From Pseudarthrobacter defluvii (GTDB lineage: Bacteria; Actinomycetota; Actinomycetes; Actinomycetales; Micrococcaceae): DNA of 64,000 nt. The notes below the pieces were generated by a model. It was given only the letters and a program-made list of their open reading frames with translations, was not told where the DNA came from and did no database searches. The stretch is taken from positions 1,984,001 through 2,048,000 of the forward strand of contig NZ_CP066362.1 of NCBI RefSeq assembly GCF_030323865.1, read 5' to 3'. A program made the position numbers and the translations under genes. The first letter of the stretch is position 1. Every line of letters begins with the position of its first letter. Shown in pieces: positions 1-64,000 of the stretch.

Positions 1-285
1 CACTGGGTGCCCCAGCTCCGCCCGCAGACCGGCCTGGACAAGGACGTCAGTGACTATGTGCTGGAGGCCGAGGGCGTCAAGAACTTCGTGGACCGCTACG
101 TCCTTGCCCTGGAACCCGTCCTGGAGGGGTACCGCAGGGAAAACAAGCACTACGCCACCATCGCCGTGGGCTGCACCGGCGGGAAGCACCGCTCCGTTGC
201 CGTGGCCGTGGAACTTTCGAAGAAACTCGCACAGTATCCGCGGGTCACGGTGACCACCGCGCACCGGGATCTGGGCCGCGAGTAA
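1..285 (+). CDS. rapZ: RNase adapter protein RapZ, C-terminal part (5' end outside window)
   Basis: This is the last 94 codons of a RapZ-family protein (formerly YvcJ). RapZ proteins bind nucleotides and, in enterobacteria, control small-RNA decay; the actinobacterial role is less clear. The fragment opens in frame with [13 protein letters not shown] and contains the family hallmark [10 protein letters not shown], followed by the terminal AHRDLG. The N-terminal P-loop kinase-like domain lies upstream of the window. The stop codon overlaps the start of the next gene by one base, so rapZ, yvcK and whiA are probably cotranscribed, as in many Gram-positive bacteria. Identity is secure; only the length is unknown. 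Confidence 0.95.
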
Positions 286-1304
286 TGGCCCTGTTTACCG
301 GAGCCCTGCCCCTGGTGCCGCCGGCCGCTGGTAAGGGCTCGGGCCAGCAGGACAAGGGTCCCAACGTGGTGGCCTTGGGCGGCGGCCACGGCCTGGCGGC
401 CTCGCTCTCGGCACTGCGGCTGCTCACCTCCGAGCTCACCGCGGTGGTCACGGTAGCGGACGACGGCGGCTCGTCCGGGCGTCTGCGCGAGGAGTACGGC
501 GTCCTACCGCCGGGAGACCTCCGCATGGCACTGTCCGCGCTCTGCGACGACACAGACTGGGGCCGCACCTGGCGCGATGTCATGCAGCACCGGTTCCGAG
601 CCGGGAAGGGCCCGGGCGGCTCCCTTGACGAGCACGCCATGGGCAACCTGTTGATCGTGACGCTTTGGGAACTGCTGGGCGACGCCGTCGCAGGGCTCAA
701 GTGGGCCGGAGCGCTGCTCGGGGCACGGGGGCAGGTCCTGCCCATGTCAACCGTTCCGCTCACCATCGAAGGCGATGTGCGCGTGACCGCCCCGGACGGT
801 GGCACCAGCCTCCAGACCATCCGCGGCCAGGCGCGCTGTGCCGTGGCCGGTTCGTTGGAGGAAGTCCGGCTCCTGCCCGAGGCAGCCCCGGCGTGCACTG
901 ATGCCCTGACGGCCATCGAACTGGCGGACTGGGTGGTCCTCGGCCCCGGCTCCTGGTACACGTCGGTCCTGCCGCACCTGCTCCTGCCGGAGATGCGGCA
1001 GGCCCTGTGCAGCACGCCGGCCAAGCGCTGCCTGACCATGAACCTTGCCACGGACACCAAGGAAACCAGCGGCATGACGGCCGCGGACCACCTGCACGTC
1101 CTTCGGCGCTACGCCCCGGAGTTCAGCGTGGACGTGGTCCTGGCCGATCCGGCGTCGGTGCCGGACAGGCAGGAGTTCGAGAAGGCTGCCGGCATGCTCG
1201 GAGCGGAAGTTGTCTTGGGTAAAGTAGGGGCGTCGGGACGCCGGCCCGTCCACGAGCCGCTTCGGCTGGCCACGGCGTACCAGGACATTTTTGGGAACAG
1301 TTAG
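285..1304 (+). CDS. yvcK: Gluconeogenesis factor YvcK (CofD-like)
   Basis: This 339-residue protein belongs to the YvcK/CofD-like family, which binds UDP-sugars and links carbon metabolism to cell-wall synthesis and cell shape. The N-terminal region has the GGGHGL nucleotide-binding loop, then a VTVADDGGSSGRLR block and a PPGDLR block, both typical of the family. A later GPGSWYTSVLPHLL stretch matches the conserved C-terminal half. The ATG overlaps the rapZ TAA by one base, which suggests translational coupling. The gene is followed nine bases later by whiA. Length is normal for the family (about 310-350 residues). Confidence 0.93.
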   Translation: MALFTGALPLVPPAAGKGSGQQDKGPNVVALGGGHGLAASLSALRLLTSELTAVVTVADDGGSSGRLREEYGVLPPGDLRMALSALCDDTDWGRTWRDVMQHRFRAGKGPGGSLDEHAMGNLLIVTLWELLGDAVAGLKWAGALLGARGQVLPMSTVPLTIEGDVRVTAPDGGTSLQTIRGQARCAVAGSLEEVRLLPEAAPACTDALTAIELADWVVLGPGSWYTSVLPHLLLPEMRQALCSTPAKRCLTMNLATDTKETSGMTAADHLHVLRRYAPEFSVDVVLADPASVPDRQEFEKAAGMLGAEVVLGKVGASGRRPVHEPLRLATAYQDIFGNS

Positions 1305-1313
1305 GAAGGTGCC

Positions 1314-2294
1314 ATGGCACTGACAGCATCAGTCAAGGAAGAACTGTCCCGTCTGGACATCAAGAAGTCATCAGTGCGCAAGGCTGAAGTCTCCGCAATG
1401 CTCCGGTTCGCCGGGGGACTGCACATCATCTCCGGCAGGATCGTCATCGAGGCGGAAGTGGACCTGGCGTCCACTGCCCGCAGGCTCCGCGCCGCCATCG
1501 CCGAGGTCTATGGCCACCAGAGCGAAATCATCGTAGTCTCCGCCGGCGGACTGCGGCGCGCCAGCCGTTACGTGGTGCGGGTTGTCCGTGACGGCGAGGC
1601 GCTGGCCCGCCAGACCGGCCTCCTGGACGGACGGGGCCGTCCCGTGCGCGGGCTGCCATCCGCCGTCGTCAATGGTTCCGCGGCGGACGCCGAAGCCGTG
1701 TGGCGCGGTGCGTTCCTGGCCCACGGCTCGTTGACCGAACCTGGCCGATCGTCGTCGCTGGAGGTCACCTGCCCCGGGCCCGAATCTGCCCTGGCCCTGG
1801 TTGGCGCCGCCCGCCGGCTGGACATCCAGGCCAAAGCGCGGGAGGTCAGGGGAGTGGACCGCGTGGTCATCCGCGACGGGGACACCATCGCGGCGCTCCT
1901 GACACGCATGGGCGCGCACGACGCGCTGATGGTGTGGGAGGAACGCCGCATGCGCAAGGAAGTCCGCGCCACCGCCAACCGGCTTGCCAACTTCGATGAC
2001 GCCAACCTGCGGCGCTCTGCCCAGGCCGCCGTGGCCGCCGGTGCCCGCGTGGAGCGTGCGCTGGAGATCCTGGGCGACGACGTTCCGGACCACCTGAAAT
2101 ACGCCGGCGAGCTTCGCGTGGCGCACAAGCAGGCCAGCCTCGACGAGCTTGGCCGGCTGGCCGACCCCGTCATGACCAAGGACGCCATTGCCGGGCGCAT
2201 CCGCCGGCTGCTGGCCATGGCTGACAAACGCGCACTTGACCTCGGCGTTCCCGGAACGGACGCCAATGTGACGCCCGAAATGCTGGACGAGTAA
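1314..2294 (+). CDS. whiA: DNA-binding protein WhiA (sporulation/cell-division regulator family)
   Basis: WhiA couples a degenerate LAGLIDADG homing-endonuclease fold to a C-terminal helix-turn-helix. In streptomycetes it activates sporulation septation genes, while in non-sporulating actinobacteria and Firmicutes it affects division and chromosome handling. The N-terminus [14 protein letters not shown], the internal [18 protein letters not shown] segment and the C-terminal [20 protein letters not shown] helix-turn-helix are diagnostic. The start is preceded by AGGAAGG. It closes the rapZ-yvcK-whiA unit. An imperfect GC hairpin without a T-run (2320-2338) lies between it and the next gene. 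Confidence 0.95.
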
Positions 2295-2395
2295 GCGCCC
2301 CATAGAATCAAGAAGAATTCCGGGCACCAGCTGCCCGGATGCACAATCCGAGAGTTACCAACCGGACCTCCGGGTCCACGATATTGGAGGATTTT

Positions 2396-3022
2396 GTGAC
2401 CGAGTACGTTTTGCCGGAACTCAGCTACGACTACGCCGCCCTTGAACCGCACATTTCTGCGCGGATCATGGAGCTGCACCACAGCAAGCACCACGCCGCC
2501 TACGTGGCAGGCGCCAACAACGCGCTGGCCCAGCTGGCCGAGGCTCGTGAAAAGGGCGACTTCGCCAACATCAACCGGCTTTCCAAGGACCTCGCGTTCC
2601 ACACCGGCGGCCACGTCAACCACTCCGTGTTCTGGAAGAACCTCTCCCCGGACGGCGGCGACAAGCCCGAAGGTGAGCTGGCTGCCGCAATCGATGACGC
2701 TTTTGGCTCCTTCGATGCCTTCCGCGCCCAGTTCTCCGCCGCAGCCCTCGGCCTGCAGGGATCGGGCTGGGGCTTCCTGGCCTACGAGCCCATCGGCGGA
2801 AACCTGGTCATCGAGCAGCTCTACGACCAGCAGGGCAACACCGCACTGGGAACCATCCCGCTGCTGATGCTGGACATGTGGGAGCACGCCTTCTACCTGG
2901 ACTACGTCAACGTCAAGGCCGACTACGTCAAGGCGTTCTGGAACATCGTGAACTGGGCAGATGTTGCCCAGCGCTTCGAGGCAGCACGCGCCAACGCCAC
3001 GGGACTCATCACCCTCCCGTAG
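2396..3022 (+). CDS. sodA: Superoxide dismutase (Fe/Mn type)
   Basis: This cytosolic enzyme dismutes superoxide to peroxide and oxygen. The GTG start at 2396 is chosen because GGAGG at 2386-2390 sits five bases upstream and the product then begins with the usual [17 protein letters not shown]. An upstream in-frame ATG at 2339 would add 19 residues that do not look like the family. The product is 208 residues long. Metal ligands are visible in the MELHHSKHH block, the [10 protein letters not shown] block and the [10 protein letters not shown] block. Metal preference (Mn or Fe) cannot be decided by eye. A strong hairpin follows 69 bases after the stop. Confidence 0.95.
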
Positions 3023-3050
3023 TGATGCGCGTTATACATCGCTGTAATAA

Positions 3051-4292
<1,242 letters not shown>

Positions 4293-4302
4293 GGTTAGAC
4301 AC

Positions 4303-5529
4303 ATGACATCTCACACCCTCAACGAACTGATCGCTGAAGGTGTCCGCGGGCGGCACATTCTGGTTCGAAGTGACCTGAATGTGCCGCTCGACGGCTCTAC
4401 AGTCACTGACGACGGCCGTATCAAGGCCTCACTGCCAGTGCTGGCAAAGCTCACGGACGCCGGTGCCCGCGTGCTGGTAACAGCCCACCTTGGACGCCCC
4501 AAGGGCGCTCCGGAAGACAAGTACTCCCTGCGGCCCGCAGCGGACCGGCTCGCCGAACTGGCCGGCTTCAAGGTGACCCTTGCCGCCGACACCGTCGGTG
4601 ATGCCGCCAAGTCTGCGGCGGCGTCCCTGCAGGACGGCGAAGCCCTGGTCCTCGAGAACGTCCGCTTCGACGCCCGAGAAACCAGCAAGGACGACGCCGA
4701 ACGCGGCGCCTTCGCCGATGAACTGGTAGCCCTCACCGGCAGCAACGGCGCTTACGTGGACGATGCCTTCGGCGCCGTGCACCGCAAGCACGCCAGTGTC
4801 TACGACGTCGCCACCCGGCTGCCGTCGTACCAGGGCGACCTGGTGCACACCGAGGTGGAGGTCCTCCGGAAGCTGACCACCGACACCCAGCGCCCTTACG
4901 TCGTGGTGCTCGGCGGCTCGAAGGTCTCGGACAAGCTCGCGGTCATCGCCAACCTGATCGGCAAGGCTGACACCATCCTGGTGGGCGGCGGCATGCTGTT
5001 CACCTTCCTGGCAGCCCGGGGCCACAAGGTCGCCTCGAGCCTGCTCGAGGAAGACCAGATCCCCGTGGTCCAGGACTACCTGAAGCGGGCCGCGGACGCA
5101 GGGACCGTGTTCGTGGTTCCCACGGACGTGGTCGTGGCGGAGAAGTTTGCCGCCGACGCCGCTCACGAAACGGTTGCCGCCGACGCCATTGAGGGCAGCA
5201 GTTTCGGCGCGCAGGGCATCGGCCTGGACATCGGACCCGATACCGCCGCCGCCTTTGCTGAACAGATCAAGGGCGCACGCACCGTCTTCTGGAACGGCCC
5301 CATGGGTGTCTTCGAGTTCGAAGCATTCTCGGCAGGCACGCGCGCCATTGCGCAGGCCCTGACCGAAACCGACGGCTTCACAGTGGTGGGCGGCGGCGAC
5401 TCCGCTGCAGCAGTACGCACCCTGGGGTTCGCCGACGACCAGTTCGGCCACATTTCCACGGGCGGCGGCGCAAGCCTGGAATACCTTGAAGGCAAGGAAC
5501 TCCCGGGCCTCAGCGTCCTGGACCGGTAG
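4303..5529 (+). CDS. pgk: Phosphoglycerate kinase
   Basis: This enzyme transfers phosphate between 1,3-bisphosphoglycerate and ADP. The product has 408 residues, typical for actinobacteria. It starts at the ATG at 4303, ten bases after the gap stop; a longer in-frame ORF beginning inside gap is rejected. Conserved blocks include [29 protein letters not shown], the substrate-loop [10 protein letters not shown], the [11 protein letters not shown] block, [14 protein letters not shown] and the nucleotide loop GGGDSAAAV. Second gene of the gap-pgk-tpiA-secG unit. Confidence 0.97.
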
Positions 5530-5547
5530 TACGGCCCCGCAGTCCTC

Positions 5548-5582
5548 CGGCCGGCAGGTTGCCCGCGGCAGCCTGCCGGCCG
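5548..5582 (+). repeat. Intra-operon hairpin between pgk and tpiA
   Basis: A perfect 11-bp inverted repeat (cggccggcagg / cctgccggccg) with a 13-base loop occupies the 83-base gap between pgk and tpiA. It lacks a T-run. It may set mRNA stability or partial termination inside the glycolytic operon; function is inferred. Confidence 0.5.
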
Positions 5583-5612
5583 CACACATATCAAGAACCT
5601 TTTGGAGATTAC

Positions 5613-6428
5613 GTGACTACGTCAACGAACGGCGCTTTCGACCGCAAACCCTTCATCGCGGGCAACTGGAAAATGAACATGGACCACGTGCAGGGCATCA
5701 CCCTCCTGCAGAAGCTGGCGTGGACCCTCTCCGATGCCAAGCACGACTATAGCCGCGTGGAGGTTGCCGTCTTCCCGCCGTTCACCGACCTCCGCGGCGT
5801 GCAGACCCTGGTCCAGGGTGACGACCTGCAGGTCGCCTACGGCGGCCAGGACCTCTCGCAGTTCGATTCCGGCGCCTACACCGGCGACATTTCGGGCCAG
5901 TTCCTGAACAAGCTCGGCTGCAAGTACGTCCTGGTGGGCCACAGCGAACGCCGCACCATCCACAACGAATCCGACGACGTCCTCAATGCCAAGGTCAAGG
6001 CCGCCTTCAAGCACGGCGTTATTCCGGTTCTCTGCGTCGGTGAGGGCCTGGAGATCCGCCAGGCCGGAACCCACGTTGACCACACCCTGCAGCAGCTGCG
6101 GGCCGGAGTGGCTGGGCTAACCAACGAACAGGCCGCCGAACTGGTGGTTGCGTACGAGCCCGTCTGGGCCATCGGCACGGGCGAGGTGGCCGGACCGGAG
6201 GACGCACAAGAAATGTGCGCCGCCATCCGGGCAGAACTCGAAAGCCTCTTCGGCGCCGACGTGGCCGCCAAGACCCGCCTCCTCTACGGCGGTTCGGTCA
6301 AGGCCAACAACGCCGCTGCCATCCTCCAGGAGCGCGACGTGGACGGCCTCCTGGTGGGCGGCGCCAGCCTTGACCCGGCGGAGTTTGCTAATATTGTCAG
6401 GTTCGAGAGCCACCTGGTCGCGGACTAA
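5613..6428 (+). CDS. tpiA: Triosephosphate isomerase
   Basis: This enzyme interconverts dihydroxyacetone phosphate and glyceraldehyde 3-phosphate. The GTG at 5613 follows GGAG at 5604-5607, giving a 271-residue product. Family motifs are FIAGNWKMN (substrate lysine), GHSERR (electrophilic histidine), the catalytic-glutamate block [11 protein letters not shown] and the phosphate-binding [10 protein letters not shown] and LLVGGASLD segments. An in-frame ATG at 5559 lies in the hairpin region and is rejected. The position between pgk and secG is the standard actinobacterial order. Confidence 0.97.
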
Positions 6429-6476
6429 CCCGCAACCAGCGCACACTCCCGCAAATCCAACTTCTGAAAGGCCGTC

Positions 6477-6731
6477 GTGGACGTTCTTCATGTCATTCTG
6501 CAGATCCTCCTGGGCATCACCAGCCTCCTGCTGACGCTGCTGATCCTCCTGCACAAGGGACGCGGCGGCGGCTTGTCCGATATGTTCGGCGGCGGCATGA
6601 GTTCAGGACTCAGCTCTTCAGGTGTGGCAGAACGGAACCTCAACCGCTTCACCATCATCCTGGGCGTCACCTGGGGCGTGGTGATCATCGCGCTCGGCCT
6701 GATCATGCGGTTCAGCGGCGGGGACTCCTAG
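6477..6731 (+). CDS. secG: Preprotein translocase subunit SecG
   Basis: This small membrane subunit of SecYEG stimulates protein export. The product has 84 residues with two hydrophobic segments (about 4-25 and 58-76) separated by the glycine/serine-rich cytosolic loop LSDMFGGGMSSGLSSSG, which is typical of SecG. The GTG start at 6477 has GAAAGG just upstream. It is the last gene of the glycolytic unit and is followed by a strong terminator. Confidence 0.93.
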   Translation: MDVLHVILQILLGITSLLLTLLILLHKGRGGGLSDMFGGGMSSGLSSSGVAERNLNRFTIILGVTWGVVIIALGLIMRFSGGDS

Positions 6732-6790
6732 GCGCTGGGCAACGCGACACAAGGTCCTTTCGGCCCTGCCGGCCGCTGGGACTGCCAACT

Positions 6791-6829
6791 AAACTGTGGT
6801 TGACGGAATCCGTCAGCCACAGTTTTTTT
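6791..6829 (+). terminator. Rho-independent terminator after secG
   Basis: A 16-bp perfect stem (aaactgtggttgacgg / ccgtcagccacagttt) with a three-base loop is followed by a run of T. This is one of the clearest intrinsic terminators in the window and ends the gap-pgk-tpiA-secG transcript. Confidence 0.92.
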
Positions 6830-6862
6830 GTTCCTGAACGCAGACATGAGGCAGGAGTTGCC

Positions 6863-7261
6863 ATGGTCCACCCAGCATCAGGCTTCCGGGGCACCCGCGC
6901 GGGCGTGATCGCAGGTTCCGGCTCGACGCTGCAATCGAATGATGACTCGTCCTCCCAGCCTTTGCCGCGCATCAGGGTGTCTTACTGGTGCGCCAAGGGC
7001 CACGAGACCCAGCCCGTGTTCTTGAAGATGCCTGAGGACCAGATTCCCCGGACATGGGACTGCCGGCGCTGCGGCGGCACTGCTACCCGTGACAGCCAGG
7101 CGGTAGCTCCGGACGACCCCTTCGACGACGGTTACAAGAGCCATCTGGAATACGTTAAAGAGCGGCGCTCCGGCCAGGACGCCGAAGACGTCCTGGCCGG
7201 AGCGCTGGAAAAGCTACGCGCCCGCGGCGTCCTTCCGGACCAGTTGCTGCGGGACACGTGA
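6863..7261 (+). CDS. rbpA: RNA polymerase-binding protein RbpA
   Basis: RbpA is an actinobacteria-specific factor that binds sigma and core RNA polymerase and stabilises open complexes. The product has 132 residues. The N-terminal tail with GFRGTRAG, the RbpA core with CAKGHE and the CRRCGG pair of the zinc ribbon, and the C-terminal sigma-interaction segment (SHLEYVKERRS) are all present. The ATG at 6863 follows CAGGAG; an earlier in-frame start at 6800 lies inside the secG terminator and is rejected. The last 48 bases overlap the 3' end of pgl on the other strand. Confidence 0.93.
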   Translation: MVHPASGFRGTRAGVIAGSGSTLQSNDDSSSQPLPRIRVSYWCAKGHETQPVFLKMPEDQIPRTWDCRRCGGTATRDSQAVAPDDPFDDGYKSHLEYVKERRSGQDAEDVLAGALEKLRARGVLPDQLLRDT

Positions 7262-8032
7262 GGCCGCGTTCTCGTCAATCAGCCACAGAGTGCGGGACGT
7301 ACCGCGGGGGCCCGAGGCAGGCACCTGCACCGGGTTGGCCCCGGCCAGGGCAAGTCCCACGGCGCCGGCCTTGTCCTCGCCGGCTACTACCATCCACACC
7401 TCGGCCGCCCTGTTGATGGCGGGAAGGGTAAGGGAAATGCGCAGCGGCGGCGGCTTGGGAGAGTTCCGGACGCCCACCACCGTGCGGTCTTTTTCCCGGA
7501 TCCCAGCCTGTTCCGGGAACAGCGATGCGATATGGGCGTCGGGTCCCACACCGAGCAGCACCACGTCGAGCCGGGGCAGCGACGAAGGCTCCTCTGGCCG
7601 GTCGTCGGACATATCGGCCGCATGCTCGGCCGCTGCCGCTTCCCTCAGTTGCCGGGCGTAATCATCCGCGGCCTCCTCGGGAGTGTCGAAATCGTCAGAC
7701 GAGCCGGGCGAATGGATGCGTTCCGGGTCCACCGGAATATGGGAGAGCAACGCTTCAAACGCCTGCTTCGTGTTGCGGTCCGGATCAGCAGAACCAACAA
7801 AGCGTTCGTCACCCCACCAGAAGTTGACCTTGGACCAGTCGACGGCGGGCGCCGCCGGTGAGTCCGCAACGGCCTTCAGCGTGCCGATCCCCACGGTTCC
7901 CCCGGTGAGCACCACGGTGGCTTCGCCGTACTTGTCCTGCACATCGACGAGCTTGGTGATCAGGCGTGCGGCGATGGCGGCCATGAGGACGGACGAATCA
8001 GGATGGATGCTTACTCGTGGGTCAACGCTCAC
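7214..8032 (-). CDS. pgl: 6-phosphogluconolactonase
   Basis: This enzyme hydrolyses 6-phosphogluconolactone in the oxidative pentose-phosphate pathway. The product is a 272-residue member of the DevB/SugarP isomerase-like family. Visible motifs are LTGGTVGI near residue 45, the WGDERFV block and the VVLLGVGPDAHIASLFP block with the conserved histidine. It overlaps opcA by 11 bases and is the last gene of the tkt-tal-pgi-zwf-opcA-pgl operon. Its 3' end runs 48 bases into the rbpA coding region in the opposite direction, so the two mRNAs are complementary there. Confidence 0.93.
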   Translation of the reverse strand: MSVDPRVSIHPDSSVLMAAIAARLITKLVDVQDKYGEATVVLTGGTVGIGTLKAVADSPAAPAVDWSKVNFWWGDERFVGSADPDRNTKQAFEALLSHIPVDPERIHSPGSSDDFDTPEEAADDYARQLREAAAAEHAADMSDDRPEEPSSLPRLDVVLLGVGPDAHIASLFPEQAGIREKDRTVVGVRNSPKPPPLRISLTLPAINRAAEVWMVVAGEDKAGAVGLALAGANPVQVPASGPRGTSRTLWLIDENAASRVPQQLVRKDAAGA

Positions 8033-8963
8033 TGGGTCGGACGCTCCTTAGATTGGTACGTGGCAGTCCAATAGTAATCACTTCACCAAACACTTCATCC
8101 GGGTCCAGACGGCGGAGTTCCTCTGCGAGGCAGTCGCGGAGGCTGCGGCGCGGGAGGGAGATCCGCTGGGCCGGCTGGCCCGGCTGGGTCAGTTCCGCCA
8201 CGGACAGTCCCGGCCGGAACAGCTGGACGTCGCCGCCTGGGCGGGTGAGGCGGACGCGCCGGATTCCGGTTCCAGCCGGGTCCGCCACGATGGTCACGGG
8301 GGCATCCAGGGTCAGCGTGAGCCAGGCCGCGAGCAGGATGGTGGAGGGTGAGTCCGAGGCACCCTCGACGGCGACGGCCGTCACCGGGGAGGAGTCCACT
8401 TCATCAAGGGCCGCAGCGAGCTGGATGCGCCAGTTGGTAAGGCGGGTCCAAGCGAGGTCGGTGTCGCCGGCCTTGTAGGTTTGGTGGATGCGTTCCAGGG
8501 CGGCCTGGGGATCCGGTTCGTTCGCGGAGTCGGTGATCCTGCGGTGTGCGATGGCGCCGATGGAGGTTTCGCAGGCGTTCTCGGGGGCGCCGTGCGGCCA
8601 CCAGGCCACGATGGGTGCGTCCGGGAGCAGCAGCGCCGCGACCAGGGACTCGGATTCGTGCGCGAGCTGACCGTAGCCGCGCAGCACAATGACCTCCGAG
8701 GCCCCGGCATCCCCGCCAACGCGGATCTGCGCGTCCAGCCGATCCTTGGCGTCTTTCCCGGCGTCGGCGAGCACGATGATCCGGCAGGGGTGTTCACGGG
8801 AGGCGTCGTTCGCGGCCTCGATCGCTTCTTCCTCGAGCCCGGACTTGGTGACCACCACCAGGGTCAGGACCCGGCCCAGGGCGATCACTCCACCCTGCTC
8901 GCGCAGGGCCATGAGTTTCTTGGAGACCTTGGACGTGGTGGTATCTGGCAGGTTAACGATCAT
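8022..8963 (-). CDS. opcA: Glucose-6-phosphate dehydrogenase assembly protein OpcA
   Basis: OpcA is required for full activity of glucose-6-phosphate dehydrogenase in actinobacteria and cyanobacteria, probably as a redox-responsive effector. The product has 313 residues and starts MIVNLPDTTTSKVSKKL, the normal actinobacterial N-terminus. Conserved features are the MALREQGGVIALGRVLTL segment and the APIVAWWPHGAPEN block. Its start overlaps the zwf stop codon in an ATGA arrangement, so the two are translationally coupled, which fits partner proteins made in step. Confidence 0.94.
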   Translation of the reverse strand: MIVNLPDTTTSKVSKKLMALREQGGVIALGRVLTLVVVTKSGLEEEAIEAANDASREHPCRIIVLADAGKDAKDRLDAQIRVGGDAGASEVIVLRGYGQLAHESESLVAALLLPDAPIVAWWPHGAPENACETSIGAIAHRRITDSANEPDPQAALERIHQTYKAGDTDLAWTRLTNWRIQLAAALDEVDSSPVTAVAVEGASDSPSTILLAAWLTLTLDAPVTIVADPAGTGIRRVRLTRPGGDVQLFRPGLSVAELTQPGQPAQRISLPRRSLRDCLAEELRRLDPDEVFGEVITIGLPRTNLRSVRPSER

Positions 8964-10519
8964 GGCCTTCTCCAGGTTCGTCCGTCACGGGCCAGCAGCT
9001 CATCAGCGCTGGCGGGGCCCCAGGAGCCGGGGGCGTAGGGTTCAGGCTGTTCGTTCAGCGACGCCCAGTATTCCTCAAACGGGTCGAGGATCTTCCAGGA
9101 CAGCTCCACTTCCTCATGCCGAGGGAACAACGGCGGCTCACCCAGCAACACATCCAGGATCAACCGCTCGTAGGCCTCGGGGGAGGATTCGGTGAAGGAG
9201 TGCCCGTAGCCGAAGTCCATCGTGACATCCCGGACTTCCATCTGGGTGCCCGGGACCTTGGACCCGAACCGGATGGTGACGCCCTCGTCCGGCTGTACAC
9301 GGATGACCACCGCGTTCTGCCCGAAGTCGTCCTCACCGTGGTCACGGAACAGCAGGTTGGGGGCGCGCTTGAATACGACCGCAATCTCCGTCACCCGCCT
9401 GCCCAGGCGTTTGCCGGCACGCAGGTAGAACGGCACTCCTGACCAGCGCCGCGTGTGGATGTCCACCCGCACCGCCGCATAGGTTTCCGTGGTGGAGTCC
9501 GCCGGGATGCCTTCCTCCTCCAGGTAGCCCAGGACCTGCTCCCCGCCCTGCCAGCCACCGCTGAATTGTCCCCGCGCCGAATGCGTGGAGAGGTCTTCGG
9601 GGAGTTTGACCGCGGCGAGGACCTTTTCCTTTTCCGCGCGCAGGTCATCGGCGTTGAACGAGATCGGCTCTTCCATCGCCGTCAGCGCCAGCAGCTGCAG
9701 GAGGTGGTTCTGGATCACGTCCCGTGCCGCTCCGACGCCGTCGTAGTACCCTGCCCGGCCGCCGGTGCCGATGTCCTCGGCCATCGTGATCTGGACATGG
9801 TCCACGTAGTTGGCGTTCCACAACGGCTCGAACAACTGGTTCGCGAACCGCAGCGCCAGGATGTTCTGAACCGTTTCCTTGCCCAGGTAATGGTCGATCC
9901 GGAACACTGCATCCGGCGGAAACACCGATTCGACGATGTCGTTGAGCTTCCGCGCCGATTCCAGGTCGTGGCCGAACGGCTTCTCGATCACCACGCGCCG
10001 CCATTTGTCGCCCTCGGCCTGCGCAAGGCCGTGCTTGGACAGCTGCCGGCAGACCTGTTCGAACGCCTTGGGCGGGATCGACAGATAGAACGCGTGATTC
10101 CCGCGGGTGCCGCGGACGTCGTCGAGTTCCTTGATCGTCTCACCCAGACGCTCAAAGGCTGCGTCGTCGTCGAACTCGCCCTGGACAAACCGGATGCCCT
10201 CGGACAACTGGTTCCAGACCGCCTCATCAAACGGCGTCCGGGCGTGTGCCTGCACGGAGGCCTTCACCTCAGCGGCGAAATCCTCCTTGTCCCATTCCCG
10301 GCGGGCGAAACCCACCAACGCGAAACTCGGCGGCAACAACCCACGATTGGCCAAGTCATACACCGCCGGCATCAGCTTCTTCCGGGCGAGGTCCCCCGTC
10401 ACCCCAAACAACACAAGCGACGACGGACCTGCGATCCGGTTCAAACGACGGTCACGAGGATCACGCAACGGATTACGCCCGCGGCCTGCGCCCTTCCGGC
10501 CGTATTCAGTTTCTGGCAT
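8960..10519 (-). CDS. zwf: Glucose-6-phosphate 1-dehydrogenase
   Basis: This enzyme catalyses the first step of the oxidative pentose-phosphate pathway, producing NADPH. The product has 519 residues. The N-terminal Rossmann segment LVLFGVTGDLARKKLMPAVY and the substrate/catalytic motif RIDHYLGKE (residues 207-215) are intact, as are VIEKPFGHDL and YLRAGKRL. It sits between pgi (15 bases upstream) and opcA (4-base overlap). The N-terminus carries about 30 basic, arginine-rich residues before the Rossmann fold, longer than in some relatives, so a later start is possible. Confidence 0.96.
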   Translation of the reverse strand: MPETEYGRKGAGRGRNPLRDPRDRRLNRIAGPSSLVLFGVTGDLARKKLMPAVYDLANRGLLPPSFALVGFARREWDKEDFAAEVKASVQAHARTPFDEAVWNQLSEGIRFVQGEFDDDAAFERLGETIKELDDVRGTRGNHAFYLSIPPKAFEQVCRQLSKHGLAQAEGDKWRRVVIEKPFGHDLESARKLNDIVESVFPPDAVFRIDHYLGKETVQNILALRFANQLFEPLWNANYVDHVQITMAEDIGTGGRAGYYDGVGAARDVIQNHLLQLLALTAMEEPISFNADDLRAEKEKVLAAVKLPEDLSTHSARGQFSGGWQGGEQVLGYLEEEGIPADSTTETYAAVRVDIHTRRWSGVPFYLRAGKRLGRRVTEIAVVFKRAPNLLFRDHGEDDFGQNAVVIRVQPDEGVTIRFGSKVPGTQMEVRDVTMDFGYGHSFTESSPEAYERLILDVLLGEPPLFPRHEEVELSWKILDPFEEYWASLNEQPEPYAPGSWGPASADELLARDGRTWRRP

Positions 10520-10533
10520 ATTGCTTTTGCGCC

Positions 10534-12165
10534 TTAGTTTTCGGTTGCGGATGCGCGGGTGGACAGTGCAGCGACGACGTCCTGCAGCTGGGCCACACCG
10601 GCGGCACGGTCAGTGAGGTGGAGGCGCAGCACGGGACGGCCGTGTTCGCCCAGGACCTGGGCGTCGCCTGCAGCCTGCGCGGCGATCAGCTCGCCGAAGG
10701 TGAACGGGCGGTCCGGGATCCCCAGATCCTCGGCGGGAGCGGCGGTGACCTGGAGGAAGACGCCAATGGCCGGACCACCCTTGTGGAACTGGCCGGTGGA
10801 GTGCAGGAAGCGCGGGCCCCAGCCGAAGGTGACCGGGCGGCCGGTGGTGGCGGCCAGTTCGTCACGAATGCCCTCCAGCCCGGCGAACGCCAGACGGTCA
10901 AAGTAGGCCTGGACGCTCAGGTAGCTGTCGGAGGCCAGCGTGTCCAGCAGAGCCTTGACGGCAGCTTCCGCCGTGGCGGCGTCGCCGAGCCAGTCGCCGC
11001 CGCGCACCTCGATTGCGCCGTCAACGAACGCGGCCGGAGTGGGTTCGGGCTGCGCGTCCAGAAGTCCGCGGGCTGCCACCTTGGCGGCCTCGACGTCGGG
11101 CTGGTCGAAGGGGTTGATGCCGAGCAGGCGGCCGGCCACGGCGGTGGCGAACTCCCACACCATCATCTGGGTGGCGAGGCCGCCGGCGATGGCCACCTGG
11201 TTTTCGCCGAGTTCGACGTCGGCGTCCGCTGCCACGAGCCGGACCACCAGGACGTCGGGCGCGCCCGACGTGACCTCGGGGGCCTGCGGACCTGCAACCA
11301 CCGGAAGGATGCCGGTGCCCAGCTTGCCGGTTGATTCGGCGATGAGCTGTTCCGCCCAGTCGGCGAAGCCAACGATGCCGGACCCGTCTTCGGCGATGAC
11401 GATCTTGTTCCGCAACGGATTGGTACCGCCCAGGGCGGTACCGAGGGCCAGCCCGATGTTCTCGGGTGCGTCATCGTTGAGGATTTCCGCAGCTTCCTCG
11501 GCCTCGTCCAGGAAGGCCTGGATGTCCACGCCGGCCAGGCCGGAGGGGACCAGGCCGAACGCGGTCAGGGCGGAGTAGCGGCCGCCGACGTTGGGGTCGG
11601 CGTTGAAGACGGCCCGGTAGCCGGCCTCCCGGGAGGCCTTGTCCAGCGGCGACCCCGGGTCCGTGACAATGATGATCCGGCTCTTGGCATCCACGCCGGC
11701 ATCGGTGAAGGCCTGTTCGAAGATTCGCCGCTGGGAATCGGTCTCCAGGGTGGAACCGGACTTGGACGAGACCACGATGGCGGTCTGGGCCAGCCGGTCC
11801 GCGAGGGCAGCCCTGACCTGGTCCGGGTCAGTGCTGTCCAGCACTGTCAGCTCGACGCCGGCGGTGCCTGCGATGACCTCGGGGGCCAGCGAGGATCCGC
11901 CCATGCCGCAAAGCACGATCCGGCTGACTCCTTCGGCACGCAGGGCATCACGGAGTTCCAGGATGTCCTTGACCAAGGGCTGGGAGACTGTGGCTGCCTC
12001 CACCCATCCGAGCCGGATTGCCGATTCGGACTCCGCGTCGGGACCCCACAGCGTGTGGTCCTTGGCGAATATCCGCGTGGCAATTCGGTCCTCAACGAGG
12101 GCGGGAAGGTGCTGTTCAAGCGCCTTCTGCGCTGCGCCGGTGGCGTCGTAGCTGAGAGTGCTCAT
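10534..12165 (-). CDS. pgi: Glucose-6-phosphate isomerase
   Basis: This enzyme interconverts glucose 6-phosphate and fructose 6-phosphate. The ATG at 12165 gives 543 residues beginning MSTLSYDATGAAQ. The reading frame is open for 109 more codons upstream inside tal, but that stretch is a shadow of tal and is rejected. Phosphosugar-binding SIS motifs are visible: LCGMGGSSLAPEV and VVSSKSGSTLET. The start lies five bases beyond the tal stop. Corynebacterial versions of this operon usually run tkt-tal-zwf-opcA, so pgi here is an addition that places both exits from glucose 6-phosphate in one transcript. Confidence 0.95.
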   Translation of the reverse strand: MSTLSYDATGAAQKALEQHLPALVEDRIATRIFAKDHTLWGPDAESESAIRLGWVEAATVSQPLVKDILELRDALRAEGVSRIVLCGMGGSSLAPEVIAGTAGVELTVLDSTDPDQVRAALADRLAQTAIVVSSKSGSTLETDSQRRIFEQAFTDAGVDAKSRIIIVTDPGSPLDKASREAGYRAVFNADPNVGGRYSALTAFGLVPSGLAGVDIQAFLDEAEEAAEILNDDAPENIGLALGTALGGTNPLRNKIVIAEDGSGIVGFADWAEQLIAESTGKLGTGILPVVAGPQAPEVTSGAPDVLVVRLVAADADVELGENQVAIAGGLATQMMVWEFATAVAGRLLGINPFDQPDVEAAKVAARGLLDAQPEPTPAAFVDGAIEVRGGDWLGDAATAEAAVKALLDTLASDSYLSVQAYFDRLAFAGLEGIRDELAATTGRPVTFGWGPRFLHSTGQFHKGGPAIGVFLQVTAAPAEDLGIPDRPFTFGELIAAQAAGDAQVLGEHGRPVLRLHLTDRAAGVAQLQDVVAALSTRASATEN

Positions 12166-12170
12166 GGGTG

Positions 12171-13286
12171 TTAGGAAGCCTTCCGTGCAGAGGCGAGGGC
12201 GCCTTCGACGTCGGCCAGCAGTTCTTTCCAGCTGGCCACGAACTTGTCCAGGCCCTCGGTTTCGAGGAGTGCGACGACCTCGTTGTAGGAGACGCCGAGC
12301 TTCTCCAGGGCATCGAGCGTGGCGTTGGCGCCTTCGTAGGTGCCCTTGACGGTGTCGCCGGTGACCACACCGTGGTCGTACGTGGCGTCCAGGGTCTTCT
12401 CCGGCATGGTGTTCACGACGCCGGGCGCGACCAGTTCGGTGACGTACAGGGTGTCCGGGTAGGCCGGGTCCTTGACGCCGGTGGAGGCCCACAGCGGGCG
12501 CTGGGGGAGTGCGCCGGCGTCGGCCAGCAGGGCCCAGCGTTCGGTGGCGAAGAGCTCCTCATAGACCTGGTAGGCCAGGCGGGCGTTTGCCAGGCCGGCC
12601 TTGCCCTTCAGGGCCTTGGCTTCGTCGGTGCCGATCTTGTCGAGGCGCTTGTCGATTTCGGTGTCCACGCGGGAGACGAAGAACGAGGCGACGGAGTGGA
12701 TCTTGGACAGGTCATGGCCGTTTTCCTTGGCCTGTTCCAGTCCGGACTGGAAGGCGTTGATGACCGCACGGTAGCGCTCCAGGGAGAAGATCAGGGTCAC
12801 GTTGACGCTGATGCCTTCGGCCAGGGTTGCCGTGATGGCTTCGAGGCCCTCGATGGTTGCGGGGATCTTGATGTGGACGTTGTTCCTATTGACGCGCTGG
12901 GAGAGGTGCTTGGCCTCTGCGATGGTTCCTGCGGTGTCCCAGGCGAGGCGCGGGTCCACTTCGATGGAAACGCGCCCGTCCACGCCCTTGGTGGCGGCGG
13001 CAACGGGGGCGAACAGGTCGCACGCGTCAGCGACGTCGGTGGTGGTGATCTCGAAGATCGTGTCCTCCACGCTGGCACCTTCTGCTGCCTTGCCGGCAAT
13101 GATCTGGTCGTAGTCAGTGCCGGACGTGATGGCGGCGTGGAAGATCGACGGGTTGGTGGTAACACCAACCACGTTCTTCTCCTCGATGAGCTTGCGGAGG
13201 GTGCCCGTTTCCAGGCGTCCGCGGGAAAGGTCGTCGAGCCAGATGGAAACTCCGGCGTCGGAGAGCTGCTGGGTGGGAGTAGTCAT
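12171..13286 (-). CDS. tal: Transaldolase
   Basis: Transaldolase transfers a dihydroxyacetone unit between sugar phosphates in the non-oxidative pentose-phosphate branch. The product has 371 residues and is of the long actinobacterial class. Recognisable blocks are [11 protein letters not shown] at the N-terminus, [13 protein letters not shown], the HIKIPAT segment with the Schiff-base lysine, and [11 protein letters not shown]. The gene lies 24 bases after tkt and 5 bases before pgi. Start at 13286 is preceded by AGGAG. Confidence 0.96.
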
Positions 13287-13310
13287 TGCTGTTTCTCCTG
13301 AAATTTGGGT

Positions 13311-15437
13311 TTAGGCCTGGGTGGCGGCGAGGGAGTCCTTGGCGGCGGCGGCAACTGCCTCTGCCGTGATGCCGAACTCCTGGAAGAGCCGCTTGTAGTC
13401 GGCGGAAGCGCCGTAGTGCTCAAGGCTGACGGAACGGCCGGCGTCACCGACGAATTCGCGCCAGCCCAAGGCCAGTCCGGCTTCAACCGAAACACGTGCC
13501 TTGACGGCGGCGGGCAGGACGGATTCGCGGTAGGCGGCGTCCTGCTTCTTGAACCATTCAACGCATGGCATGGACACGACCCGCGCTGCGATGCCTTCGG
13601 CCTGCAGCGCTTCGCGGGCCTGGACTGCGAGCTGGACCTCGGAACCGGTGGCAATCAGGATGACGTCGGCCGGAACGGTGGCGCCGTCCTTGGATGCCTC
13701 GGCCAGGACATAGCCGCCCTTTGCCACACCCGCGGTGGATGCAAAGGTATTGCCGTCGGCGTCGCCCTCGCCGCGTTCCCAGGTGGGAATGTTCTGGCGG
13801 GTCAGGACGATGCCTGCCGGGTTGGCGTGGTTTTCCAGCATCGTCTTCCAGGCCGCTGCCACCTCGTTGGCGTCGCCGGGGCGGACAACGTCCAGGCCCA
13901 CGATGGCGCGCAGTGAGGCGAGCTGCTCAACCGGCTGGTGGGTGGGGCCGTCCTCGCCGAGCCCAATGGAGTCGTGGGTCCAGACGTACAGGGACGGCAC
14001 ACCCATCAGGGCGCCGAGGCGGATGGCGGGCCGCTGGTAATCGGAGAAGATCAGGAAGGTGCCGGAGAAAGCGCGGGTGTTGCCGGCCAGGGTGATGCCG
14101 TTCACGATCGAGGCGGCAGCGTGCTCACGGATGCCGAAGTGCAGGACGCGGCCGTAAGGGTTGCCGGACCAGGCATCGGTCTGCTTGGAGGCAGGGACGA
14201 AGGACGGCGAGTCCTCGATGGTGGTGTTGTTGGACTCCGCGAGGTCGGCCGAACCGCCCCATAGTTCGGGCATGACCGGGCCGAGTGCGTTCAGGACCTT
14301 GCCCGACGCCGCGCGGGTGGAAACGTCCTTTCCGGCCGGGAAGACCGGGAGGGCTGCGTCGACGCCGTCGGGCAGTTCCTGGGCCTCGAGGCGCTGCAGG
14401 AGTGCGGCGCCTTCGGGGTTGGCTTCCTGCCATGCGGTGAAGGACTCTTCCCATTCCTTGCGTTCTGCGGCGCCGCGTTCCACCACCTGGCGGGCGTGGT
14501 CCAGGACTTTCTGGTCCACCTCGAAGGACTTGGCCGGGTCGAAGCCGAGGACTTCCTTCAGCGCCGCGACCTCGTCGCCACCGAGGGCGGAGCCGTGGAT
14601 CTTGCCGGTGTTCTGCTTCTTGGGGGCCGGGTAGCCGATGATGGTGCGCAGCGAGATGATGGACGGCTTGGAGGTCTCGGCCTTGGCCGCCAGCAGGGCG
14701 CTGTAAAGCTCCTGGACGTCTTCCTTGTATTCGCCGGTGCGGGTCCAGTCCACGCGTTGGGTGTGCCAGCCGTAGGCTTCGTAACGCTTCAGGACATCCT
14801 CGGTGAAGGCGATGTCTGTGTTGTCTTCGATGGAGATGTGGTTCTCGTCGTAAATGACCACGAGGTTGCCGAGTTCCTGGTGCCCGGCCAGCGACGAGGC
14901 TTCGGCCGTGACGCCTTCCTGGAGGTCGCCGTCGGAGGCGATGACCCAGATGGTGTGGTCGAACGGCGACTGGCCGGCGGGAGCGTCGGCGTCGAACAGG
15001 CCGCGCTGGCGGCGCTGCGAGTACGCAAAGCCGACCGAGGATGCCAGGCCCTGGCCCAGCGGGCCGGTGGTGATCTCCACACCGGCGGTGTGCTTGTACT
15101 CCGGGTGTCCGGGAGTCAGCGAGCCCCAAGTGCGCAGCGCCTCCAGGTCCTTCAGTTCCAGCCCGTAGCCGGAGAGGAACAACTGGATGTAGAGGGTGAG
15201 CGACGTGTGGCCGGGGGACAGGACGAAGCGGTCACGGCCCAGCCACTGCGGATCGCGCGGATCATGGCGCATCAGCTTCTGGAAGAGAAGGTAGGCGGCC
15301 GGGGCCAGGCTCATGGCGGTTCCCGGGTGTCCGTTGCCCACCTTCTCCACGGCGTCGGCAGCCAGGACGCGGATGGTGTCCACCGCCTTCTGGTCCAAGC
15401 TGGTCCATGACAGTTCTTGCTCTTCCAAATGTGGCAC
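13311..15437 (-). CDS. tkt: Transketolase
   Basis: This thiamine-diphosphate enzyme transfers two-carbon units between sugar phosphates. The GTG at 15437 is preferred because GAGAGGGG lies about ten bases upstream and the product begins [15 protein letters not shown]; it has 708 residues. An upstream in-frame ATG at 15536 adds 33 residues unlike the family. Conserved features include [17 protein letters not shown], the ThDP/Mg motif beginning SDGDLQEG and ending YDENHISI, and FGIREHA. First gene of the six-gene pentose-phosphate operon. Confidence 0.95.
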
Positions 15438-15946
15438 GAAAACCGGGCCCCTCTCTGTGCTGGCGGCGGCGGTACACCGGTCCGGTTGAAGGCGCGCATG
15501 TGGCGCCCGCTGCGGTGTGTACCAGCCGTCCACCATCGAAACGTTGATCCTTGCATTCAGTCACGGACAGCTGCGGGAATGCGTTTTCCACCGCTTTCTT
15601 GCTGTGTGCTGATCTGGTGACAGCTTAGCTCTTATCCATACTCCGGGCAGGCCAAATCTCACGTTGTGGACGCAATTTCCCCTTTTGTGAATCACCATCT
15701 CGGCGCCGTGAGTTAATCTGCTCGAATGGGCGCGTGAGCGATCAAATGCGCATATCACCGGGCGGGGACACGGCCCTCGGCGCGGTATGATATTTGGAGG
15801 CCAACGCCGGGCGTGCATCTCTATCGCCGTCCGGGGTTCCCCGGCTGTTGCACGCACCTGATGCATTTCCTTCCTTAGTGTCGTGCCCGGGCCCGGGCCG
15901 CACGACCGGAGCTGCACCGCCAGCCTCAAACTGCCACACAGAACGG
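15438..15946. promoter_or_regulatory. Divergent intergenic region between tkt and ctaB
   Basis: This 509-base gap should contain the promoters for the tkt operon (-) and ctaB (+). Open frames crossing it show no recognisable protein and are not called. A TATGAT hexamer at 15786-15791 is a candidate -10 for ctaB, but no good -35 accompanies it. The half nearer ctaB carries several GC-rich inverted segments. No RNA gene was recognised. Confidence 0.4.
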
Positions 15947-16903
15947 GTGACTGCCACCGTGAGCACAACAGATACGCCGCTGAAAGCATCCCGGGCCTCG
16001 GGCACCGGGTTTGCCCGTAAGGCCAAGGCGTATCTCGCCCTCACCAAGCCGCGGGTGATCGAGCTGCTCCTGGTCAGCACCCTGCCCACCATGATCTACG
16101 CGGAGCGTGGCTTCCCGTCCATCGGGCTGATTCTCGCCACCCTGGTGGGTGGAGCCTTCGCCGCCGGCAGTGCCGGGGCCTTTAACTGCTACATCGACCG
16201 TGACATCGACAAGCTGATGCACCGCACGGAAAACAGGCCGCTGGTCACCGGTGAGGTCACCCCGCGCGAGGCACTGGTGTTCTCTTGGCTGCTTGGCGCG
16301 GCCGCCATCGCGATCCTCTGGTTCGGCGCCAACCCGCTGTCTGCCTGGCTGGGGCTGGGGGCCATCTTCTTCTACGTGGTCATCTACACCATGATTCTTA
16401 AGCGCCGCACCGCGCAGAACATTGTGTGGGGCGGTGCAGCGGGCTGCTTCCCCGTGCTGATTGCGTGGGCCGCCGTTACGAATTCCGTGGAGTGGCCCGC
16501 CATCATCCTGTTCATGGTGATCTTCCTGTGGACCCCGCCGCACTACTGGCCTCTGTCCATGCGCTACGGCGAGGACTACCGGAACGCCAACGTCCCCATG
16601 CTCGGCGCCATCGCCGGCGCAAAGGTGGTGTCCGTCCAGGTGGTCCTGTATGCCTGGGCCATGGTGGCCTGCTCGCTGCTGATGATCCCGGCAGGTGGCG
16701 CCGGCTGGGTCTACACCCTTACCGCCGTCCTGGCAGGTGCCTGGTTCCTCTACGAGTCCCACGCCCTTTACGGCCGCGCCCAGCGTGAGGACATCCCGGA
16801 CAAGCGCGCCATGAAGGTGTTCCACGGCTCCATCAGCTACCTCACGCTGCTTTTCATCGCCCTCGCGGTGGACCCTTTTATCGGGCACGCCATTATCGGC
16901 TGA
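15947..16903 (+). CDS. ctaB: Protohaem IX farnesyltransferase (haem O synthase)
   Basis: CtaB (Cox10) is a UbiA-family membrane enzyme that adds a farnesyl group to haem B to give haem O, the precursor of haem A for cytochrome c oxidase. The product has 318 residues with about nine hydrophobic segments. The first aspartate-rich motif is in [15 protein letters not shown] and the [11 protein letters not shown] entry segment is diagnostic. The start is uncertain: GTG at 15947 (chosen) or GTG at 15959, neither with a strong ribosome-binding site. It is divergent from tkt, as in other actinobacteria, and ctaA lies 2.6 kb away. Confidence 0.93.
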
Positions 16904-16928
16904 CACCGCTATCCAGCCCGGACTGGAC

Positions 16929-16967
16929 CAGCGGCTCCCACTTTGCGTGGGGGCCGCTGTTCTGTTT
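16929..16967 (+). terminator. Terminator after ctaB
   Basis: A 13-bp stem (cagcggctcccac / gtgggggccgctg, one G-U pair) with a five-base loop is followed by ttctgttt. It lies 25 bases after the ctaB stop. Confidence 0.85.
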
Positions 16968-17158
16968 AAGCCTGCCGCCCCGGATCCCAACGGCTTGCCC
17001 AGATGCCCGGTGCGGGTCCGGATTGGCGGGGTGCACAAATTTCTGTTGCCCCAGTCAACCATATGACATATTTGTCACATCAATCACGTTTTCTGTCATT
17101 AGAGCGGAAATCCTGCTTACGGTGGGTCGGACCCGTACGCTGACGCAAAGGAAACTCC

Positions 17159-19444
17159 ATGGAAGCCCATCCCTCCGCAGTCCCCGCTCCCAGCCACAGT
17201 CCGCCAGGGTATAACACGCCGCCGGGTCAAGAGAGCCGTGGCCGCTTCCCCTTCGGGCCCCGGCACTTTTATCGCCACCTGGGGGCCGACGTGCCGGCGT
17301 CATTGGTGGTATTCCTGGTGGCCCTCCCGCTTTCGCTTGGCATTGCGGCCGCCTCCGGCGCTCCGATCATGGCGGGCCTGATCGCCGCCGCCATTGGCGG
17401 CATTGTCGCCGGAAGCCTTGGCGGTTCGCCCCTGCAGGTAAGCGGACCGGCAGCGGGGCTGACCGTCGTCGTGGCGGGCTTGGTCCAGGAATTCGGCTGG
17501 CAGGTGACCTGCGCCATCACCGCAGCGGCCGGCGTCGTACAACTCCTCCTCGGGATCAGCCGTGTGGGCCGCGCCGCCCTGGCTGTCTCGCCGGTGGTGG
17601 TCAAGGCCATGCTCGCCGGAATCGGCGTCACGATCATCGTGCAACAGTTGCACGTGCTCCTTGGCTCCAAGCCCGCTGGATCTGCGCTTGAAAACCTCGC
17701 GGCGCTGCCGGCAGCTATTACCAACCTGGAACTGCATGCAGCCCTGCTGGGACTGGCCGTGGTGGCGATCCTGCTCTGCTGGAAGTTCCTGCCGGCCGTT
17801 GTGCGGCGTGTCCCCGGCCCCCTTGCCGCCGTCGCTGCGGGTACTGCCCTCGCCGTGGCTTTCGCTCCAGGGGTTGAGCGGATCTCCCTGGACGGCTCCA
17901 TCATCGATGCCATCGCGCTGCCGCAACTCCCCGACGGGAACTGGCGTGCCTTCGCTTTCGCCATCCTGACCATGGCCCTGATCGCGAGCATTGAATCGCT
18001 TCTGTCGGCGGTAGCCGTGGACAAGATGCAAACGGGCCCACGGACCAACTTCAACAAGGAACTTATTGGCCAGGGCGCCGCCAACGTCGTTTCGGGTTCA
18101 CTCGGTGGACTGCCTGTCACAGGAGTTATTGTCCGCAGCGCCACCAATGTGGAGGCGGGGGCCGCCACCCGCAGTTCCGCAATCCTGCATGGCGTCTGGG
18201 TCCTCGCTTTTTCGGCCCTCTTCGCCGGGTTGCTCCAGCTGATCCCGCTGGCGGTCCTGGCCGGGCTGCTGGTGGTGATCGGCGCGCGGCTCATCAAACT
18301 GGCGGACATCCGCACCAGCCTGCGGACCGGAGACCTCCCAATCTACGCCGTGACCCTCGTGTGCGTCGTGTTCCTGAACCTGCTTGAAGGTGTCATCATT
18401 GGCCTGGCCCTGGCCGCCGCCAACGTCCTGTGGCGTGTCCTCCGCAGCCCCATCCGTGCCCACCGCCCAGCAGCGCCGTCGTCGCCCTGGAGGGTGACTA
18501 TCGGCGGCTCGTGCAGTTTCTTCGCGCTGCCAAAGCTCAGCGGTGTCCTCCAGTCCGTTCCCGCCGGCGCGGACGTGGTGGTGGAGCTGAACGCCGACTA
18601 CGTGGACCACTCGTTTCGCGAGGCCCTGCTGGCCTGGCAGTCCCAGCACCAGGCCACGGCCGGCGCCGTGATCTTTGAAGAGCACGGCAACACCGTGTTC
18701 CGGGACGCCGCCAACCAGGCTCCCCGCCGTGAGGACCCCGTCGAACTGCCGCTGCCGCCACGCAAGGTGCCGCTCTTGCTGGGCGTCAACAGATACCACC
18801 GCCGGTTCGCGCACCAGGTGCGGCCGCTGGTTCACAAACTCACGGAAGGGCAGAACCCGGACAGCCTGTTCGTGGCGTGCGTCGATTCGCGGGTCAATCC
18901 GAACCTGATCACCACCAGTGGTCCGGGGGACCTGCTCACCCTGCGGAATATTGGCAATGTGGTGTGCACGGGCGAAGGCCGGGAGGCCTCGATCGACGCC
19001 ACCCTTTCGTTCGCCGTCAACGGCCTTGGCGTGCAATCCCTGGTCATTTGCGGCCATTCCAACTGCGGTGCCATGAAGGCAATGCTTGCAGAGGCTGACG
19101 GCGGCGGTAACAGCGCCTTGGGGCAGGCCTTCACGGGCTGGCTGGATCACGTCCGCCCGAGCTACGCGGAACTGCTGGCCGGACATCCGGTGGGCAGGCA
19201 GGCTGCGGCGGCCGGCTACAGCAGGGTGGACCAGCTGGCCATGGTCAACGTGGCCTTGCAGCTGGCCAAGCTGCAGGAACACCCGGTGGCCGGGCCGGCG
19301 CTGGCGGCCGGAAAGGTGCAAGCCGTGGGTCTGTTCTACGACATTGCCACGGCGAAGGTCCTGCGCATCAATGCCGACGGTCTCGAGGACCTGGAGGCGG
19401 AGTTCGACGCCGGGCTGCAGGGGAGGGCCTTGGCCGACCGGTAG
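17159..19444 (+). CDS. SulP-family transporter fused to beta-carbonic anhydrase
   Basis: This is a 761-residue two-part protein. Residues about 40-430 form a SulP/SLC26-type membrane transporter with many hydrophobic segments (for example VVFLVALPLSLGIAAASGAP near the start). Residues about 535-750 form a beta-carbonic anhydrase in which the zinc ligands are C574 in CVDSR, H633 and C636 in GHSNCGA, and the Asp-Arg dyad is D576/R578. The likely role is bicarbonate (or sulphate) transport coupled to CO2/bicarbonate interconversion. The same fusion is known as M. tuberculosis Rv3273, so the architecture is not new. AAGGAAA precedes the ATG. It is flanked by terminators and is probably monocistronic. 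The substrate is not shown by the sequence. Confidence 0.9.
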   Translation: MEAHPSAVPAPSHSPPGYNTPPGQESRGRFPFGPRHFYRHLGADVPASLVVFLVALPLSLGIAAASGAPIMAGLIAAAIGGIVAGSLGGSPLQVSGPAAGLTVVVAGLVQEFGWQVTCAITAAAGVVQLLLGISRVGRAALAVSPVVVKAMLAGIGVTIIVQQLHVLLGSKPAGSALENLAALPAAITNLELHAALLGLAVVAILLCWKFLPAVVRRVPGPLAAVAAGTALAVAFAPGVERISLDGSIIDAIALPQLPDGNWRAFAFAILTMALIASIESLLSAVAVDKMQTGPRTNFNKELIGQGAANVVSGSLGGLPVTGVIVRSATNVEAGAATRSSAILHGVWVLAFSALFAGLLQLIPLAVLAGLLVVIGARLIKLADIRTSLRTGDLPIYAVTLVCVVFLNLLEGVIIGLALAAANVLWRVLRSPIRAHRPAAPSSPWRVTIGGSCSFFALPKLSGVLQSVPAGADVVVELNADYVDHSFREALLAWQSQHQATAGAVIFEEHGNTVFRDAANQAPRREDPVELPLPPRKVPLLLGVNRYHRRFAHQVRPLVHKLTEGQNPDSLFVACVDSRVNPNLITTSGPGDLLTLRNIGNVVCTGEGREASIDATLSFAVNGLGVQSLVICGHSNCGAMKAMLAEADGGGNSALGQAFTGWLDHVRPSYAELLAGHPVGRQAAAAGYSRVDQLAMVNVALQLAKLQEHPVAGPALAAGKVQAVGLFYDIATAKVLRINADGLEDLEAEFDAGLQGRALADR

Positions 19445-19459
19445 CACGGGCAGCACCAT

Positions 19460-19507
19460 TAACGGCAGGCGCCCCGGTCCCAATCGGGGCCGGGGCGCCT
19501 GCCGTTA
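19460..19507. terminator. Bidirectional terminator between the SulP fusion and ctaA
   Basis: A 22-bp near-perfect inverted repeat (19460-19481 with 19486-19507, one G-T mismatch) with a four-base loop lies between two convergent genes. It starts with TTAACG and ends CGTTAA, so A/T-ended arms serve both strands. Confidence 0.88.
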
Positions 19508-19536
19508 ATCCTGGGCGGGCCGCTTACTGCAACCGT

Positions 19537-20499
19537 CTATCTTGCGGAGCTGCGCGTTTCCACCGCGCTGGAGTGGGCGATGTCCCAGGCGTTGGTGGAG
19601 GCGGCCATGAGCAGCGCGGCGCCCAGCATGTGGGCGGCGACCAGCAGCGCCGGGATGCCGTTGTAATACTGCGTGAAGCCGATGATGGCCTGGAGGATGG
19701 TGACGCCCAGGAGCATCAGCACGGCGGTGCGGAACGGGCCGGTGATGCGGCGCCGGAAGACCAGCACCAGGGCCACGACGGTACCGGCGGTGACCAGGTA
19801 GGCCGGTACGGCGTGGATGTGCGAGAACAGGTCCCAGTCCAGGTCGTTGCGGGGAGCATTGGCGTCGCCGGCGTGCGGGCCGGCCCCCGTGACCACCACG
19901 CCGAGCATCACGGCGACGGCGGAGAAAAGGGCGACGGCGGCCGTCACCGGACGCAGCACGGAAGGCAGTGCGGCGGGCCGGATGGCAAGGAAGCGGCCAG
20001 TGCGGCCAAAAGCGCGGTTCACCAGCAGGGTGGCGAACACCACCAGGGCCATCGACACCAGGAAATGCAGGCCCACCACCCACGGGTTGAGGTTAGTGAG
20101 GACCGTGACGCCGCCAATCACCGCTTGCGCGGGGATGCTGGCGAGCAACCCGAGGGCCAGCAGGAAGAGGTCCTTGCGTTCCTTCCGCAGGTTCCACAGG
20201 TACACCAGCATGAGGGCGGCCACCGCGGCCAGCGCGAAGGTCAGGAGCCGGTTCCCGAACTCGATGAAGCCGTGGATGCCCATCTCGGGGGTGTTCACGA
20301 TCGAGTCCGAGGTGCAGCGCGGCCACGTGGGGCAGCCCAGGCCTGATGCGGTCAAGCGGACTGCGCCTCCGGTCACCACCAAAAGCGTCTGGCCGATCAG
20401 GGACGCTACGGCGAGCCGGCGGATGCGGACATCCACGGTGCGGGGGAGCCGCGAGGCCAGGCGGCCGGCGAGCTTGGGAAGGCGTGAAGCCGTGGTCAC
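19537..20499 (-). CDS. ctaA: Haem A synthase
   Basis: CtaA (Cox15) is a membrane monooxygenase that oxidises the C8 methyl of haem O to make haem A. The product has 320 residues with about eight hydrophobic segments. Diagnostic features are the VVTGGAVRLTASGLGCPTWP block, the conserved glutamate/histidine segment IEFGNRLLTF, and GLHFLVSMALV. The gene lies seven bases after an ABC permease gene and probably shares its transcript. With CtaB and SURF1 elsewhere in the window it forms the haem-copper oxidase assembly set. Confidence 0.94.
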   Translation of the reverse strand: MTTASRLPKLAGRLASRLPRTVDVRIRRLAVASLIGQTLLVVTGGAVRLTASGLGCPTWPRCTSDSIVNTPEMGIHGFIEFGNRLLTFALAAVAALMLVYLWNLRKERKDLFLLALGLLASIPAQAVIGGVTVLTNLNPWVVGLHFLVSMALVVFATLLVNRAFGRTGRFLAIRPAALPSVLRPVTAAVALFSAVAVMLGVVVTGAGPHAGDANAPRNDLDWDLFSHIHAVPAYLVTAGTVVALVLVFRRRITGPFRTAVLMLLGVTILQAIIGFTQYYNGIPALLVAAHMLGAALLMAASTNAWDIAHSSAVETRSSAR

Positions 20500-20506
20500 G
20501 ATTATC

Positions 20507-21274
20507 TCAATTCCACTTGAACCAACGGATGGCTGCAGCCCCGGCGATAACCGTCCAGAGCAGCAGGATGAGGGCGGCGCCGCCGTTCACGGCCCCGCCC
20601 AGGAAGGCGGCGCGCATCGATTCGCCCAAAGCGCCGGACGGCAGGAAATGCACCACCGCCTGCGCCGCGGCGGGCAGCCTTTCGGCCGGGATCACGATGC
20701 CGCCCATGGCGCCCAGCAGGATCCACAGCAGGTTGGTGATGGCCAGCGTCGCCTCCGGCCGGACGGTCCCGGCCACCAGCAGCCCCAGCGCGGTGAACGC
20801 CGCCGCCCCAAGCGCGAGCAGGGCCAGCCCCGGAAGCCAGCCGGCCGCCGTCGGCTGCCACCCCAGGGCCAGGGCGACAAGGCCCACCACCACCACCTGG
20901 ATGGACAGGACGGCCAGGACCGAAAGGACCTTACCGGCAATCAGGCCGCTCCGCCCCAGGGGCGTGGTGGACAGAAAGCGGAGCACACCGTAGCGGCGGT
21001 CGAAACCGGTGGCGATGCCCTGCCCGGTGAAGGCGGTGGACATGGCGCACAGGGCCAGGATTCCCGGAACGGCCACGTTGATGCGGCTGGAGCCCATCCC
21101 GTCCAGGAAGGGGGTCACGGTCAGGCCGACGAGTGCCAGCAGCGGCAGCACGATTGCCAGGATCAGCTGTTCGCCGTTCCGCAGCATGGTCAGTGCCTCG
21201 TACTTGCCCTGCAGCAGGACGCGGCGCGCCAGGGACGCCGGTTGCTGCGTCTCCTGCAATGCTGCCCCGCTCAT
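20507..21274 (-). CDS. ABC-2 type transporter permease
   Basis: This is a 255-residue membrane protein with about six hydrophobic segments and the ABC-2 pattern of a large extracytoplasmic turn followed by paired helices. It contains ILLGAMGGIVIPAERLP, a motif seen in drug/haem-type export permeases. Its start overlaps the ATPase gene stop by four bases, so the two form one exporter. The substrate is unknown. The position directly upstream of ctaA in actinobacteria has led to suggestions of a link with cytochrome maturation, but nothing in the sequence proves it. Confidence 0.85.
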   Translation of the reverse strand: MSGAALQETQQPASLARRVLLQGKYEALTMLRNGEQLILAIVLPLLALVGLTVTPFLDGMGSSRINVAVPGILALCAMSTAFTGQGIATGFDRRYGVLRFLSTTPLGRSGLIAGKVLSVLAVLSIQVVVVGLVALALGWQPTAAGWLPGLALLALGAAAFTALGLLVAGTVRPEATLAITNLLWILLGAMGGIVIPAERLPAAAQAVVHFLPSGALGESMRAAFLGGAVNGGAALILLLWTVIAGAAAIRWFKWN

Positions 21275-22242
21275 CGGATGTCCTTTCCCGAAATATCCAA
21301 AAAGACGTCTTCAAGGCTACGCGCCTCAAGGCTCAGTGATGCCGGCATGATGCCCTTCGCTTCCCACCACTGCGCCAGCGCGGACAGGTGGCGCGGCGTG
21401 AGCGCGCCGGTCACGGTGTAGCTGCCGGCCCGGGCTTCGGAGAAGTCCACGTCGTCCGGGAGCACCGCGGCCAGGTCCAGTCCGGCCGGGGCCTCGAACG
21501 CGAGCGTCCGGACGTGGTCTGCGCCGTGTTCCGTGGCCGGGCTTCGCTGCAGCAGTTCCTGGACGGTTCCTTCGGCGACGTTCCGGCCGCCGTCGATGAT
21601 GTACACGTAGTCCGCCAGGCGCTGGGCGTCATCCATGAGGTGGGTGGTCAGGATGATCCCCATCCCGCCGTCGCGCAGTTCGGCGATCAGGTCGAACACG
21701 AGCTGCCGCGACTGTGGGTCCAGGCCCGCACTGGGCTCGTCAAGGAACAGGACTTCCGGCCGTCCGATCAGGGCGGCCGCAAGCGCCAGCCGCTGCTTCT
21801 GGCCCCCGGACAACCTGCGGACGCTCGTGCGGCTGAAGGTATCGATCCCCAGCCGGCCCACCAAGTGCTCCAGCGGCCAGGGGCGGGCGTACAGCCCGGC
21901 GATGTGCCGCAACAGCGGCAGGGGCCTGGCCGACGGCGGGAGGCCGCCGTCCTGGAGCATCACACCTACGCGGGAGCGCAGTTCAGCGCTGGCCGTCGCC
22001 GGGTCCTGGCCCAGCAGCGAGATGCTGCCGCCGGTTCGCTTCTGCAGGCCCTGTGCGCATTCGAGGGTTGTCGTCTTCCCGGCGCCGTTGGCGCCGAGCA
22101 GGGCAGTTACCTGTCCGCGCTCCGCAACGAGGGAAACGCCGCTGACAACCCGAAGCATCTTGCCGTCCATGCTGGACAAGGGGCCTACGTCCTTGATAAG
22201 CCCATGGATGGACAGGACGGGGGACTGGGGGGATCGCACCAC
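21271..22242 (-). CDS. ABC transporter ATP-binding protein
   Basis: This 323-residue ATPase is the partner of the following permease. Walker A is GANGAGKTT, the signature is RLSGGQKQRL and Walker B is VLFLDEPSAGLD. The C-terminal 90 residues form an accessory domain typical of ABC-2 exporters of the drug-resistance class. The GTG at 22242 is the first start giving a normal ABC N-terminus. It is divergent from sufR, with a 167-base shared promoter region. Confidence 0.88.
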   Translation of the reverse strand: MVRSPQSPVLSIHGLIKDVGPLSSMDGKMLRVVSGVSLVAERGQVTALLGANGAGKTTTLECAQGLQKRTGGSISLLGQDPATASAELRSRVGVMLQDGGLPPSARPLPLLRHIAGLYARPWPLEHLVGRLGIDTFSRTSVRRLSGGQKQRLALAAALIGRPEVLFLDEPSAGLDPQSRQLVFDLIAELRDGGMGIILTTHLMDDAQRLADYVYIIDGGRNVAEGTVQELLQRSPATEHGADHVRTLAFEAPAGLDLAAVLPDDVDFSEARAGSYTVTGALTPRHLSALAQWWEAKGIMPASLSLEARSLEDVFLDISGKDIR

Positions 22243-22409
22243 AGTATTCTACGGGATGTAGTATTTAGCGCTGTCCCGCCAACCCTGCGCGGGTACCGGG
22301 CGTGGGCGCGCGAAATGTTGCCCAGTCATAATCGGTTCAAACGCCCCAGGTCAGCCTGCCCTTACTGGAGCCCGGGACTAAATTACGACATGATTGTGTT
22401 GTGTATTCC
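22243..22409. promoter_or_regulatory. Divergent promoter region between ABC exporter and sufR
   Basis: This 167-base non-coding gap must drive the exporter/ctaA transcript (-) and the suf operon (+). The 25 bases before the sufR ATG are noticeably AT-rich (about 22383-22409) for this genome, as expected of a -10 region close to a leaderless start. SufR proteins usually repress their own operon, so an operator is likely here, but no clean palindrome was identified. Confidence 0.45.
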
Positions 22410-23215
22410 ATGACCAACACCACCGCTGTGCCCGTGGCCGGGCCCGGTCGTGCCGCATCCAGCCCTGTGGCTGATGCGGACGAGCGCACCCGGGACCGGG
22501 TGCTTGCTGCCGTCCTGGAACACGGACCGGTCAGCGCCGCCGAACTGGGGGACATGCTGGGCTTCACCCCGGCGGCAGTCCGGCGCCACCTGGACCACCT
22601 CTCACGCGCCGGCGTCATCGAAGTCAAACGGGTTGCCAAGCCCGGTGCCGGTGCCGGCCGCCCGGCCCGCCGCTACGTCCTCAGTTCGCAGGGCCAGTCA
22701 AGCCTGGGCAATGACTACCTGGACATCGCCGCGCTGGCGCTCCAGGAGTTGCAGAAGGTTGCCGGCCCGGATGCGGTGCGGGCCTTCGCCGAGGAGCGGT
22801 TCGCGGACATGGAGCGCCGGTACGCGCCTGAAATCGAACAGGCCGGGCCGGACATCCGCGACCGTGCCACCGCACTTTCAGCCGCACTGAGCCGGGACAA
22901 CTTCGTGGCTTCCGCCGCGACCATCGAAGCGAAGGCACCGCTTCCGGCGGCGCTGTCCAGCGTGCAGCTCTGCCAGGGCCATTGCCCCATCCAACAGCTC
23001 GCAGCCCGGTTCCCGGTATTCTGCGACGTCGAAACCGAAGTCTTTTCAAGGCTGGTGGGAGTGGACGTGCGTCGGCTTTCCACCCTGGCGCGGGGCGGCC
23101 ACGTCTGCACCACCCACATACCTACAGGCAGGCTGTCTGCCAAACCGGCGCCCGCGCCGGCGGCAGCCCCCGCCGGCCTGGACGAAGTAATCAACCATCA
23201 GCAAGAAAGGCCGTG

Positions 23216-23216
<1 letters not shown>
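22410..23216 (+). CDS. sufR: Suf operon transcriptional repressor SufR
   Basis: SufR is a DeoR/ArsR-like winged-helix repressor that senses Fe-S status through a bound cluster. The 268-residue product has an N-terminal HTH ([26 protein letters not shown]) and a C-terminal cysteine set C188-x3-C192-x12-C205 plus C233, fitting the cluster-binding region of the family. An ATG at 22410 is used; a GTG three codons earlier is possible. No Shine-Dalgarno is visible, so translation may be leaderless. It overlaps sufB by one base. Confidence 0.92.
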
Positions 23217-24678
<1,462 letters not shown>

Positions 24679-24679
<1 letters not shown>

Positions 24680-25920
24680 TGACTGCCGAAGCAACTACCG
24701 AAAAGGCGCGCATCGGCGCACCGTCGATCGCCGGTTTCACCGAGGAAGGCGAACACCTGGTCGCCTCCAAGGTTGACCGCCACCACAGCCACGGCACGCA
24801 GGTCATGGCCTCCCGCGCCGAACGCCTCACCAGCCACGACGTGGCCGACTTCGCCCTGCCCAACGGCCGGGAAGAGGAATGGCGCTTCACCCCGGTGCGT
24901 GAACTCGCCAACCTGCTGTCCGACGCTCCGTCGGAAGACGGCAGCCTGGACGTTTCCGTCGAGGCGCCCGCCGCCGTCGTGCAGCGTACCCTCGGCGCAG
25001 GTGAGGCCCCCCGTGGTGCCACCCTGGTCCCCGCCGACCGTGCCGCCGTCGTCGCTTCCGCCAACGCCGGTGGCGCCCAGCTTATCTCCATCCCGGCCAA
25101 CGCCGAGCTGGACGCTCCCGTGCGCGTCGTCCTGACCGGCAACGGCGCGGGCCGCCGCAGCAACTCCCACGTGGTGATCGAGGCCGGGGCCAACAGCCGC
25201 GGCGTAGTGATCCTGGAGCACGGCGGCATCGCCGACCACAACGGCAACGTCGAGGTCCTGGTCCGCGAGGGCGCCCAGCTGACGGTGGTTTCCGTGCAGC
25301 TGTGGGAAGACGACGCCAAGCACCTGGCCCAGCACGACGCCGAGGTTGCCAAGGACGCCGTGTACAAGCACATCGCAGTAACGCTCGGCGGCAAGATCGT
25401 CCGCCTGAACTCCAACGTCCGGTTCGCCGGTGAAGGCGCCGAGGCCGAGCTTCTGGGCCTCTACTTCGCCGACGCGGGGCAGCACCTGGAGCACCGCTCC
25501 TTCGTGGACCACAACCTGGCCAACTGCAAGTCCAACGTCCTGTACAAGGGCGCGCTGCAGGGCAAGGGCGCACACACGGTCTGGGTGGGCGACGTGCTGA
25601 TCCAGAAGCAGGCTGAAGGCACCGACTCCTACGAGAAGAACCAGAACCTGGTCCTCACCGACGGCTGCCGTGCGGACTCCGTGCCCAACCTCGAGATCGA
25701 GACCGGCCTGATCGAGGGTGCCGGCCACGCCAGCGCCACCGGCCGGTTCGACGACGAGCACCTGTTCTACCTGATGGCCCGCGGCATCCCCGAGGATGTT
25801 GCCCGCCGCCTGGTGGTCCGCGGCTTCCTCAACGAGATCATCCAGCAGATCAAGGTCCCGGCCCTCGAAGAGCGCCTGACCGAAGCTGTTGAGCGCGAAC
25901 TCGCGGCAACCGACAACTAG
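24679..25920 (+). CDS. sufD: Fe-S cluster assembly protein SufD
   Basis: SufD is the SufB paralogue in the SufBC2D scaffold. The product has 413 residues and shares the beta-helix core and the C-terminal block DDEHLFYLMARGIPEDVARRL with SufB. The start overlaps the sufB stop by one base (TAATG), which indicates translational coupling. The N-terminal region (DVADFALPNGREEEWRFTPVREL) is the usual SufD helical entry. Confidence 0.96.
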
Positions 25921-25936
25921 GAACGGACAGGAACGT

Positions 25937-26287
25937 ATGAGCGGCACACCCAAGGGCGAACTGGTCTGCAACGCCAATGACATCCAGGTCAAGCAGGCAC
26001 TGCGGATCCTGATCGACGGCTACCCCGTGGCCGTGGTGCGGGACTCGATGGGGGAGATCCACGCCATCGGCGACACCTGCTCGCACGCGGACATTTCCCT
26101 GTCCGAGGGCGACGTGGAGGGTTGCGCCATCGAGTGCTGGGGCCACGGCTCCCAGTTCGACCTGCGCAGCGGCCAGCCCCTGCAGCTCCCCGCCTACGAT
26201 CCTGTCCCGGTGTTCGCCGTCGAACTCGACGGAGACGACGTCTACGTGGACGTCACCAACGTTTTGAACGGCGCAGCAGTCAACTGA
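25937..26287 (+). CDS. Rieske [2Fe-2S] ferredoxin of the suf operon
   Basis: This small 116-residue protein has a Rieske fold: C48-S-H50 and C67-W-G-H70 ligate a [2Fe-2S] cluster with two cysteines and two histidines. It resembles the ferredoxin component of non-haem-iron oxygenases. Its place between sufD and sufC is common in Micrococcales. It may supply electrons for cluster assembly or repair, but that is inference. The ATG at 25937 is preceded by GGACAGGA; an ORF start at 25889 overlaps sufD and is rejected. Confidence 0.88.
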   Translation: MSGTPKGELVCNANDIQVKQALRILIDGYPVAVVRDSMGEIHAIGDTCSHADISLSEGDVEGCAIECWGHGSQFDLRSGQPLQLPAYDPVPVFAVELDGDDVYVDVTNVLNGAAVN

Positions 26288-26331
26288 GCGCCGCGCAGCA
26301 CCAGACTTACGAGCGAAAAAGAAAGAAGAGC

Positions 26332-27126
26332 ATGTCAACTCTTGAGATCAAGGACCTGCACGTCAGCATTGAGACGGAACAGGGCACCAAGGAGATCCTG
26401 AAGGGCGTCAGCCTGACCATCAGGACCGGCGAGACGCACGCCATCATGGGCCCCAACGGCTCCGGCAAGTCCACCCTGGCCTCCACCATCGCGGGCCACC
26501 CCCGCTACACCGTCACCAGCGGCAGCATCACCCTGGACGGCGAAGACGTGCTGGCCATGAGCGTTGACGAGCGCGCCCGCGCCGGCCTCTTCCTGGCCAT
26601 GCAGTACCCGGTGGAGGTTCCTGGCGTCACCATGACCAACTTCCTGCGCACCGCCAAGACCGCCATCGACGGCGAAGCACCCAAGCTGCGTACCTGGACC
26701 AAGGACGTCAAGGACGCCATGGAGAAGCTGCGCATCGACGCCGACTTCGCCCAGCGCAACGTTAACGAAGGCTTCTCCGGCGGCGAAAAGAAGCGCGTGG
26801 AGATCCTGCAGCTTGAACTCTTCAAGCCCAAGTTCGCCGTGCTGGACGAGACCGACTCCGGCCTGGACGTCGACGCGCTGAAGATCGTCTCCGAGGGCGT
26901 CAACCGTGCACACTCCGAGGGGAACATGGGCACGCTGCTCATCACGCACTACACGCGTATCCTGCGCTACATCAAGCCGGACTTCGTGCACGTGTTCGTG
27001 GACGGCCAGGTTGTTGAGGAAGGCGGCCCCGAGCTGGCCGACCGCCTCGAAGAAGAAGGCTACGACCGTTACGCCAAGGGCGCCGGCGCAGCCACCGTCG
27101 CGGCTCCGGCCCCAGTACAGGCTTAG
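26332..27126 (+). CDS. sufC: Fe-S cluster assembly ATPase SufC
   Basis: SufC is the soluble ABC ATPase that drives conformational change in SufBD. The product has 264 residues. Walker A is GPNGSGKST, the signature is FSGGEKKR and Walker B is FAVLDETDSGLD, where the DETDSGLD form is specific to SufC. The ATG at 26332 follows a purine-rich tract GAAAGAAGAG. An upstream ORF extension lies in another frame over the Rieske gene and is rejected. A 14-residue alanine/proline tail follows the core. Confidence 0.97.
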   Translation: MSTLEIKDLHVSIETEQGTKEILKGVSLTIRTGETHAIMGPNGSGKSTLASTIAGHPRYTVTSGSITLDGEDVLAMSVDERARAGLFLAMQYPVEVPGVTMTNFLRTAKTAIDGEAPKLRTWTKDVKDAMEKLRIDADFAQRNVNEGFSGGEKKRVEILQLELFKPKFAVLDETDSGLDVDALKIVSEGVNRAHSEGNMGTLLITHYTRILRYIKPDFVHVFVDGQVVEEGGPELADRLEEEGYDRYAKGAGAATVAAPAPVQA

Positions 27127-27141
27127 TAAGGACTCATTGTC

Positions 27142-27474
27142 ATGACCGAAATTACGCCGGGCCGCACGGCCTTGGAGGACGTCGAAGAGGCGCTCAAGGA
27201 CGTCATCGACCCTGAGCTTGGCGTCAACGTTGTGGACCTGGGCCTGCTGTACGGCCTCAAGTACTCCGACGACGACGGTGCGCTCCTGATCGACATGACG
27301 CTCACCACCGCCGCCTGCCCGCTCACCGATGTACTCGAGGAGCAGGTTGGCCAGGCCCTGGACGGCGTCGTGGACGACTGGCGCCTGAACTGGGTATGGA
27401 TGCCGCCATGGGGTCCCGAACGGATCACCGACGACGGCAAGGACCAGATGCGGGCCCTCGGCTTCAACATCTAA
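27142..27474 (+). CDS. Metal-sulphur cluster assembly factor, SufT/MIP18 family (DUF59)
   Basis: This 110-residue DUF59 protein contributes to Fe-S cluster maturation in SUF systems. The core DVIDPELGVNVVDLGL and the DMTLTTAACPLTDVLEEQV block, with the conserved cysteine in TAACP, identify it. It is the last gene before a strong terminator, 15 bases after sufC. The usual mycobacterial order includes sufS and sufU before this gene; both are missing here. Confidence 0.9.
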   Translation: MTEITPGRTALEDVEEALKDVIDPELGVNVVDLGLLYGLKYSDDDGALLIDMTLTTAACPLTDVLEEQVGQALDGVVDDWRLNWVWMPPWGPERITDDGKDQMRALGFNI

Positions 27475-27480
27475 ATAAGT

Positions 27481-27534
27481 ACGACGACGGCGGGTCACCT
27501 TTCGCAGGAAAGGTGGCCCGCCGTCGTCGTTGGC
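27481..27534 (+). terminator. Terminator of the suf operon
   Basis: A 23-bp stem (27481-27503 with 27508-27530, one G-T pair) with loop gcag ends the suf transcript. It is A/T-poor at the base, as is common in this genome, and probably also serves the converging metallopeptidase gene. Confidence 0.85.
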
Positions 27535-27535
27535 T

Positions 27536-27597
27536 CATCGATTGCTGCGTAACTGTCGTTTTCAGCGATCTAAACGACAAGTGCGGAGCAATCGATG
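27536..27597. repeat. Nested imperfect palindrome between suf operon and metallopeptidase
   Basis: Outer arms catcgattgct (27536-27546) and agcaatcgatg (27587-27597) are perfect inverted repeats. Inner arms tgtcgttt (27554-27561) and aaacgaca (27572-27579) are also perfect, with seven unpaired bases between the outer and inner arms on each side. The AT content is higher than in the flanking genes. It looks like a repetitive extragenic palindrome or a protein-binding element rather than a terminator, because a terminator already sits beside it. Confidence 0.6.
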
Positions 27598-27611
27598 GGG
27601 TGAACCGGGGG

Positions 27612-28493
27612 TTAGAGGGTGGCGGCGGAGAAGGTGTCGCACTGCTTGATGTCGCCCGACTGGTAGCCCCGGGAGAACCAGCGCTGGCGTTCCTCGCTGG
27701 ATCCGTGGGTCCAGCCTTCGGGGGAGACACGGCCGGTGGCTGCCTTCTGGATCCGGTCATCGCCCACGGAGGCCGCCGCAGAGAGGGCGTCATTCACATC
27801 CTGCGGGGTGAGGGGTTCCAGGTAGGGCTGCCCGGTGGCGGGGTCCTTGGTGGTGGAAGCGTACTTGGCCCAGAGCCCGGCATAGCAATCGGCCTGCAGC
27901 TCGGTTCGGACGGACCCGGACTCCGGTCCCTGCGGATCCTGCTGCGCCCGCTTCAGGTCACCGAGCAGGTTCTGCACGTGGTGGCCGAACTCGTGGGCCA
28001 CCACGTATTCCTGGGCCAGGGGACCACCGGAGGAGCCGAACCGGTCCACGAGTTCCTGGAAGAATCCGGGATCGAAGTAGGCGGTGGTGTCCGTCGGGCA
28101 GTAGAAGGGACCCACGTCGGAAGTGGCGGGCCCGCAGCCGGTGTTGGTGCTGCCGTTGAAGATCACTGCCTCCGGCCGCGGGTACTGCACCTTGTACTGC
28201 TGGAGGTAGCCCGGCCAGAACGCGTTGAGGCTGTTCACCGTGCCGGTGATCCGGCAGTCAAGCCGCGCATCCGCATCCGCTCCGGTTTTACAGGCCGGAG
28301 CCGTGCCCTGGGACTGCCCGGCGGTGCCGCCGTCGGTCAGGCCGCCGAGCATGTTCGGGTTGATGCCCAGGAGGAGCGCAACAAGCAAGACCAGGCCGCC
28401 GCCGATTCCGCCGCCGACCTTCACACCGGTCCCCATGCCCCTTCGGTCCTGGACCTGGCTGGGATCAAGCTGCGCGTTGTCATTGAAACTCAT
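27612..28493 (-). CDS. Neutral zinc metallopeptidase (YpfJ family), membrane-anchored
   Basis: This 293-residue protein has a short cytosolic N-terminus, one membrane segment (about residues 26-45, VGGGIGGGLVLLVALLLGI) and an extracytoplasmic peptidase-like domain with the zinc motif HEFGHH and a following glutamate region (RTELQADCYAGLWA). Substrates are unknown for this family. The ATG at 28493 gives MSFNDNAQLDPSQ; an upstream start at 28568 runs into the divergent gene and is rejected. It ends beside the suf terminator. Confidence 0.88.
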   Translation of the reverse strand: MSFNDNAQLDPSQVQDRRGMGTGVKVGGGIGGGLVLLVALLLGINPNMLGGLTDGGTAGQSQGTAPACKTGADADARLDCRITGTVNSLNAFWPGYLQQYKVQYPRPEAVIFNGSTNTGCGPATSDVGPFYCPTDTTAYFDPGFFQELVDRFGSSGGPLAQEYVVAHEFGHHVQNLLGDLKRAQQDPQGPESGSVRTELQADCYAGLWAKYASTTKDPATGQPYLEPLTPQDVNDALSAAASVGDDRIQKAATGRVSPEGWTHGSSEERQRWFSRGYQSGDIKQCDTFSAATL

Positions 28494-28551
28494 ATCGTCA
28501 CAATACCCGCGGGCCCGGTCCTCAATCCGTGCCGGCCGGTAAAGTTGGTCC

Positions 28552-29958
28552 GTGCCATTCCTGAACAAGATCCAGCGCTGGGCTGATCACCGGCCGCACG
28601 AGACCGCCGTCGTGGTTGGCGGGCGCCGGCTTGACTGGGCAGGGCTGTGCGATGCGGCCGCCGGGCTGGTGGCCGGGACGAAGTCGGTGACCACGCTCCG
28701 CGAAGCCAATTCCGTGGATTTTGCCGTGAGGTTCGCCGCTGCTGTGGCCGGCAACCGGCAGTGCGCGGTCCTCGATCCGGACTGGCCCGCGCCCCTGCAG
28801 GAGGACATCGTCAGGCATGTGGAGGCGAACAGTATTGCGGCGCCGGTGTCCCCGGACGAGGACCTCGTGGATGGACCGCCGGAGTCCACCTTCCTGATCG
28901 GCCTCACTTCCGGGACCACGTCGGTACCCAAGGCCTTCACCCGCTCCCGCCAGTCCTGGCAGCAGTCTTTCGATGCCTCGATTGAGTTCTTCGGCCTTCG
29001 CCAGGATGACGTCACCCTTGCCCCGGGGCCGCTGGCCGCCAGCCTCAATCTCTACGCCCTGGCTGAATGCCTCTACGCCGGTTCCGAGTTCCAGACGCTG
29101 GAGACGTTCGACGTCGGCGACGTCCACGCCGCCATCACGCACGACCGCGTCACCCGGCTGGTCCTGGTGCCCACCATGCTGCGGATGCTCAGCGAACGCG
29201 GCATGACGGGTTGCGTGGATGCGTCGGGGATCCGCAGCATCATCTGCGCCGGCTCGAAGCTGGATGCCCGCACACTGGAAGCGGCCCGGCGCTGGGCCCC
29301 GAACGCCACCATCTACGAGTATTACGGCGCCTCCGAACTGAGCTTCGTTTCCGGCCTGGGACTGGCACCCGGCCAGGCTGCGGCCCCCGGTGGAACCGGA
29401 ATCGGGCGTCCCTTTCCCGGCGTCGAAGTCCGGATCATGGACGACTCCGGCACCCAGGTCCCGGACGGCGGCTACGGCAACATCTGCGTCAGCAGCGGCA
29501 TGGTCAGCAACGGCTACCTGTGGGGCGATGACGGCCAGGCTCTGCGGTCCTTCGGCAACTGGTACACGGTGGGGGACCAGGGCTATCTCGAGGACGGGGA
29601 ACTGCACATCCTCGGCCGGCGCGCCGACATGATCCTTACCGCCGGCCGGAACGTGTACCCCCACGAGGTGGAGTTGGCTCTGGCCGCAGTCCCCGGTGTG
29701 GCGGCTGCCCTCGCCGCCGGAATGCCGGACGATCTGCGCGGCCAGCGGGTGGTGGCCGGCGTGGTTGCGTCCCACGGCGGGATCACGGCAACCCAGCTCA
29801 GGGCTGGCCTGGAAGACCTCTTGTCCCGGCACAAGCGTCCCCTGCAGTACTACCTCCTGCCGGAACTGCCCACCACGGACCGCGGCAAGGTCAGCCGGAG
29901 CCTGCTGCTGGAGTGGATCAGTTCCCGGGATCCAAGGGCGCGGCTCCTTGCCGGCTGA
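28552..29958 (+). CDS. AMP-dependent acyl-CoA ligase (YhfT-like)
   Basis: This 468-residue adenylate-forming enzyme is shorter than standard fatty acyl-CoA synthetases. The phosphate-binding loop is GLTSGTTSVPKAF, a slightly altered form of the usual SGTTGxPKG. YEYYGASEL, YTVGDQGYLEDGELHILGR and the C-terminal TDRGKVSR (catalytic lysine) complete the family pattern. The following thiolase gene overlaps it, and the convergent biotin-uptake genes end 1.2 kb away. In Bacillus subtilis a similar ligase (yhfT) and thiolase (yhfS) sit with a bioY gene, so a role in biotin precursor or acyl salvage is plausible but unproven. GTG start at 28552. Confidence 0.82.
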   Translation: MPFLNKIQRWADHRPHETAVVVGGRRLDWAGLCDAAAGLVAGTKSVTTLREANSVDFAVRFAAAVAGNRQCAVLDPDWPAPLQEDIVRHVEANSIAAPVSPDEDLVDGPPESTFLIGLTSGTTSVPKAFTRSRQSWQQSFDASIEFFGLRQDDVTLAPGPLAASLNLYALAECLYAGSEFQTLETFDVGDVHAAITHDRVTRLVLVPTMLRMLSERGMTGCVDASGIRSIICAGSKLDARTLEAARRWAPNATIYEYYGASELSFVSGLGLAPGQAAAPGGTGIGRPFPGVEVRIMDDSGTQVPDGGYGNICVSSGMVSNGYLWGDDGQALRSFGNWYTVGDQGYLEDGELHILGRRADMILTAGRNVYPHEVELALAAVPGVAAALAAGMPDDLRGQRVVAGVVASHGGITATQLRAGLEDLLSRHKRPLQYYLLPELPTTDRGKVSRSLLLEWISSRDPRARLLAG

Positions 29959-31126
29959 CCTGTTGCCGCCGGAACGCCAGCCCGTCATCATCGCCGCGCG
30001 CCGGACCCCGGTGTGCCCCGTCAACGGCGCATTGCGGAGCCTGCGCGCCCATGAACTTTTGGCACCCGTCCTGCGGGAGCTGGTCTCGGAGGTTGCACTC
30101 GATCCCGCCTCCGTCTCCGACGTTGTCATCGGCAACGCAGTAGGCGGCGGCGGCAACGTGGCCCGGCTGGCCCTGCTCGAGGCCGGACTCCCAGTTAGTG
30201 TCCCCGGGATCACCGTCGACCGACAGTGCGGTTCCGGGCTGGACGCCATTGTCCTCGCCGGCCGGCTGGTTGCAGCAGGCGGCAACCCGCTTTACCTGGC
30301 CGGGGGAGTGGAGAGCACTAGCACCGCACCCCTGCGGGCCCACAGGACGGACGACGGCGGCGCGGACTTCTACCGGCGCGCCCAGTTTGTGCCGGAAAGC
30401 TTCGGCGATCCGGACATGGGCGTTGCGGCGGAGACGGTGGCGCAGGAATACGGCATCGGCAGGGAGCGGCAGGATGACTTCGCGCTGGCCAGCCACCGGA
30501 AAGCCCTGGCGGCAATCAGGGACGGACGCTTTGCCGGCGAAATCGTCCCGCTGGCCACGGCCGCAGGCATGATCTCCTGTGACAGTGGCCCCCGGCGCGG
30601 CCTCACCCCGGCCGTCATGCGACGGTTCCCGCCCGCCTTCGTGCCAGGAGGAACTGTCACCGCCGGGAACTCCTGCTTTGACGCGGATGGTGCCTCCGCC
30701 GTCGCTATCACGTCCCTGGAGTGTGCCCGCCAACTTGGGGCACGCGACGCGCTGTTGGTGCGCGGAACCGCAACCGCCGGCGTCGAGCCCAGGGTGCTGG
30801 GGATCGGTGCTGTGCGGGCCGCCGGTGGGCTACTCGCGGAGGCCGGTGTGACCGCAGAACACGTGGACCTGGTGGAGTTCAATGAGGCCTTTGCGTCCCA
30901 GACCCTCGCGTGCCTGGACCAGCTGGGAATCGAGCCGGACCGGGCCAACCTCGATGGCGGGGCGCTGGCGCTGGGGCACGCCTATGGTGCCTCGGGGGCG
31001 GTGCTGGTGACCCGGTTGCTCGCGCAGGCGCGGAGGGCAGGGACGTCGAAAGCCTTGGCGCTGGCCATGATCAGCATGGCGGGCGGAATGGGGACGGCCG
31101 CACTGCTGGAGTACCGGCGCCTCTAG
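29948..31126 (+). CDS. Thiolase-family protein with altered second active site (YhfS-like)
   Basis: This is a thiolase-superfamily protein of about 392 residues. The start is uncertain: TTG at 29948, preceded by AAGGG, overlaps the ligase gene by 11 bases; no ATG or GTG lies near the conserved N-terminus. The acyl-accepting cysteine is present in DRQCGSGLDA (codon 30227-30229) and the NEAFA motif is intact. Two features differ from textbook thiolases: GHAYGASG replaces GHPxGASG, and ISMAGGMG replaces the CxGxG motif, so the second catalytic cysteine is serine (codon 31073-31075). The enzyme may catalyse a modified or one-way reaction. It forms an operon with the ligase. Confidence 0.82.
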   Translation: MPADLLPPERQPVIIAARRTPVCPVNGALRSLRAHELLAPVLRELVSEVALDPASVSDVVIGNAVGGGGNVARLALLEAGLPVSVPGITVDRQCGSGLDAIVLAGRLVAAGGNPLYLAGGVESTSTAPLRAHRTDDGGADFYRRAQFVPESFGDPDMGVAAETVAQEYGIGRERQDDFALASHRKALAAIRDGRFAGEIVPLATAAGMISCDSGPRRGLTPAVMRRFPPAFVPGGTVTAGNSCFDADGASAVAITSLECARQLGARDALLVRGTATAGVEPRVLGIGAVRAAGGLLAEAGVTAEHVDLVEFNEAFASQTLACLDQLGIEPDRANLDGGALALGHAYGASGAVLVTRLLAQARRAGTSKALALAMISMAGGMGTAALLEYRRL

Positions 31127-31133
31127 GCCGGCT

Positions 31134-31757
31134 CTAGTCCTCGGCTTCGCCCAGGCCACGGGCCGCGAGCGCTTCACCCGTTTGGCGTGCGTATGCCACC
31201 GAGGTGATGAGGACGGGCAGGACCAGGGCCCGCGGATTGCGCTCCAGGCCGCGGGCCTTGGCGGAGTCACGGACGTCGGCGAAGGTGCCGGCGATGAACG
31301 GGATGCTGCGGAGCATGATGCCGATGGTCAGGGCAAAGCGCTCCGGATCCGCGCCGAACCTGGTAAAGGGACGGGCAGCCCGGACCACGCCGTCGAGGAG
31401 CCGCTGAATCGGCGTGGTGGCGGTGAGCAGGGACGCGGCCACCACGCAGAGCAGGATGTTCAACACGATCCGCCCCGCCGTGGGGCCGCCGAGTTGCCAC
31501 CACTGGAAGAGACCAATCACCAACAGCACGGGGGCAAGCGGCCGGATGGCGCGCCAGAGCCTTTTCACTCCGGCTCCGGAAGCCAAAAAGAGAACGCACA
31601 GCGCAGCCAGTACCGCTGCGGAGATGCGCCAGTCCACAATGATGAAGGAAACCAGGCCGCAGGCTACGACCAGGAGGAACTTCAGTGCCAGCGGTGCCCG
31701 GTGCAGAAGCGAATCGCCGGGCACATAGTTGGCAAGGAGGAAGCCGTGGCCCCTCAC
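31134..31757 (-). CDS. ecfT: Energy-coupling factor transporter transmembrane protein EcfT (BioN)
   Basis: EcfT is the membrane coupling subunit of an ECF vitamin importer. The GTG at 31757 overlaps the ecfA stop codon (GTGA) and gives 207 residues. There are about five hydrophobic segments. The coupling motifs that contact the ATPase are SAKARGLERN and the C-terminal ALAARGLGE, both of the A-R-G type. A longer ORF from 31793 starts inside ecfA and is rejected. Last gene of bioY-ecfA-ecfT. Confidence 0.9.
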   Translation of the reverse strand: MRGHGFLLANYVPGDSLLHRAPLALKFLLVVACGLVSFIIVDWRISAAVLAALCVLFLASGAGVKRLWRAIRPLAPVLLVIGLFQWWQLGGPTAGRIVLNILLCVVAASLLTATTPIQRLLDGVVRAARPFTRFGADPERFALTIGIMLRSIPFIAGTFADVRDSAKARGLERNPRALVLPVLITSVAYARQTGEALAARGLGEAED

Positions 31758-32482
31758 GGAACATCCCGCGCCGTGTTGAGCCCCTGCATGCACCAGGAAC
31801 GGTAGGCAGTCACTGCTTCTGCAGGGGCGCCGTCGAAGGCTACGCGTCCGTCTGCGATCACCAGGACCCGGTCCATGTCCAGGGCCAGTTCGAGGTCGTG
31901 CGTGGACAGGATGACCTGCTGGTCCAGGCCCGCCAGCGTCCTGCGGAGCAGTTCGCGGTTGCGCAGGTCCAGGAGGGTGGAGGGCTCGTCCAGGACCAGC
32001 ACTTTAGGGTCGACGGCCAGTACGGCGGCGAGCGCCATGAGCTGCCGTTCGCCGCCGGACAGTTCGTAGATGCTCTGGTCCGCCAGGTGCAGCAGGCCCA
32101 GTCTTTGCAGTGCGGCTTCGGCCTGGCTGCGCCGCTCGGCCGCGTTCCGGACAGATCGACGCAGGGACAGTTCCACGTCCTCGCGGCCTGTGGGCATCAC
32201 CAGCTGGGACAGCGGATCGGTGAAGACGAACCCCACGTTGCGCCGGACTTTCCGGACGGCGCGGACTGTGTCGTCGCCGTCGACCGTTACTGTCCCTGTG
32301 GTGGGCTGGATGAGTCCGTTGACCAGGCGCAGCAGGGTGGATTTCCCGGAACCGTTGGCACCGATGATGCCGATGCGTGCTTCCTCCAGCCGGAGGTCGA
32401 CCGGGTGAAGGAGCACTTTGGGGTGCGGGGTGTCCTCCCGTTCGACGGCGACGGACGCCTGGGCGAAGGCCACGGCGGGCAT
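31754..32482 (-). CDS. ecfA: Energy-coupling factor transporter ATPase EcfA (BioM)
   Basis: This 242-residue ATPase powers the biotin ECF importer. Walker A is GANGSGKSTL, the signature is LSGGERQL and Walker B is VLVLDEPSTLLD. Only one ATPase is encoded, so it probably acts as a homodimer, as known for BioMNY. It begins six bases after the bioY stop and overlaps ecfT by four bases. Confidence 0.92.
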   Translation of the reverse strand: MPAVAFAQASVAVEREDTPHPKVLLHPVDLRLEEARIGIIGANGSGKSTLLRLVNGLIQPTTGTVTVDGDDTVRAVRKVRRNVGFVFTDPLSQLVMPTGREDVELSLRRSVRNAAERRSQAEAALQRLGLLHLADQSIYELSGGERQLMALAAVLAVDPKVLVLDEPSTLLDLRNRELLRRTLAGLDQQVILSTHDLELALDMDRVLVIADGRVAFDGAPAEAVTAYRSWCMQGLNTARDVP

Positions 32483-32488
32483 GGCGGC

Positions 32489-33127
32489 CTAGGCGCTCTC
32501 GGCGGGCAGGGCACGGCGCCGGACGCGGCGCACCAGGACGTCCGGGAAGGCCCGGTGAAGGGCGACGGCGATGGCAGCTGCCAGGACGTTCTTGACGATG
32601 TCGCCGGGGTAGAAGACGAGGTCGCTCATGAAGGCCTGCTCCAGGGTGGCCTTGGAGTTCATCGCAATTCCGATGATCCCCAGCGTGTGCACGAAGACGA
32701 TGCTCGTGGCTGTCGCGGCAAGGAAGAACCAGAGGGCGCGGGCCTTGGTGGTGCGCCGGATCACCAGGGTGGCCAGCCATCCCACGACAAATGCGGCGAT
32801 GGGGAAGGCGATGATGTAGCCGGCAGACGGCCCGGCGAGGATGGCCAGGCCGCTGCGGCCCTGGCTGAAAATGGGCAGGCCGGCCAGGCCAAGGAGCGTG
32901 TAAAGCCCGACGGCGGCGAACCCGCGGGCGGGGCCAAGCACCAGTCCGGTGAGCATCACCGCCAGGGTCTGGAAGGTGATGGGGACGCCGAAACCGTTCA
33001 GGGCCAGGCCCGGCACCAAGGCTGCGGCTGCGACCAGGGCGGCGAAGACGGCGATCAGCCCGAGGTCAGTGCCGTTCCAGCGGTGGCGGTCCGTTGTGGG
33101 AGTGGTCTTGGTTGTGGTGCTGCTCAT
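32489..33127 (-). CDS. bioY: Biotin transporter BioY
   Basis: BioY is the substrate-binding S-component of the biotin importer. The product has 212 residues with six hydrophobic segments. Family motifs include VPITFQTLAVMLTGLVLGPARG, GLPIFSQGRSGLAILAGPSAGYI and the C-terminal PGDIVKN. The ATG at 33127 follows AGGA; an upstream TTG at 33151 lies inside a candidate operator and is rejected. No biotin synthesis genes are visible in the window. Confidence 0.93.
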   Translation of the reverse strand: MSSTTTKTTPTTDRHRWNGTDLGLIAVFAALVAAAALVPGLALNGFGVPITFQTLAVMLTGLVLGPARGFAAVGLYTLLGLAGLPIFSQGRSGLAILAGPSAGYIIAFPIAAFVVGWLATLVIRRTTKARALWFFLAATATSIVFVHTLGIIGIAMNSKATLEQAFMSDLVFYPGDIVKNVLAAAIAVALHRAFPDVLVRRVRRRALPAESA

Positions 33128-33144
33128 GGCGGTCCTGTCGGGGT

Positions 33145-33168
33145 TGTACAAGCGGAATCTAATGTACA
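33145..33168 (-). promoter_or_regulatory. Candidate operator upstream of bioY
   Basis: Two copies of the palindromic hexamer TGTACA (33145-33150 and 33163-33168), separated by 12 bases, lie 18-41 bases upstream of the bioY ATG and overlap a possible -10. The spacing does not fit the classical BirA operator. It could be a site for another biotin-responsive regulator, but this is a guess. Confidence 0.35.
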
Positions 33169-33303
33169 GCCGACGCTACCGGGGCAGAACGCACGCCACT
33201 TTGTAGGGGTTCCACTAACCTGGAGGCTTGTTGCTTTTGGGGTGGGCACAATGCCGGCGTTGGACGTGGCGCCCGAAGTCCTTGCCGTCGTCGGGAAGCG
33301 CCC

Positions 33304-35712
33304 TTAGATGCTTGCCGCCTGACGGTCTGCGGAGATCCTCGTGAGGAAGTCCTCGACGACGGCCGCGAACTCGTCAGGCCGTTCGATCTGCGGCATGTGT
33401 CCGGTCTTGGCGAAGACGTGGGACTCGGCGCGGGGCAGCGCCGCGGCGGCCGCTTCAAGGTGGCTGAACGGCAGGATGTGGTCGTGGTCGCCCCACACCA
33501 CCAGCGCCGGAACGTCGGACTTGGCCAGCGAGCCGATCAGAGCGGTGCGCCACTCGGCCCGGACACCGGAAATCGTTCCTAGGTCGCGGGCGACGTCGAC
33601 CAGCGTCCGGCGGTGCGCCTCCCGCTGCGACAGGGCGAGCGCGTGGCCGATGCGGTCGTCCGTGACCAGCGTTTTGTCGTAGAAGAGCGACTGTACCGTC
33701 CGGCGTGATGCTTTCTCGTCGGGCCGCAGGAGCAGGGCCGCGAGCGGGCGGACCGCAAGGAGGCGAAGGACCAGTGCCACTTCCTGGCCGAATCCGGCGC
33801 TGTTGGCCAGCACGAGCGCGGAGACGCGGTCCGGATGGTCGGCGGCCAGCTTCATGGCCACGGCACCGCCGAGCGAGTTGCCCATCACGGGCAGCGGCCC
33901 GGTAACCCCGACGGCGTCCAGGAAGGCCGGCAGGATCCCGGCCAGCTTTGCGAGCGTGGTCGTGCCGGGGAGCCGTTCGGAGTACGCGAAGCCTGGCAGG
34001 TCGACGCTGTAGACCGTGTGGCGGTCCGAGAGCCGATCGTGCTGTTCGTTCCAGTCCTCGAGGCTCTGGCCGATGCCGTGCAGCAGCAGGACCGGATCCC
34101 CGCTGCCGGTCTTCCGGAAGCGCAGCCGTGACCCCGCGACGGTGACATGGCCCGTCCCCGGCAGCGCGAGGGGATCCCGGGCCGGGGTCGCGGGTTGCCG
34201 GGCGGTTTTCCGCACCGGCTGCCCGCGCCGGCCGAGGCGGACGTGGTCGGTCAGTCTGCCGGCCCGGAGCAGGGCGAAGTCGCGGAAGTAGTTCTGGTGC
34301 AGCCGCCATGGCGAGGCGGCGCCCTGCCGGGGCAACTGGTCGGCGCCACGGAAAATGTAGCCGGCCTTCAGGTCGATCAGCTTTGACAGCGTGCCGTTGG
34401 CGACGTCGGCGGGTGCCACGGGTACCACCCACTGGAGGTTCCGGCGGTCGAGCTGCTTGATCAGCCTGCAGATGTAGCCGGCGACCAGGTCCGCCTTCAG
34501 GGTCCAGGACGCGTTGGTGTAGCCGATGGTGAGGGCGAAGTTCGGGACCCCCTCCAGCATCATGCCCTTGTAGGTGAGGGTCTTGCCGACGTCCACGGAC
34601 TCGCCGTCGACGGAGAGCTTCATGCCGCCGATCACCAGCAGGTTCAGTCCCGTGGCCGTGACAATGACGTCGGCGGGCAGCGACGTGCCGGAGGCCAGGT
34701 CAATCCCGTCCGGGGTGATCCGGGAAATCGTGTCGGTCACGATTTCGGCAGTGCCGACACTGATGGCCCGGTACAGGTCTCCGTTGGGGATCGCGCAGAC
34801 CCGCTGGTCCCACGGCTGGTACGACGGGGCCAGATGCGTGTCCACCGGGAAGCCCGCCGGCAGTTTGGCTACTGCCGACTTGCGCAGGATCGCCTTCATC
34901 GTCTCGGGCCGCCGTCGGCTGAGCTGGTAGGTGAACATGGAGAAAAGAATGTTCTTGGAACGTACGACGTCGTACGCCAGTTGCGCGGGCAGCTTGCCCC
35001 GGAGGCGGTCGGCCAGGTGGTCCCGCGCGGGCACGGGGGCGATGTAGGTGGGGGAGCGCTGCAGCATCGTTACCTTGGCCGCCGACTTTGCCATGGACGG
35101 CACCAGCGTCACGGCCGTGGCGCCGCTGCCGATGACCACCACCTGCTTTCCCTCATAGTCGAGGTCGGCCGGCCAGTGCTGCGGGTGGACGATCGTTCCG
35201 GCAAAGGTATCGGCCCCGTCGATGGCCGGGGTGAAGCCCTCGTCATAGCGGTAGTAGCCGGAACAGACGGACAGGAACGAGCAGGTGAAGGTGAGTGGCT
35301 CGGGGGAGGAGGCGGTGTCGCCGGACCGGAACTCGCCCCCGGACGTGTGAACCGCCGTCACGGTCCACAGTGCGGTTTCGCTTGACCATGAGGCGGAAAT
35401 GACCCTGGTGTTCAGCCGGATCCGCGGCGCCAGGCCCTCGTCGGCGACCGTTGCCTCGATGTACTCGCGGATGGACTCGCCGTCCGCGATCGCCTTGGCG
35501 CCGGCCCAGGGCCGGAAGGAGTAGCCGAGCGTGTACATGTCGCTGTCGGACCGGATCCCGGGGTACCGGAACAGGTCCCAGGTACCCCCGACGGCGTTCC
35601 TCGACTCCAGTACGGTGAAGGTTTTTCCGGGTACCTCGCGCTTCAGCCGGCTGGCGAAACCCACACCGCTCAGCCCGGCGCCGACAATCAACACATCTAC
35701 GTGCTCGCTCAT
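33304..35712 (-). CDS. EthA-like Baeyer-Villiger monooxygenase fused to alpha/beta hydrolase
   Basis: This 802-residue bifunctional protein has two parts. Residues about 1-490 are a flavin monooxygenase: FAD loop GAGLSG (11-16), FRYPGIRSDSDMYTLGY, the type I Baeyer-Villiger fingerprint FAGTIVHPQHWP (170-181) and NADPH loop GSGATA (195-200). It closely resembles mycobacterial EthA. After a short basic linker, residues about 515-800 are an alpha/beta hydrolase with HGIGQS, nucleophile S613 in GNSLGG, acid in GDHDH (D742/D744) and H772 in TGHMPQ. The first half would convert a ketone to an ester, which the second half could hydrolyse. It is divergent from an EthR-like gene 69 bases away. Natural substrate unknown. 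Confidence 0.9.
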   Translation of the reverse strand: MSEHVDVLIVGAGLSGVGFASRLKREVPGKTFTVLESRNAVGGTWDLFRYPGIRSDSDMYTLGYSFRPWAGAKAIADGESIREYIEATVADEGLAPRIRLNTRVISASWSSETALWTVTAVHTSGGEFRSGDTASSPEPLTFTCSFLSVCSGYYRYDEGFTPAIDGADTFAGTIVHPQHWPADLDYEGKQVVVIGSGATAVTLVPSMAKSAAKVTMLQRSPTYIAPVPARDHLADRLRGKLPAQLAYDVVRSKNILFSMFTYQLSRRRPETMKAILRKSAVAKLPAGFPVDTHLAPSYQPWDQRVCAIPNGDLYRAISVGTAEIVTDTISRITPDGIDLASGTSLPADVIVTATGLNLLVIGGMKLSVDGESVDVGKTLTYKGMMLEGVPNFALTIGYTNASWTLKADLVAGYICRLIKQLDRRNLQWVVPVAPADVANGTLSKLIDLKAGYIFRGADQLPRQGAASPWRLHQNYFRDFALLRAGRLTDHVRLGRRGQPVRKTARQPATPARDPLALPGTGHVTVAGSRLRFRKTGSGDPVLLLHGIGQSLEDWNEQHDRLSDRHTVYSVDLPGFAYSERLPGTTTLAKLAGILPAFLDAVGVTGPLPVMGNSLGGAVAMKLAADHPDRVSALVLANSAGFGQEVALVLRLLAVRPLAALLLRPDEKASRRTVQSLFYDKTLVTDDRIGHALALSQREAHRRTLVDVARDLGTISGVRAEWRTALIGSLAKSDVPALVVWGDHDHILPFSHLEAAAAALPRAESHVFAKTGHMPQIERPDEFAAVVEDFLTRISADRQAASI

Positions 35713-35721
35713 GCCGCCAAG

Positions 35722-35759
35722 CTATCGACTCAATGTTGAGATAGTCAACACCGTGTTGA
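35722..35759. promoter_or_regulatory. Palindromic operator between monooxygenase and ethR-like gene
   Basis: The 69-base divergent gap contains two adjoining inverted repeats. CTATC (35722-35726) pairs with GATAG (35740-35744) around a TCAA/TTGA pair (35730-35739), and TCAACAC (35745-35751) pairs perfectly with GTGTTGA (35753-35759). Repeated palindromic half-sites in this position match the arrangement of the mycobacterial ethA-ethR operator, which EthR covers as several dimers. It is the likely autoregulatory site. Confidence 0.75.
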
Positions 35760-35781
35760 GAGCCGGGGCTAGGATGGGCGC

Positions 35782-36414
35782 ATGGCTCAAAGAGGAAGAC
35801 GCACCGCGAGGGTTTCGGGCGATGAGCGCCAGGACGCAATCCTGGTCACCGCCGAGGCCCTCCTGGCAAACCGTGCCTTTGACGACGTCTCCATCGAGGA
35901 CCTGGCCCGGGGTGCCGGCATATCGCGCCCCACGTTCTACTTCTACTTCCCCTCGAAAGATGCCGTGCTGCTGGCCCTGCTGGACCGGGTAATCACCGAG
36001 GTCGAGCACCGGGTGGGGCACCTGCCGCGCGATTTCGAGAGCGACCCCGCGGGTGCGTGGACCCGTTCCATCGGAATGTTCGTTGAGGTGTTTGTCTCGC
36101 ACCGCGGTGTGTCGACCGCCGCCATCGGGGCGCGCGCCCGCAACGACGAGGTGCGCGGGCTGTGGTCCAGATCAATGCAGTCCTGGGTGGACTTCTCAAG
36201 CGACGTCATCCGTGCCGAGCAGGCCCGCGGGGCGGCGCCGGCGGGCATCGACGCGCACGACCTCGCGGTGAGCCTGAACCTGATGAACGAACGGGTCATT
36301 ACTGCTGTCCTCAACCGGGAGAGTCCCGCCATCGCGGAGACCGCAGCCCTGGACGTCCTGTCGACCATCTGGATCCGCAGTATTTACGGGTCCGACAATC
36401 CCGGCGGCCGCTAG
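35782..36414 (+). CDS. ethR: TetR-family repressor, EthR-like
   Basis: This 210-residue TetR-family protein resembles M. tuberculosis EthR along its length, with the HTH SIEDLARGAGISRPTFYFYFPSKDAVLLALLDRV (about residues 36-70), GAAPAGIDAHDLAVSLNLMNER and the C-terminal IWIRSIYG. EthR represses the neighbouring BVMO gene ethA and is released by hydrophobic ligands. The divergent placement beside an EthA-type gene and the palindromic gap support the same role here. A downstream dehydrogenase gene, 24 bases away, is probably in the same transcript. Confidence 0.87.
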   Translation: MAQRGRRTARVSGDERQDAILVTAEALLANRAFDDVSIEDLARGAGISRPTFYFYFPSKDAVLLALLDRVITEVEHRVGHLPRDFESDPAGAWTRSIGMFVEVFVSHRGVSTAAIGARARNDEVRGLWSRSMQSWVDFSSDVIRAEQARGAAPAGIDAHDLAVSLNLMNERVITAVLNRESPAIAETAALDVLSTIWIRSIYGSDNPGGR

Positions 36415-36438
36415 GGCCCGCGCCGAAAGGAAATCATA

Positions 36439-37293
36439 ATGTCCTCCATCAAGGTACTCACCGTGCTCGGCACCGGAGTGCTCGGCTCCCAGATCGCCTT
36501 CCAGGCCGCATTCCACGGTTTCGCAGTCACCGCCTACGACGTCGACGAGGACGCGCTTGCCAAGGCGCGGGACCGTTTCACCCGCCTCGCCGGGGTCTAC
36601 CGGGCACAGGTAGCCGGCGCTACCGGGGGCAAGACCGAAGCAGCCCTGGCAAACCTCCGCCTCACCGCAGACCTGGGGGACGCCGTCGTCGACGCGGACC
36701 TCGTGATCGAAGCCGTTCCCGAGCTGCTGGAACTCAAACGAGACGTCTACCGCAAGCTCGCGGAGCTGGCGCCGGCCAAAGCCATCTTCGCGACCAACTC
36801 GTCCACCCTGCTGCCCAGTGACCTGAAAGACTTCACCGGACGCCCGGACCGCTTCCTCGCGCTCCATTACGCCAACAACATCTGGGCGCAGAACATCGCC
36901 GAGGTCATGGGCACCGCGGAGACGGACCCGGCGGTGTTCGCCGCTGTTGTGGACTTTGCCCGGAACAGCGGACTGGAACCGATCGAGATCAGGAAGGAGA
37001 AGGCCGGATACGTCCTGAACTCGCTGCTGGTTCCGCTGCTGAACGCGGCCGCCGGACTGCTGCTGCAGGGCGTCGCCGACCCGCACACCATTGACAAGAC
37101 ATGGCGCATCGCCACGGGGGCCCCGACCGGACCGTTCCAGATCTACGACGTCGTCGGCCTCACCACGGCGTACAACATCGCCTCTTCCTCGCCGGATGCC
37201 GGTTCCCAGGCGTTCGCCCAGTACCTGAAGGAGCACTACATCGACCAGGGCAAGCTGGGGGTCGCCTCGGGGGAGGGCTTCTACAAGTACTGA
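36439..37293 (+). CDS. 3-hydroxyacyl-CoA dehydrogenase (3-hydroxybutyryl-CoA dehydrogenase-like)
   Basis: This 284-residue NAD-dependent dehydrogenase has the Rossmann loop GTGVLGSQIA, the VIEAVPE segment, NSSTLLPS with the conserved serine, and the catalytic-histidine block LHYANNIWAQNIAEV. KAGYVLNSLLVPLLNAA and FQIYDVVGL are C-terminal domain features. AAGGAAA precedes the ATG. Being cotranscribed with the ethR-like gene, it may act on the acid or hydroxyacid released by the monooxygenase-hydrolase fusion; that link is inference. Confidence 0.85.
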   Translation: MSSIKVLTVLGTGVLGSQIAFQAAFHGFAVTAYDVDEDALAKARDRFTRLAGVYRAQVAGATGGKTEAALANLRLTADLGDAVVDADLVIEAVPELLELKRDVYRKLAELAPAKAIFATNSSTLLPSDLKDFTGRPDRFLALHYANNIWAQNIAEVMGTAETDPAVFAAVVDFARNSGLEPIEIRKEKAGYVLNSLLVPLLNAAAGLLLQGVADPHTIDKTWRIATGAPTGPFQIYDVVGLTTAYNIASSSPDAGSQAFAQYLKEHYIDQGKLGVASGEGFYKY

Positions 37294-37878
37294 GTCGAGG
37301 ACCTTTAGTGCTGCTGCAGCTTTTCCCGTTCCAGGTCTTGGACCGACCGCGAGGGCGGGCAGAACTCATTGCCCTCCGGCTGCAGGCAGCGAGTGGTTGT
37401 CCGGCAAAGAATGGGCTTATGCCTTGAGGCTGTTTTCGGTGGAGACCTCGCGGACCTCGGTAAAATAACCGTCAGCCTGAAGACCGAGGGAACAGTGGGC
37501 TTTGCATACATCCCCCAAGGAAGTTTTTCTCGTTGAACAAAGATTAGTCGGCAAGCAAGCCGCGGCCCTGCGAGCGTCCAATTCACGAGCCCACGGCCTG
37601 CTCATATGCCGATCGGGTACGGACTGGACTCCGCGCAACTTCCGTGCGCGCCGTCGTATTCTGTTCGCATGTCCGTGCTCGTGGAAGTCATCGCTGCTGT
37701 AGTTCAGGGCGTTCTCGAAGCCGTAGGTGATGTTTTCCTGCACCGTAACGCAGGCGATCATCAGGACGAAGAATGATCTGAATCAGCTAATGGTTCTTAC
37801 GGAGACGCATTATTTCGGCCGGTTTGTCAGGTACTCGGTCCACTGACCAGGAGTTCGTGAGTTGGTAGCCTGTGGCAC
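37294..37878. other. 585-base intergenic stretch, no supported gene
   Basis: Base composition drops below that of the flanking genes. Open frames exist on both strands (37417-37761 minus and 37502-37702 plus), but neither has a ribosome-binding site, recognisable motif or codon usage like its neighbours. A weak hairpin (gagggc 37351-37356 with gccctc 37371-37376) may end the upstream transcript. The stretch may be a decayed gene or old insertion; nothing further can be supported. Confidence 0.5.
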
Positions 37879-38325
37879 ATGCCGATCAAACTTGAGAACG
37901 TCGGAATCGCGGTTCGTGACCTGGAAGAGGCCATCGCGTTCTTCACTGACCTCGGGCTTACGGTCCTGGGCCGTGACACCGTCAGCGGGGAGTGGGCCGA
38001 CACCGCCGTGGGCCTTGACGGCAACCACGCAAAAATCGCCGTGCTCCAGACCCCGGACGGCAGAGGCCAGCTTGAGCTCTTCGAGTACATCCATCCTGCC
38101 GCCATCGACACACACCCCACACTGCCGAACGAAATCGGCATGCACCGCGTTGCCTTTTCGGTCGACGACATTGACGCCTCGCTGGAGATCGCGGCGAAGC
38201 ATGGATGCCGCCCGCTGCGGGGCGTCGCAACCTACGGAGACATCTACAAGCTGACTTACGTCCGTGGTCCCAGCGGCATCATTGTGATGTTCGCCCAGGA
38301 ACTCAAGAAGTCCACCGGAAACTGA
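37879..38325 (+). CDS. VOC-superfamily (glyoxalase/dioxygenase fold) protein
   Basis: This 148-residue protein has the two-repeat VOC pattern: IKLENVGIAVRDLEEAIAFFTDLGL at the start and GMHRVAFSVDDIDASLEIA in the second half. Histidine and glutamate residues at metal-ligand positions (QLELFEY, RVAFSV region) are partly visible. The substrate cannot be inferred; methylmalonyl-CoA epimerase-like and lactoylglutathione lyase-like members share this form. It appears monocistronic after a long non-coding gap. Confidence 0.75.
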   Translation: MPIKLENVGIAVRDLEEAIAFFTDLGLTVLGRDTVSGEWADTAVGLDGNHAKIAVLQTPDGRGQLELFEYIHPAAIDTHPTLPNEIGMHRVAFSVDDIDASLEIAAKHGCRPLRGVATYGDIYKLTYVRGPSGIIVMFAQELKKSTGN

Positions 38326-38447
38326 GCACCTCGCCCCCGAGCGGGTGAGAGGGCCTACGCCCTGCTGCCATATACTCCGAACATGCCCATCACGCACGCA
38401 CCCACCCACGCACAACCGTCCGGTCCCCAGCCAGGCGGAGGCCACCT

Positions 38448-39452
38448 GTGAGCGGCGGGCTCGTCGCCCTGCTGGACGACGTCGCCGCCCTGGCCCGCAT
38501 CGCGGCAGCCTCGGTAGACGATGTGGCAGCCGGTGCCGCCAAGGCTGGTACCAAGGCCGCCGGCGTCGTAATTGACGACGCCGCCGTCACCCCGCAGTAT
38601 GTGTCCGGGGCGGACCCGTCGCGCGAGCTGCCCATGATCAAGAAGATCTTCTGGGGCTCCATCCGGAACAAACTCCTGATCATTCTTCCGGCGCTCCTGC
38701 TGATCAGCGCCTTCATCCCTTGGATCATCCCGTTCATCCTGATGCTGGGCGGCACCTACCTCTGCTATGAGGGCGCGGAGAAGGTCTGGCACAAGCTGCG
38801 CGGCGGCCACCATGAGGCCGAGGAAGCGCCGGCTGTGGAACGCGGGCATGACGCGGAGGCCACTGTCGTCAAGGGCGCTATCACCACCGACTTCATCCTG
38901 TCCTGCGAAATCATGGTCATCTCCATGAACGAGGTGGCGACTGAATCCATTTGGGTCCGGGCTTTCATTCTGGTCCTGGTGGCGATTGCCATCACAGTGC
39001 TTGTGTACGGCGCCGTCGGGCTGATCGTGAAGATGGACGATATTGGAGTCCATCTTGCCGCCAAGGATTCTGCGCGCGCCAAGCGCTTTGGCCACCTGCT
39101 GGTAAGGGGCATGCCGGCCGTACTGGCTGCGATTACCTTCGTGGGAACGATCGCGATGCTCTGGGTAGGCGGCCACATTATGGTGCAGGGGGCACACGAC
39201 CTTGGCTGGCACGCGCCCTATGACTTGATCCACGCACTCGAGCACCCGGTGGCGGGCGTTGCCGTCGTTGGCGGCTTCCTGGCCTGGCTCGTGGACACCC
39301 TGTGCTCAGCGGTGATCGGGCTCGCGTGGGGCCTGGTGGTCATGGCTGTAATTGGCCCGCTCCTGAAAGTGCTGCCCTTCGGCAAGGCGAAGGATCACGG
39401 GCACGGCGCGGCAGGAGAAACGCCCGACGGCGGTGGTCCGGCAGGCCATTAG
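38448..39452 (+). CDS. DUF808 family membrane protein
   Basis: This 334-residue protein belongs to DUF808 (YedI-like), of unknown function. The N-terminal SGGLVALLDDVAALARIAAASVDDVAAGAAKAGTKAAGVV is diagnostic. At least six hydrophobic segments follow (for example residues 75-105 and 165-195), and the C-terminal tail is rich in His/Gly. The GTG start is at 38448; upstream spacing is poor in Shine-Dalgarno bases, though GGAGG lies at 38439-38443. It converges with the radical SAM gene. Confidence 0.85.
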   Translation: MSGGLVALLDDVAALARIAAASVDDVAAGAAKAGTKAAGVVIDDAAVTPQYVSGADPSRELPMIKKIFWGSIRNKLLIILPALLLISAFIPWIIPFILMLGGTYLCYEGAEKVWHKLRGGHHEAEEAPAVERGHDAEATVVKGAITTDFILSCEIMVISMNEVATESIWVRAFILVLVAIAITVLVYGAVGLIVKMDDIGVHLAAKDSARAKRFGHLLVRGMPAVLAAITFVGTIAMLWVGGHIMVQGAHDLGWHAPYDLIHALEHPVAGVAVVGGFLAWLVDTLCSAVIGLAWGLVVMAVIGPLLKVLPFGKAKDHGHGAAGETPDGGGPAGH

Positions 39453-39499
39453 TCTTCCGTTCCATCGCGGGCGGGCCAGCCGGCCGGGGAGCGCAGTGC

Positions 39500-40564
39500 T
39501 TAGAACGCGTACCGGATCCGGCAGTAAGGCGCGATCCTGCCAATCAGCGCAGTCAGTTGCTGGACGTAGCCTGCCTTGGCACGCGCCCGGTACCGAACAT
39601 TGCTAAAACCATTCGAGGAGACTTTGGCCTCCTGGAGGTCAGGGCGCCACAGGACGTTTTCGGCCTGCGGGTGCCAGCCCAGGTTGACCTCGTGCAGTTG
39701 CTCATTGTGGGTCAGGAAAATGACCTCTGCGGCCAGCTGCGCCTTGGCTGCAGGGGTCAGGGCGGCGTCCAACTGGCGCAGCAGCTCCTCCCAGTCGGCC
39801 AGCCACGTGTCAGTAATGATCACGGGGGAGAAGTTCACATGTACCTCGTAGCCGGCGTCGACGAAGTCGTTAATGGCCGCCAGCCGCTCCGCCACCGGGG
39901 ACGTCCGCACATCGACCGACTTCGCCAGGTCCGCCGGCATCAGCGAGAAGCGGACCCGGGTGTGGCCCCCGTGGTTCCAGCCGAGCATGTGCCGGTTGAC
40001 GAACTTTGTGGCGAAGGACAGCTTGGCATTGGGCAGTTCCCGGAACAGCATGACAAGGTCCTCCACGTTGTCACTGATCAGCGCGTCCACCGAGCAGTCG
40101 CTATTTTCACCAATGTCATAGACCCAGAGCTCGGGGTCGCACTGGTTAGGCTCCAGCTTGAGTCCCTGGCGCGTGGCGTGCCGTTCCAGCGCCCCGGCGA
40201 TCTGCTCGATATTGGCGAAAACGGTGACCGGGTTGCTGTAGCCCTTGTGCCGCGGAACATAGCAGTAGGCGCACGCCATGGCACATCCGTTGGCCGTGGA
40301 GGGGGCAATGAAGTCCGCTGACCTGCCGTTCGGCTTCACGGTCAGCGACTTCTTGACCCCGAGGACTAGCGCCTCGGTTTTGATCCGGGACCACCGCGGC
40401 ACGTTGGTTTCGTCGCCGTGGAGGTCGGGGATGTTCCAATGGTTCTCCACGGGAACGACGTCGGCTCCCGGCCACCGTGCCACGATCTCCCGCCCGCGCG
40501 GCAGCTCCAAGGCTGCAGGCTGCGCGTAGATGCGGCGGATTTGCAGCAGCCGGTCGAATTCCAT
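39500..40564 (-). CDS. Spore photoproduct lyase-like radical SAM protein
   Basis: This 354-residue protein has the radical SAM cluster motif C94-x3-C98-x2-C101 in NGCAMACAYCYVPRHKGYSNP, which fits the SplB family. Spore photoproduct lyase repairs the thymine dimer 5-thyminyl-5,6-dihydrothymine in dormant spores. Micrococcaceae do not sporulate, so this version may repair DNA in desiccated or dormant cells, or act on another substrate. The conserved serine/histidine C-terminal segment is short. Single gene facing DUF808; ATG at 40564. Confidence 0.8.
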   Translation of the reverse strand: MEFDRLLQIRRIYAQPAALELPRGREIVARWPGADVVPVENHWNIPDLHGDETNVPRWSRIKTEALVLGVKKSLTVKPNGRSADFIAPSTANGCAMACAYCYVPRHKGYSNPVTVFANIEQIAGALERHATRQGLKLEPNQCDPELWVYDIGENSDCSVDALISDNVEDLVMLFRELPNAKLSFATKFVNRHMLGWNHGGHTRVRFSLMPADLAKSVDVRTSPVAERLAAINDFVDAGYEVHVNFSPVIITDTWLADWEELLRQLDAALTPAAKAQLAAEVIFLTHNEQLHEVNLGWHPQAENVLWRPDLQEAKVSSNGFSNVRYRARAKAGYVQQLTALIGRIAPYCRIRYAF

Positions 40565-40764
40565 GTCCTCATTGTCCTTGACGGACCGGGCCCGAAATGG
40601 CAGTTAAGCCGACGGCATCCTTCCCCTGGATGCAGTATGGATGGTCCGCCGCCTGCCGGACGGTAGACTGGACTGTGCCGTTCTCACGGCCACTCTGCCC
40701 CAGCGTCCCCTGGCACTCCGTGTGCGGACCGTGGCGTTCCCTGTTGTGAAAGGCCTTACCTGCT

Positions 40765-42363
40765 GTGATTACTGTCCAGGATCTTGAACTGCGTGCCGGC
40801 GCCCGGCTCCTGATGGACCAGGTGAGCTTCCGCATCGACAAGGGGGACAAGATCGGCCTGGTGGGGCGCAACGGTGCCGGCAAGACCACACTGACCCGTG
40901 TCCTTGCAGGCGAAGGGCTTCCCGCCGCCGGTAAGGTCACGCGCAGCGGCGAGATCGGCTACCTGCCCCAGGACCCCCGTACCCCGGACATGGAGCAGTT
41001 GGCACGGGACCGCATCCTCTCCGCCCGCGGCCTGGACATCGTTGTCGGCAAGCTCCGGAAGGCGCACGACGAAATGGCCAGCGAGGACGCCGAGGTCCAG
41101 CGGAAGGCCATGGGCCGGTACGACCGGCTGGAATCCGAATTCCTCGCGGCCGGCGGCTACGCGGCCGAAGCCGAGGCTGCGTCAATCTGTTCCAACCTGG
41201 CACTCCCGGACCGGCTGCTGAACCAGCCGCTCAAAACACTCTCAGGTGGCCAGCGCCGCCGTGTCGAGCTGGCACGCATCCTCTACTCGGACGCCGAGAC
41301 AATGCTCCTCGACGAACCCACCAACCACCTCGACGCCGACTCCATCGCCTGGCTGCGTGACTTCCTCAAAAACCACCAGGGCGGCCTGATCGTGATCAGC
41401 CACGACACGGACCTGCTGGAAGCCACCGTCAACAAGGTGTTCCTGCTGGACGCCAACCGTGCCCAGATCGACTTCTACAACATGGACTGGAAGCGCTACC
41501 TCCTGCAGCGGGAGACCGACGAGCGCGCCCGGAAGCGCGAACGTGCCAACGCCGAAAAGAAGGCGCAGGTCCTCATGGACCAGGCCAACAAGATGCGGGC
41601 CAAGGCCACCAAGGCTGTGGCAGCCCAGAACATGGCCAAGCGCGCCGAGCGACTGCTCAGCGGGTTGGAAGCGGTCCGCGAGCAGGACCGGGTGGCAGCA
41701 CTCCGGTTCCCGGACCCCGCACCCTGCGGCAAAACCCCGCTCACAGCGGACGGGCTCAGCAAGTCCTACGGGTCCCTGGAGATCTTCACCGATGTGGACC
41801 TGGCCATCGACCGCGGTTCCAAGGTGGTCATCCTGGGCCTCAACGGTGCCGGCAAGACCACCCTGCTGCGGATGCTCGCCGGAGTGGACGCCCCCGACAC
41901 CGGCGAAGTCATCCCCGGCCACGGCCTCAAGGTGGGCTACTACGCCCAGGAACACGAGACCCTGGACCACCACCGGACTGTCCTGGAAAACATGCGCTCA
42001 GCCGCACCCGACATGAAGGACGCCGAGGTGCGCGGCATCCTGGGCTCATTCCTGTTTTCCGGTGACGACGTCGACAAGCCGGCCGGAGTGCTCTCCGGCG
42101 GCGAGAAGACCCGCCTGGCCCTGGCAACCATCGTCGCCTCCAGCGCCAACGTCCTGCTCCTCGACGAGCCCACCAACAACCTGGACCCCGCCAGCCGTGC
42201 CGAAATCCTGGGCGCCCTGCGCAACTACACCGGCGCCGTCGTCCTGGTAAGCCACGACGAAGGCGCCGTTGAAGCCCTGAACCCGGAACGCGTCGTCATG
42301 CTTCCGGACGGCGTCGAGGACCTCTGGAACGAGGACTACCTGGACCTGATCACGCTGGCTTAG
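40765..42363 (+). CDS. ABC-F family ATPase
   Basis: This 532-residue protein carries two ABC domains and no membrane segments, as in ABC-F ribosome-associated factors. Walker A motifs are GRNGAGKTT and GLNGAGKTT; signatures are LSGGQRRR and LSGGEKTR; Walker B motifs are TMLLDEPTNHLD and VLLLDEPTNNLD. The charged linker between the domains (about residues 245-300) is the P-site tRNA interaction motif region. Role may be translation-stall relief or antibiotic protection; the subfamily is not resolved. GTG start at 40765. It overlaps the convergent YbaK gene by four bases. Confidence 0.9.
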   Translation: MITVQDLELRAGARLLMDQVSFRIDKGDKIGLVGRNGAGKTTLTRVLAGEGLPAAGKVTRSGEIGYLPQDPRTPDMEQLARDRILSARGLDIVVGKLRKAHDEMASEDAEVQRKAMGRYDRLESEFLAAGGYAAEAEAASICSNLALPDRLLNQPLKTLSGGQRRRVELARILYSDAETMLLDEPTNHLDADSIAWLRDFLKNHQGGLIVISHDTDLLEATVNKVFLLDANRAQIDFYNMDWKRYLLQRETDERARKRERANAEKKAQVLMDQANKMRAKATKAVAAQNMAKRAERLLSGLEAVREQDRVAALRFPDPAPCGKTPLTADGLSKSYGSLEIFTDVDLAIDRGSKVVILGLNGAGKTTLLRMLAGVDAPDTGEVIPGHGLKVGYYAQEHETLDHHRTVLENMRSAAPDMKDAEVRGILGSFLFSGDDVDKPAGVLSGGEKTRLALATIVASSANVLLLDEPTNNLDPASRAEILGALRNYTGAVVLVSHDEGAVEALNPERVVMLPDGVEDLWNEDYLDLITLA

Positions 42364-42836
42364 CGCACCTGCAGTTCCAGCGCCCCGGTAATGCTCCGGA
42401 GCTGGGTGTAGGTGATGCTGAACATCGAGTTGTGGTCTCCCGCTCCGGCCCACAGCAGTTCGTGGGGCTGCAGGGATTCGTCAAGCAGGGTCCGGATCTT
42501 TTTCGGGTGGCCCACAGGTGCCACGCCACCTACCTCCTGGCCGGTGTGTTCCAGCACGAAGGCAGGGGAGGCGCGGCGGATTCTGCCCGTGCCGAGCTGC
42601 GCCGCGACCAGCGCAGTGTCCACGCGGGCCGCGCCGCTGGCCAGGATCAGCAGGGGCTCCCCGCTGAGCTCGAAGATCAGGCTGTTGGTGATCGCGGCGA
42701 GGTCGCATTCCAGGGCCTCAGCTGCTGCGGCCGCCGTGGGCACTCCCGACGGAAAGGTGCGCACGGTGTCGTCGAGCCCCGCCCTCACCAAAGCGGAACG
42801 GACCAAGGCGACCGGGCCGCCGTCGTACTTCTCCAT
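42360..42836 (-). CDS. YbaK/EbsC family prolyl-tRNA editing-type protein
   Basis: This 158-residue protein is a stand-alone editing domain of the YbaK/ProX fold, which deacylates mischarged Cys- or Ala-tRNA(Pro). The family core NSLIFELSGEPLLILASGAARVDTALVA and the GQEVGGVAPVGHPKKIRTLLDESL block are clear. The stop codon region overlaps the ABC-F gene end by four bases. SURF1 lies upstream on the same strand, three bases away. Confidence 0.87.
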   Translation of the reverse strand: MEKYDGGPVALVRSALVRAGLDDTVRTFPSGVPTAAAAAEALECDLAAITNSLIFELSGEPLLILASGAARVDTALVAAQLGTGRIRRASPAFVLEHTGQEVGGVAPVGHPKKIRTLLDESLQPHELLWAGAGDHNSMFSITYTQLRSITGALELQVR

Positions 42837-42839
42837 GCC

Positions 42840-43712
42840 TCAGTAGCCCTGCGCGTCCAGGAGGGCGTCTTCTTCTTCCTCGGCGGTGGCCTTCTTCCGC
42901 TTGCGCGGGGCAGGCGGCCGACGGCGGGGGGTCACCGCGGCGTGCACGGCCCCATCATCAAGCAACTCCTCATCCTCGGCGTCGATCGCTGCGTTCCGCG
43001 CCTGCTGCCGCGCCGCATAGCCGAACCCGACGAACATGAGCACGCCGAAAGCGAACCACTGCAGGGAGTAGGACAGGTGCGTCCCTTCATCCGTGGACGG
43101 TTTAGGGAAGGCAACGGGCATCTCGGCGGCCGGCGGCGTTTCCGAGGCAAGCTGGCCGTATGCGCCGGTCATCAGCGGGTAGCCCAGCTGCGCAGCGTAC
43201 GTGGGGAGGTCGATGGACGCCAGTTGCCCTTCGGGGGCTCCGCGCTGAAGCTCGGGCTCACCGTGCTTCAAACGCACGACGGCGGTCACCTCACCTGGGG
43301 GAGGGGAAGGCACCGAATCGGGGCTGCCCGGATTTTTGTTGCCGATGGGCAACCAACCCCGGTCGATGACGACTGTCTCACCCGTGGTGAGGCGGAAAGG
43401 GACCACTATCTCGTAGCCTGGCTGGCCGTTGAGCGGCCGGTTGCGCACAATCCGTTCTCCGGCGGTGTCGTAGGTTCCCTTCAGCTCAACCTGGGTCCAC
43501 TCCTTCGCCGGGTCCAGCTGGTTGAACTGGTCCCGTGCCTGGGCGAAGGGGACGGGCGCGGCCGAGTAATTGCTGACCACACGGTTGATTTCGGCGAGGG
43601 TCTCCGCGCGCCGGTCCATCTGCCAGCGGCCCAGGAAAACACAGGCGGTGGCAAAGATGGCGGCCAGCAGGAGATAGCCCAGCCACTTGCTGGAAAAAAG
43701 GAAACGATACAT
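42840..43712 (-). CDS. SURF1 family cytochrome c oxidase assembly protein
   Basis: SURF1 proteins help insert haem A into the oxidase. The product has 290 residues with an N-terminal membrane segment (WLGYLLLAAIFATACVFLGRWQMDRR, the diagnostic start), an extracytoplasmic domain and a second membrane segment (YSLQWFAFGVLMFVGFGYAA). The C-terminal 50 residues are lysine-, arginine- and glutamate-rich and cytosolic. The ATG directly abuts the stop of the preceding small gene. This supports active aa3-type oxidase assembly together with CtaA and CtaB. Confidence 0.9.
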   Translation of the reverse strand: MYRFLFSSKWLGYLLLAAIFATACVFLGRWQMDRRAETLAEINRVVSNYSAAPVPFAQARDQFNQLDPAKEWTQVELKGTYDTAGERIVRNRPLNGQPGYEIVVPFRLTTGETVVIDRGWLPIGNKNPGSPDSVPSPPPGEVTAVVRLKHGEPELQRGAPEGQLASIDLPTYAAQLGYPLMTGAYGQLASETPPAAEMPVAFPKPSTDEGTHLSYSLQWFAFGVLMFVGFGYAARQQARNAAIDAEDEELLDDGAVHAAVTPRRRPPAPRKRKKATAEEEEDALLDAQGY

Positions 43713-43970
43713 TCAGATGTCCTGCTCCAGCGATCCGCCGTCCCCGGCCAGGGGAAGGGTTTCCTTCCATAGCCCGCGCGTCTGCAGGTAGTCCTCCAGC
43801 CAATCCCGGTGGTCGGCGCACGCCAGCCAGGTCTTGCGCCGCTCCGGCGTGTGGATTTTGGGGTTGTTCCAGAGAAGCTGCCAGGACGCCTGCGCCCTGC
43901 ACGCCTTCCGCGAGCACAGCGCGGTCTCCGACGCGACGTCAGATCCTGCTGCGAAATCGAAAATGCTCAT
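43713..43970 (-). CDS. Conserved small actinobacterial protein with cysteine/histidine motif
   Basis: This 85-residue protein is not recognised as a characterised family. It has CSRKACRAQASW, then WNNPKIH and CADHRDWLEDYL, giving a C-x4-C...C-x2-H arrangement that could bind a metal. The gene overlaps the DUF3099 gene by four bases and abuts SURF1 with no spacing, so all three are cotranscribed. It may take part in oxidase assembly, but this rests on context alone. Confidence 0.75.
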   Translation of the reverse strand: MSIFDFAAGSDVASETALCSRKACRAQASWQLLWNNPKIHTPERRKTWLACADHRDWLEDYLQTRGLWKETLPLAGDGGSLEQDI

Positions 43971-44398
43971 TTAGCCTGCCCCTGCTCTCCGCGCTCCTGG
44001 TCATCGTCCTTCACCAGCTCGCCCTGGAGCACGGCGCTTTCCGGTTCGTCTGTGCTGGCCGGGGGAGGCGGGCTTTCAAGCTCGGCCAGCGGAGCCGAAT
44101 CCAGCAGCAGGTCGCTGGGCGTCTCCGCCTTGTCGCTGCCGTTGGCAATAATCACGGCAAACCACGGGAGGAAGACCGCGCCAATAACCGGTATGACCTT
44201 GAACCACCCGTCCACCACGAAAATCAGGATCAGGCAGACCATGCGGATCCCCATGGCCAGGGCGTACTTGATCATCCGCTGGCGCATATCTTCCGAATGT
44301 GCGGCCGCGGCGTCCGTAATGCTGTGGACCTCGGCGTCGCCGGAGAACCGGCCCGGTTCTCCGGGCGCGGAACGTCCCGCATGGTTTTCAAGGGTCAC
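43967..44398 (-). CDS. DUF3099 family membrane protein
   Basis: This 143-residue protein matches the actinobacterial DUF3099 family. A short N-terminal tail (VHSITDAAAAHSEDMRQRM) precedes two membrane segments (about residues 48-65 and 68-86) and an acidic, proline-rich tail. Function is unknown. First gene of the DUF3099-small protein-SURF1 unit; divergent from fabG across a 153-base gap. Confidence 0.83.
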   Translation of the reverse strand: MTLENHAGRSAPGEPGRFSGDAEVHSITDAAAAHSEDMRQRMIKYALAMGIRMVCLILIFVVDGWFKVIPVIGAVFLPWFAVIIANGSDKAETPSDLLLDSAPLAELESPPPPASTDEPESAVLQGELVKDDDQERGEQGQAK

Positions 44399-44482
44399 GG
44401 TGGATGATCACGCTCCAAAGGCTTCCCTTAATTCTCGCACCATCGGCAGTGCTGCCCAAACCCGCCGCGGCCCTGCCGCTAA

Positions 44483-45277
<795 letters not shown>

Positions 45278-45432
45278 CCCTGCCGGTCTCCGCCTCCGCA
45301 GGGCAGGCGCCGCAGGAAACTAGTCTCTGCGTCCTTCTTTGTCGAAATCAGACAGGGGATATCGGCAGGGGCCGCTGGCATGATGGACTGCAGGCCACAA
45401 CGATTTAGATGTTTCGAACAAAGGAAGCTTGT

Positions 45433-46194
45433 ATGGGACTGCTGGATAACAAGACGGCGATCGTCACTGGATCATCGCGTGGCATTGGCGCTGACGTAGC
45501 CAAGATCCTGGCATCGGAGGGCGCCGCCGTCGTGGTCAATTACCGCCAGAAGGCACCACGTGCCAACAAAGTGGTGCAAGGGATCGAAGCCGCGGGCGGC
45601 CGGGCCGTTGCCGTGGGTGCGGACCTCACCACCCAGGAAGGCGTGCAGGCCCTTGCCAGCGCCGCCATGGAGAACTTCGGGTCCCTGGACATCCTGGTCC
45701 TGAACGCCTCCGGCGGCATGGAAACCGGCATGGGCGAGGACTATGCGCTCAAGCTGAACCGCGACGCGCAGATCAACATGCTCAATGCGGCAGTGCCCCT
45801 GATGAAGGAAGGGTCGCGGGTGGTCTTCGTGACCAGCCACCAGGCCCACTTCATCAACACCGTCCCCACCATGCCGGCCTACGAGCCGGTGGCCCGCAGC
45901 AAGCGCGCCGGCGAGGACGCCCTGCGTAAACTGATCCCGAACCTGGCGGAGAAGGGCATCTCCCTGGTGGTGGTGTCCGGCGACATGATCGAAGGCACGG
46001 TCACCGCCACGCTCCTGGACCGCTCCACCCCGGGCGCCATCGAGGCCCGGCGCGCGGAAGCCGGGAAGCTGTACTCAGTGGAGGAGTTCGCGCAGGTTGT
46101 GGCAGGGATGGCAACGGCCGACGTCGAGTCCGGCCACACCGAATACGCCGGCGGAGCGGATTACTTCGGCAAGAGCGCGGAAGCTTCCAGCTAA
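45433..46194 (+). CDS. SDR oxidoreductase with Y-x6-K active-site spacing
   Basis: This 253-residue SDR has the cofactor loop TGSSRGIG, a conserved NASGG instead of the usual NNAG, and S135 in FVTSHQ. The likely catalytic residues are Y150 and K157, spaced Y-x6-K as in enoyl-ACP reductases rather than Y-x3-K. The start ATG at 45433 follows AAAGGAAG. It lies 155 bases after fabG, so it is probably separately transcribed. It could be a divergent enoyl reductase or an unrelated SDR; reaction not shown. Confidence 0.83.
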   Translation: MGLLDNKTAIVTGSSRGIGADVAKILASEGAAVVVNYRQKAPRANKVVQGIEAAGGRAVAVGADLTTQEGVQALASAAMENFGSLDILVLNASGGMETGMGEDYALKLNRDAQINMLNAAVPLMKEGSRVVFVTSHQAHFINTVPTMPAYEPVARSKRAGEDALRKLIPNLAEKGISLVVVSGDMIEGTVTATLLDRSTPGAIEARRAEAGKLYSVEEFAQVVAGMATADVESGHTEYAGGADYFGKSAEASS

Positions 46195-46203
46195 CAGTAG
46201 TTT

Positions 46204-46250
46204 GCAGATGGCCCCGGCCGCCGGTTAACCCGGTGGCCGGGGCCATCTGC
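46204..46250. terminator. Terminator after the SDR gene
   Basis: A 21-bp stem (46204-46224 with 46230-46250, one G-T pair) with loop ttaac. It lies between the SDR gene and the converging serB-tail fragment, which suggests it was once the shared terminator of the SDR gene and an original serB end. Confidence 0.85.
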
Positions 46251-46263
46251 AGTTAGAGGGGAG

Positions 46264-46313
46264 TCAGACGCCGGCGACGTGGCGGACGGCGTCCAGGTAT
46301 GGCATGTTTAGGG
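46264..46313 (-). pseudogene. Orphan copy of the serB 3' end
   Basis: Bases 46268-46313 match 47471-47516, the last codons of serB, at 44 of 46 positions. Both differences are synonymous (CTG versus TTG; CTA versus CTC), and a stop codon (TGA at 46264-46266) follows in frame directly after the final valine codon, as in serB (TAG). The encoded tail is LNMPYLDAVRHVAGV. No upstream serB sequence is attached. It is the left boundary of an inserted segment. Confidence 0.88.
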
Positions 46314-47470
46314 CTCTTCAGAGTTGTCCACGGGCCTGGCCCACGGAGTCGCAGGCGTACTGGGTCTGCGGACGATTGGGTCAGTTACCTATTGATCTTC
46401 GAATCAAGTTGAGGGTTCCTACTGCTGATCCGGCAGCAAGTGCCTTGAATTTGTGCACTTTGCTGTCTTCGAACAGGAATATAACCAGCGCCTTCGCGGC
46501 AAACACGGCGTAGGTGCCGAATATGCCCCGCTGATGCACCTTGAGATGAGCCGGGGACTTCCGGTGTTTGTGTGCGTAGGCAAGCATGTCATTGGCCATG
46601 TGCCGGAGCCGAAACGCCGAGTGGTTGTAGGCCGTCAGCCGACCGTGCTTGGTGATCCTGCCTATTTCGTGGAGTAGAACTGCGTCGCCGTCCCGAACCA
46701 AGGAGTAACCCAGCATCCGGAGCCTGATGCAGTAGTCGAAGTCAACGAAATCAATGAAGAGGGTTTCGTCGTATCCTCCCACGGTTCGCCACGCAGATAT
46801 ATCGCACAATGACCCAGAAGTGATGCAGTAGTCGACTTGTTGCTGGCCCCCTTCCGGGCTATGCGTGGCGGAATTATTGCGGTCCACGATGGCGGGGGAG
46901 GCGACGGCAACCCCGGGTTTCAGGGCTTTCCCGAGTATTGCCACCGACCCCGGGGCAAGAACCGAGTCCTGATCGAGCAGCAGCACCCAGCCAGCACCAC
47001 GACCCTCCGACCACTCCATAGCTTGGTTTAGAGCCCCCGAGATACCTCTGTTGATGCCGTTGGCTATGAGGTGTGGACACTCCAATTCGTTTATAAGGGC
47101 TCGGATCTCTGCAAGGTTGTTTGATCCGTTATCGATGATCAGTAGCTCATCAACCTGCGGCGGCAGGGTTTCAAGGTTGTCTTTGAGTCGCTGCGGATCG
47201 GGGTTGAACGTAACAATGGCAGCAACGGTCTTGGGCGACGCCATGGTGCCGACCCTAGCAGCGCGCGGGTCAATAAAATTTGAGACTAAAGGCCTGACTT
47301 TACGGCGGACCGTCCCGGAGAAGACACTCGTATCCCGGCCTTTACCCCGCTGCCCGGACGCCAGGCGCTGCTGGCAAAAGATTCTGCAGCCCCAATACGG
47401 CCCGCAAAGTTCCGTCTTGCCCAGTAGTTAGCCACTCGGCGTCACGAGGGTCGGTGGGCAGTACTGCTAC
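46314..47470. mobile_element. Small inserted segment between two serB tails (integration remnant)
   Basis: This stretch of about 1.2 kb is bounded by the orphan serB tail on the left and serB itself on the right. It carries one glycosyltransferase gene and short non-coding flanks, is visibly more AT-rich than the surroundings, and shows no integrase, transposase or terminal inverted repeats. The direct duplication of a gene 3' end is what site-specific integration into the end of a conserved gene leaves. The element type is inferred. Confidence 0.65.
46381..47244 (-). CDS. Glycosyltransferase family 2, rhamnosyltransferase-like
   Basis: This 287-residue enzyme has a GT-A fold with the N-terminal strand VAAIVTFNPDPQRLKDNL, the metal motif D91-Q-D93 in LLLDQDSVL and the ISAWRTVGGYDETLFIDFVDFDYCIRLR acceptor-site block, typical of dTDP-rhamnose transferases for cell-surface polysaccharide. 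There is no membrane segment apart from a weak C-terminal hydrophobic stretch. Codon use is less GC-rich than in neighbouring genes. It lies alone inside the segment between the two serB tails, so it was probably acquired. Confidence 0.85.
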   Translation of the reverse strand: MASPKTVAAIVTFNPDPQRLKDNLETLPPQVDELLIIDNGSNNLAEIRALINELECPHLIANGINRGISGALNQAMEWSEGRGAGWVLLLDQDSVLAPGSVAILGKALKPGVAVASPAIVDRNNSATHSPEGGQQQVDYCITSGSLCDISAWRTVGGYDETLFIDFVDFDYCIRLRMLGYSLVRDGDAVLLHEIGRITKHGRLTAYNHSAFRLRHMANDMLAYAHKHRKSPAHLKVHQRGIFGTYAVFAAKALVIFLFEDSKVHKFKALAAGSAVGTLNLIRRSIGN

Positions 47471-48360
47471 ACGCCGGCGACGTGGCGGACGGCGTCCAAG
47501 TATGGCATGTTGAGGGCGGCGTCGGCCACGGCGCGGACCGCAGGCTTGGCGTTGAAGGCCACTCCGATGCCGGCGGCGCCGAGCATGTCCAGGTCGTTGG
47601 CGCCGTCGCCCACCGCCACGGTGTGCTCAAGGGCGATCCCTTCGGCGGCAGCCCACTCCCGCAGGTACTTTTCCTTGGCCGCCCTGTCCACCACGGCGCC
47701 CAGCACCTTCCCGGTCAGCGCCCCGTCCACGATTTCCAGCTCGTTGGCCTGCCAGTAGTCCAGGCCCAGGTCGGCGGCGATCGGTTCGAGGATCTGGTTG
47801 AATCCCCCGGACACCACGGCAACGGCGTGGCCCGCGGCCTTGAACGCGGACACCAGCTGGTCGGCGCCTTCGCTGAGCTTCACTTCCTTGCGGACGGAAT
47901 GGACGACGTCGGCAGGCAGCCCCGCGAGTACGGCCACACGGGCGTGGAGGCTTTGGGCGAAGTCCAGCTCACCCCGCATCGCAGCTTCGGTTACTGCCGC
48001 GACCTCCTCCCGCTTGCCCGCATAGGCGGCCAGGAGCTCGATGACTTCCTGCTGGATCAGGGTGGAGTCCACGTCCATGATCAGCAGCTTGCGGGCCGCG
48101 GTGCGAAGGTCGGCGGGTACGATGGCAGTGTCAAGACCCTCCGTTGCAGCCTCCGCCACAGCCCGGCGCAGTGCGGCAAGCCTCGCAGCGGTCGCGTCGG
48201 GAAGGACCAGTTCAAGAACCTGGACCTGGTAGCGGTCGTCGCCGGACGCCGTTTCAGCCAGCACCTCGGCGCCCTGGGAGGCAAGGACGGAACGCAACTG
48301 CTCCAGCCCGGCGGAGGTCATATTCAGGCCATAGCTGACCGCAGTCACGTTCGAAGTCAT
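47467..48360 (-). CDS. serB: Phosphoserine phosphatase
   Basis: SerB removes phosphate from phosphoserine in serine biosynthesis. The product has 297 residues with an N-terminal ACT-like domain (about 1-85) and a HAD phosphatase domain: D96-V-D98-S-T100 (motif I), the VVSGGFNQILEPIA block (motif II) and GDGANDLDML (motif IV). The ATG at 48360 is used. The last 15 codons are nearly duplicated 1.2 kb downstream. The present 3' end (TAG) may come from an inserted element rather than from the ancestral gene. Confidence 0.93.
   Translation of the reverse strand: MTSNVTAVSYGLNMTSAGLEQLRSVLASQGAEVLAETASGDDRYQVQVLELVLPDATAARLAALRRAVAEAATEGLDTAIVPADLRTAARKLLIMDVDSTLIQQEVIELLAAYAGKREEVAAVTEAAMRGELDFAQSLHARVAVLAGLPADVVHSVRKEVKLSEGADQLVSAFKAAGHAVAVVSGGFNQILEPIAADLGLDYWQANELEIVDGALTGKVLGAVVDRAAKEKYLREWAAAEGIALEHTVAVGDGANDLDMLGAAGIGVAFNAKPAVRAVADAALNMPYLDAVRHVAGV
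47471..47516. repeat. Direct repeat: serB 3' end, right copy
   Basis: This 46-base segment is the right-hand partner of 46268-46313 (44/46 identical, same orientation). Together they flank the glycosyltransferase insert and behave like attachment-site remnants. Confidence 0.85.
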
Positions 48361-48485
48361 GCCTGCAATCTTAGCCAGCGGTGAACGGGTGGCTTGAATT
48401 CATTGCGGGCCGCTGCCGCAAGGCCGTTAGGCACCCTTCACACCGGTTATCAGTCATCTTCTTTTTTGTCCTAGTGTCTACTCCT

Positions 48486-49271
<786 letters not shown>

Positions 49272-49291
49272 CAGAGGCCTGCGCAACTACC

Positions 49292-50077
49292 TTGGAATTC
49301 TTCAGCAGCATCATTGTGTTCATCGCCGGGCTGTGGGCCGGCACCATCAATGCGGTGGTGGGCTCCGGCACCCTGGTCACCTTCCCGGTGCTCATCGCCC
49401 TGGGCGTGGCCCCGGTGACGGCCTCCATGAGCAACGCCATGGGCCTGGTCTTCGGCACGGGCGCCGGGGCCTTCGGGTACCGGCGGGAACTGGCCGGCCG
49501 CGGACGGCAGGTCATGCGCCTGCTGCCGGCGTCTGTGCTGGGCGGCATCACGGGGGCATATCTGCTGCTTCACCTGCCCGAAAAGGTCTTCCACTACGTG
49601 GCCCCGGTCCTGCTGGTCCTGGCCATGCTGATGGTCGTGTTCCAGCCGCGGCTGCAGGACTGGGTCCGCAGGCGCGAGGCCGATCCGGCGCAGGCCGCCA
49701 AGGATAAACGCCACGGGATCCTCCTGGTGGTGCTGGTGTACCTGGCCGGCGTGTACGGAGGCTACTTTGTGGCAGCGCAGGGGATCCTGCTGGTGGGCAT
49801 CCTGGGCGTGTTCCTCAAGGGCACCATCCAGAACGCCAACGCCATGAAGAACTTCCTGGTCCTCGGCGTGAATATGGTGGCAGCCATCTCCTACCTGCTG
49901 TTCGCCTTCGACCGGGTCAACTGGCTGGTGGTGTTGCTGATCGCTGTGAGTTCCACCATCGGCGGCCTCATGGGCGCAAAAGTGGGCCGCAAGCTGTCGC
50001 CCCGGGTCCTGCGTGCCGTGATCTTCAGCCTGGGCATCGTGGCCCTGGCCGTCATGATCGCCAACCTGCTGCAATAA
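49292..50077 (+). CDS. TauE/SafE family sulphite/anion exporter-like permease
   Basis: This 261-residue membrane protein has about eight hydrophobic segments and the family repeats beginning FIAGLWAGTINAVVGSGTLVTFP and continuing with a second VYGGYFVAAQGILLVGILG half. TauE/SafE proteins are linked to export of sulphite or sulphoacetate-type anions. The start is uncertain: TTG at 49292 or GTG at 49316. A longer frame starts inside the ABC gene and is rejected. The TrmH-type gene follows seven bases later. Confidence 0.83.
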   Translation: MEFFSSIIVFIAGLWAGTINAVVGSGTLVTFPVLIALGVAPVTASMSNAMGLVFGTGAGAFGYRRELAGRGRQVMRLLPASVLGGITGAYLLLHLPEKVFHYVAPVLLVLAMLMVVFQPRLQDWVRRREADPAQAAKDKRHGILLVVLVYLAGVYGGYFVAAQGILLVGILGVFLKGTIQNANAMKNFLVLGVNMVAAISYLLFAFDRVNWLVVLLIAVSSTIGGLMGAKVGRKLSPRVLRAVIFSLGIVALAVMIANLLQ

Positions 50078-50084
50078 TCACCCG

Positions 50085-50894
50085 GTGACTTTCCACTACC
50101 TCGAATCCGCCGACGATCCCCGCGTCAGCGACTACACCACCCTGACCGACGTACACCTGCGGAAGCTCCGCGAACCGGCGGAAGGCATGTACATCGCCGA
50201 ATCCTCACGGGTGCTGCGCCGGGCTCTGGCCGCCGGACACCAGCCACGGTCGTTCTTCCTCGCCGAAAAGTGGATGGCGGACCTCGACGACGTCTTCACG
50301 GCGTACCCCGACGTTCCGGCGTTCATCGGCTCGGCTGCCTTGCTGGAGGAAATCACCGGGTTTCACCTCCACCGCGGGGCCATGGCGGCGATGCAGCGAC
50401 CCGCCCCGGTGCCGCTGCCGGAGCTTCTGGCCGGGGCCCGCCGGGTGGCGGTGCTGGAGGACATCGTGGACCACACCAACGTGGGCGCCATCTTCCGCTC
50501 CGCAGCTGCGCTGGATATCGACGCCGTCCTGGTTTCCCCGAGGTGCGGCGATCCGCTTTACCGCCGCAGCGTCAGGGTCAGTATGGGCACGGTGTTCCAG
50601 GTTCCCTGGGCACGCCTGCACAACTGGCCCGGCGACCTGCAGGTGCTGAAGGATCACGGTTTCACCGTTGCGGCGTTGGAGTTGACGCCGGATGCGGAGG
50701 ACGTGGACGCCGTCGCGTCCCGCAACCTGGACAAGCTCGCCCTGGTGCTTGGCACCGAAGGCGCAGGCATGAGCCCGGAGACGCTTGCCGCCGTCGACCT
50801 CGCCGTCAAAATTCCCATGCGCAACGGCGTGGATTCGCTCAATGTGGCCGCCGCGTCCGCCGTAGCCTTTTGGGAACTCCGCGCGCGGACCTAG
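50085..50894 (+). CDS. TrmH/SpoU family RNA 2'-O-methyltransferase
   Basis: This 269-residue enzyme has an N-terminal substrate-binding part and a C-terminal SPOUT knot. The three SpoU motifs are seen as VLEDIVDHTNVGAIFRSAAAL (motif 1), LALVLGTEGAGMS (motif 2) and VKIPMRNGVDSLNVAAASAVAFWE (motif 3). It likely methylates rRNA or tRNA; the target is not evident. GTG start at 50085. It is probably in one transcript with TauE/SafE. Confidence 0.9.
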   Translation: MTFHYLESADDPRVSDYTTLTDVHLRKLREPAEGMYIAESSRVLRRALAAGHQPRSFFLAEKWMADLDDVFTAYPDVPAFIGSAALLEEITGFHLHRGAMAAMQRPAPVPLPELLAGARRVAVLEDIVDHTNVGAIFRSAAALDIDAVLVSPRCGDPLYRRSVRVSMGTVFQVPWARLHNWPGDLQVLKDHGFTVAALELTPDAEDVDAVASRNLDKLALVLGTEGAGMSPETLAAVDLAVKIPMRNGVDSLNVAAASAVAFWELRART

Positions 50895-51048
50895 CGCAGG
50901 CTGCAGGGTTCGTCAGCCCCACTGGCATCGGCTATGATGGATAGCTGGTTGTCCTGCTTTTTCAGCTTCGGCTGATGCAACAGAGCCCAGCCATCCCATT
51001 CATACCTGGCAGCTGGCAAAATCCAGCTGCGCGAACAAAGGTCCCATT

Positions 51049-51306
51049 ATGAAGTCTGATACCCACCCGAAGTACGAAGCTGTTGTCTTCAACGACCTGG
51101 CCTCCGGCACCAAGTTCCTGACCCGCTCCACCGTGTCTTCCTCCAAGACCATCGAGTGGGAAGACGGGAACACCTACCCGGTCATCGACGTCGAAATCTC
51201 TTCCGAGTCCCACCCGTTCTACACGGGCAAGCAGCGCATCATGGACTCTGCAGGCCGCGTCGAGCGCTTCAACGCTCGCTTCAAGGGCTTCGGCGGCAAG
51301 AAGTAA
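51049..51306 (+). CDS. rpmE2: 50S ribosomal protein bL31, type B
   Basis: This is an 85-residue bL31 of the C-minus type: the CxxC zinc motif of the canonical form is absent and there are no cysteines. The sequence [23 protein letters not shown] and [24 protein letters not shown] is typical. Such paralogues usually replace the zinc form under zinc limitation, although in many actinobacteria type B is the main form. A TATGAT hexamer at 50933-50938 lies about 110 bases upstream and could be its -10. A strong terminator follows. Confidence 0.93.
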
Positions 51307-51327
51307 TTCCTTCGCCCAAGCTTTCAA

Positions 51328-51363
51328 CGGAAAGCCCGCACCGGAAACGGTGCGGGCTTTCCG
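51328..51363 (+). terminator. Terminator after rpmE2
   Basis: A 15-bp perfect stem (cggaaagcccgcacc / ggtgcgggctttccg) with a six-base loop lies 21 bases after the stop. It ends the bL31 transcript. Confidence 0.9.
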
Positions 51364-51403
51364 CGTTAACGTGACGCTGCCTTCTTGGGGCAGGATGGGA
51401 AGC

Positions 51404-52501
51404 ATGACTGAGTCAGCTTTCCCCGCCCGTGATGCCGCCGCCAAACAGCGCCTGCACGGCGAGTACAAGGTTCCGGGCGGCAAACTCGTGGTGGTGGACC
51501 TCGACGTCGTGGACGGCGCCCTTGCCAACGTCTCCGTCAGCGGCGACTTCTTCCTGGAACCGGACGAGGCACTGGCGGACATCAACCGCGCCCTCACCGG
51601 GCTCCCGGAGACCACCCCTGCCAAGGACCTCGCTGCCGCCGTCACGGCGGCGCTGCCGGCCGGGGCGGTAATGTTCGGCTTCTCCGCGGACGCTGTGGCC
51701 GTCACCGTCCGCCGCGCCCTGGCCAAGGCCACCTCGTGGGGAGACCACGACTGGAACATCATCGCGCCCACCGTGCTGCCCACCGAAATCAACGTGGCCC
51801 TGGACGAGGTGCTCACGGAGGCTGTCGGCGCGGGCGAGCGCACCCCCACCCTGCGCTTCTGGGACTGGCAGGAGCCGTCGGTGGTCATCGGCAGCTTCCA
51901 GTCCGTGCAGAATGAGGTGGATCCCGACGGCGTGGCCAAGCATGGCATCAACGTGGTCCGGCGCATAAGCGGCGGGGGAGCGATGTTCATGGAGGCCGGC
52001 AACTGCATCACCTACTCGCTCTACCTGCCCCAGACCCTGGTGGACGGCCTGAGCTTCGCCGACTCCTACCCGTTCCTCGACGCCTGGGTCATGGCCGCGC
52101 TGGAAAAACTCGGCATCAACGCCTTCTACATCCCGCTCAATGACATCGCCACCGACCAGGGCAAGATCGGCGGAGCCGCCCAGAAGCGCCTGGCCAACGG
52201 CGGCATGCTGCACCACGTCACCATGAGCTACGACATCGACGCCGATAAAATGGTGGAGGTCCTCCGGATCGGCAAGGAGAAGCTCTCCGACAAGGGCACC
52301 CGCAGCGCCAAGAAGCGTGTGGACCCGCTGCGCCGCCAGACGGGCCTTGCCCGGATGGCCATCATCGAGGCGATGATCGAGGTGTTCAGCCAGCGCTACG
52401 GAGCTACGCCATCACAGCTGGCCGGACACGAGCTGGCAGCCGCAGAGGAACGGGTGGCAAGCAAGTTCGGCACGGAGGAGTGGCTCCACCGCGTCCCCTG
52501 A
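51404..52501 (+). CDS. Lipoate-protein ligase with N-terminal accessory domain
   Basis: This 365-residue protein attaches lipoate (or octanoate) to lipoyl domains. The first about 105 residues look like the LplA accessory domain (GKLVVVDLDVVDG, SVSGDFFLEPDEAL), which is C-terminal in E. coli LplA. The catalytic domain follows: RRISGGGAMF (186-195) and K254 in DQGKIGGAAQKR, the conserved lysine. The domain order is therefore reversed. Start ATG at 51404 or nine bases upstream. Not adjacent to lipB or lipA. Confidence 0.82.
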   Translation: MTESAFPARDAAAKQRLHGEYKVPGGKLVVVDLDVVDGALANVSVSGDFFLEPDEALADINRALTGLPETTPAKDLAAAVTAALPAGAVMFGFSADAVAVTVRRALAKATSWGDHDWNIIAPTVLPTEINVALDEVLTEAVGAGERTPTLRFWDWQEPSVVIGSFQSVQNEVDPDGVAKHGINVVRRISGGGAMFMEAGNCITYSLYLPQTLVDGLSFADSYPFLDAWVMAALEKLGINAFYIPLNDIATDQGKIGGAAQKRLANGGMLHHVTMSYDIDADKMVEVLRIGKEKLSDKGTRSAKKRVDPLRRQTGLARMAIIEAMIEVFSQRYGATPSQLAGHELAAAEERVASKFGTEEWLHRVP

Positions 52502-52543
52502 GTTCAGGTTCCGCAACCTTACCCGTACAGGGACGTCCCCGGT

Positions 52544-52572
52544 CGGTGCGCAGGGACTGTCCCTGCGCACCG
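52544..52572. terminator. Hairpin between lipoate ligase and pepN
   Basis: A 13-bp perfect stem (cggtgcgcaggga / tccctgcgcaccg) with a three-base loop lies between these convergent genes. It probably serves both strands; no T-run on either side. Confidence 0.7.
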
Positions 52573-52582
52573 AATCCGGGCG

Positions 52583-55249
52583 TCAGTGCGCAGGCTGGTT
52601 CGGTGTCGATGAATTCACGACGGCGGCCTGTGCAGTGAGTGCGCGCAGCAGGTGGCTGCGCTGCTCGATGATGATCCGGCGCAGGGCATGCGGCGCGTCC
52701 AGGTTGGCGGCGAGCCACTCATCCGTCCGCTGGACCACCGGATGCTCTTCGGGACGGGTGCCCGCTGCCAGGTCCTGCGCCGCCGGGTAAAGGCCGCGGA
52801 CAATCCGGCTGGCAATCTCGATGCTGCGCCCGGCCCACACCGTGCGCAGGCAGTCGAAGTAGGGCTCCACGTAAGGTTCCAGCAGAGCCGCCGGGGCGGT
52901 AACCAGGCCGCTGATGGTCGCCGTGAGGATCTGGTTGGAGAGCTCTGTCCCGTGGACTGCCGCGTCCCAGGCCGCGGCCTTGACGGCAGGGTCCGGCCGG
53001 GACGCCATGGCGGTGGCATGTCCTGCCCGGCCCGACGCGGTGGTGTCCCGGGCCAGTTCGGCGTCCAGTTCCTCCGCGCCGGCCTGCCCATTGGCGGCGA
53101 GGGCATGCCACAGGTGCCAGCGGAGCTCGGCGTCCACCGCGAGCCCCTCCACGGGAGCACTGCCGTCCAGCAGGCCGCGGAGGCGGGGGAGGAGGCTCCC
53201 GTCATGCCGGCTCAGGGTGGCCAGGGTGCGGGCCCAGGCCAGCTGCTGGTCCGAACCGGGCGTGGCCCGGTCCAGTTCGGCGGCGGCCGCTGCCAGGAAG
53301 GCGGAACGCACCTCATCCCTGCTGTCCAGGGGCGTGTAGCGTTCGGCGGCGGTCGTCGCGTTGTCGAGGACGTTCAGCAGGACGCCGACGCCGGTTTCGG
53401 CCGGGGCGAAGGCGGCCACGGCGTCCACGTACAGCGATGCGGGGCTTTCGCCGTCCCTGGCGGAGTTCCAGAGCGACGTCCAGCAAAGGGCGCGGGTCAT
53501 GGGATCGGTAATCCTGTCCAGCGATGCACGGACCGTTGCCTCGGAGGCCGGGTCCAGCCGCACCTTGGCGTAGGTCAGGTCGTCATCGTTGACCAGCAGG
53601 AGCGCAGGCCTCGGCTGTCCGGCGAGCTGGGGGAGCTCCGTCCGGGCACCGGCCACATCGGTTTCGATGCTGCCGGTGCGCACCAGTGCGTCGTCGGCGT
53701 CAAAGTCGTAGGAACCAACGCGGAGGCGGTGCGGTCGCAGCTCCTCCCGTCCCGTGACCGGGTCCGTTGCTTCCTGGACGATGGCCACCCCGCCCAGCGT
53801 GCCGTCGTCGTCCGTTGTTGTGCCTTCCGCCGCATCTTCCGAACCGAAGTCCAGGGACAGCGTGGAAATCCCTGACGTCTGCAGCCACTGCCTGGCCCAG
53901 CCGGACAGCTCGCGCCCGGAGGCTGCATCCAGTGCGGCCAGCAGGTCGGCCAGCGAGGTGTTCCCGAAGGCGTGCTTCCGGAAGTACTCCCGGGAGCCGG
54001 CGATGAAGGCGTCAAACCCCACGTAGGCCACCAGCTGCTTGAGGACCGAGGCGCCCTTGGCGTAGGTGATGCCGTCGAAGTTCTGCTTGGCCGCCTCGAG
54101 GTCCGGGATGTCCGCCACGATGGGGTGGGTGGTGGGCAGTTGGTCCTGCACGTAGGCCCAGGCCTTGCGTTTGTTGGCGAAGTTCACCCACGCCGTGTCC
54201 CAGTCCGTGGCCCGGTCAACGCCGAGCGTCCCCATGTAGTCGGCGAACGATTCCTTGAGCCATAGATCGTCCCACCACTGCATGGTCACCAGGTCCCCGA
54301 ACCACATGTGGGCCATCTCGTGCAGCAGCGTGTTTGCCCGCGCCTGGTACTGGGCGTCGGTGGCCCGGGAGGTGAAGACGTAGCTTTCGGTGAAGGTGAC
54401 CAGGCCCGGGTTCTCCATGGCGCCGAGGTTGTACTCGGGGACGAAGGCCTGATCGTACTTGCCCCAGGGGTACGGGTAGTCGAAGAGCCGGTTGAAGAAG
54501 TCCAGGCCCTTTTTGGTGAGATCGAAGAGGTGGTCCGTGTCAAAGGATCCGGCCATGGAGGCGCGGCAGTAGAGGGCCAACGGGACGTCGAGGCGGGTCC
54601 CGTCGTCGAGCGTTGCCTGCCAGCGGTCCTCGGCCTTGAAATATGGGCCGGCCAGGACGGTGGTGATGTAGGTGGACATGGGCAGGGTGGTGGCGAAGTC
54701 CCAGCAGGCGGTGGCGGGGTCGCTGGTGAGCAGTGTGCGGTTCGCCTCGGCGCCGTTGGAGGCCACCTGCCAGTCCGCGGGGGCCATGACGTGGAACGTG
54801 TAGGTGGCCTTGAGGTCGGGCTGTTCAAAATTGGCGAACACCCGTCGGGCATCGGCGGGTTCGTACTGGGTGTACAGGTAGCACTGGCCATCGGCGGGGT
54901 CCACGAACCGGTGCATGCCCTCGCCTGAGCGGCTGTACAGAGCCGTTCCGGTGACCGTCACCTGGTTTTCGGCCCGCAGGTTGTCCAGCCGGATCCGTGC
55001 CCCGTGCACCACGTCCTCCACCGGCAGTCCCTTGCCGTTGAGGAGCACGCTGTGCACGCTGCTGCCGATGAAGTCCAGGAACGTGCTGGAGCCGGGCTCT
55101 GCCGTGAAGGTGATGACGCTGCGGCTTGTGTAGCCCGGGACGGCCGGGTCAGCTGCCTGCCGGACATCCAGGGAGATGTCGTAGCTGGTGGTGCTGATCA
55201 GGGCTGAACGTTCGGCGGCTTCACGGCGCTGCAGATTCTCATTCGACAC
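52583..55249 (-). CDS. pepN: Aminopeptidase N (M1 zinc metallopeptidase)
   Basis: This 888-residue cytosolic exopeptidase removes N-terminal residues. The GAMEN motif is at 276-280 and the zinc motif HEMAH at 310-314, with the third ligand glutamate in LKESFADYMG. N-terminal DISLDVR and the C-terminal ERAP-like helical domain are present. Length is normal for actinobacterial PepN (about 850). It is flanked by a convergent hairpin and the YeiH gene. ATG at 55249. Confidence 0.95.
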   Translation of the reverse strand: MSNENLQRREAAERSALISTTSYDISLDVRQAADPAVPGYTSRSVITFTAEPGSSTFLDFIGSSVHSVLLNGKGLPVEDVVHGARIRLDNLRAENQVTVTGTALYSRSGEGMHRFVDPADGQCYLYTQYEPADARRVFANFEQPDLKATYTFHVMAPADWQVASNGAEANRTLLTSDPATACWDFATTLPMSTYITTVLAGPYFKAEDRWQATLDDGTRLDVPLALYCRASMAGSFDTDHLFDLTKKGLDFFNRLFDYPYPWGKYDQAFVPEYNLGAMENPGLVTFTESYVFTSRATDAQYQARANTLLHEMAHMWFGDLVTMQWWDDLWLKESFADYMGTLGVDRATDWDTAWVNFANKRKAWAYVQDQLPTTHPIVADIPDLEAAKQNFDGITYAKGASVLKQLVAYVGFDAFIAGSREYFRKHAFGNTSLADLLAALDAASGRELSGWARQWLQTSGISTLSLDFGSEDAAEGTTTDDDGTLGGVAIVQEATDPVTGREELRPHRLRVGSYDFDADDALVRTGSIETDVAGARTELPQLAGQPRPALLLVNDDDLTYAKVRLDPASEATVRASLDRITDPMTRALCWTSLWNSARDGESPASLYVDAVAAFAPAETGVGVLLNVLDNATTAAERYTPLDSRDEVRSAFLAAAAAELDRATPGSDQQLAWARTLATLSRHDGSLLPRLRGLLDGSAPVEGLAVDAELRWHLWHALAANGQAGAEELDAELARDTTASGRAGHATAMASRPDPAVKAAAWDAAVHGTELSNQILTATISGLVTAPAALLEPYVEPYFDCLRTVWAGRSIEIASRIVRGLYPAAQDLAAGTRPEEHPVVQRTDEWLAANLDAPHALRRIIIEQRSHLLRALTAQAAVVNSSTPNQPAH

Positions 55250-55281
55250 ACGGCTATCTAATCACGGGCTGTTGGGCTCGA

Positions 55282-56340
55282 TTATCCGGCGATGAGGAAT
55301 GCGGCCCCCAGGCCCAGCGCGGCAATCAGGAACCAGGAGGCAAGAGCGGCCAGGAGAGCCCGCCCGCCGGTGTGGAGGAGGCTGCGGATCCGCACCGCCG
55401 ACCCCAGTCCGAACAGCGCCGCGCCCAACAGGATGTCCTGCAGCGTGGCCCCGGTCTCAAGCCAGCCTCCGGGGAGCCAGCCCGTGGAGCGGAGCGCCAC
55501 CATGGCGACGAATCCCACCACGAACAGCGGCACTACCGGCGGCATCTTCGCCGTGCTGCCCTCTGCGGCGCCAACGGACCGCGCAGCCCGCCGGTGGTGC
55601 GCGCCCGCCATGGCGGCAACGGGCGCCAGGAGCAGCACCCTGGTGAGTTTGACGACGACGGCGATCGCCAGGGCAGCGGTCCCGGCGGTTTGCGCCGTGG
55701 CCACCACTTGGCCCACATCGTGCACGGACGCGCCGGTCCAGGCGCCGAACACGGCCGCCGTCAGCCCCAGGGGATGGGCGACGAGGGGCAGGACACCAAT
55801 AGCGAGCGTTCCGCAGAGGGTCACCAGGGCCACGGGCAGGACGGTTTCGGCGTGCCGGATCCGGCGGACGGCGGCCATGGCGCCGATGGCGGAAGCCCCG
55901 CAGATGGAGAACCCGGTTGCCACCAGGAGCGAGGTCACCGGCGGGAGGCGGAAGAGGCGCGAGATGGCGTACGTCCCGCCGAAACTGGCGGCCACCACCG
56001 CCACGATGAGCAGCAGCGACAGCCACCCCAAACCGAGGACGTCCATGACGCTGACCTTCAATCCCAGGAGGACAATGCCAGCGCGCATCAGGTGCTTGCC
56101 CGCGAAGTCCAACCCCGGCCGTGCCCGCCCTTCGGTCCATCCGGCGGCGCCGGGAAGGTTGGCGGCGAGCACCCCCAGCACCACGGCCAGGGTCATCGCG
56201 GGGAGTGCAGGCAGCAGTCCATGCACCAGGAATGCCGCGCCGACGGCGGCTGCCGCGGTCAGCAGGCCCGGCGCCAACTGCGCCAGGAGGGGCCGGAAAC
56301 GGCCATGGCCCGGTTCGGGGAGGCTTCTGCTGACTGGCAC
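55282..56340 (-). CDS. YeiH/UPF0324 family membrane protein
   Basis: This 352-residue protein has about ten hydrophobic segments and the family block TGFSICGASAIGAMAAVRR, which defines UPF0324, a group of putative sulphate or anion exporters. GTG start at 56340, with 114 bases to the divergent ATP-grasp gene. The transported substrate is not known. Confidence 0.85.
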   Translation of the reverse strand: MPVSRSLPEPGHGRFRPLLAQLAPGLLTAAAAVGAAFLVHGLLPALPAMTLAVVLGVLAANLPGAAGWTEGRARPGLDFAGKHLMRAGIVLLGLKVSVMDVLGLGWLSLLLIVAVVAASFGGTYAISRLFRLPPVTSLLVATGFSICGASAIGAMAAVRRIRHAETVLPVALVTLCGTLAIGVLPLVAHPLGLTAAVFGAWTGASVHDVGQVVATAQTAGTAALAIAVVVKLTRVLLLAPVAAMAGAHHRRAARSVGAAEGSTAKMPPVVPLFVVGFVAMVALRSTGWLPGGWLETGATLQDILLGAALFGLGSAVRIRSLLHTGGRALLAALASWFLIAALGLGAAFLIAG

Positions 56341-56454
56341 TCACCTACTGTGCCCGAAGAGGCCAGTAAAGTACGAACCGGGCCTTTTGCGTCAACACGC
56401 CACAATGGGTGGCTGTCAATGAATTCGAAACAAAAAGATGGTTGGCTATTGGAC

Positions 56455-58011
56455 ATGTCAGACCTATTCCAGGATTACTCCGAGGCCGCTGGCCGCACCG
56501 GGGCCTACGACGAGATGTTCGCCCCCGGGCAACAGGCCAGGGACTCGTACGGGCAGGTGGCGGAGGCACTCCGGAAGCTCTCCCTGGCGGACGTCAGCGC
56601 ACGCGCGGACTCCATGGCCCGCACCTTCCTGGACCGCGGTGTCACGTTCGACTACGCGGGTGAGGAACGCCCCTTTCCGCTTGATATCGTGCCGCGGGTC
56701 ATCCCGGCAGCCGAGTGGGATGTCCTGGAACGCGGCGTCGCGCAGCGGGTGCGCGCCCTGGAAGCCTTCCTGAACGATGTCTACGACAAGATGACGGTGG
56801 TGTCCGACGGCGTGATTCCACGCCAGTTGGTGACCACCAGCGCCCACTTCCACCGGCAGGTCCACGGTTTCGAGCCGGCGGGTGGGGTCCGGGTGCATAT
56901 CTCCGGCATCGACGTTGTCCGCGACGCCGCCGGCACCTTCCGGGTCCTTGAGGACAACGTCCGGGTGCCCTCCGGCGTCAGCTATGTGCTGGAGAACCGG
57001 CGCGCCATGGCCAAGGGCCTGCCCGAAGCCTTTGGCCAGCAGCTCATCCGCCCGGTGGAGGAATACCCCCGCCGGCTGCTCTCTGCCCTGCGCAAAACCG
57101 CGCCGGCCGGTGTTGACGATCCCACCGTCGTCGTCCTGACTCCCGGCGTGTTCAACAGCGCCTACTTCGAGCACACTCTCCTGGCCGGCCTCATGGGCGT
57201 GGAGCTCGTGGAGGGCCGCGACCTGATCTGCCGCGGAAACCGCGTCTACATGCGGACCACCGCCGGCGAGCAGCGGGTGGACGTGATCTACAAGCGGATC
57301 GATGACGACTTCCTGGACCCGCTGCAGTTCCGCTCGGACTCCATGCTCGGCTGCCCCGGACTGGTCAACGCGGCCCGTGCCGGCGGTGTCACCATCGCCA
57401 ATGCGGTGGGCAATGGCGTTGCCGACGACAAACTGGTTTACAGTTACGTGCCTGACCTGATCCGCTACTACCTCAGCGAGGAGCCCATTATCGCCAACGT
57501 GGACACCTACCGCCTCGAGGAGAAGGAAGCCCGGGAGTACACCTTGGACAACCTCGCGGAACTGGTGGTCAAACCCGTGGACGGCTCCGGCGGCAAGGGC
57601 CTGGTCATCGGCCCCGACGCCTCCAACGACGAACTGGACGCCCTCCGCCAGCGGATCATCGCCGACCCCCGCGGCTGGATCGCCCAGCCGGTCCTGCAGC
57701 TCTCCACGGTTCCCACCCTGGGCGGGGACAAGTTCGGCCCACGGCACGTGGACCTGCGGCCCTTCGCGGTGAACGACGGCGACAACGTCTGGGTGCTCCC
57801 GGGCGGGCTTACCCGCGTGGCCCTGAAGGAGGGTTCACTGATCGTGAACTCCAGCCAGGGCGGCGGGTCCAAGGACACTTGGGTCCTGGCCGATTCACCG
57901 CAGATGCCGGTGGAAACCGTGCCGCGGCAGTCCGTCACCCTCCGCGAGCGGGTCTCCGTCTGGCCGGTGGAGAGCAACTGGCGCGACCGCCAGTCGGAGC
58001 AGCAGCAGTGA
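56455..58011 (+). CDS. Circularly permuted ATP-grasp type 2 protein
   Basis: This 518-residue protein belongs to the DUF404/DUF407 circularly permuted ATP-grasp family. Family blocks include FPLDIVPRVIPAAEWDVLERGVAQR, FRVLEDNVRVPSGVSYVLENR and the ATP-binding VVKPVDGSGGKGLVIG region. It is likely to form amide bonds, with partners encoded downstream. The ATG at 56455 is chosen over one at 56419 because the family N-terminus begins near it; the long frame from 55372 is antisense to the permease gene and rejected. Downstream alpha-E and transglutaminase genes are probably cotranscribed. Confidence 0.88.
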   Translation: MSDLFQDYSEAAGRTGAYDEMFAPGQQARDSYGQVAEALRKLSLADVSARADSMARTFLDRGVTFDYAGEERPFPLDIVPRVIPAAEWDVLERGVAQRVRALEAFLNDVYDKMTVVSDGVIPRQLVTTSAHFHRQVHGFEPAGGVRVHISGIDVVRDAAGTFRVLEDNVRVPSGVSYVLENRRAMAKGLPEAFGQQLIRPVEEYPRRLLSALRKTAPAGVDDPTVVVLTPGVFNSAYFEHTLLAGLMGVELVEGRDLICRGNRVYMRTTAGEQRVDVIYKRIDDDFLDPLQFRSDSMLGCPGLVNAARAGGVTIANAVGNGVADDKLVYSYVPDLIRYYLSEEPIIANVDTYRLEEKEAREYTLDNLAELVVKPVDGSGGKGLVIGPDASNDELDALRQRIIADPRGWIAQPVLQLSTVPTLGGDKFGPRHVDLRPFAVNDGDNVWVLPGGLTRVALKEGSLIVNSSQGGGSKDTWVLADSPQMPVETVPRQSVTLRERVSVWPVESNWRDRQSEQQQ

Positions 58012-58086
58012 GCGGGGCACTTGATCACGTTGCCGCCGTCGGGCATCTCTTTTCCAACGTTCCGGGCGCGCAGGAGGTAGCCGCGA

Positions 58087-59013
58087 ATGCTTAGCCGAAT
58101 TGCCGAGTCCCTTTTTTGGATCGGCCGCTACGTGGAGCGGGCGGATGGCACCGCCCGCATCCTCGACGTTCACCTGGAACGCCTGAACCACCTCCCCATG
58201 GAGGAGCGCAAGAGCGTGGCGCAGGAACTCCTGGCCGTCATGGGTGCCAGGCCGCAGAGCGAGGATTTCGGCCTGCCGGAACTACTGCACGCCCTGGCCT
58301 ATGACAAGACCAGCGCCACCTCCATTGCCGGCTCCCTGGGTGCTGCCCGCGAAAACGCGCGCCGGGCCCGGGAGACCGTCTCCTCTGCACTGTGGGAGAG
58401 CCTGAACACCACCTACTACGGGCTGAGCCAGCACCGCAAGGACGTGGTGGGGACGTACCGGTTCTGCAACTGGACCCTGGAGCGCACCGCCATGGTAAGC
58501 GGCCTTGCCGATACCACGGTGAGCCACGACGAAAGCTGGCTCTTCCTGGTGCTGGGCCGCTCCCTGGAACGAGCGGACATGACGGCGCGGATGCTCTCTA
58601 CCCGCGACGTGCTCTCCGCGGGCATGTCCTGGGTCAACATGCTCCGCTGCGCCGGCGCCTACGAATCCTTCCTCCGCACCCGCCGCGCGGCATTCGGCGA
58701 CCAGCATGCTGCCGAATTCCTGCTCCTGGACCGGCTCTTTCCGCGGTCCATCGTCTATGCGCTGCGGGACGCCGACGAGTGCCTGGCAAAGCTTGATCCG
58801 TCCGCGCAGCGCGTCGGCTTCATCAACGATGCCCGCCGCATCGTGGGGCAGGCCCGGACCTTCCTGGAATTCCACCGGACGGACGACCTCATGTCCGAGC
58901 TGCCCGAACACATGGAGCGGGTGCAGAAGGCCGTGTCCCAGGCCTCGGACGCCATTTCCCGTAAGTACTTCAATCAGGCGGATGAACTTGCCTGGGTGGG
59001 AGAAGTGTCATGA
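58087..59013 (+). CDS. Alpha-E domain protein (DUF403)
   Basis: This 308-residue protein is almost all alpha-helical and matches DUF403 (alpha-E), starting LSRIAESLFWIGRYVERADGTARILDVH. The family always travels with the ATP-grasp and transglutaminase proteins encoded beside it. Function is unknown; a role as partner or peptide carrier for the ATP-grasp enzyme has been proposed from context in the literature. The stop overlaps the transglutaminase start in an ATGA arrangement. Confidence 0.88.
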   Translation: MLSRIAESLFWIGRYVERADGTARILDVHLERLNHLPMEERKSVAQELLAVMGARPQSEDFGLPELLHALAYDKTSATSIAGSLGAARENARRARETVSSALWESLNTTYYGLSQHRKDVVGTYRFCNWTLERTAMVSGLADTTVSHDESWLFLVLGRSLERADMTARMLSTRDVLSAGMSWVNMLRCAGAYESFLRTRRAAFGDQHAAEFLLLDRLFPRSIVYALRDADECLAKLDPSAQRVGFINDARRIVGQARTFLEFHRTDDLMSELPEHMERVQKAVSQASDAISRKYFNQADELAWVGEVS

Positions 59014-59861
59014 CCCGGTTGAGCATCGTCCACAGGACGGCCTACAAGTACAACAAGCGGGTGACCCTGTCCTACAACGAGGCCCGCATGACACCGCTGA
59101 CCGATTCGCAGCAGGTGGTCCTGGAATCCGTGGTGAAGGTGGCCCCGTCGCAGGCGGCCGTGAGCACGTACCGGGACTACTGGGGGACGAGGGTCACGGC
59201 CTTCGACATGCAGATGCCGCACGAAAGCCTTGAGGTGGTCTCCAACATCACCGTGGAGGTGCACCGGGCGGAGAAGATTCCGGCTGAAGCCGACATCGTG
59301 GGCTGGGAGGACCTGAAGTCCCCGGAGACCCTGGACGCCTTCAGCGACTGGCTGCCGCAGTCCCGGTTGAGCGGCCCGGGCGACGAAGTGCTGGGCATCA
59401 TTCCGGAGGTCGTGGCGGGGAAGAACCCGCACGAGGCCGCCATGGCCGTCTTTGCCTGGATGCGCGGGGAGATGACGTACATGTCCGGCTCCACGGCCGT
59501 CACCACCAACGCCGAGGAGGCCTGGGGCCAGCGCAAGGGCGTGTGCCAGGACCTTGCCCACCTGGCCATCGGCGCCCTGCGCAGCTGCGGCATTCCCGCG
59601 CGCTACGTTTCCGGCTACCTGCACCCGCGCTCCAGCGCCGGCATCGGCGAGACTGTTGCCGGGCAGTCACACGCCTGGCTCGAATGGTGGGACGGGGACT
59701 GGCGCAGCTGGGACCCCACCAACCACAAACCGGCCGGCGACTTCCACGTCACGGTGGCCAGGGGCCGCGACTACCGGGACGTGCCCCCGCTCAAGGGCAT
59801 CCTGTCCGGGGGCGGCGGATCCGCCCTCAAAGTGAGCGTCGAAATCACCCAGCTCGCCTGA
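59010..59861 (+). CDS. Transglutaminase-like cysteine peptidase
   Basis: This 283-residue protein has an N-terminal beta region (MTRLSIVHRTAYKYNKRVTLSYNEARMTP) and a transglutaminase core with catalytic C179 (GVCQDLAH), H221 (SHAWLEWW) and D235 (WDPTN). Such enzymes may cleave or cross-link peptides made by the ATP-grasp partner. It overlaps the alpha-E gene by four bases and is followed by a terminator, so the unit comprises three genes. Confidence 0.9.
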   Translation: MTRLSIVHRTAYKYNKRVTLSYNEARMTPLTDSQQVVLESVVKVAPSQAAVSTYRDYWGTRVTAFDMQMPHESLEVVSNITVEVHRAEKIPAEADIVGWEDLKSPETLDAFSDWLPQSRLSGPGDEVLGIIPEVVAGKNPHEAAMAVFAWMRGEMTYMSGSTAVTTNAEEAWGQRKGVCQDLAHLAIGALRSCGIPARYVSGYLHPRSSAGIGETVAGQSHAWLEWWDGDWRSWDPTNHKPAGDFHVTVARGRDYRDVPPLKGILSGGGGSALKVSVEITQLA

Positions 59862-59866
59862 TGCAA

Positions 59867-59901
59867 ACGGGTTCCCCGGCCAGGAAGGCCGGGGAACCCG
59901 T
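59867..59901 (+). terminator. Terminator of the ATP-grasp cluster
   Basis: A 15-bp perfect stem (59867-59881 with 59887-59901) with loop aggaa lies five bases after the transglutaminase stop. It also faces the converging flavin-type gene. Confidence 0.88.
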
Positions 59902-59933
59902 TGTCGTGCATTTGCTGTTGACCGGCCGTGGGC

Positions 59934-60404
59934 CTATTCCTGCGACGCCTTTGCTGATCCGTTGATCTGGGTCCACCAGGTCATCGGATCGGTGACCTTG
60001 AAGCGGCGTCCCGTGACCGAGTCCGGAGTGATGCGGACAAAGGTGTCTTTCCGCCCAGCTTGCCAGGGGAAAAGGTACAGGCGGGAGGTTTCCAGCACTT
60101 CTTCGGTGCTCTTGACCAAGGCAGCAGTGCCCTTGACCACCACGCTCCACGCCAGGCCCGTGTCGGGGTCCACCCCGTCCGCCTCGACGGCAACGGCGGC
60201 CTCACCGCCGGTGGCTGCGGCCAGCTTGGTTCCCTGGGCGGTCCGGAAGACCAGCGTGCCGCCGTCCACTGTGTAGTTCACCGGGAAGATATCCGGACGC
60301 CCGTCCGCCAACACCGCCAGCCTGCCCACGGACACCGTCCGCAGCATGGCCCAGCATTCGTGGTGTTCGAGGTTCTGCACTTGGGGAGATGACTCGTTGC
60401 TCAT
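59934..60404 (-). CDS. Pyridoxamine 5'-phosphate oxidase-like (FMN-binding split barrel) protein
   Basis: This 156-residue protein belongs to the pyridoxamine-oxidase-like, FMN- or F420-binding split-barrel family. The segment VGRLAVLADGRPDIFPVNYTVDGGTLVFRTAQGTKLAAA is characteristic. True pyridoxine oxidase activity is not implied. It lies 19 bases after the SDR gene on the same strand, so the two may be cotranscribed. Confidence 0.83.
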   Translation of the reverse strand: MSNESSPQVQNLEHHECWAMLRTVSVGRLAVLADGRPDIFPVNYTVDGGTLVFRTAQGTKLAAATGGEAAVAVEADGVDPDTGLAWSVVVKGTAALVKSTEEVLETSRLYLFPWQAGRKDTFVRITPDSVTGRRFKVTDPMTWWTQINGSAKASQE

Positions 60405-60423
60405 GCCGTGAGCATACCGCGCA

Positions 60424-61875
60424 TCACCAAGGACTGGGCTTGTAATCCTTCAGGAAGACGCCGTACTGGTCCTCGCCCTTTTCCCCCATGACGATGGGAT
60501 CGTAGACCCGGGCCGCGCCGTCCACCAGGTCCAGGGGCGCGTGGAAGCCTTCCTCCATCAGGCGGACCTTGGTGAAGTGCGGACGCTCGTCGGTGATCCA
60601 GCCCGTGTCCACCGCCGTCATCAGGATGCCATCCGTGTCCAGCATTTCCTGCGCACTGGTGCGGGTCATCATGTTCAACGCAGCCTTGGCCATGTTGGTG
60701 TGCGGGTGCCCCGGTCCCTTGTAGGCCCTGGAGAACTGGCCTTCCATGGCGGAGACGTTCACGATGTACTTCCGGCGCGCAGTGGAGCGCCGCATGGCGT
60801 CCCGGAGGCGGCTGACCAACAGGAACGGCGCGGTGACGTTGCAGAGCTGCACCTCGAGCATTTCGAGGGGATCCACCTCGTCCACCACCTGGGTCCAGCT
60901 GTTGATGGTGGCAAGGTCCGGAACCAGTCCGCCGGCGTCGATGGCTGTACCCGATGCGATCCTTTCCAGGGACGCGGACCCCGTGGAAAGCGCCAGCGAA
61001 GTTACGGCGTCGCCTGCCAGGACGGGATGTTCCGTGACGCTGCCGGCAATCGCCAGCGGGTGCTTGTCATGGGCGTGGCCGAAAGCCAGCAGCTCCGGGC
61101 CGCCGTTGGCGTGCTCCAGCGCCGCCGGGAGCGGTTCGTCCTCCGCATCCACCAGGGGCTTGTAGGCATTGCCGGACCGGCGCACGGTCTGGGCGGCGTT
61201 GTTGATGATGATGTCCAGCGGGCCGGCTTCATTGAGGGAATCGGTGAGGGCCATGACCTGGGCAGGATCACGCAGGTCGATGCCCACGATCCGGAGCCGG
61301 TGGAGCCACTCGCCACTGTCCTCCATGGCGGCGAAGCGCCGGGCCGCGTCCTTGGGGAACCGGGTGGTAATGGTGGTGTGCGCCCCATCGCGGAGCAGGC
61401 GCAGGGCGATGTACATCCCGATCTTGGCCCGGCCGCCGGTGAGCAGGGCCCGGCGGCCGCTGAGGTCAGTCCGGGCGTCCCGCTTGCTGTGGCTGAACGC
61501 GGCGCATTCGGGGCAAAGCTGGTGGTAGAACGCATCCACCTGCGTGTAGTGCTGCTTGCAGATGTAGCAGGGGCGGGACCTGATGAGATGGCCTGCGATC
61601 TTGCCGGTTGCGGACGGTTCCAGCTTGTTGCCGCGGGTCTCGTCATCGATCCGGTCCGGCGCGGCCGTGGCGGTCTGGGCGATGACTGCCCTGTCAGCCT
61701 CGGCGATCGAATCGCGCTTGGTGACCCTGCGGTGGCGCTTGACGGCTTTGAACATCTTGCCCGTCGCACGGCGCACCGCGAGGTAGTCCGGGTGCTCCTC
61801 GTCGTACGCGTGGATGGTGTTCAGGACCTTGAGGCAGGCCTGGATGTCCTCAGGGGTCAGATCGGGGGAGCTCAT
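60424..61875 (-). CDS. SDR-family protein with internal zinc-ribbon
   Basis: This 483-residue protein has an N-terminal helical part (1-100), then C103-x2-C106...C121-x2-C124, a zinc-ribbon pattern (CYICKQHYTQV, LCPECAAF), followed by an SDR Rossmann domain (TGGRAKIG at 146-153; NNAA at 225-228; S375 in NVSAMEG). The usual catalytic YxxxK is not intact: the segment PHTNMAKAAL gives threonine (T393) where tyrosine would be expected and lysine at 397, with Y385 eight residues earlier. An insert of about 80 residues (235-330) is also unusual. Function unknown. Confidence 0.8.
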   Translation of the reverse strand: MSSPDLTPEDIQACLKVLNTIHAYDEEHPDYLAVRRATGKMFKAVKRHRRVTKRDSIAEADRAVIAQTATAAPDRIDDETRGNKLEPSATGKIAGHLIRSRPCYICKQHYTQVDAFYHQLCPECAAFSHSKRDARTDLSGRRALLTGGRAKIGMYIALRLLRDGAHTTITTRFPKDAARRFAAMEDSGEWLHRLRIVGIDLRDPAQVMALTDSLNEAGPLDIIINNAAQTVRRSGNAYKPLVDAEDEPLPAALEHANGGPELLAFGHAHDKHPLAIAGSVTEHPVLAGDAVTSLALSTGSASLERIASGTAIDAGGLVPDLATINSWTQVVDEVDPLEMLEVQLCNVTAPFLLVSRLRDAMRRSTARRKYIVNVSAMEGQFSRAYKGPGHPHTNMAKAALNMMTRTSAQEMLDTDGILMTAVDTGWITDERPHFTKVRLMEEGFHAPLDLVDGAARVYDPIVMGEKGEDQYGVFLKDYKPSPW

Positions 61876-61971
61876 TAGGGAAATTTTACAGCGTACGCCG
61901 CAGGCCGGCGCACCAACCGTGGTACACCGGCCTGCTCGCTTGCTCTGCGGAAAGCAGGGGATTCCCGGGCG

Positions 61972-63381
61972 TCAGGAAAGCCTGCCGGTTGGTGCGGCCT
62001 CCGCGGCTGCGGCAGCATGCGTGCCGGCAACCTTGTCCGCAGCCTCGCGCATGTCGGGATACTGCTCCGCGGCGGCCCGGATGGCGCTGGGCAGGACGCT
62101 GACATGCTGCGCGGCAAGCTTCCGTTCTTCTTCGCCGGGCTCCGGGACCTCCTGGCCCTTGGACAGGACCGTAATTCCGGATTCGGTGACCTTGAACCCG
62201 CGCGCCCGGTCCAGGTCCGGGTCAAGTCCGATGGCAGCACCTGCGGGCACCTTGACGTTCTTGTCCAGGATGGCGCGGTTGATCACTGCCCCTTCACCCA
62301 CCTGCACCTTGTCCATCAGGACCGAATCGATGACCCGGCCGCTGGTGGCCACGTAGACGTCGTTGGACAGCACCGAGCCTTCCACCACGCCTCCGGAAAT
62401 CACCACGCCGTTGGCCACGATGGAGTCCAGCGCCGTGCCCACGGTGTTGTTCTTGCCGCGGACGAACTTGGCCGGCGGCGAAATGGTTTGCCGGGTGTAA
62501 ATGGGCCACTCGGAGTTGTAGAGGTTGAAGACCGGCAGCGGCGAGATGAGGTCCATGTGGGCGTCATAGAAGGAGTCGATGGTGCCTACGTCGCGCCAGT
62601 AGGTGCGGTCGCGCTCGGTGGAGCCGGGGATCTCGTTGAGCGTGAAGTCGTACACGCCGGCCTCGCCGCGGTTGACGAAGTAGGGGATGATGTCCCCGCC
62701 CATGTCGTGCTTGGTGTCCAGGCGCTCAGCGTCCACGTGCAGCGCGGCCACCAGGGCGTCGGCGTCAAAGACGTAGTTGCCCATGGAGGCCAGGAACTGG
62801 GAGGGGTCCGCGGCAAGCCCGGGGGTGCTCGCGGGTTTTTCCACGAACGCAGCGATCTTCTGGGGATCGTCCTGGTCCGTTTCGATGACGCCGAACTGGT
62901 TGGCCATGTGCAGCGGCTGGCGGACGGCCGCCACGGTGGCCTTGGCGCCGCTGCGGACGTGCTGGTCCACCATTTGGGCGAAGTCCATGCGGTACACGTG
63001 GTCCGCGCCCACCACGACGACGATGTCGGGGTTGGCGTCATGGATCAGGTTCAGGGACTGGTAGATGGCGTTGGCGCTGCCCAGGAACCAGCTCTTGCCG
63101 ACGCGCTGCTGTGCGGGGACGGAGGCGACGTAGTTGCCAAGCTGGGTGGACATACGCCATGCTTCGGAAATATGCCGGTCGAGGCTGTGGGATTTGTATT
63201 GGGTGAGGACCACAATCTGCAGGTAGCGCGAATTCACCAGGTTGGAAATCGCGAAATCGATAAGGCGGTAACTGCCGGCGAAGGGCACGGCGGGCTTGGC
63301 CCGGTCTGCCGTCAATGGCATCAGTCTGTTTCCCTCGCCACCTGCGAGGACAATGGCCAGGACTTTTTTGGTCAACGGCAT
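61972..63381 (-). CDS. glgC: Glucose-1-phosphate adenylyltransferase
   Basis: GlgC makes ADP-glucose for glycogen or maltose-1-phosphate synthesis. The product has 469 residues. The nucleotide loop is [25 protein letters not shown], followed by [28 protein letters not shown] and VEKP. A left-handed beta-helix C-terminus is evident ([17 protein letters not shown]). The last 60 residues are an alanine-rich tail. It is divergent from a glycogen-synthase gene, with 102 bases between them. A 9-bp inverted repeat (61900-61908 with 61927-61935) downstream could be a weak terminator. Confidence 0.95.
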
Positions 63382-63483
63382 GATGGTCGCTCCTGTACGC
63401 CTTCGTAACTCCCCAAGACAGTCCGGTATGCCCGGACTCCTTCACACTAGAACAGTTATCCGTGAACGACTACCTTGGGTCTT

Positions 63484-64000
63484 GTGCGAATAGACATTGT
63501 GACTAAAGAGTTCCCGCCGGAGATCTACGGTGGCGCCGGGGTGCATGTGGCCGAATTGAGCAGGGTGCTTAGTAAGCACGTTGACCTGCAGGTTCGTGCT
63601 TTCGGCGCTCCCCGTGATGCCGATTACCACGGCGCGACCGTGACGTCCTACCAGGTCCCGCAGGACCTTGGCGGAGCGAACGCGGCAGTCCAGACCCTCG
63701 GTGTGGACCTGCGTATTGTGCCGGACGTGCAAGGCGCGGACCTGGTCCATTCGCACACCTGGTACGCCAATATGGCCGGCCATTTGGCCTCCCTGCTGCA
63801 CGGAATCCCGCACGTTCTCAGCGCCCACAGCCTCGAGCCGCTGCGCCCCTGGAAGGCTGAGCAGCTCGGCGGCGGCTATGCCCTTTCCTCCTGGGTGGAG
63901 AAGACGGCGTACGAAGCTGCGGCCGCGATCATCGCGGTGTCCGAGGGCATGCGCCAGGACATCCTGCGCAGCTACCCCAACGTGGACCCGGCAAAGGTCC
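63484..64000 (+). CDS. glgA: Glycogen synthase / alpha-maltose-1-phosphate synthase, N-terminal part (3' end outside window)
   Basis: The visible 172 codons from GTG 63484 encode the start of a GT4-type ADP-glucose-using glucosyltransferase: RIDIVTKEFPPEIYGGAGVHVAELSRVL, then DLVHSHTWYANMAGHLASLL, HVLSAHSLEPLRPWK and AAAIIAVSEGMRQDIL. In M. tuberculosis the equivalent divergent pair is Rv1212c (GlgM, making maltose-1-phosphate) and Rv1213 (GlgC), so this enzyme may be GlgM rather than a classic glycogen synthase. The remaining two-thirds lies beyond the window. Confidence 0.87.
   Translation, partial: MRIDIVTKEFPPEIYGGAGVHVAELSRVLSKHVDLQVRAFGAPRDADYHGATVTSYQVPQDLGGANAAVQTLGVDLRIVPDVQGADLVHSHTWYANMAGHLASLLHGIPHVLSAHSLEPLRPWKAEQLGGGYALSSWVEKTAYEAAAAIIAVSEGMRQDILRSYPNVDPAKV

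What the first reader, a model, noticed from the sequence alone, without database searches (positions are those of the whole stretch)
33304..35712. EthA-type Baeyer-Villiger monooxygenase fused to an alpha/beta hydrolase
The sequence shows a complete type I BVMO fingerprint (residues 170-181) and a complete hydrolase triad (S613, D742/744, H772) in one 802-residue frame. EthA is normally about 490 residues. The fusion would make an ester and then hydrolyse it without releasing it, a ketone-to-acid-plus-alcohol module.
Basis: partly seen in the sequence, partly recalled or inferred. Interest (0 to 1): 0.78.

Follow-up and report, generated by a model that had tools for sequence, protein, structure and literature searches.

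The report
Ketone oxidiser fused to ester-cutting enzyme
A soil bacterium of the Arthrobacter group carries one protein that joins an enzyme expected to turn ketones into esters with an enzyme expected to cut esters, beside a regulator and a dehydrogenase that fit the same pathway, which hints at the unknown natural job of the well-studied EthA enzyme family.

Summary
Window 33304-35712, minus strand, is one intact 802-codon frame: an EthA-like type I Baeyer-Villiger monooxygenase (BVMO, residues ~1-490), a loose linker and an alpha/beta hydrolase (~528-790; triad S613, D744, H772). It is no sequencing join: 27 of 206 genomes of the genus carry the intact fused frame, and both domains are under purifying selection. 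Many relatives carry the two domains as neighbouring genes. Fused rows do not form one clade, and Deinococcus radiodurans has the reverse order. Best reading: a regulated secondary alcohol -> ketone -> ester -> acid + alcohol module. No activity was measured, and hydrolysis 'without releasing' the ester is unsupported. BVMO-esterase operons are known; five literature searches (listings) showed no natural fusion. New variant of a known kind, of interest because it bears on EthA's unknown native role.

The parts
33304..35712 (-). fused gene, 802 aa: EthA-like BVMO + alpha/beta hydrolase
34243..35712 (-). BVMO domain, residues 1-490
   Evidence: Pfam matches; the 50 Foldseek rows shown are all BVMOs
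35170..35205 (-). type I BVMO fingerprint, residues 170-181 (FAGTIVHPQHWP)
   Evidence: F170, G172, H176, W180, P181 invariant in 27 of 27 fused rows
34132..34242 (-). linker, residues 491-527
   Evidence: 2 of 37 columns invariant, dN/dS 0.22-0.51; residues 505-510 pLDDT under 50
33307..34131 (-). alpha/beta hydrolase domain, residues 528-802
33874..33876 (-). codon of nucleophile S613
   Evidence: invariant in 17 of 17 and 27 of 27
33481..33483 (-). codon of acid D744
   Evidence: invariant in 17 of 17 and 27 of 27
33397..33399 (-). codon of H772
   Evidence: invariant in 17 of 17 and 27 of 27
35725..35759 (-). double EthR-like operator box TCRACANNNNGTYGA-N5-TCRACANNNNGTYGA in the divergent promoter region
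   Evidence: 1 match in window, 0 in 100 shuffles; the only place in the whole genome at up to 2 mismatches; shared with ethA/ethR-type loci
35782..36414 (+). EthR-type TetR repressor, 210 aa, divergent from the fused gene
   Evidence: 8 EthR sequences at 1.7e-61 to 1.4e-60, next non-EthR 1.5e-8
36439..37293 (+). diketoreductase-like 3HCDH-family dehydrogenase, 284 aa, 24 nt after the repressor gene
   Evidence: best PDB match diketoreductase 4dyd, E 4.7e-123; Pfam 3HCDH_N and 3HCDH

Best explanation
The locus is a one-target catabolic module. An EthR-type repressor (35782-36414) is expected to sit on a double operator (35725-35759) and to shut both divergent transcripts until a small molecule releases it. 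A diketoreductase-like dehydrogenase (36439-37293) is expected to interconvert a secondary alcohol and its ketone; the BVMO half of the fused protein inserts oxygen with NADPH, FAD and O2 to give an ester (or lactone); the hydrolase half cuts it to acid plus alcohol for central metabolism. Fusion keeps the two halves at equal amounts and near each other; fixed-geometry channelling is not implied. SHOWN here: the intact frame, domain folds (model), invariant catalytic residues, purifying selection on both domains, repeated joining, operon partners, EthR homology and the conserved operator sequence. INFERRED: every reaction, the substrate class (aliphatic ketones most likely), direction of the dehydrogenase, and repression by the TetR protein.
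For: Catalytic residues kept in 27 of 27 fused rows, which are not all independent, and dN/dS 0.07-0.15 for the BVMO and 0.08-0.19 for the hydrolase in 9 of 9 pairs. In 80 named loci found with the hydrolase: 16 fused to a BVMO, 23 with a BVMO as next gene upstream (12 of these overlapping by 4 nt; gaps up to 895 nt), 28 BVMO-SDR-hydrolase, 2 with SDR and hydrolase fused beside a BVMO, 10 with no BVMO upstream, 1 not called. A dehydrogenase is the usual third partner: the 3HCDH type near 14 of 16 fused and 2 of 53 unfused BVMO-linked loci, SDR near 0 of 16 and 31 of 53, no locus with both, counting matches over 110 bits only. In the genus the 3HCDH gene (E <= 1e-70) occurs in 25 of 206 genomes, in all 25 beside this cassette. 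The operator pair occurs in 29 of 206 genomes, in 28 within about 60 nt upstream of the BVMO. Repeated joining: on the BVMO tree the label needs 3 changes for this fusion type and 2 for a second type, gains or losses; one clade of the fused hydrolases rejected, p-AU 7e-5. Precedent: acmA-acmB does ketone -> ester -> acid + alcohol (PMC6215540, passage).
Against: No activity, substrate or binding was measured. The hydrolase fold is as close to C-C bond hydrolases and epoxide hydrolases as to esterases, so ester specificity is inferred from context. Most solved members of the 3HCDH family listed are CoA-thioester enzymes. 4 of 27 intact fusions in the genus have no such dehydrogenase ortholog, 3 of these no operator either. 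10 of 80 close hydrolases have no BVMO upstream, at least two of them near a contig edge, so the hydrolase family is not tied to BVMOs alone. Weaker SDR-family genes below 110 bits lie near some fused loci (L099). The named-locus set was drawn with a query built from BVMO-linked hydrolases, so its proportions are biased.
Confidence: 0.72

Rival explanations
1. Same chemistry on a cyclic or bulky natural ketone (terpenoid, steroid-like): the BVMO makes a lactone and the hydrolase opens it.
For: Nearest solved BVMOs by sequence and fold are cyclohexanone, steroid, phenylacetone and OTEMO monooxygenases; lactone hydrolysis can use the same triad; an enol-lactonase model (pcaD) is among the below-cutoff hydrolase matches.
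Against: Those BVMOs align by sequence only over residues ~4-258, so they say little about substrate; no terpene or steroid genes were recognised beside the module (by eye only).
Confidence: 0.17
2. The hydrolase half is not an esterase: it cuts a C-C bond (for example a beta-diketone) or opens an epoxide, and the two halves act on different steps.
For: Closest folds include C-C hydrolases DxnB2, CumD, BphD, HsaD and several epoxide hydrolases; sequence matches to HsaD/BphD; the neighbour resembles a diketoreductase.
Against: The nucleophile is Ser in a GNSLGG elbow, unlike the Asp of epoxide hydrolases (recalled). A divergent hydrolase of the same Pfam family (class 2) and an Abhydrolase_3 hydrolase in D. 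radiodurans are also fused to EthA-like BVMOs, and ester cleavage is the one step that would fit all of them after a BVMO.
Confidence: 0.07
3. Detoxification or lipid remodelling rather than growth on ketones: the pair removes a toxic or signalling ketone.
For: ethA and mymA mutants are reported to affect mycolic acids and lipids (PMC9044951, PMC5403819, passages); a single operator site in the genome would also fit detoxification.
Against: A CoA ligase gene follows the fused gene in Streptomyces NBC_01717 and an AMP-ligase-like gene follows it in L071, which fits use of the acid; Arthrobacter makes no mycolic acids (recalled).
Confidence: 0.12
4. Artefact: two genes joined by a sequencing or assembly error.
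For: Separate-gene relatives exist, and one genome of the genus (G732) has the two halves in different frames.
Against: 27 of 206 genomes of the genus hold the intact fused frame; 16 of 80 named loci are fused.
Confidence: 0.01

Closest known systems
EthA / EthR of Mycobacterium
   Same: BVMO family, divergent EthR-type TetR gene, and paired TCRACANNNNGTYGA boxes in the shared promoter region
   Different: The eight EthR-linked BVMOs of one unnamed family that looks mycobacterial (L049, L050, L053, L055, L061-L064) are ~490 aa with no matching hydrolase in their 1.5 kb flanks; here a hydrolase is fused on and a dehydrogenase gene follows the repressor gene
acmA-acmB (acetone monooxygenase and esterase) of Gordonia sp. 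TY-5
   Same: BVMO and esterase in one bicistronic operon; ketone -> ester -> acid + alcohol, with secondary alcohol dehydrogenases earlier in the pathway (PMC6215540, passage)
   Different: Two separate proteins; the sequences were not compared here; control not compared
AlmA of Acinetobacter baylyi ADP1
   Same: Group B flavoprotein now read as a BVMO turning aliphatic ketones to esters (PMC12449030, passages; the original paper is not held)
   Different: Described as its own protein; an Acinetobacter relative matches our BVMO half at 44% (L179), but whether that is AlmA was not tested
Deinococcus radiodurans pMP1 833-aa protein (WP_010884002.1)
   Same: BVMO and alpha/beta hydrolase in one protein, BVMO motif and GxSxG present
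   Different: Reverse order (hydrolase first) and a different hydrolase family (Abhydrolase_3)
Diketoreductase of Acinetobacter baylyi (4dyd)
   Same: Best solved match of the neighbouring dehydrogenase, E 4.7e-123; [quoted passage not shown] passages)
   Different: Its own gene surroundings were not examined; one A. baumannii record has no close copy (best matches 27-31%)
Engineered alcohol dehydrogenase-cyclohexanone monooxygenase fusions
   Same: Neighbouring steps of the same kind of route joined (PMC5624969, abstract in search listing)
   Different: Man-made, and joins the step before the BVMO rather than the step after

Membership tests
type I Baeyer-Villiger monooxygenase | FxGxxxHxxxW(P/D) fingerprint between two nucleotide-binding motifs | tested here: met
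   Residues 170-181, with GAGLSG (11-16) before and GSGATA after it; fingerprint kept in 27 of 27
type I Baeyer-Villiger monooxygenase | BVMO fold | tested here: met
   Foldseek: the 50 rows shown are all BVMOs, best E 2.3e-30
type I Baeyer-Villiger monooxygenase | ketone to ester activity with NADPH and FAD | not testable with these tools
   needs purified protein
EthA/EthR locus | divergent EthR-type repressor | tested here: met
   EthR 1.7e-61 against 1.5e-8 for the next protein
EthA/EthR locus | operator sequence shared with mycobacterial-type ethA/ethR loci | tested here: met
   Pair found in 37 of 43 hand-listed intergenic stretches at up to 2 mismatches, the 8 mycobacterial-type ones among the 37; that this is the footprinted EthR operator was not checked against the original paper
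EthA/EthR locus | free-standing enzyme of about 490 aa | tested here: not met
   802 aa with a second catalytic domain; so 'EthA-like BVMO', not EthA
alpha/beta hydrolase | Ser-Asp-His triad and fold | tested here: met
alpha/beta hydrolase, ester-specific | ester hydrolysis | not testable with these tools
   fold neighbours include C-C hydrolases, epoxide hydrolases and esterases
BVMO-esterase ketone-degradation unit (acmAB type) | BVMO and hydrolase made together | tested here: met
   one polypeptide; adjacent or overlapping genes in relatives
BVMO-esterase ketone-degradation unit (acmAB type) | growth on ketone needs the genes | not testable with these tools
   needs a deletion strain
diketoreductase | close sequence match to 4dyd | tested here: met
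   413 bits over residues 2-284; second-best PDB match 3-hydroxybutyryl-CoA dehydrogenase 6kq9, 1.6e-84

The most novel reading that the evidence does not exclude
The EthR-EthA pair is, across Actinomycetota, the control and oxidation core of a ketone-degradation module (alcohol dehydrogenase + BVMO + ester hydrolase). The mycobacterial prodrug activator EthA would be a branch of that module that stands without its hydrolase, and EthR's natural inducer would be the ketone, the ester or a product of this route.
Probability: 0.35. Interest if true: 0.78.

Novelty: new variant of a known kind. Interest (0 to 1): 0.6.

Why it matters
Natural joining of a BVMO to an alpha/beta hydrolase, more than once and in both orders, is strong comparative evidence that the native products of this EthA-like family are esters meant to be cut. 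The physiological role of EthA is stated to be unknown (PMC5403819, passage), although it activates the drug ethionamide. A soil bacterium with the same repressor type, a matching operator and the two further enzymes makes the question testable without a pathogen. The fusion is also a one-protein biocatalyst candidate for turning ketones into acid plus alcohol.

Tried and rejected
Sequencing join or frameshift: rejected. Chance ORF on a GC-rich strand: rejected by family, fold and selection. One clade of the fused hydrolases: rejected (p-AU 7e-5; the group was tested after trees had been seen; quick trees with SH-aLRT only; changes on a tree may be gains or losses). Functional tie to the transporter-like genes downstream (31134-33151): not supported, since no such gene was labelled downstream in the stretches shown of seven fused relatives (L067-L073; L072 is cut short) or of the 16 named fused loci (some cut by contig ends). 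Diketoreductase beside the BVMO in an Acinetobacter record: not found. Fixed-geometry channelling: no support (pTM 0.67). Longest-ORF gene calling failed on these GC-rich loci and was replaced by a codon-score caller trained on the BVMO and hydrolase genes themselves (re-run). Literature: five searches (capped listings only, e.g. 25 of 1,091 and 20 of 105 papers) showed no described natural BVMO-hydrolase fusion; the library lacks most subscription journals, so this is weak evidence of absence. The original EthR operator paper was not read; operator identity rests on comparison of loci.

Rows dropped before counts: the BVMO tree used 109 of 141 rows after thinning near-copies, and shorter or weaker matches had been dropped before the 141; the hydrolase tree used 84 rows after thinning (rows before thinning not printed). 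hand-listed 43 stretches; L114 and L148, counted there as 'without EthR-type TetR', do have one, so the fair count without is 0 of 56. The six misses are Micromonospora loci with another spacing. Alignment A1 used 17 of the 42 loci with a hydrolase match, some of the 42 being copies of each other. Structure alignment A2 used 78 of 125 rows available (window, 16 fused, 52 BVMO, 56 hydrolase); L113, L136, L173 and L174 had been left out beforehand. SDR and 3HCDH neighbours were counted only over 110 bits.

Full report

NOT AN ARTEFACT. Of 206 genomes of the genus, 33 have a match at E <= 1e-50: 27 with the intact fused frame (this genome included), one fragmented (G615), one with the halves in different frames (G732), three with separate BVMO and hydrolase matches side by side (G625, G628, G719) and one with a BVMO match alone (G593) (tally by me). 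Among 27 fused rows, not all independent, 222 of 490 BVMO columns and 101 of 263 hydrolase columns are invariant, against 2 of 37 in the linker. dN/dS in nine pairs with the window is 0.07-0.15 for the BVMO, 0.08-0.19 for the hydrolase and 0.22-0.51 for the linker. Both halves are kept; the join is freer to drift.

WHERE THE FUSION COMES FROM. In a number of relatives of the same family the hydrolase is a separate gene right behind the BVMO, often with a 4-nt overlap of stop and start. The named-genome scan with the hydrolase alignment kept the best 80 loci of 563: 16 fused; 23 with the BVMO as next gene upstream, 12 of these with a 4-nt overlap and the rest with gaps from -8 to 895 nt; 28 BVMO-SDR-hydrolase; 2 in which SDR and hydrolase are fused beside a BVMO; 10 with no BVMO upstream; 1 not called. 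Fused examples are Arthrobacter, Pseudarthrobacter, Subtercola, Lacisediminihabitans, Naasia, Frondihabitans and Enteractinococcus. On the BVMO tree the window-type fusion label needs three changes, all three forced by starred branches, and a second type two, one of them forced; changes may be gains or losses. On the hydrolase tree a single clade of the fused rows is rejected (p-AU 7e-5). One fused row (L134) is sister to a free overlapping pair (L017) on both trees, which fits recent joining. The second type carries a hydrolase of the same Pfam family that matches ours at only 26-31% in six of nine loci and below the threshold in three; the four checked have the BVMO motif and a GxSxG. Streptomyces sp. 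NBC_01717 has an in-frame fusion. In D. radiodurans pMP1 an Abhydrolase_3 domain precedes the BVMO. A free-standing trio hydrolase-SDR-BVMO occurs in Deinococcus sp. QL22, and SDR, BVMO and weak hydrolase matches (26%) in a row occur in Caballeronia. Several kinds of fusion and operon thus join similar activities.

Divergent from the fused gene is a TetR protein whose eight best solved matches are all EthR (1.7e-61 to 1.4e-60), the next protein being at 1.5e-8. [quoted passage not shown] passages). At E <= 1e-70 this dehydrogenase occurs in 25 of 206 genomes of the genus, in all 25 beside the cassette, and in none of the 173 genomes without a BVMO match; 4 of the 27 intact fusions lack it (G187, G633, G745, G755). 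Among the named loci it lies near 14 of 16 fused and 2 of 53 unfused BVMO-linked ones; SDR shows the reverse, 0 of 16 and 31 of 53; no locus has both. These counts take matches over 110 bits; weaker SDR-family genes, such as two near L099, are not in them. Two unrelated dehydrogenases filling one place is what a secondary-alcohol step before the BVMO would predict.

OPERATOR. Between repressor and fused gene lies TCRACANNNNGTYGA twice, starts 20 nt apart (35725-35759). It is the only match of the pair in the window, with none in 100 shuffles, and the only place in the 4.5 Mb genome at up to 2 mismatches. In the genus 29 of 206 genomes hold it, 28 within about 60 nt upstream of the BVMO; the other, G598, is a 2-mismatch hit not beside any BVMO match. 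Five BVMO-bearing genomes lack it: G593, G625, G633, G745, G755. In a hand list of 43 EthR-type intergenic stretches, 37 hold the pair at up to 2 mismatches, including eight loci of one unnamed family that looks mycobacterial; the other six are Micromonospora loci with another spacing. None occurs in 281,736 flanking bases of the named loci checked. That those eight are true ethR loci is supported for L049, whose repressor matches EthR at 3.8e-115; the other seven were judged by their 46-54% match to the window repressor. EthR of M. tuberculosis is stated to bind the ethA-ethR intergenic region as an octamer (PMC5403819, passages); the footprint itself was not compared.

MECHANISM. Most likely: derepression by a substrate or product; secondary alcohol to ketone; ketone to ester; ester to acid plus alcohol. 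This is the route reported for acetone in Gordonia TY-5 by two separate proteins (PMC6215540, passage) and proposed for long alkanes in Thalassolituus (PMC6304351, passages); AlmA is now read as a BVMO for aliphatic ketones (PMC12449030, passages). Every catalytic and regulatory step here is inferred. The claim of hydrolysis without release is not supported.

NOVELTY AND INTEREST. BVMO-esterase operons are known, and public records already hold such fused proteins under bare hydrolase names (for example D. radiodurans). Five literature searches showed no description of a natural fusion (capped listings only). The points that look new are the repeated natural fusion, its EthR-type control with a conserved operator outside the mycobacterial-type loci, and the exchange of dehydrogenases. 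They bear on the unknown native role of EthA (PMC5403819; PMC9044951). Against over-reading: the tree does not place the mycobacterial-type EthA rows within the hydrolase-linked BVMOs with certainty and is not rooted, so loss of a hydrolase partner in mycobacteria is only a possibility.

Noticed in passing
L181:3933-6434 (Deinococcus radiodurans pMP1): 833-aa protein with the reverse order, Abhydrolase_3 first and BVMO second, annotated only as a hydrolase-fold protein.
   Followed up: partly
L075-L083: A second, apparently independent class of BVMO-hydrolase fusions (811-851 aa) with a divergent alpha/beta hydrolase; L083 is followed by an SDR gene with a 4-nt overlap.
   Followed up: partly
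L112, L018 and L159, L166: SDR and hydrolase fused to each other; Pfam shows SDR first in L018 and hydrolase first in L159, a Mycobacterium MAG. A further joining of steps of the same route.
   Followed up: partly
L176:6998-9298 (Streptomyces sp. NBC_01717 plasmid): The fused frame is open throughout but the (incomplete) gene table lists only its C-terminal hydrolase half; a dehydrogenase gene lies upstream and a CoA ligase gene downstream.
   Followed up: partly
L113 and L173: Contigs titled Vibrio cholerae 35D and Bifidobacterium breve MAG carry this actinobacterial type of BVMO module and are probably mislabelled or contaminated.
   Followed up: no
G732:C1:2170446-2172850; L016/L074; L148: Copies in which BVMO and hydrolase parts are not in one open frame although close relatives are fused; sequencing error or real splitting cannot be told apart.
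   Followed up: no
L122, L124, L144, L155, L161, L162 (Micromonospora): EthR-type repressor beside BVMO-SDR-hydrolase, with similar boxes at another spacing.
   Followed up: partly
window 28552-31126: AMP-ligase-like and thiolase-like genes overlapping by 11 nt (named by eye, no family search), convergent with transporter-like genes; possibly acid activation, but not shown to belong to the module.
   Followed up: no
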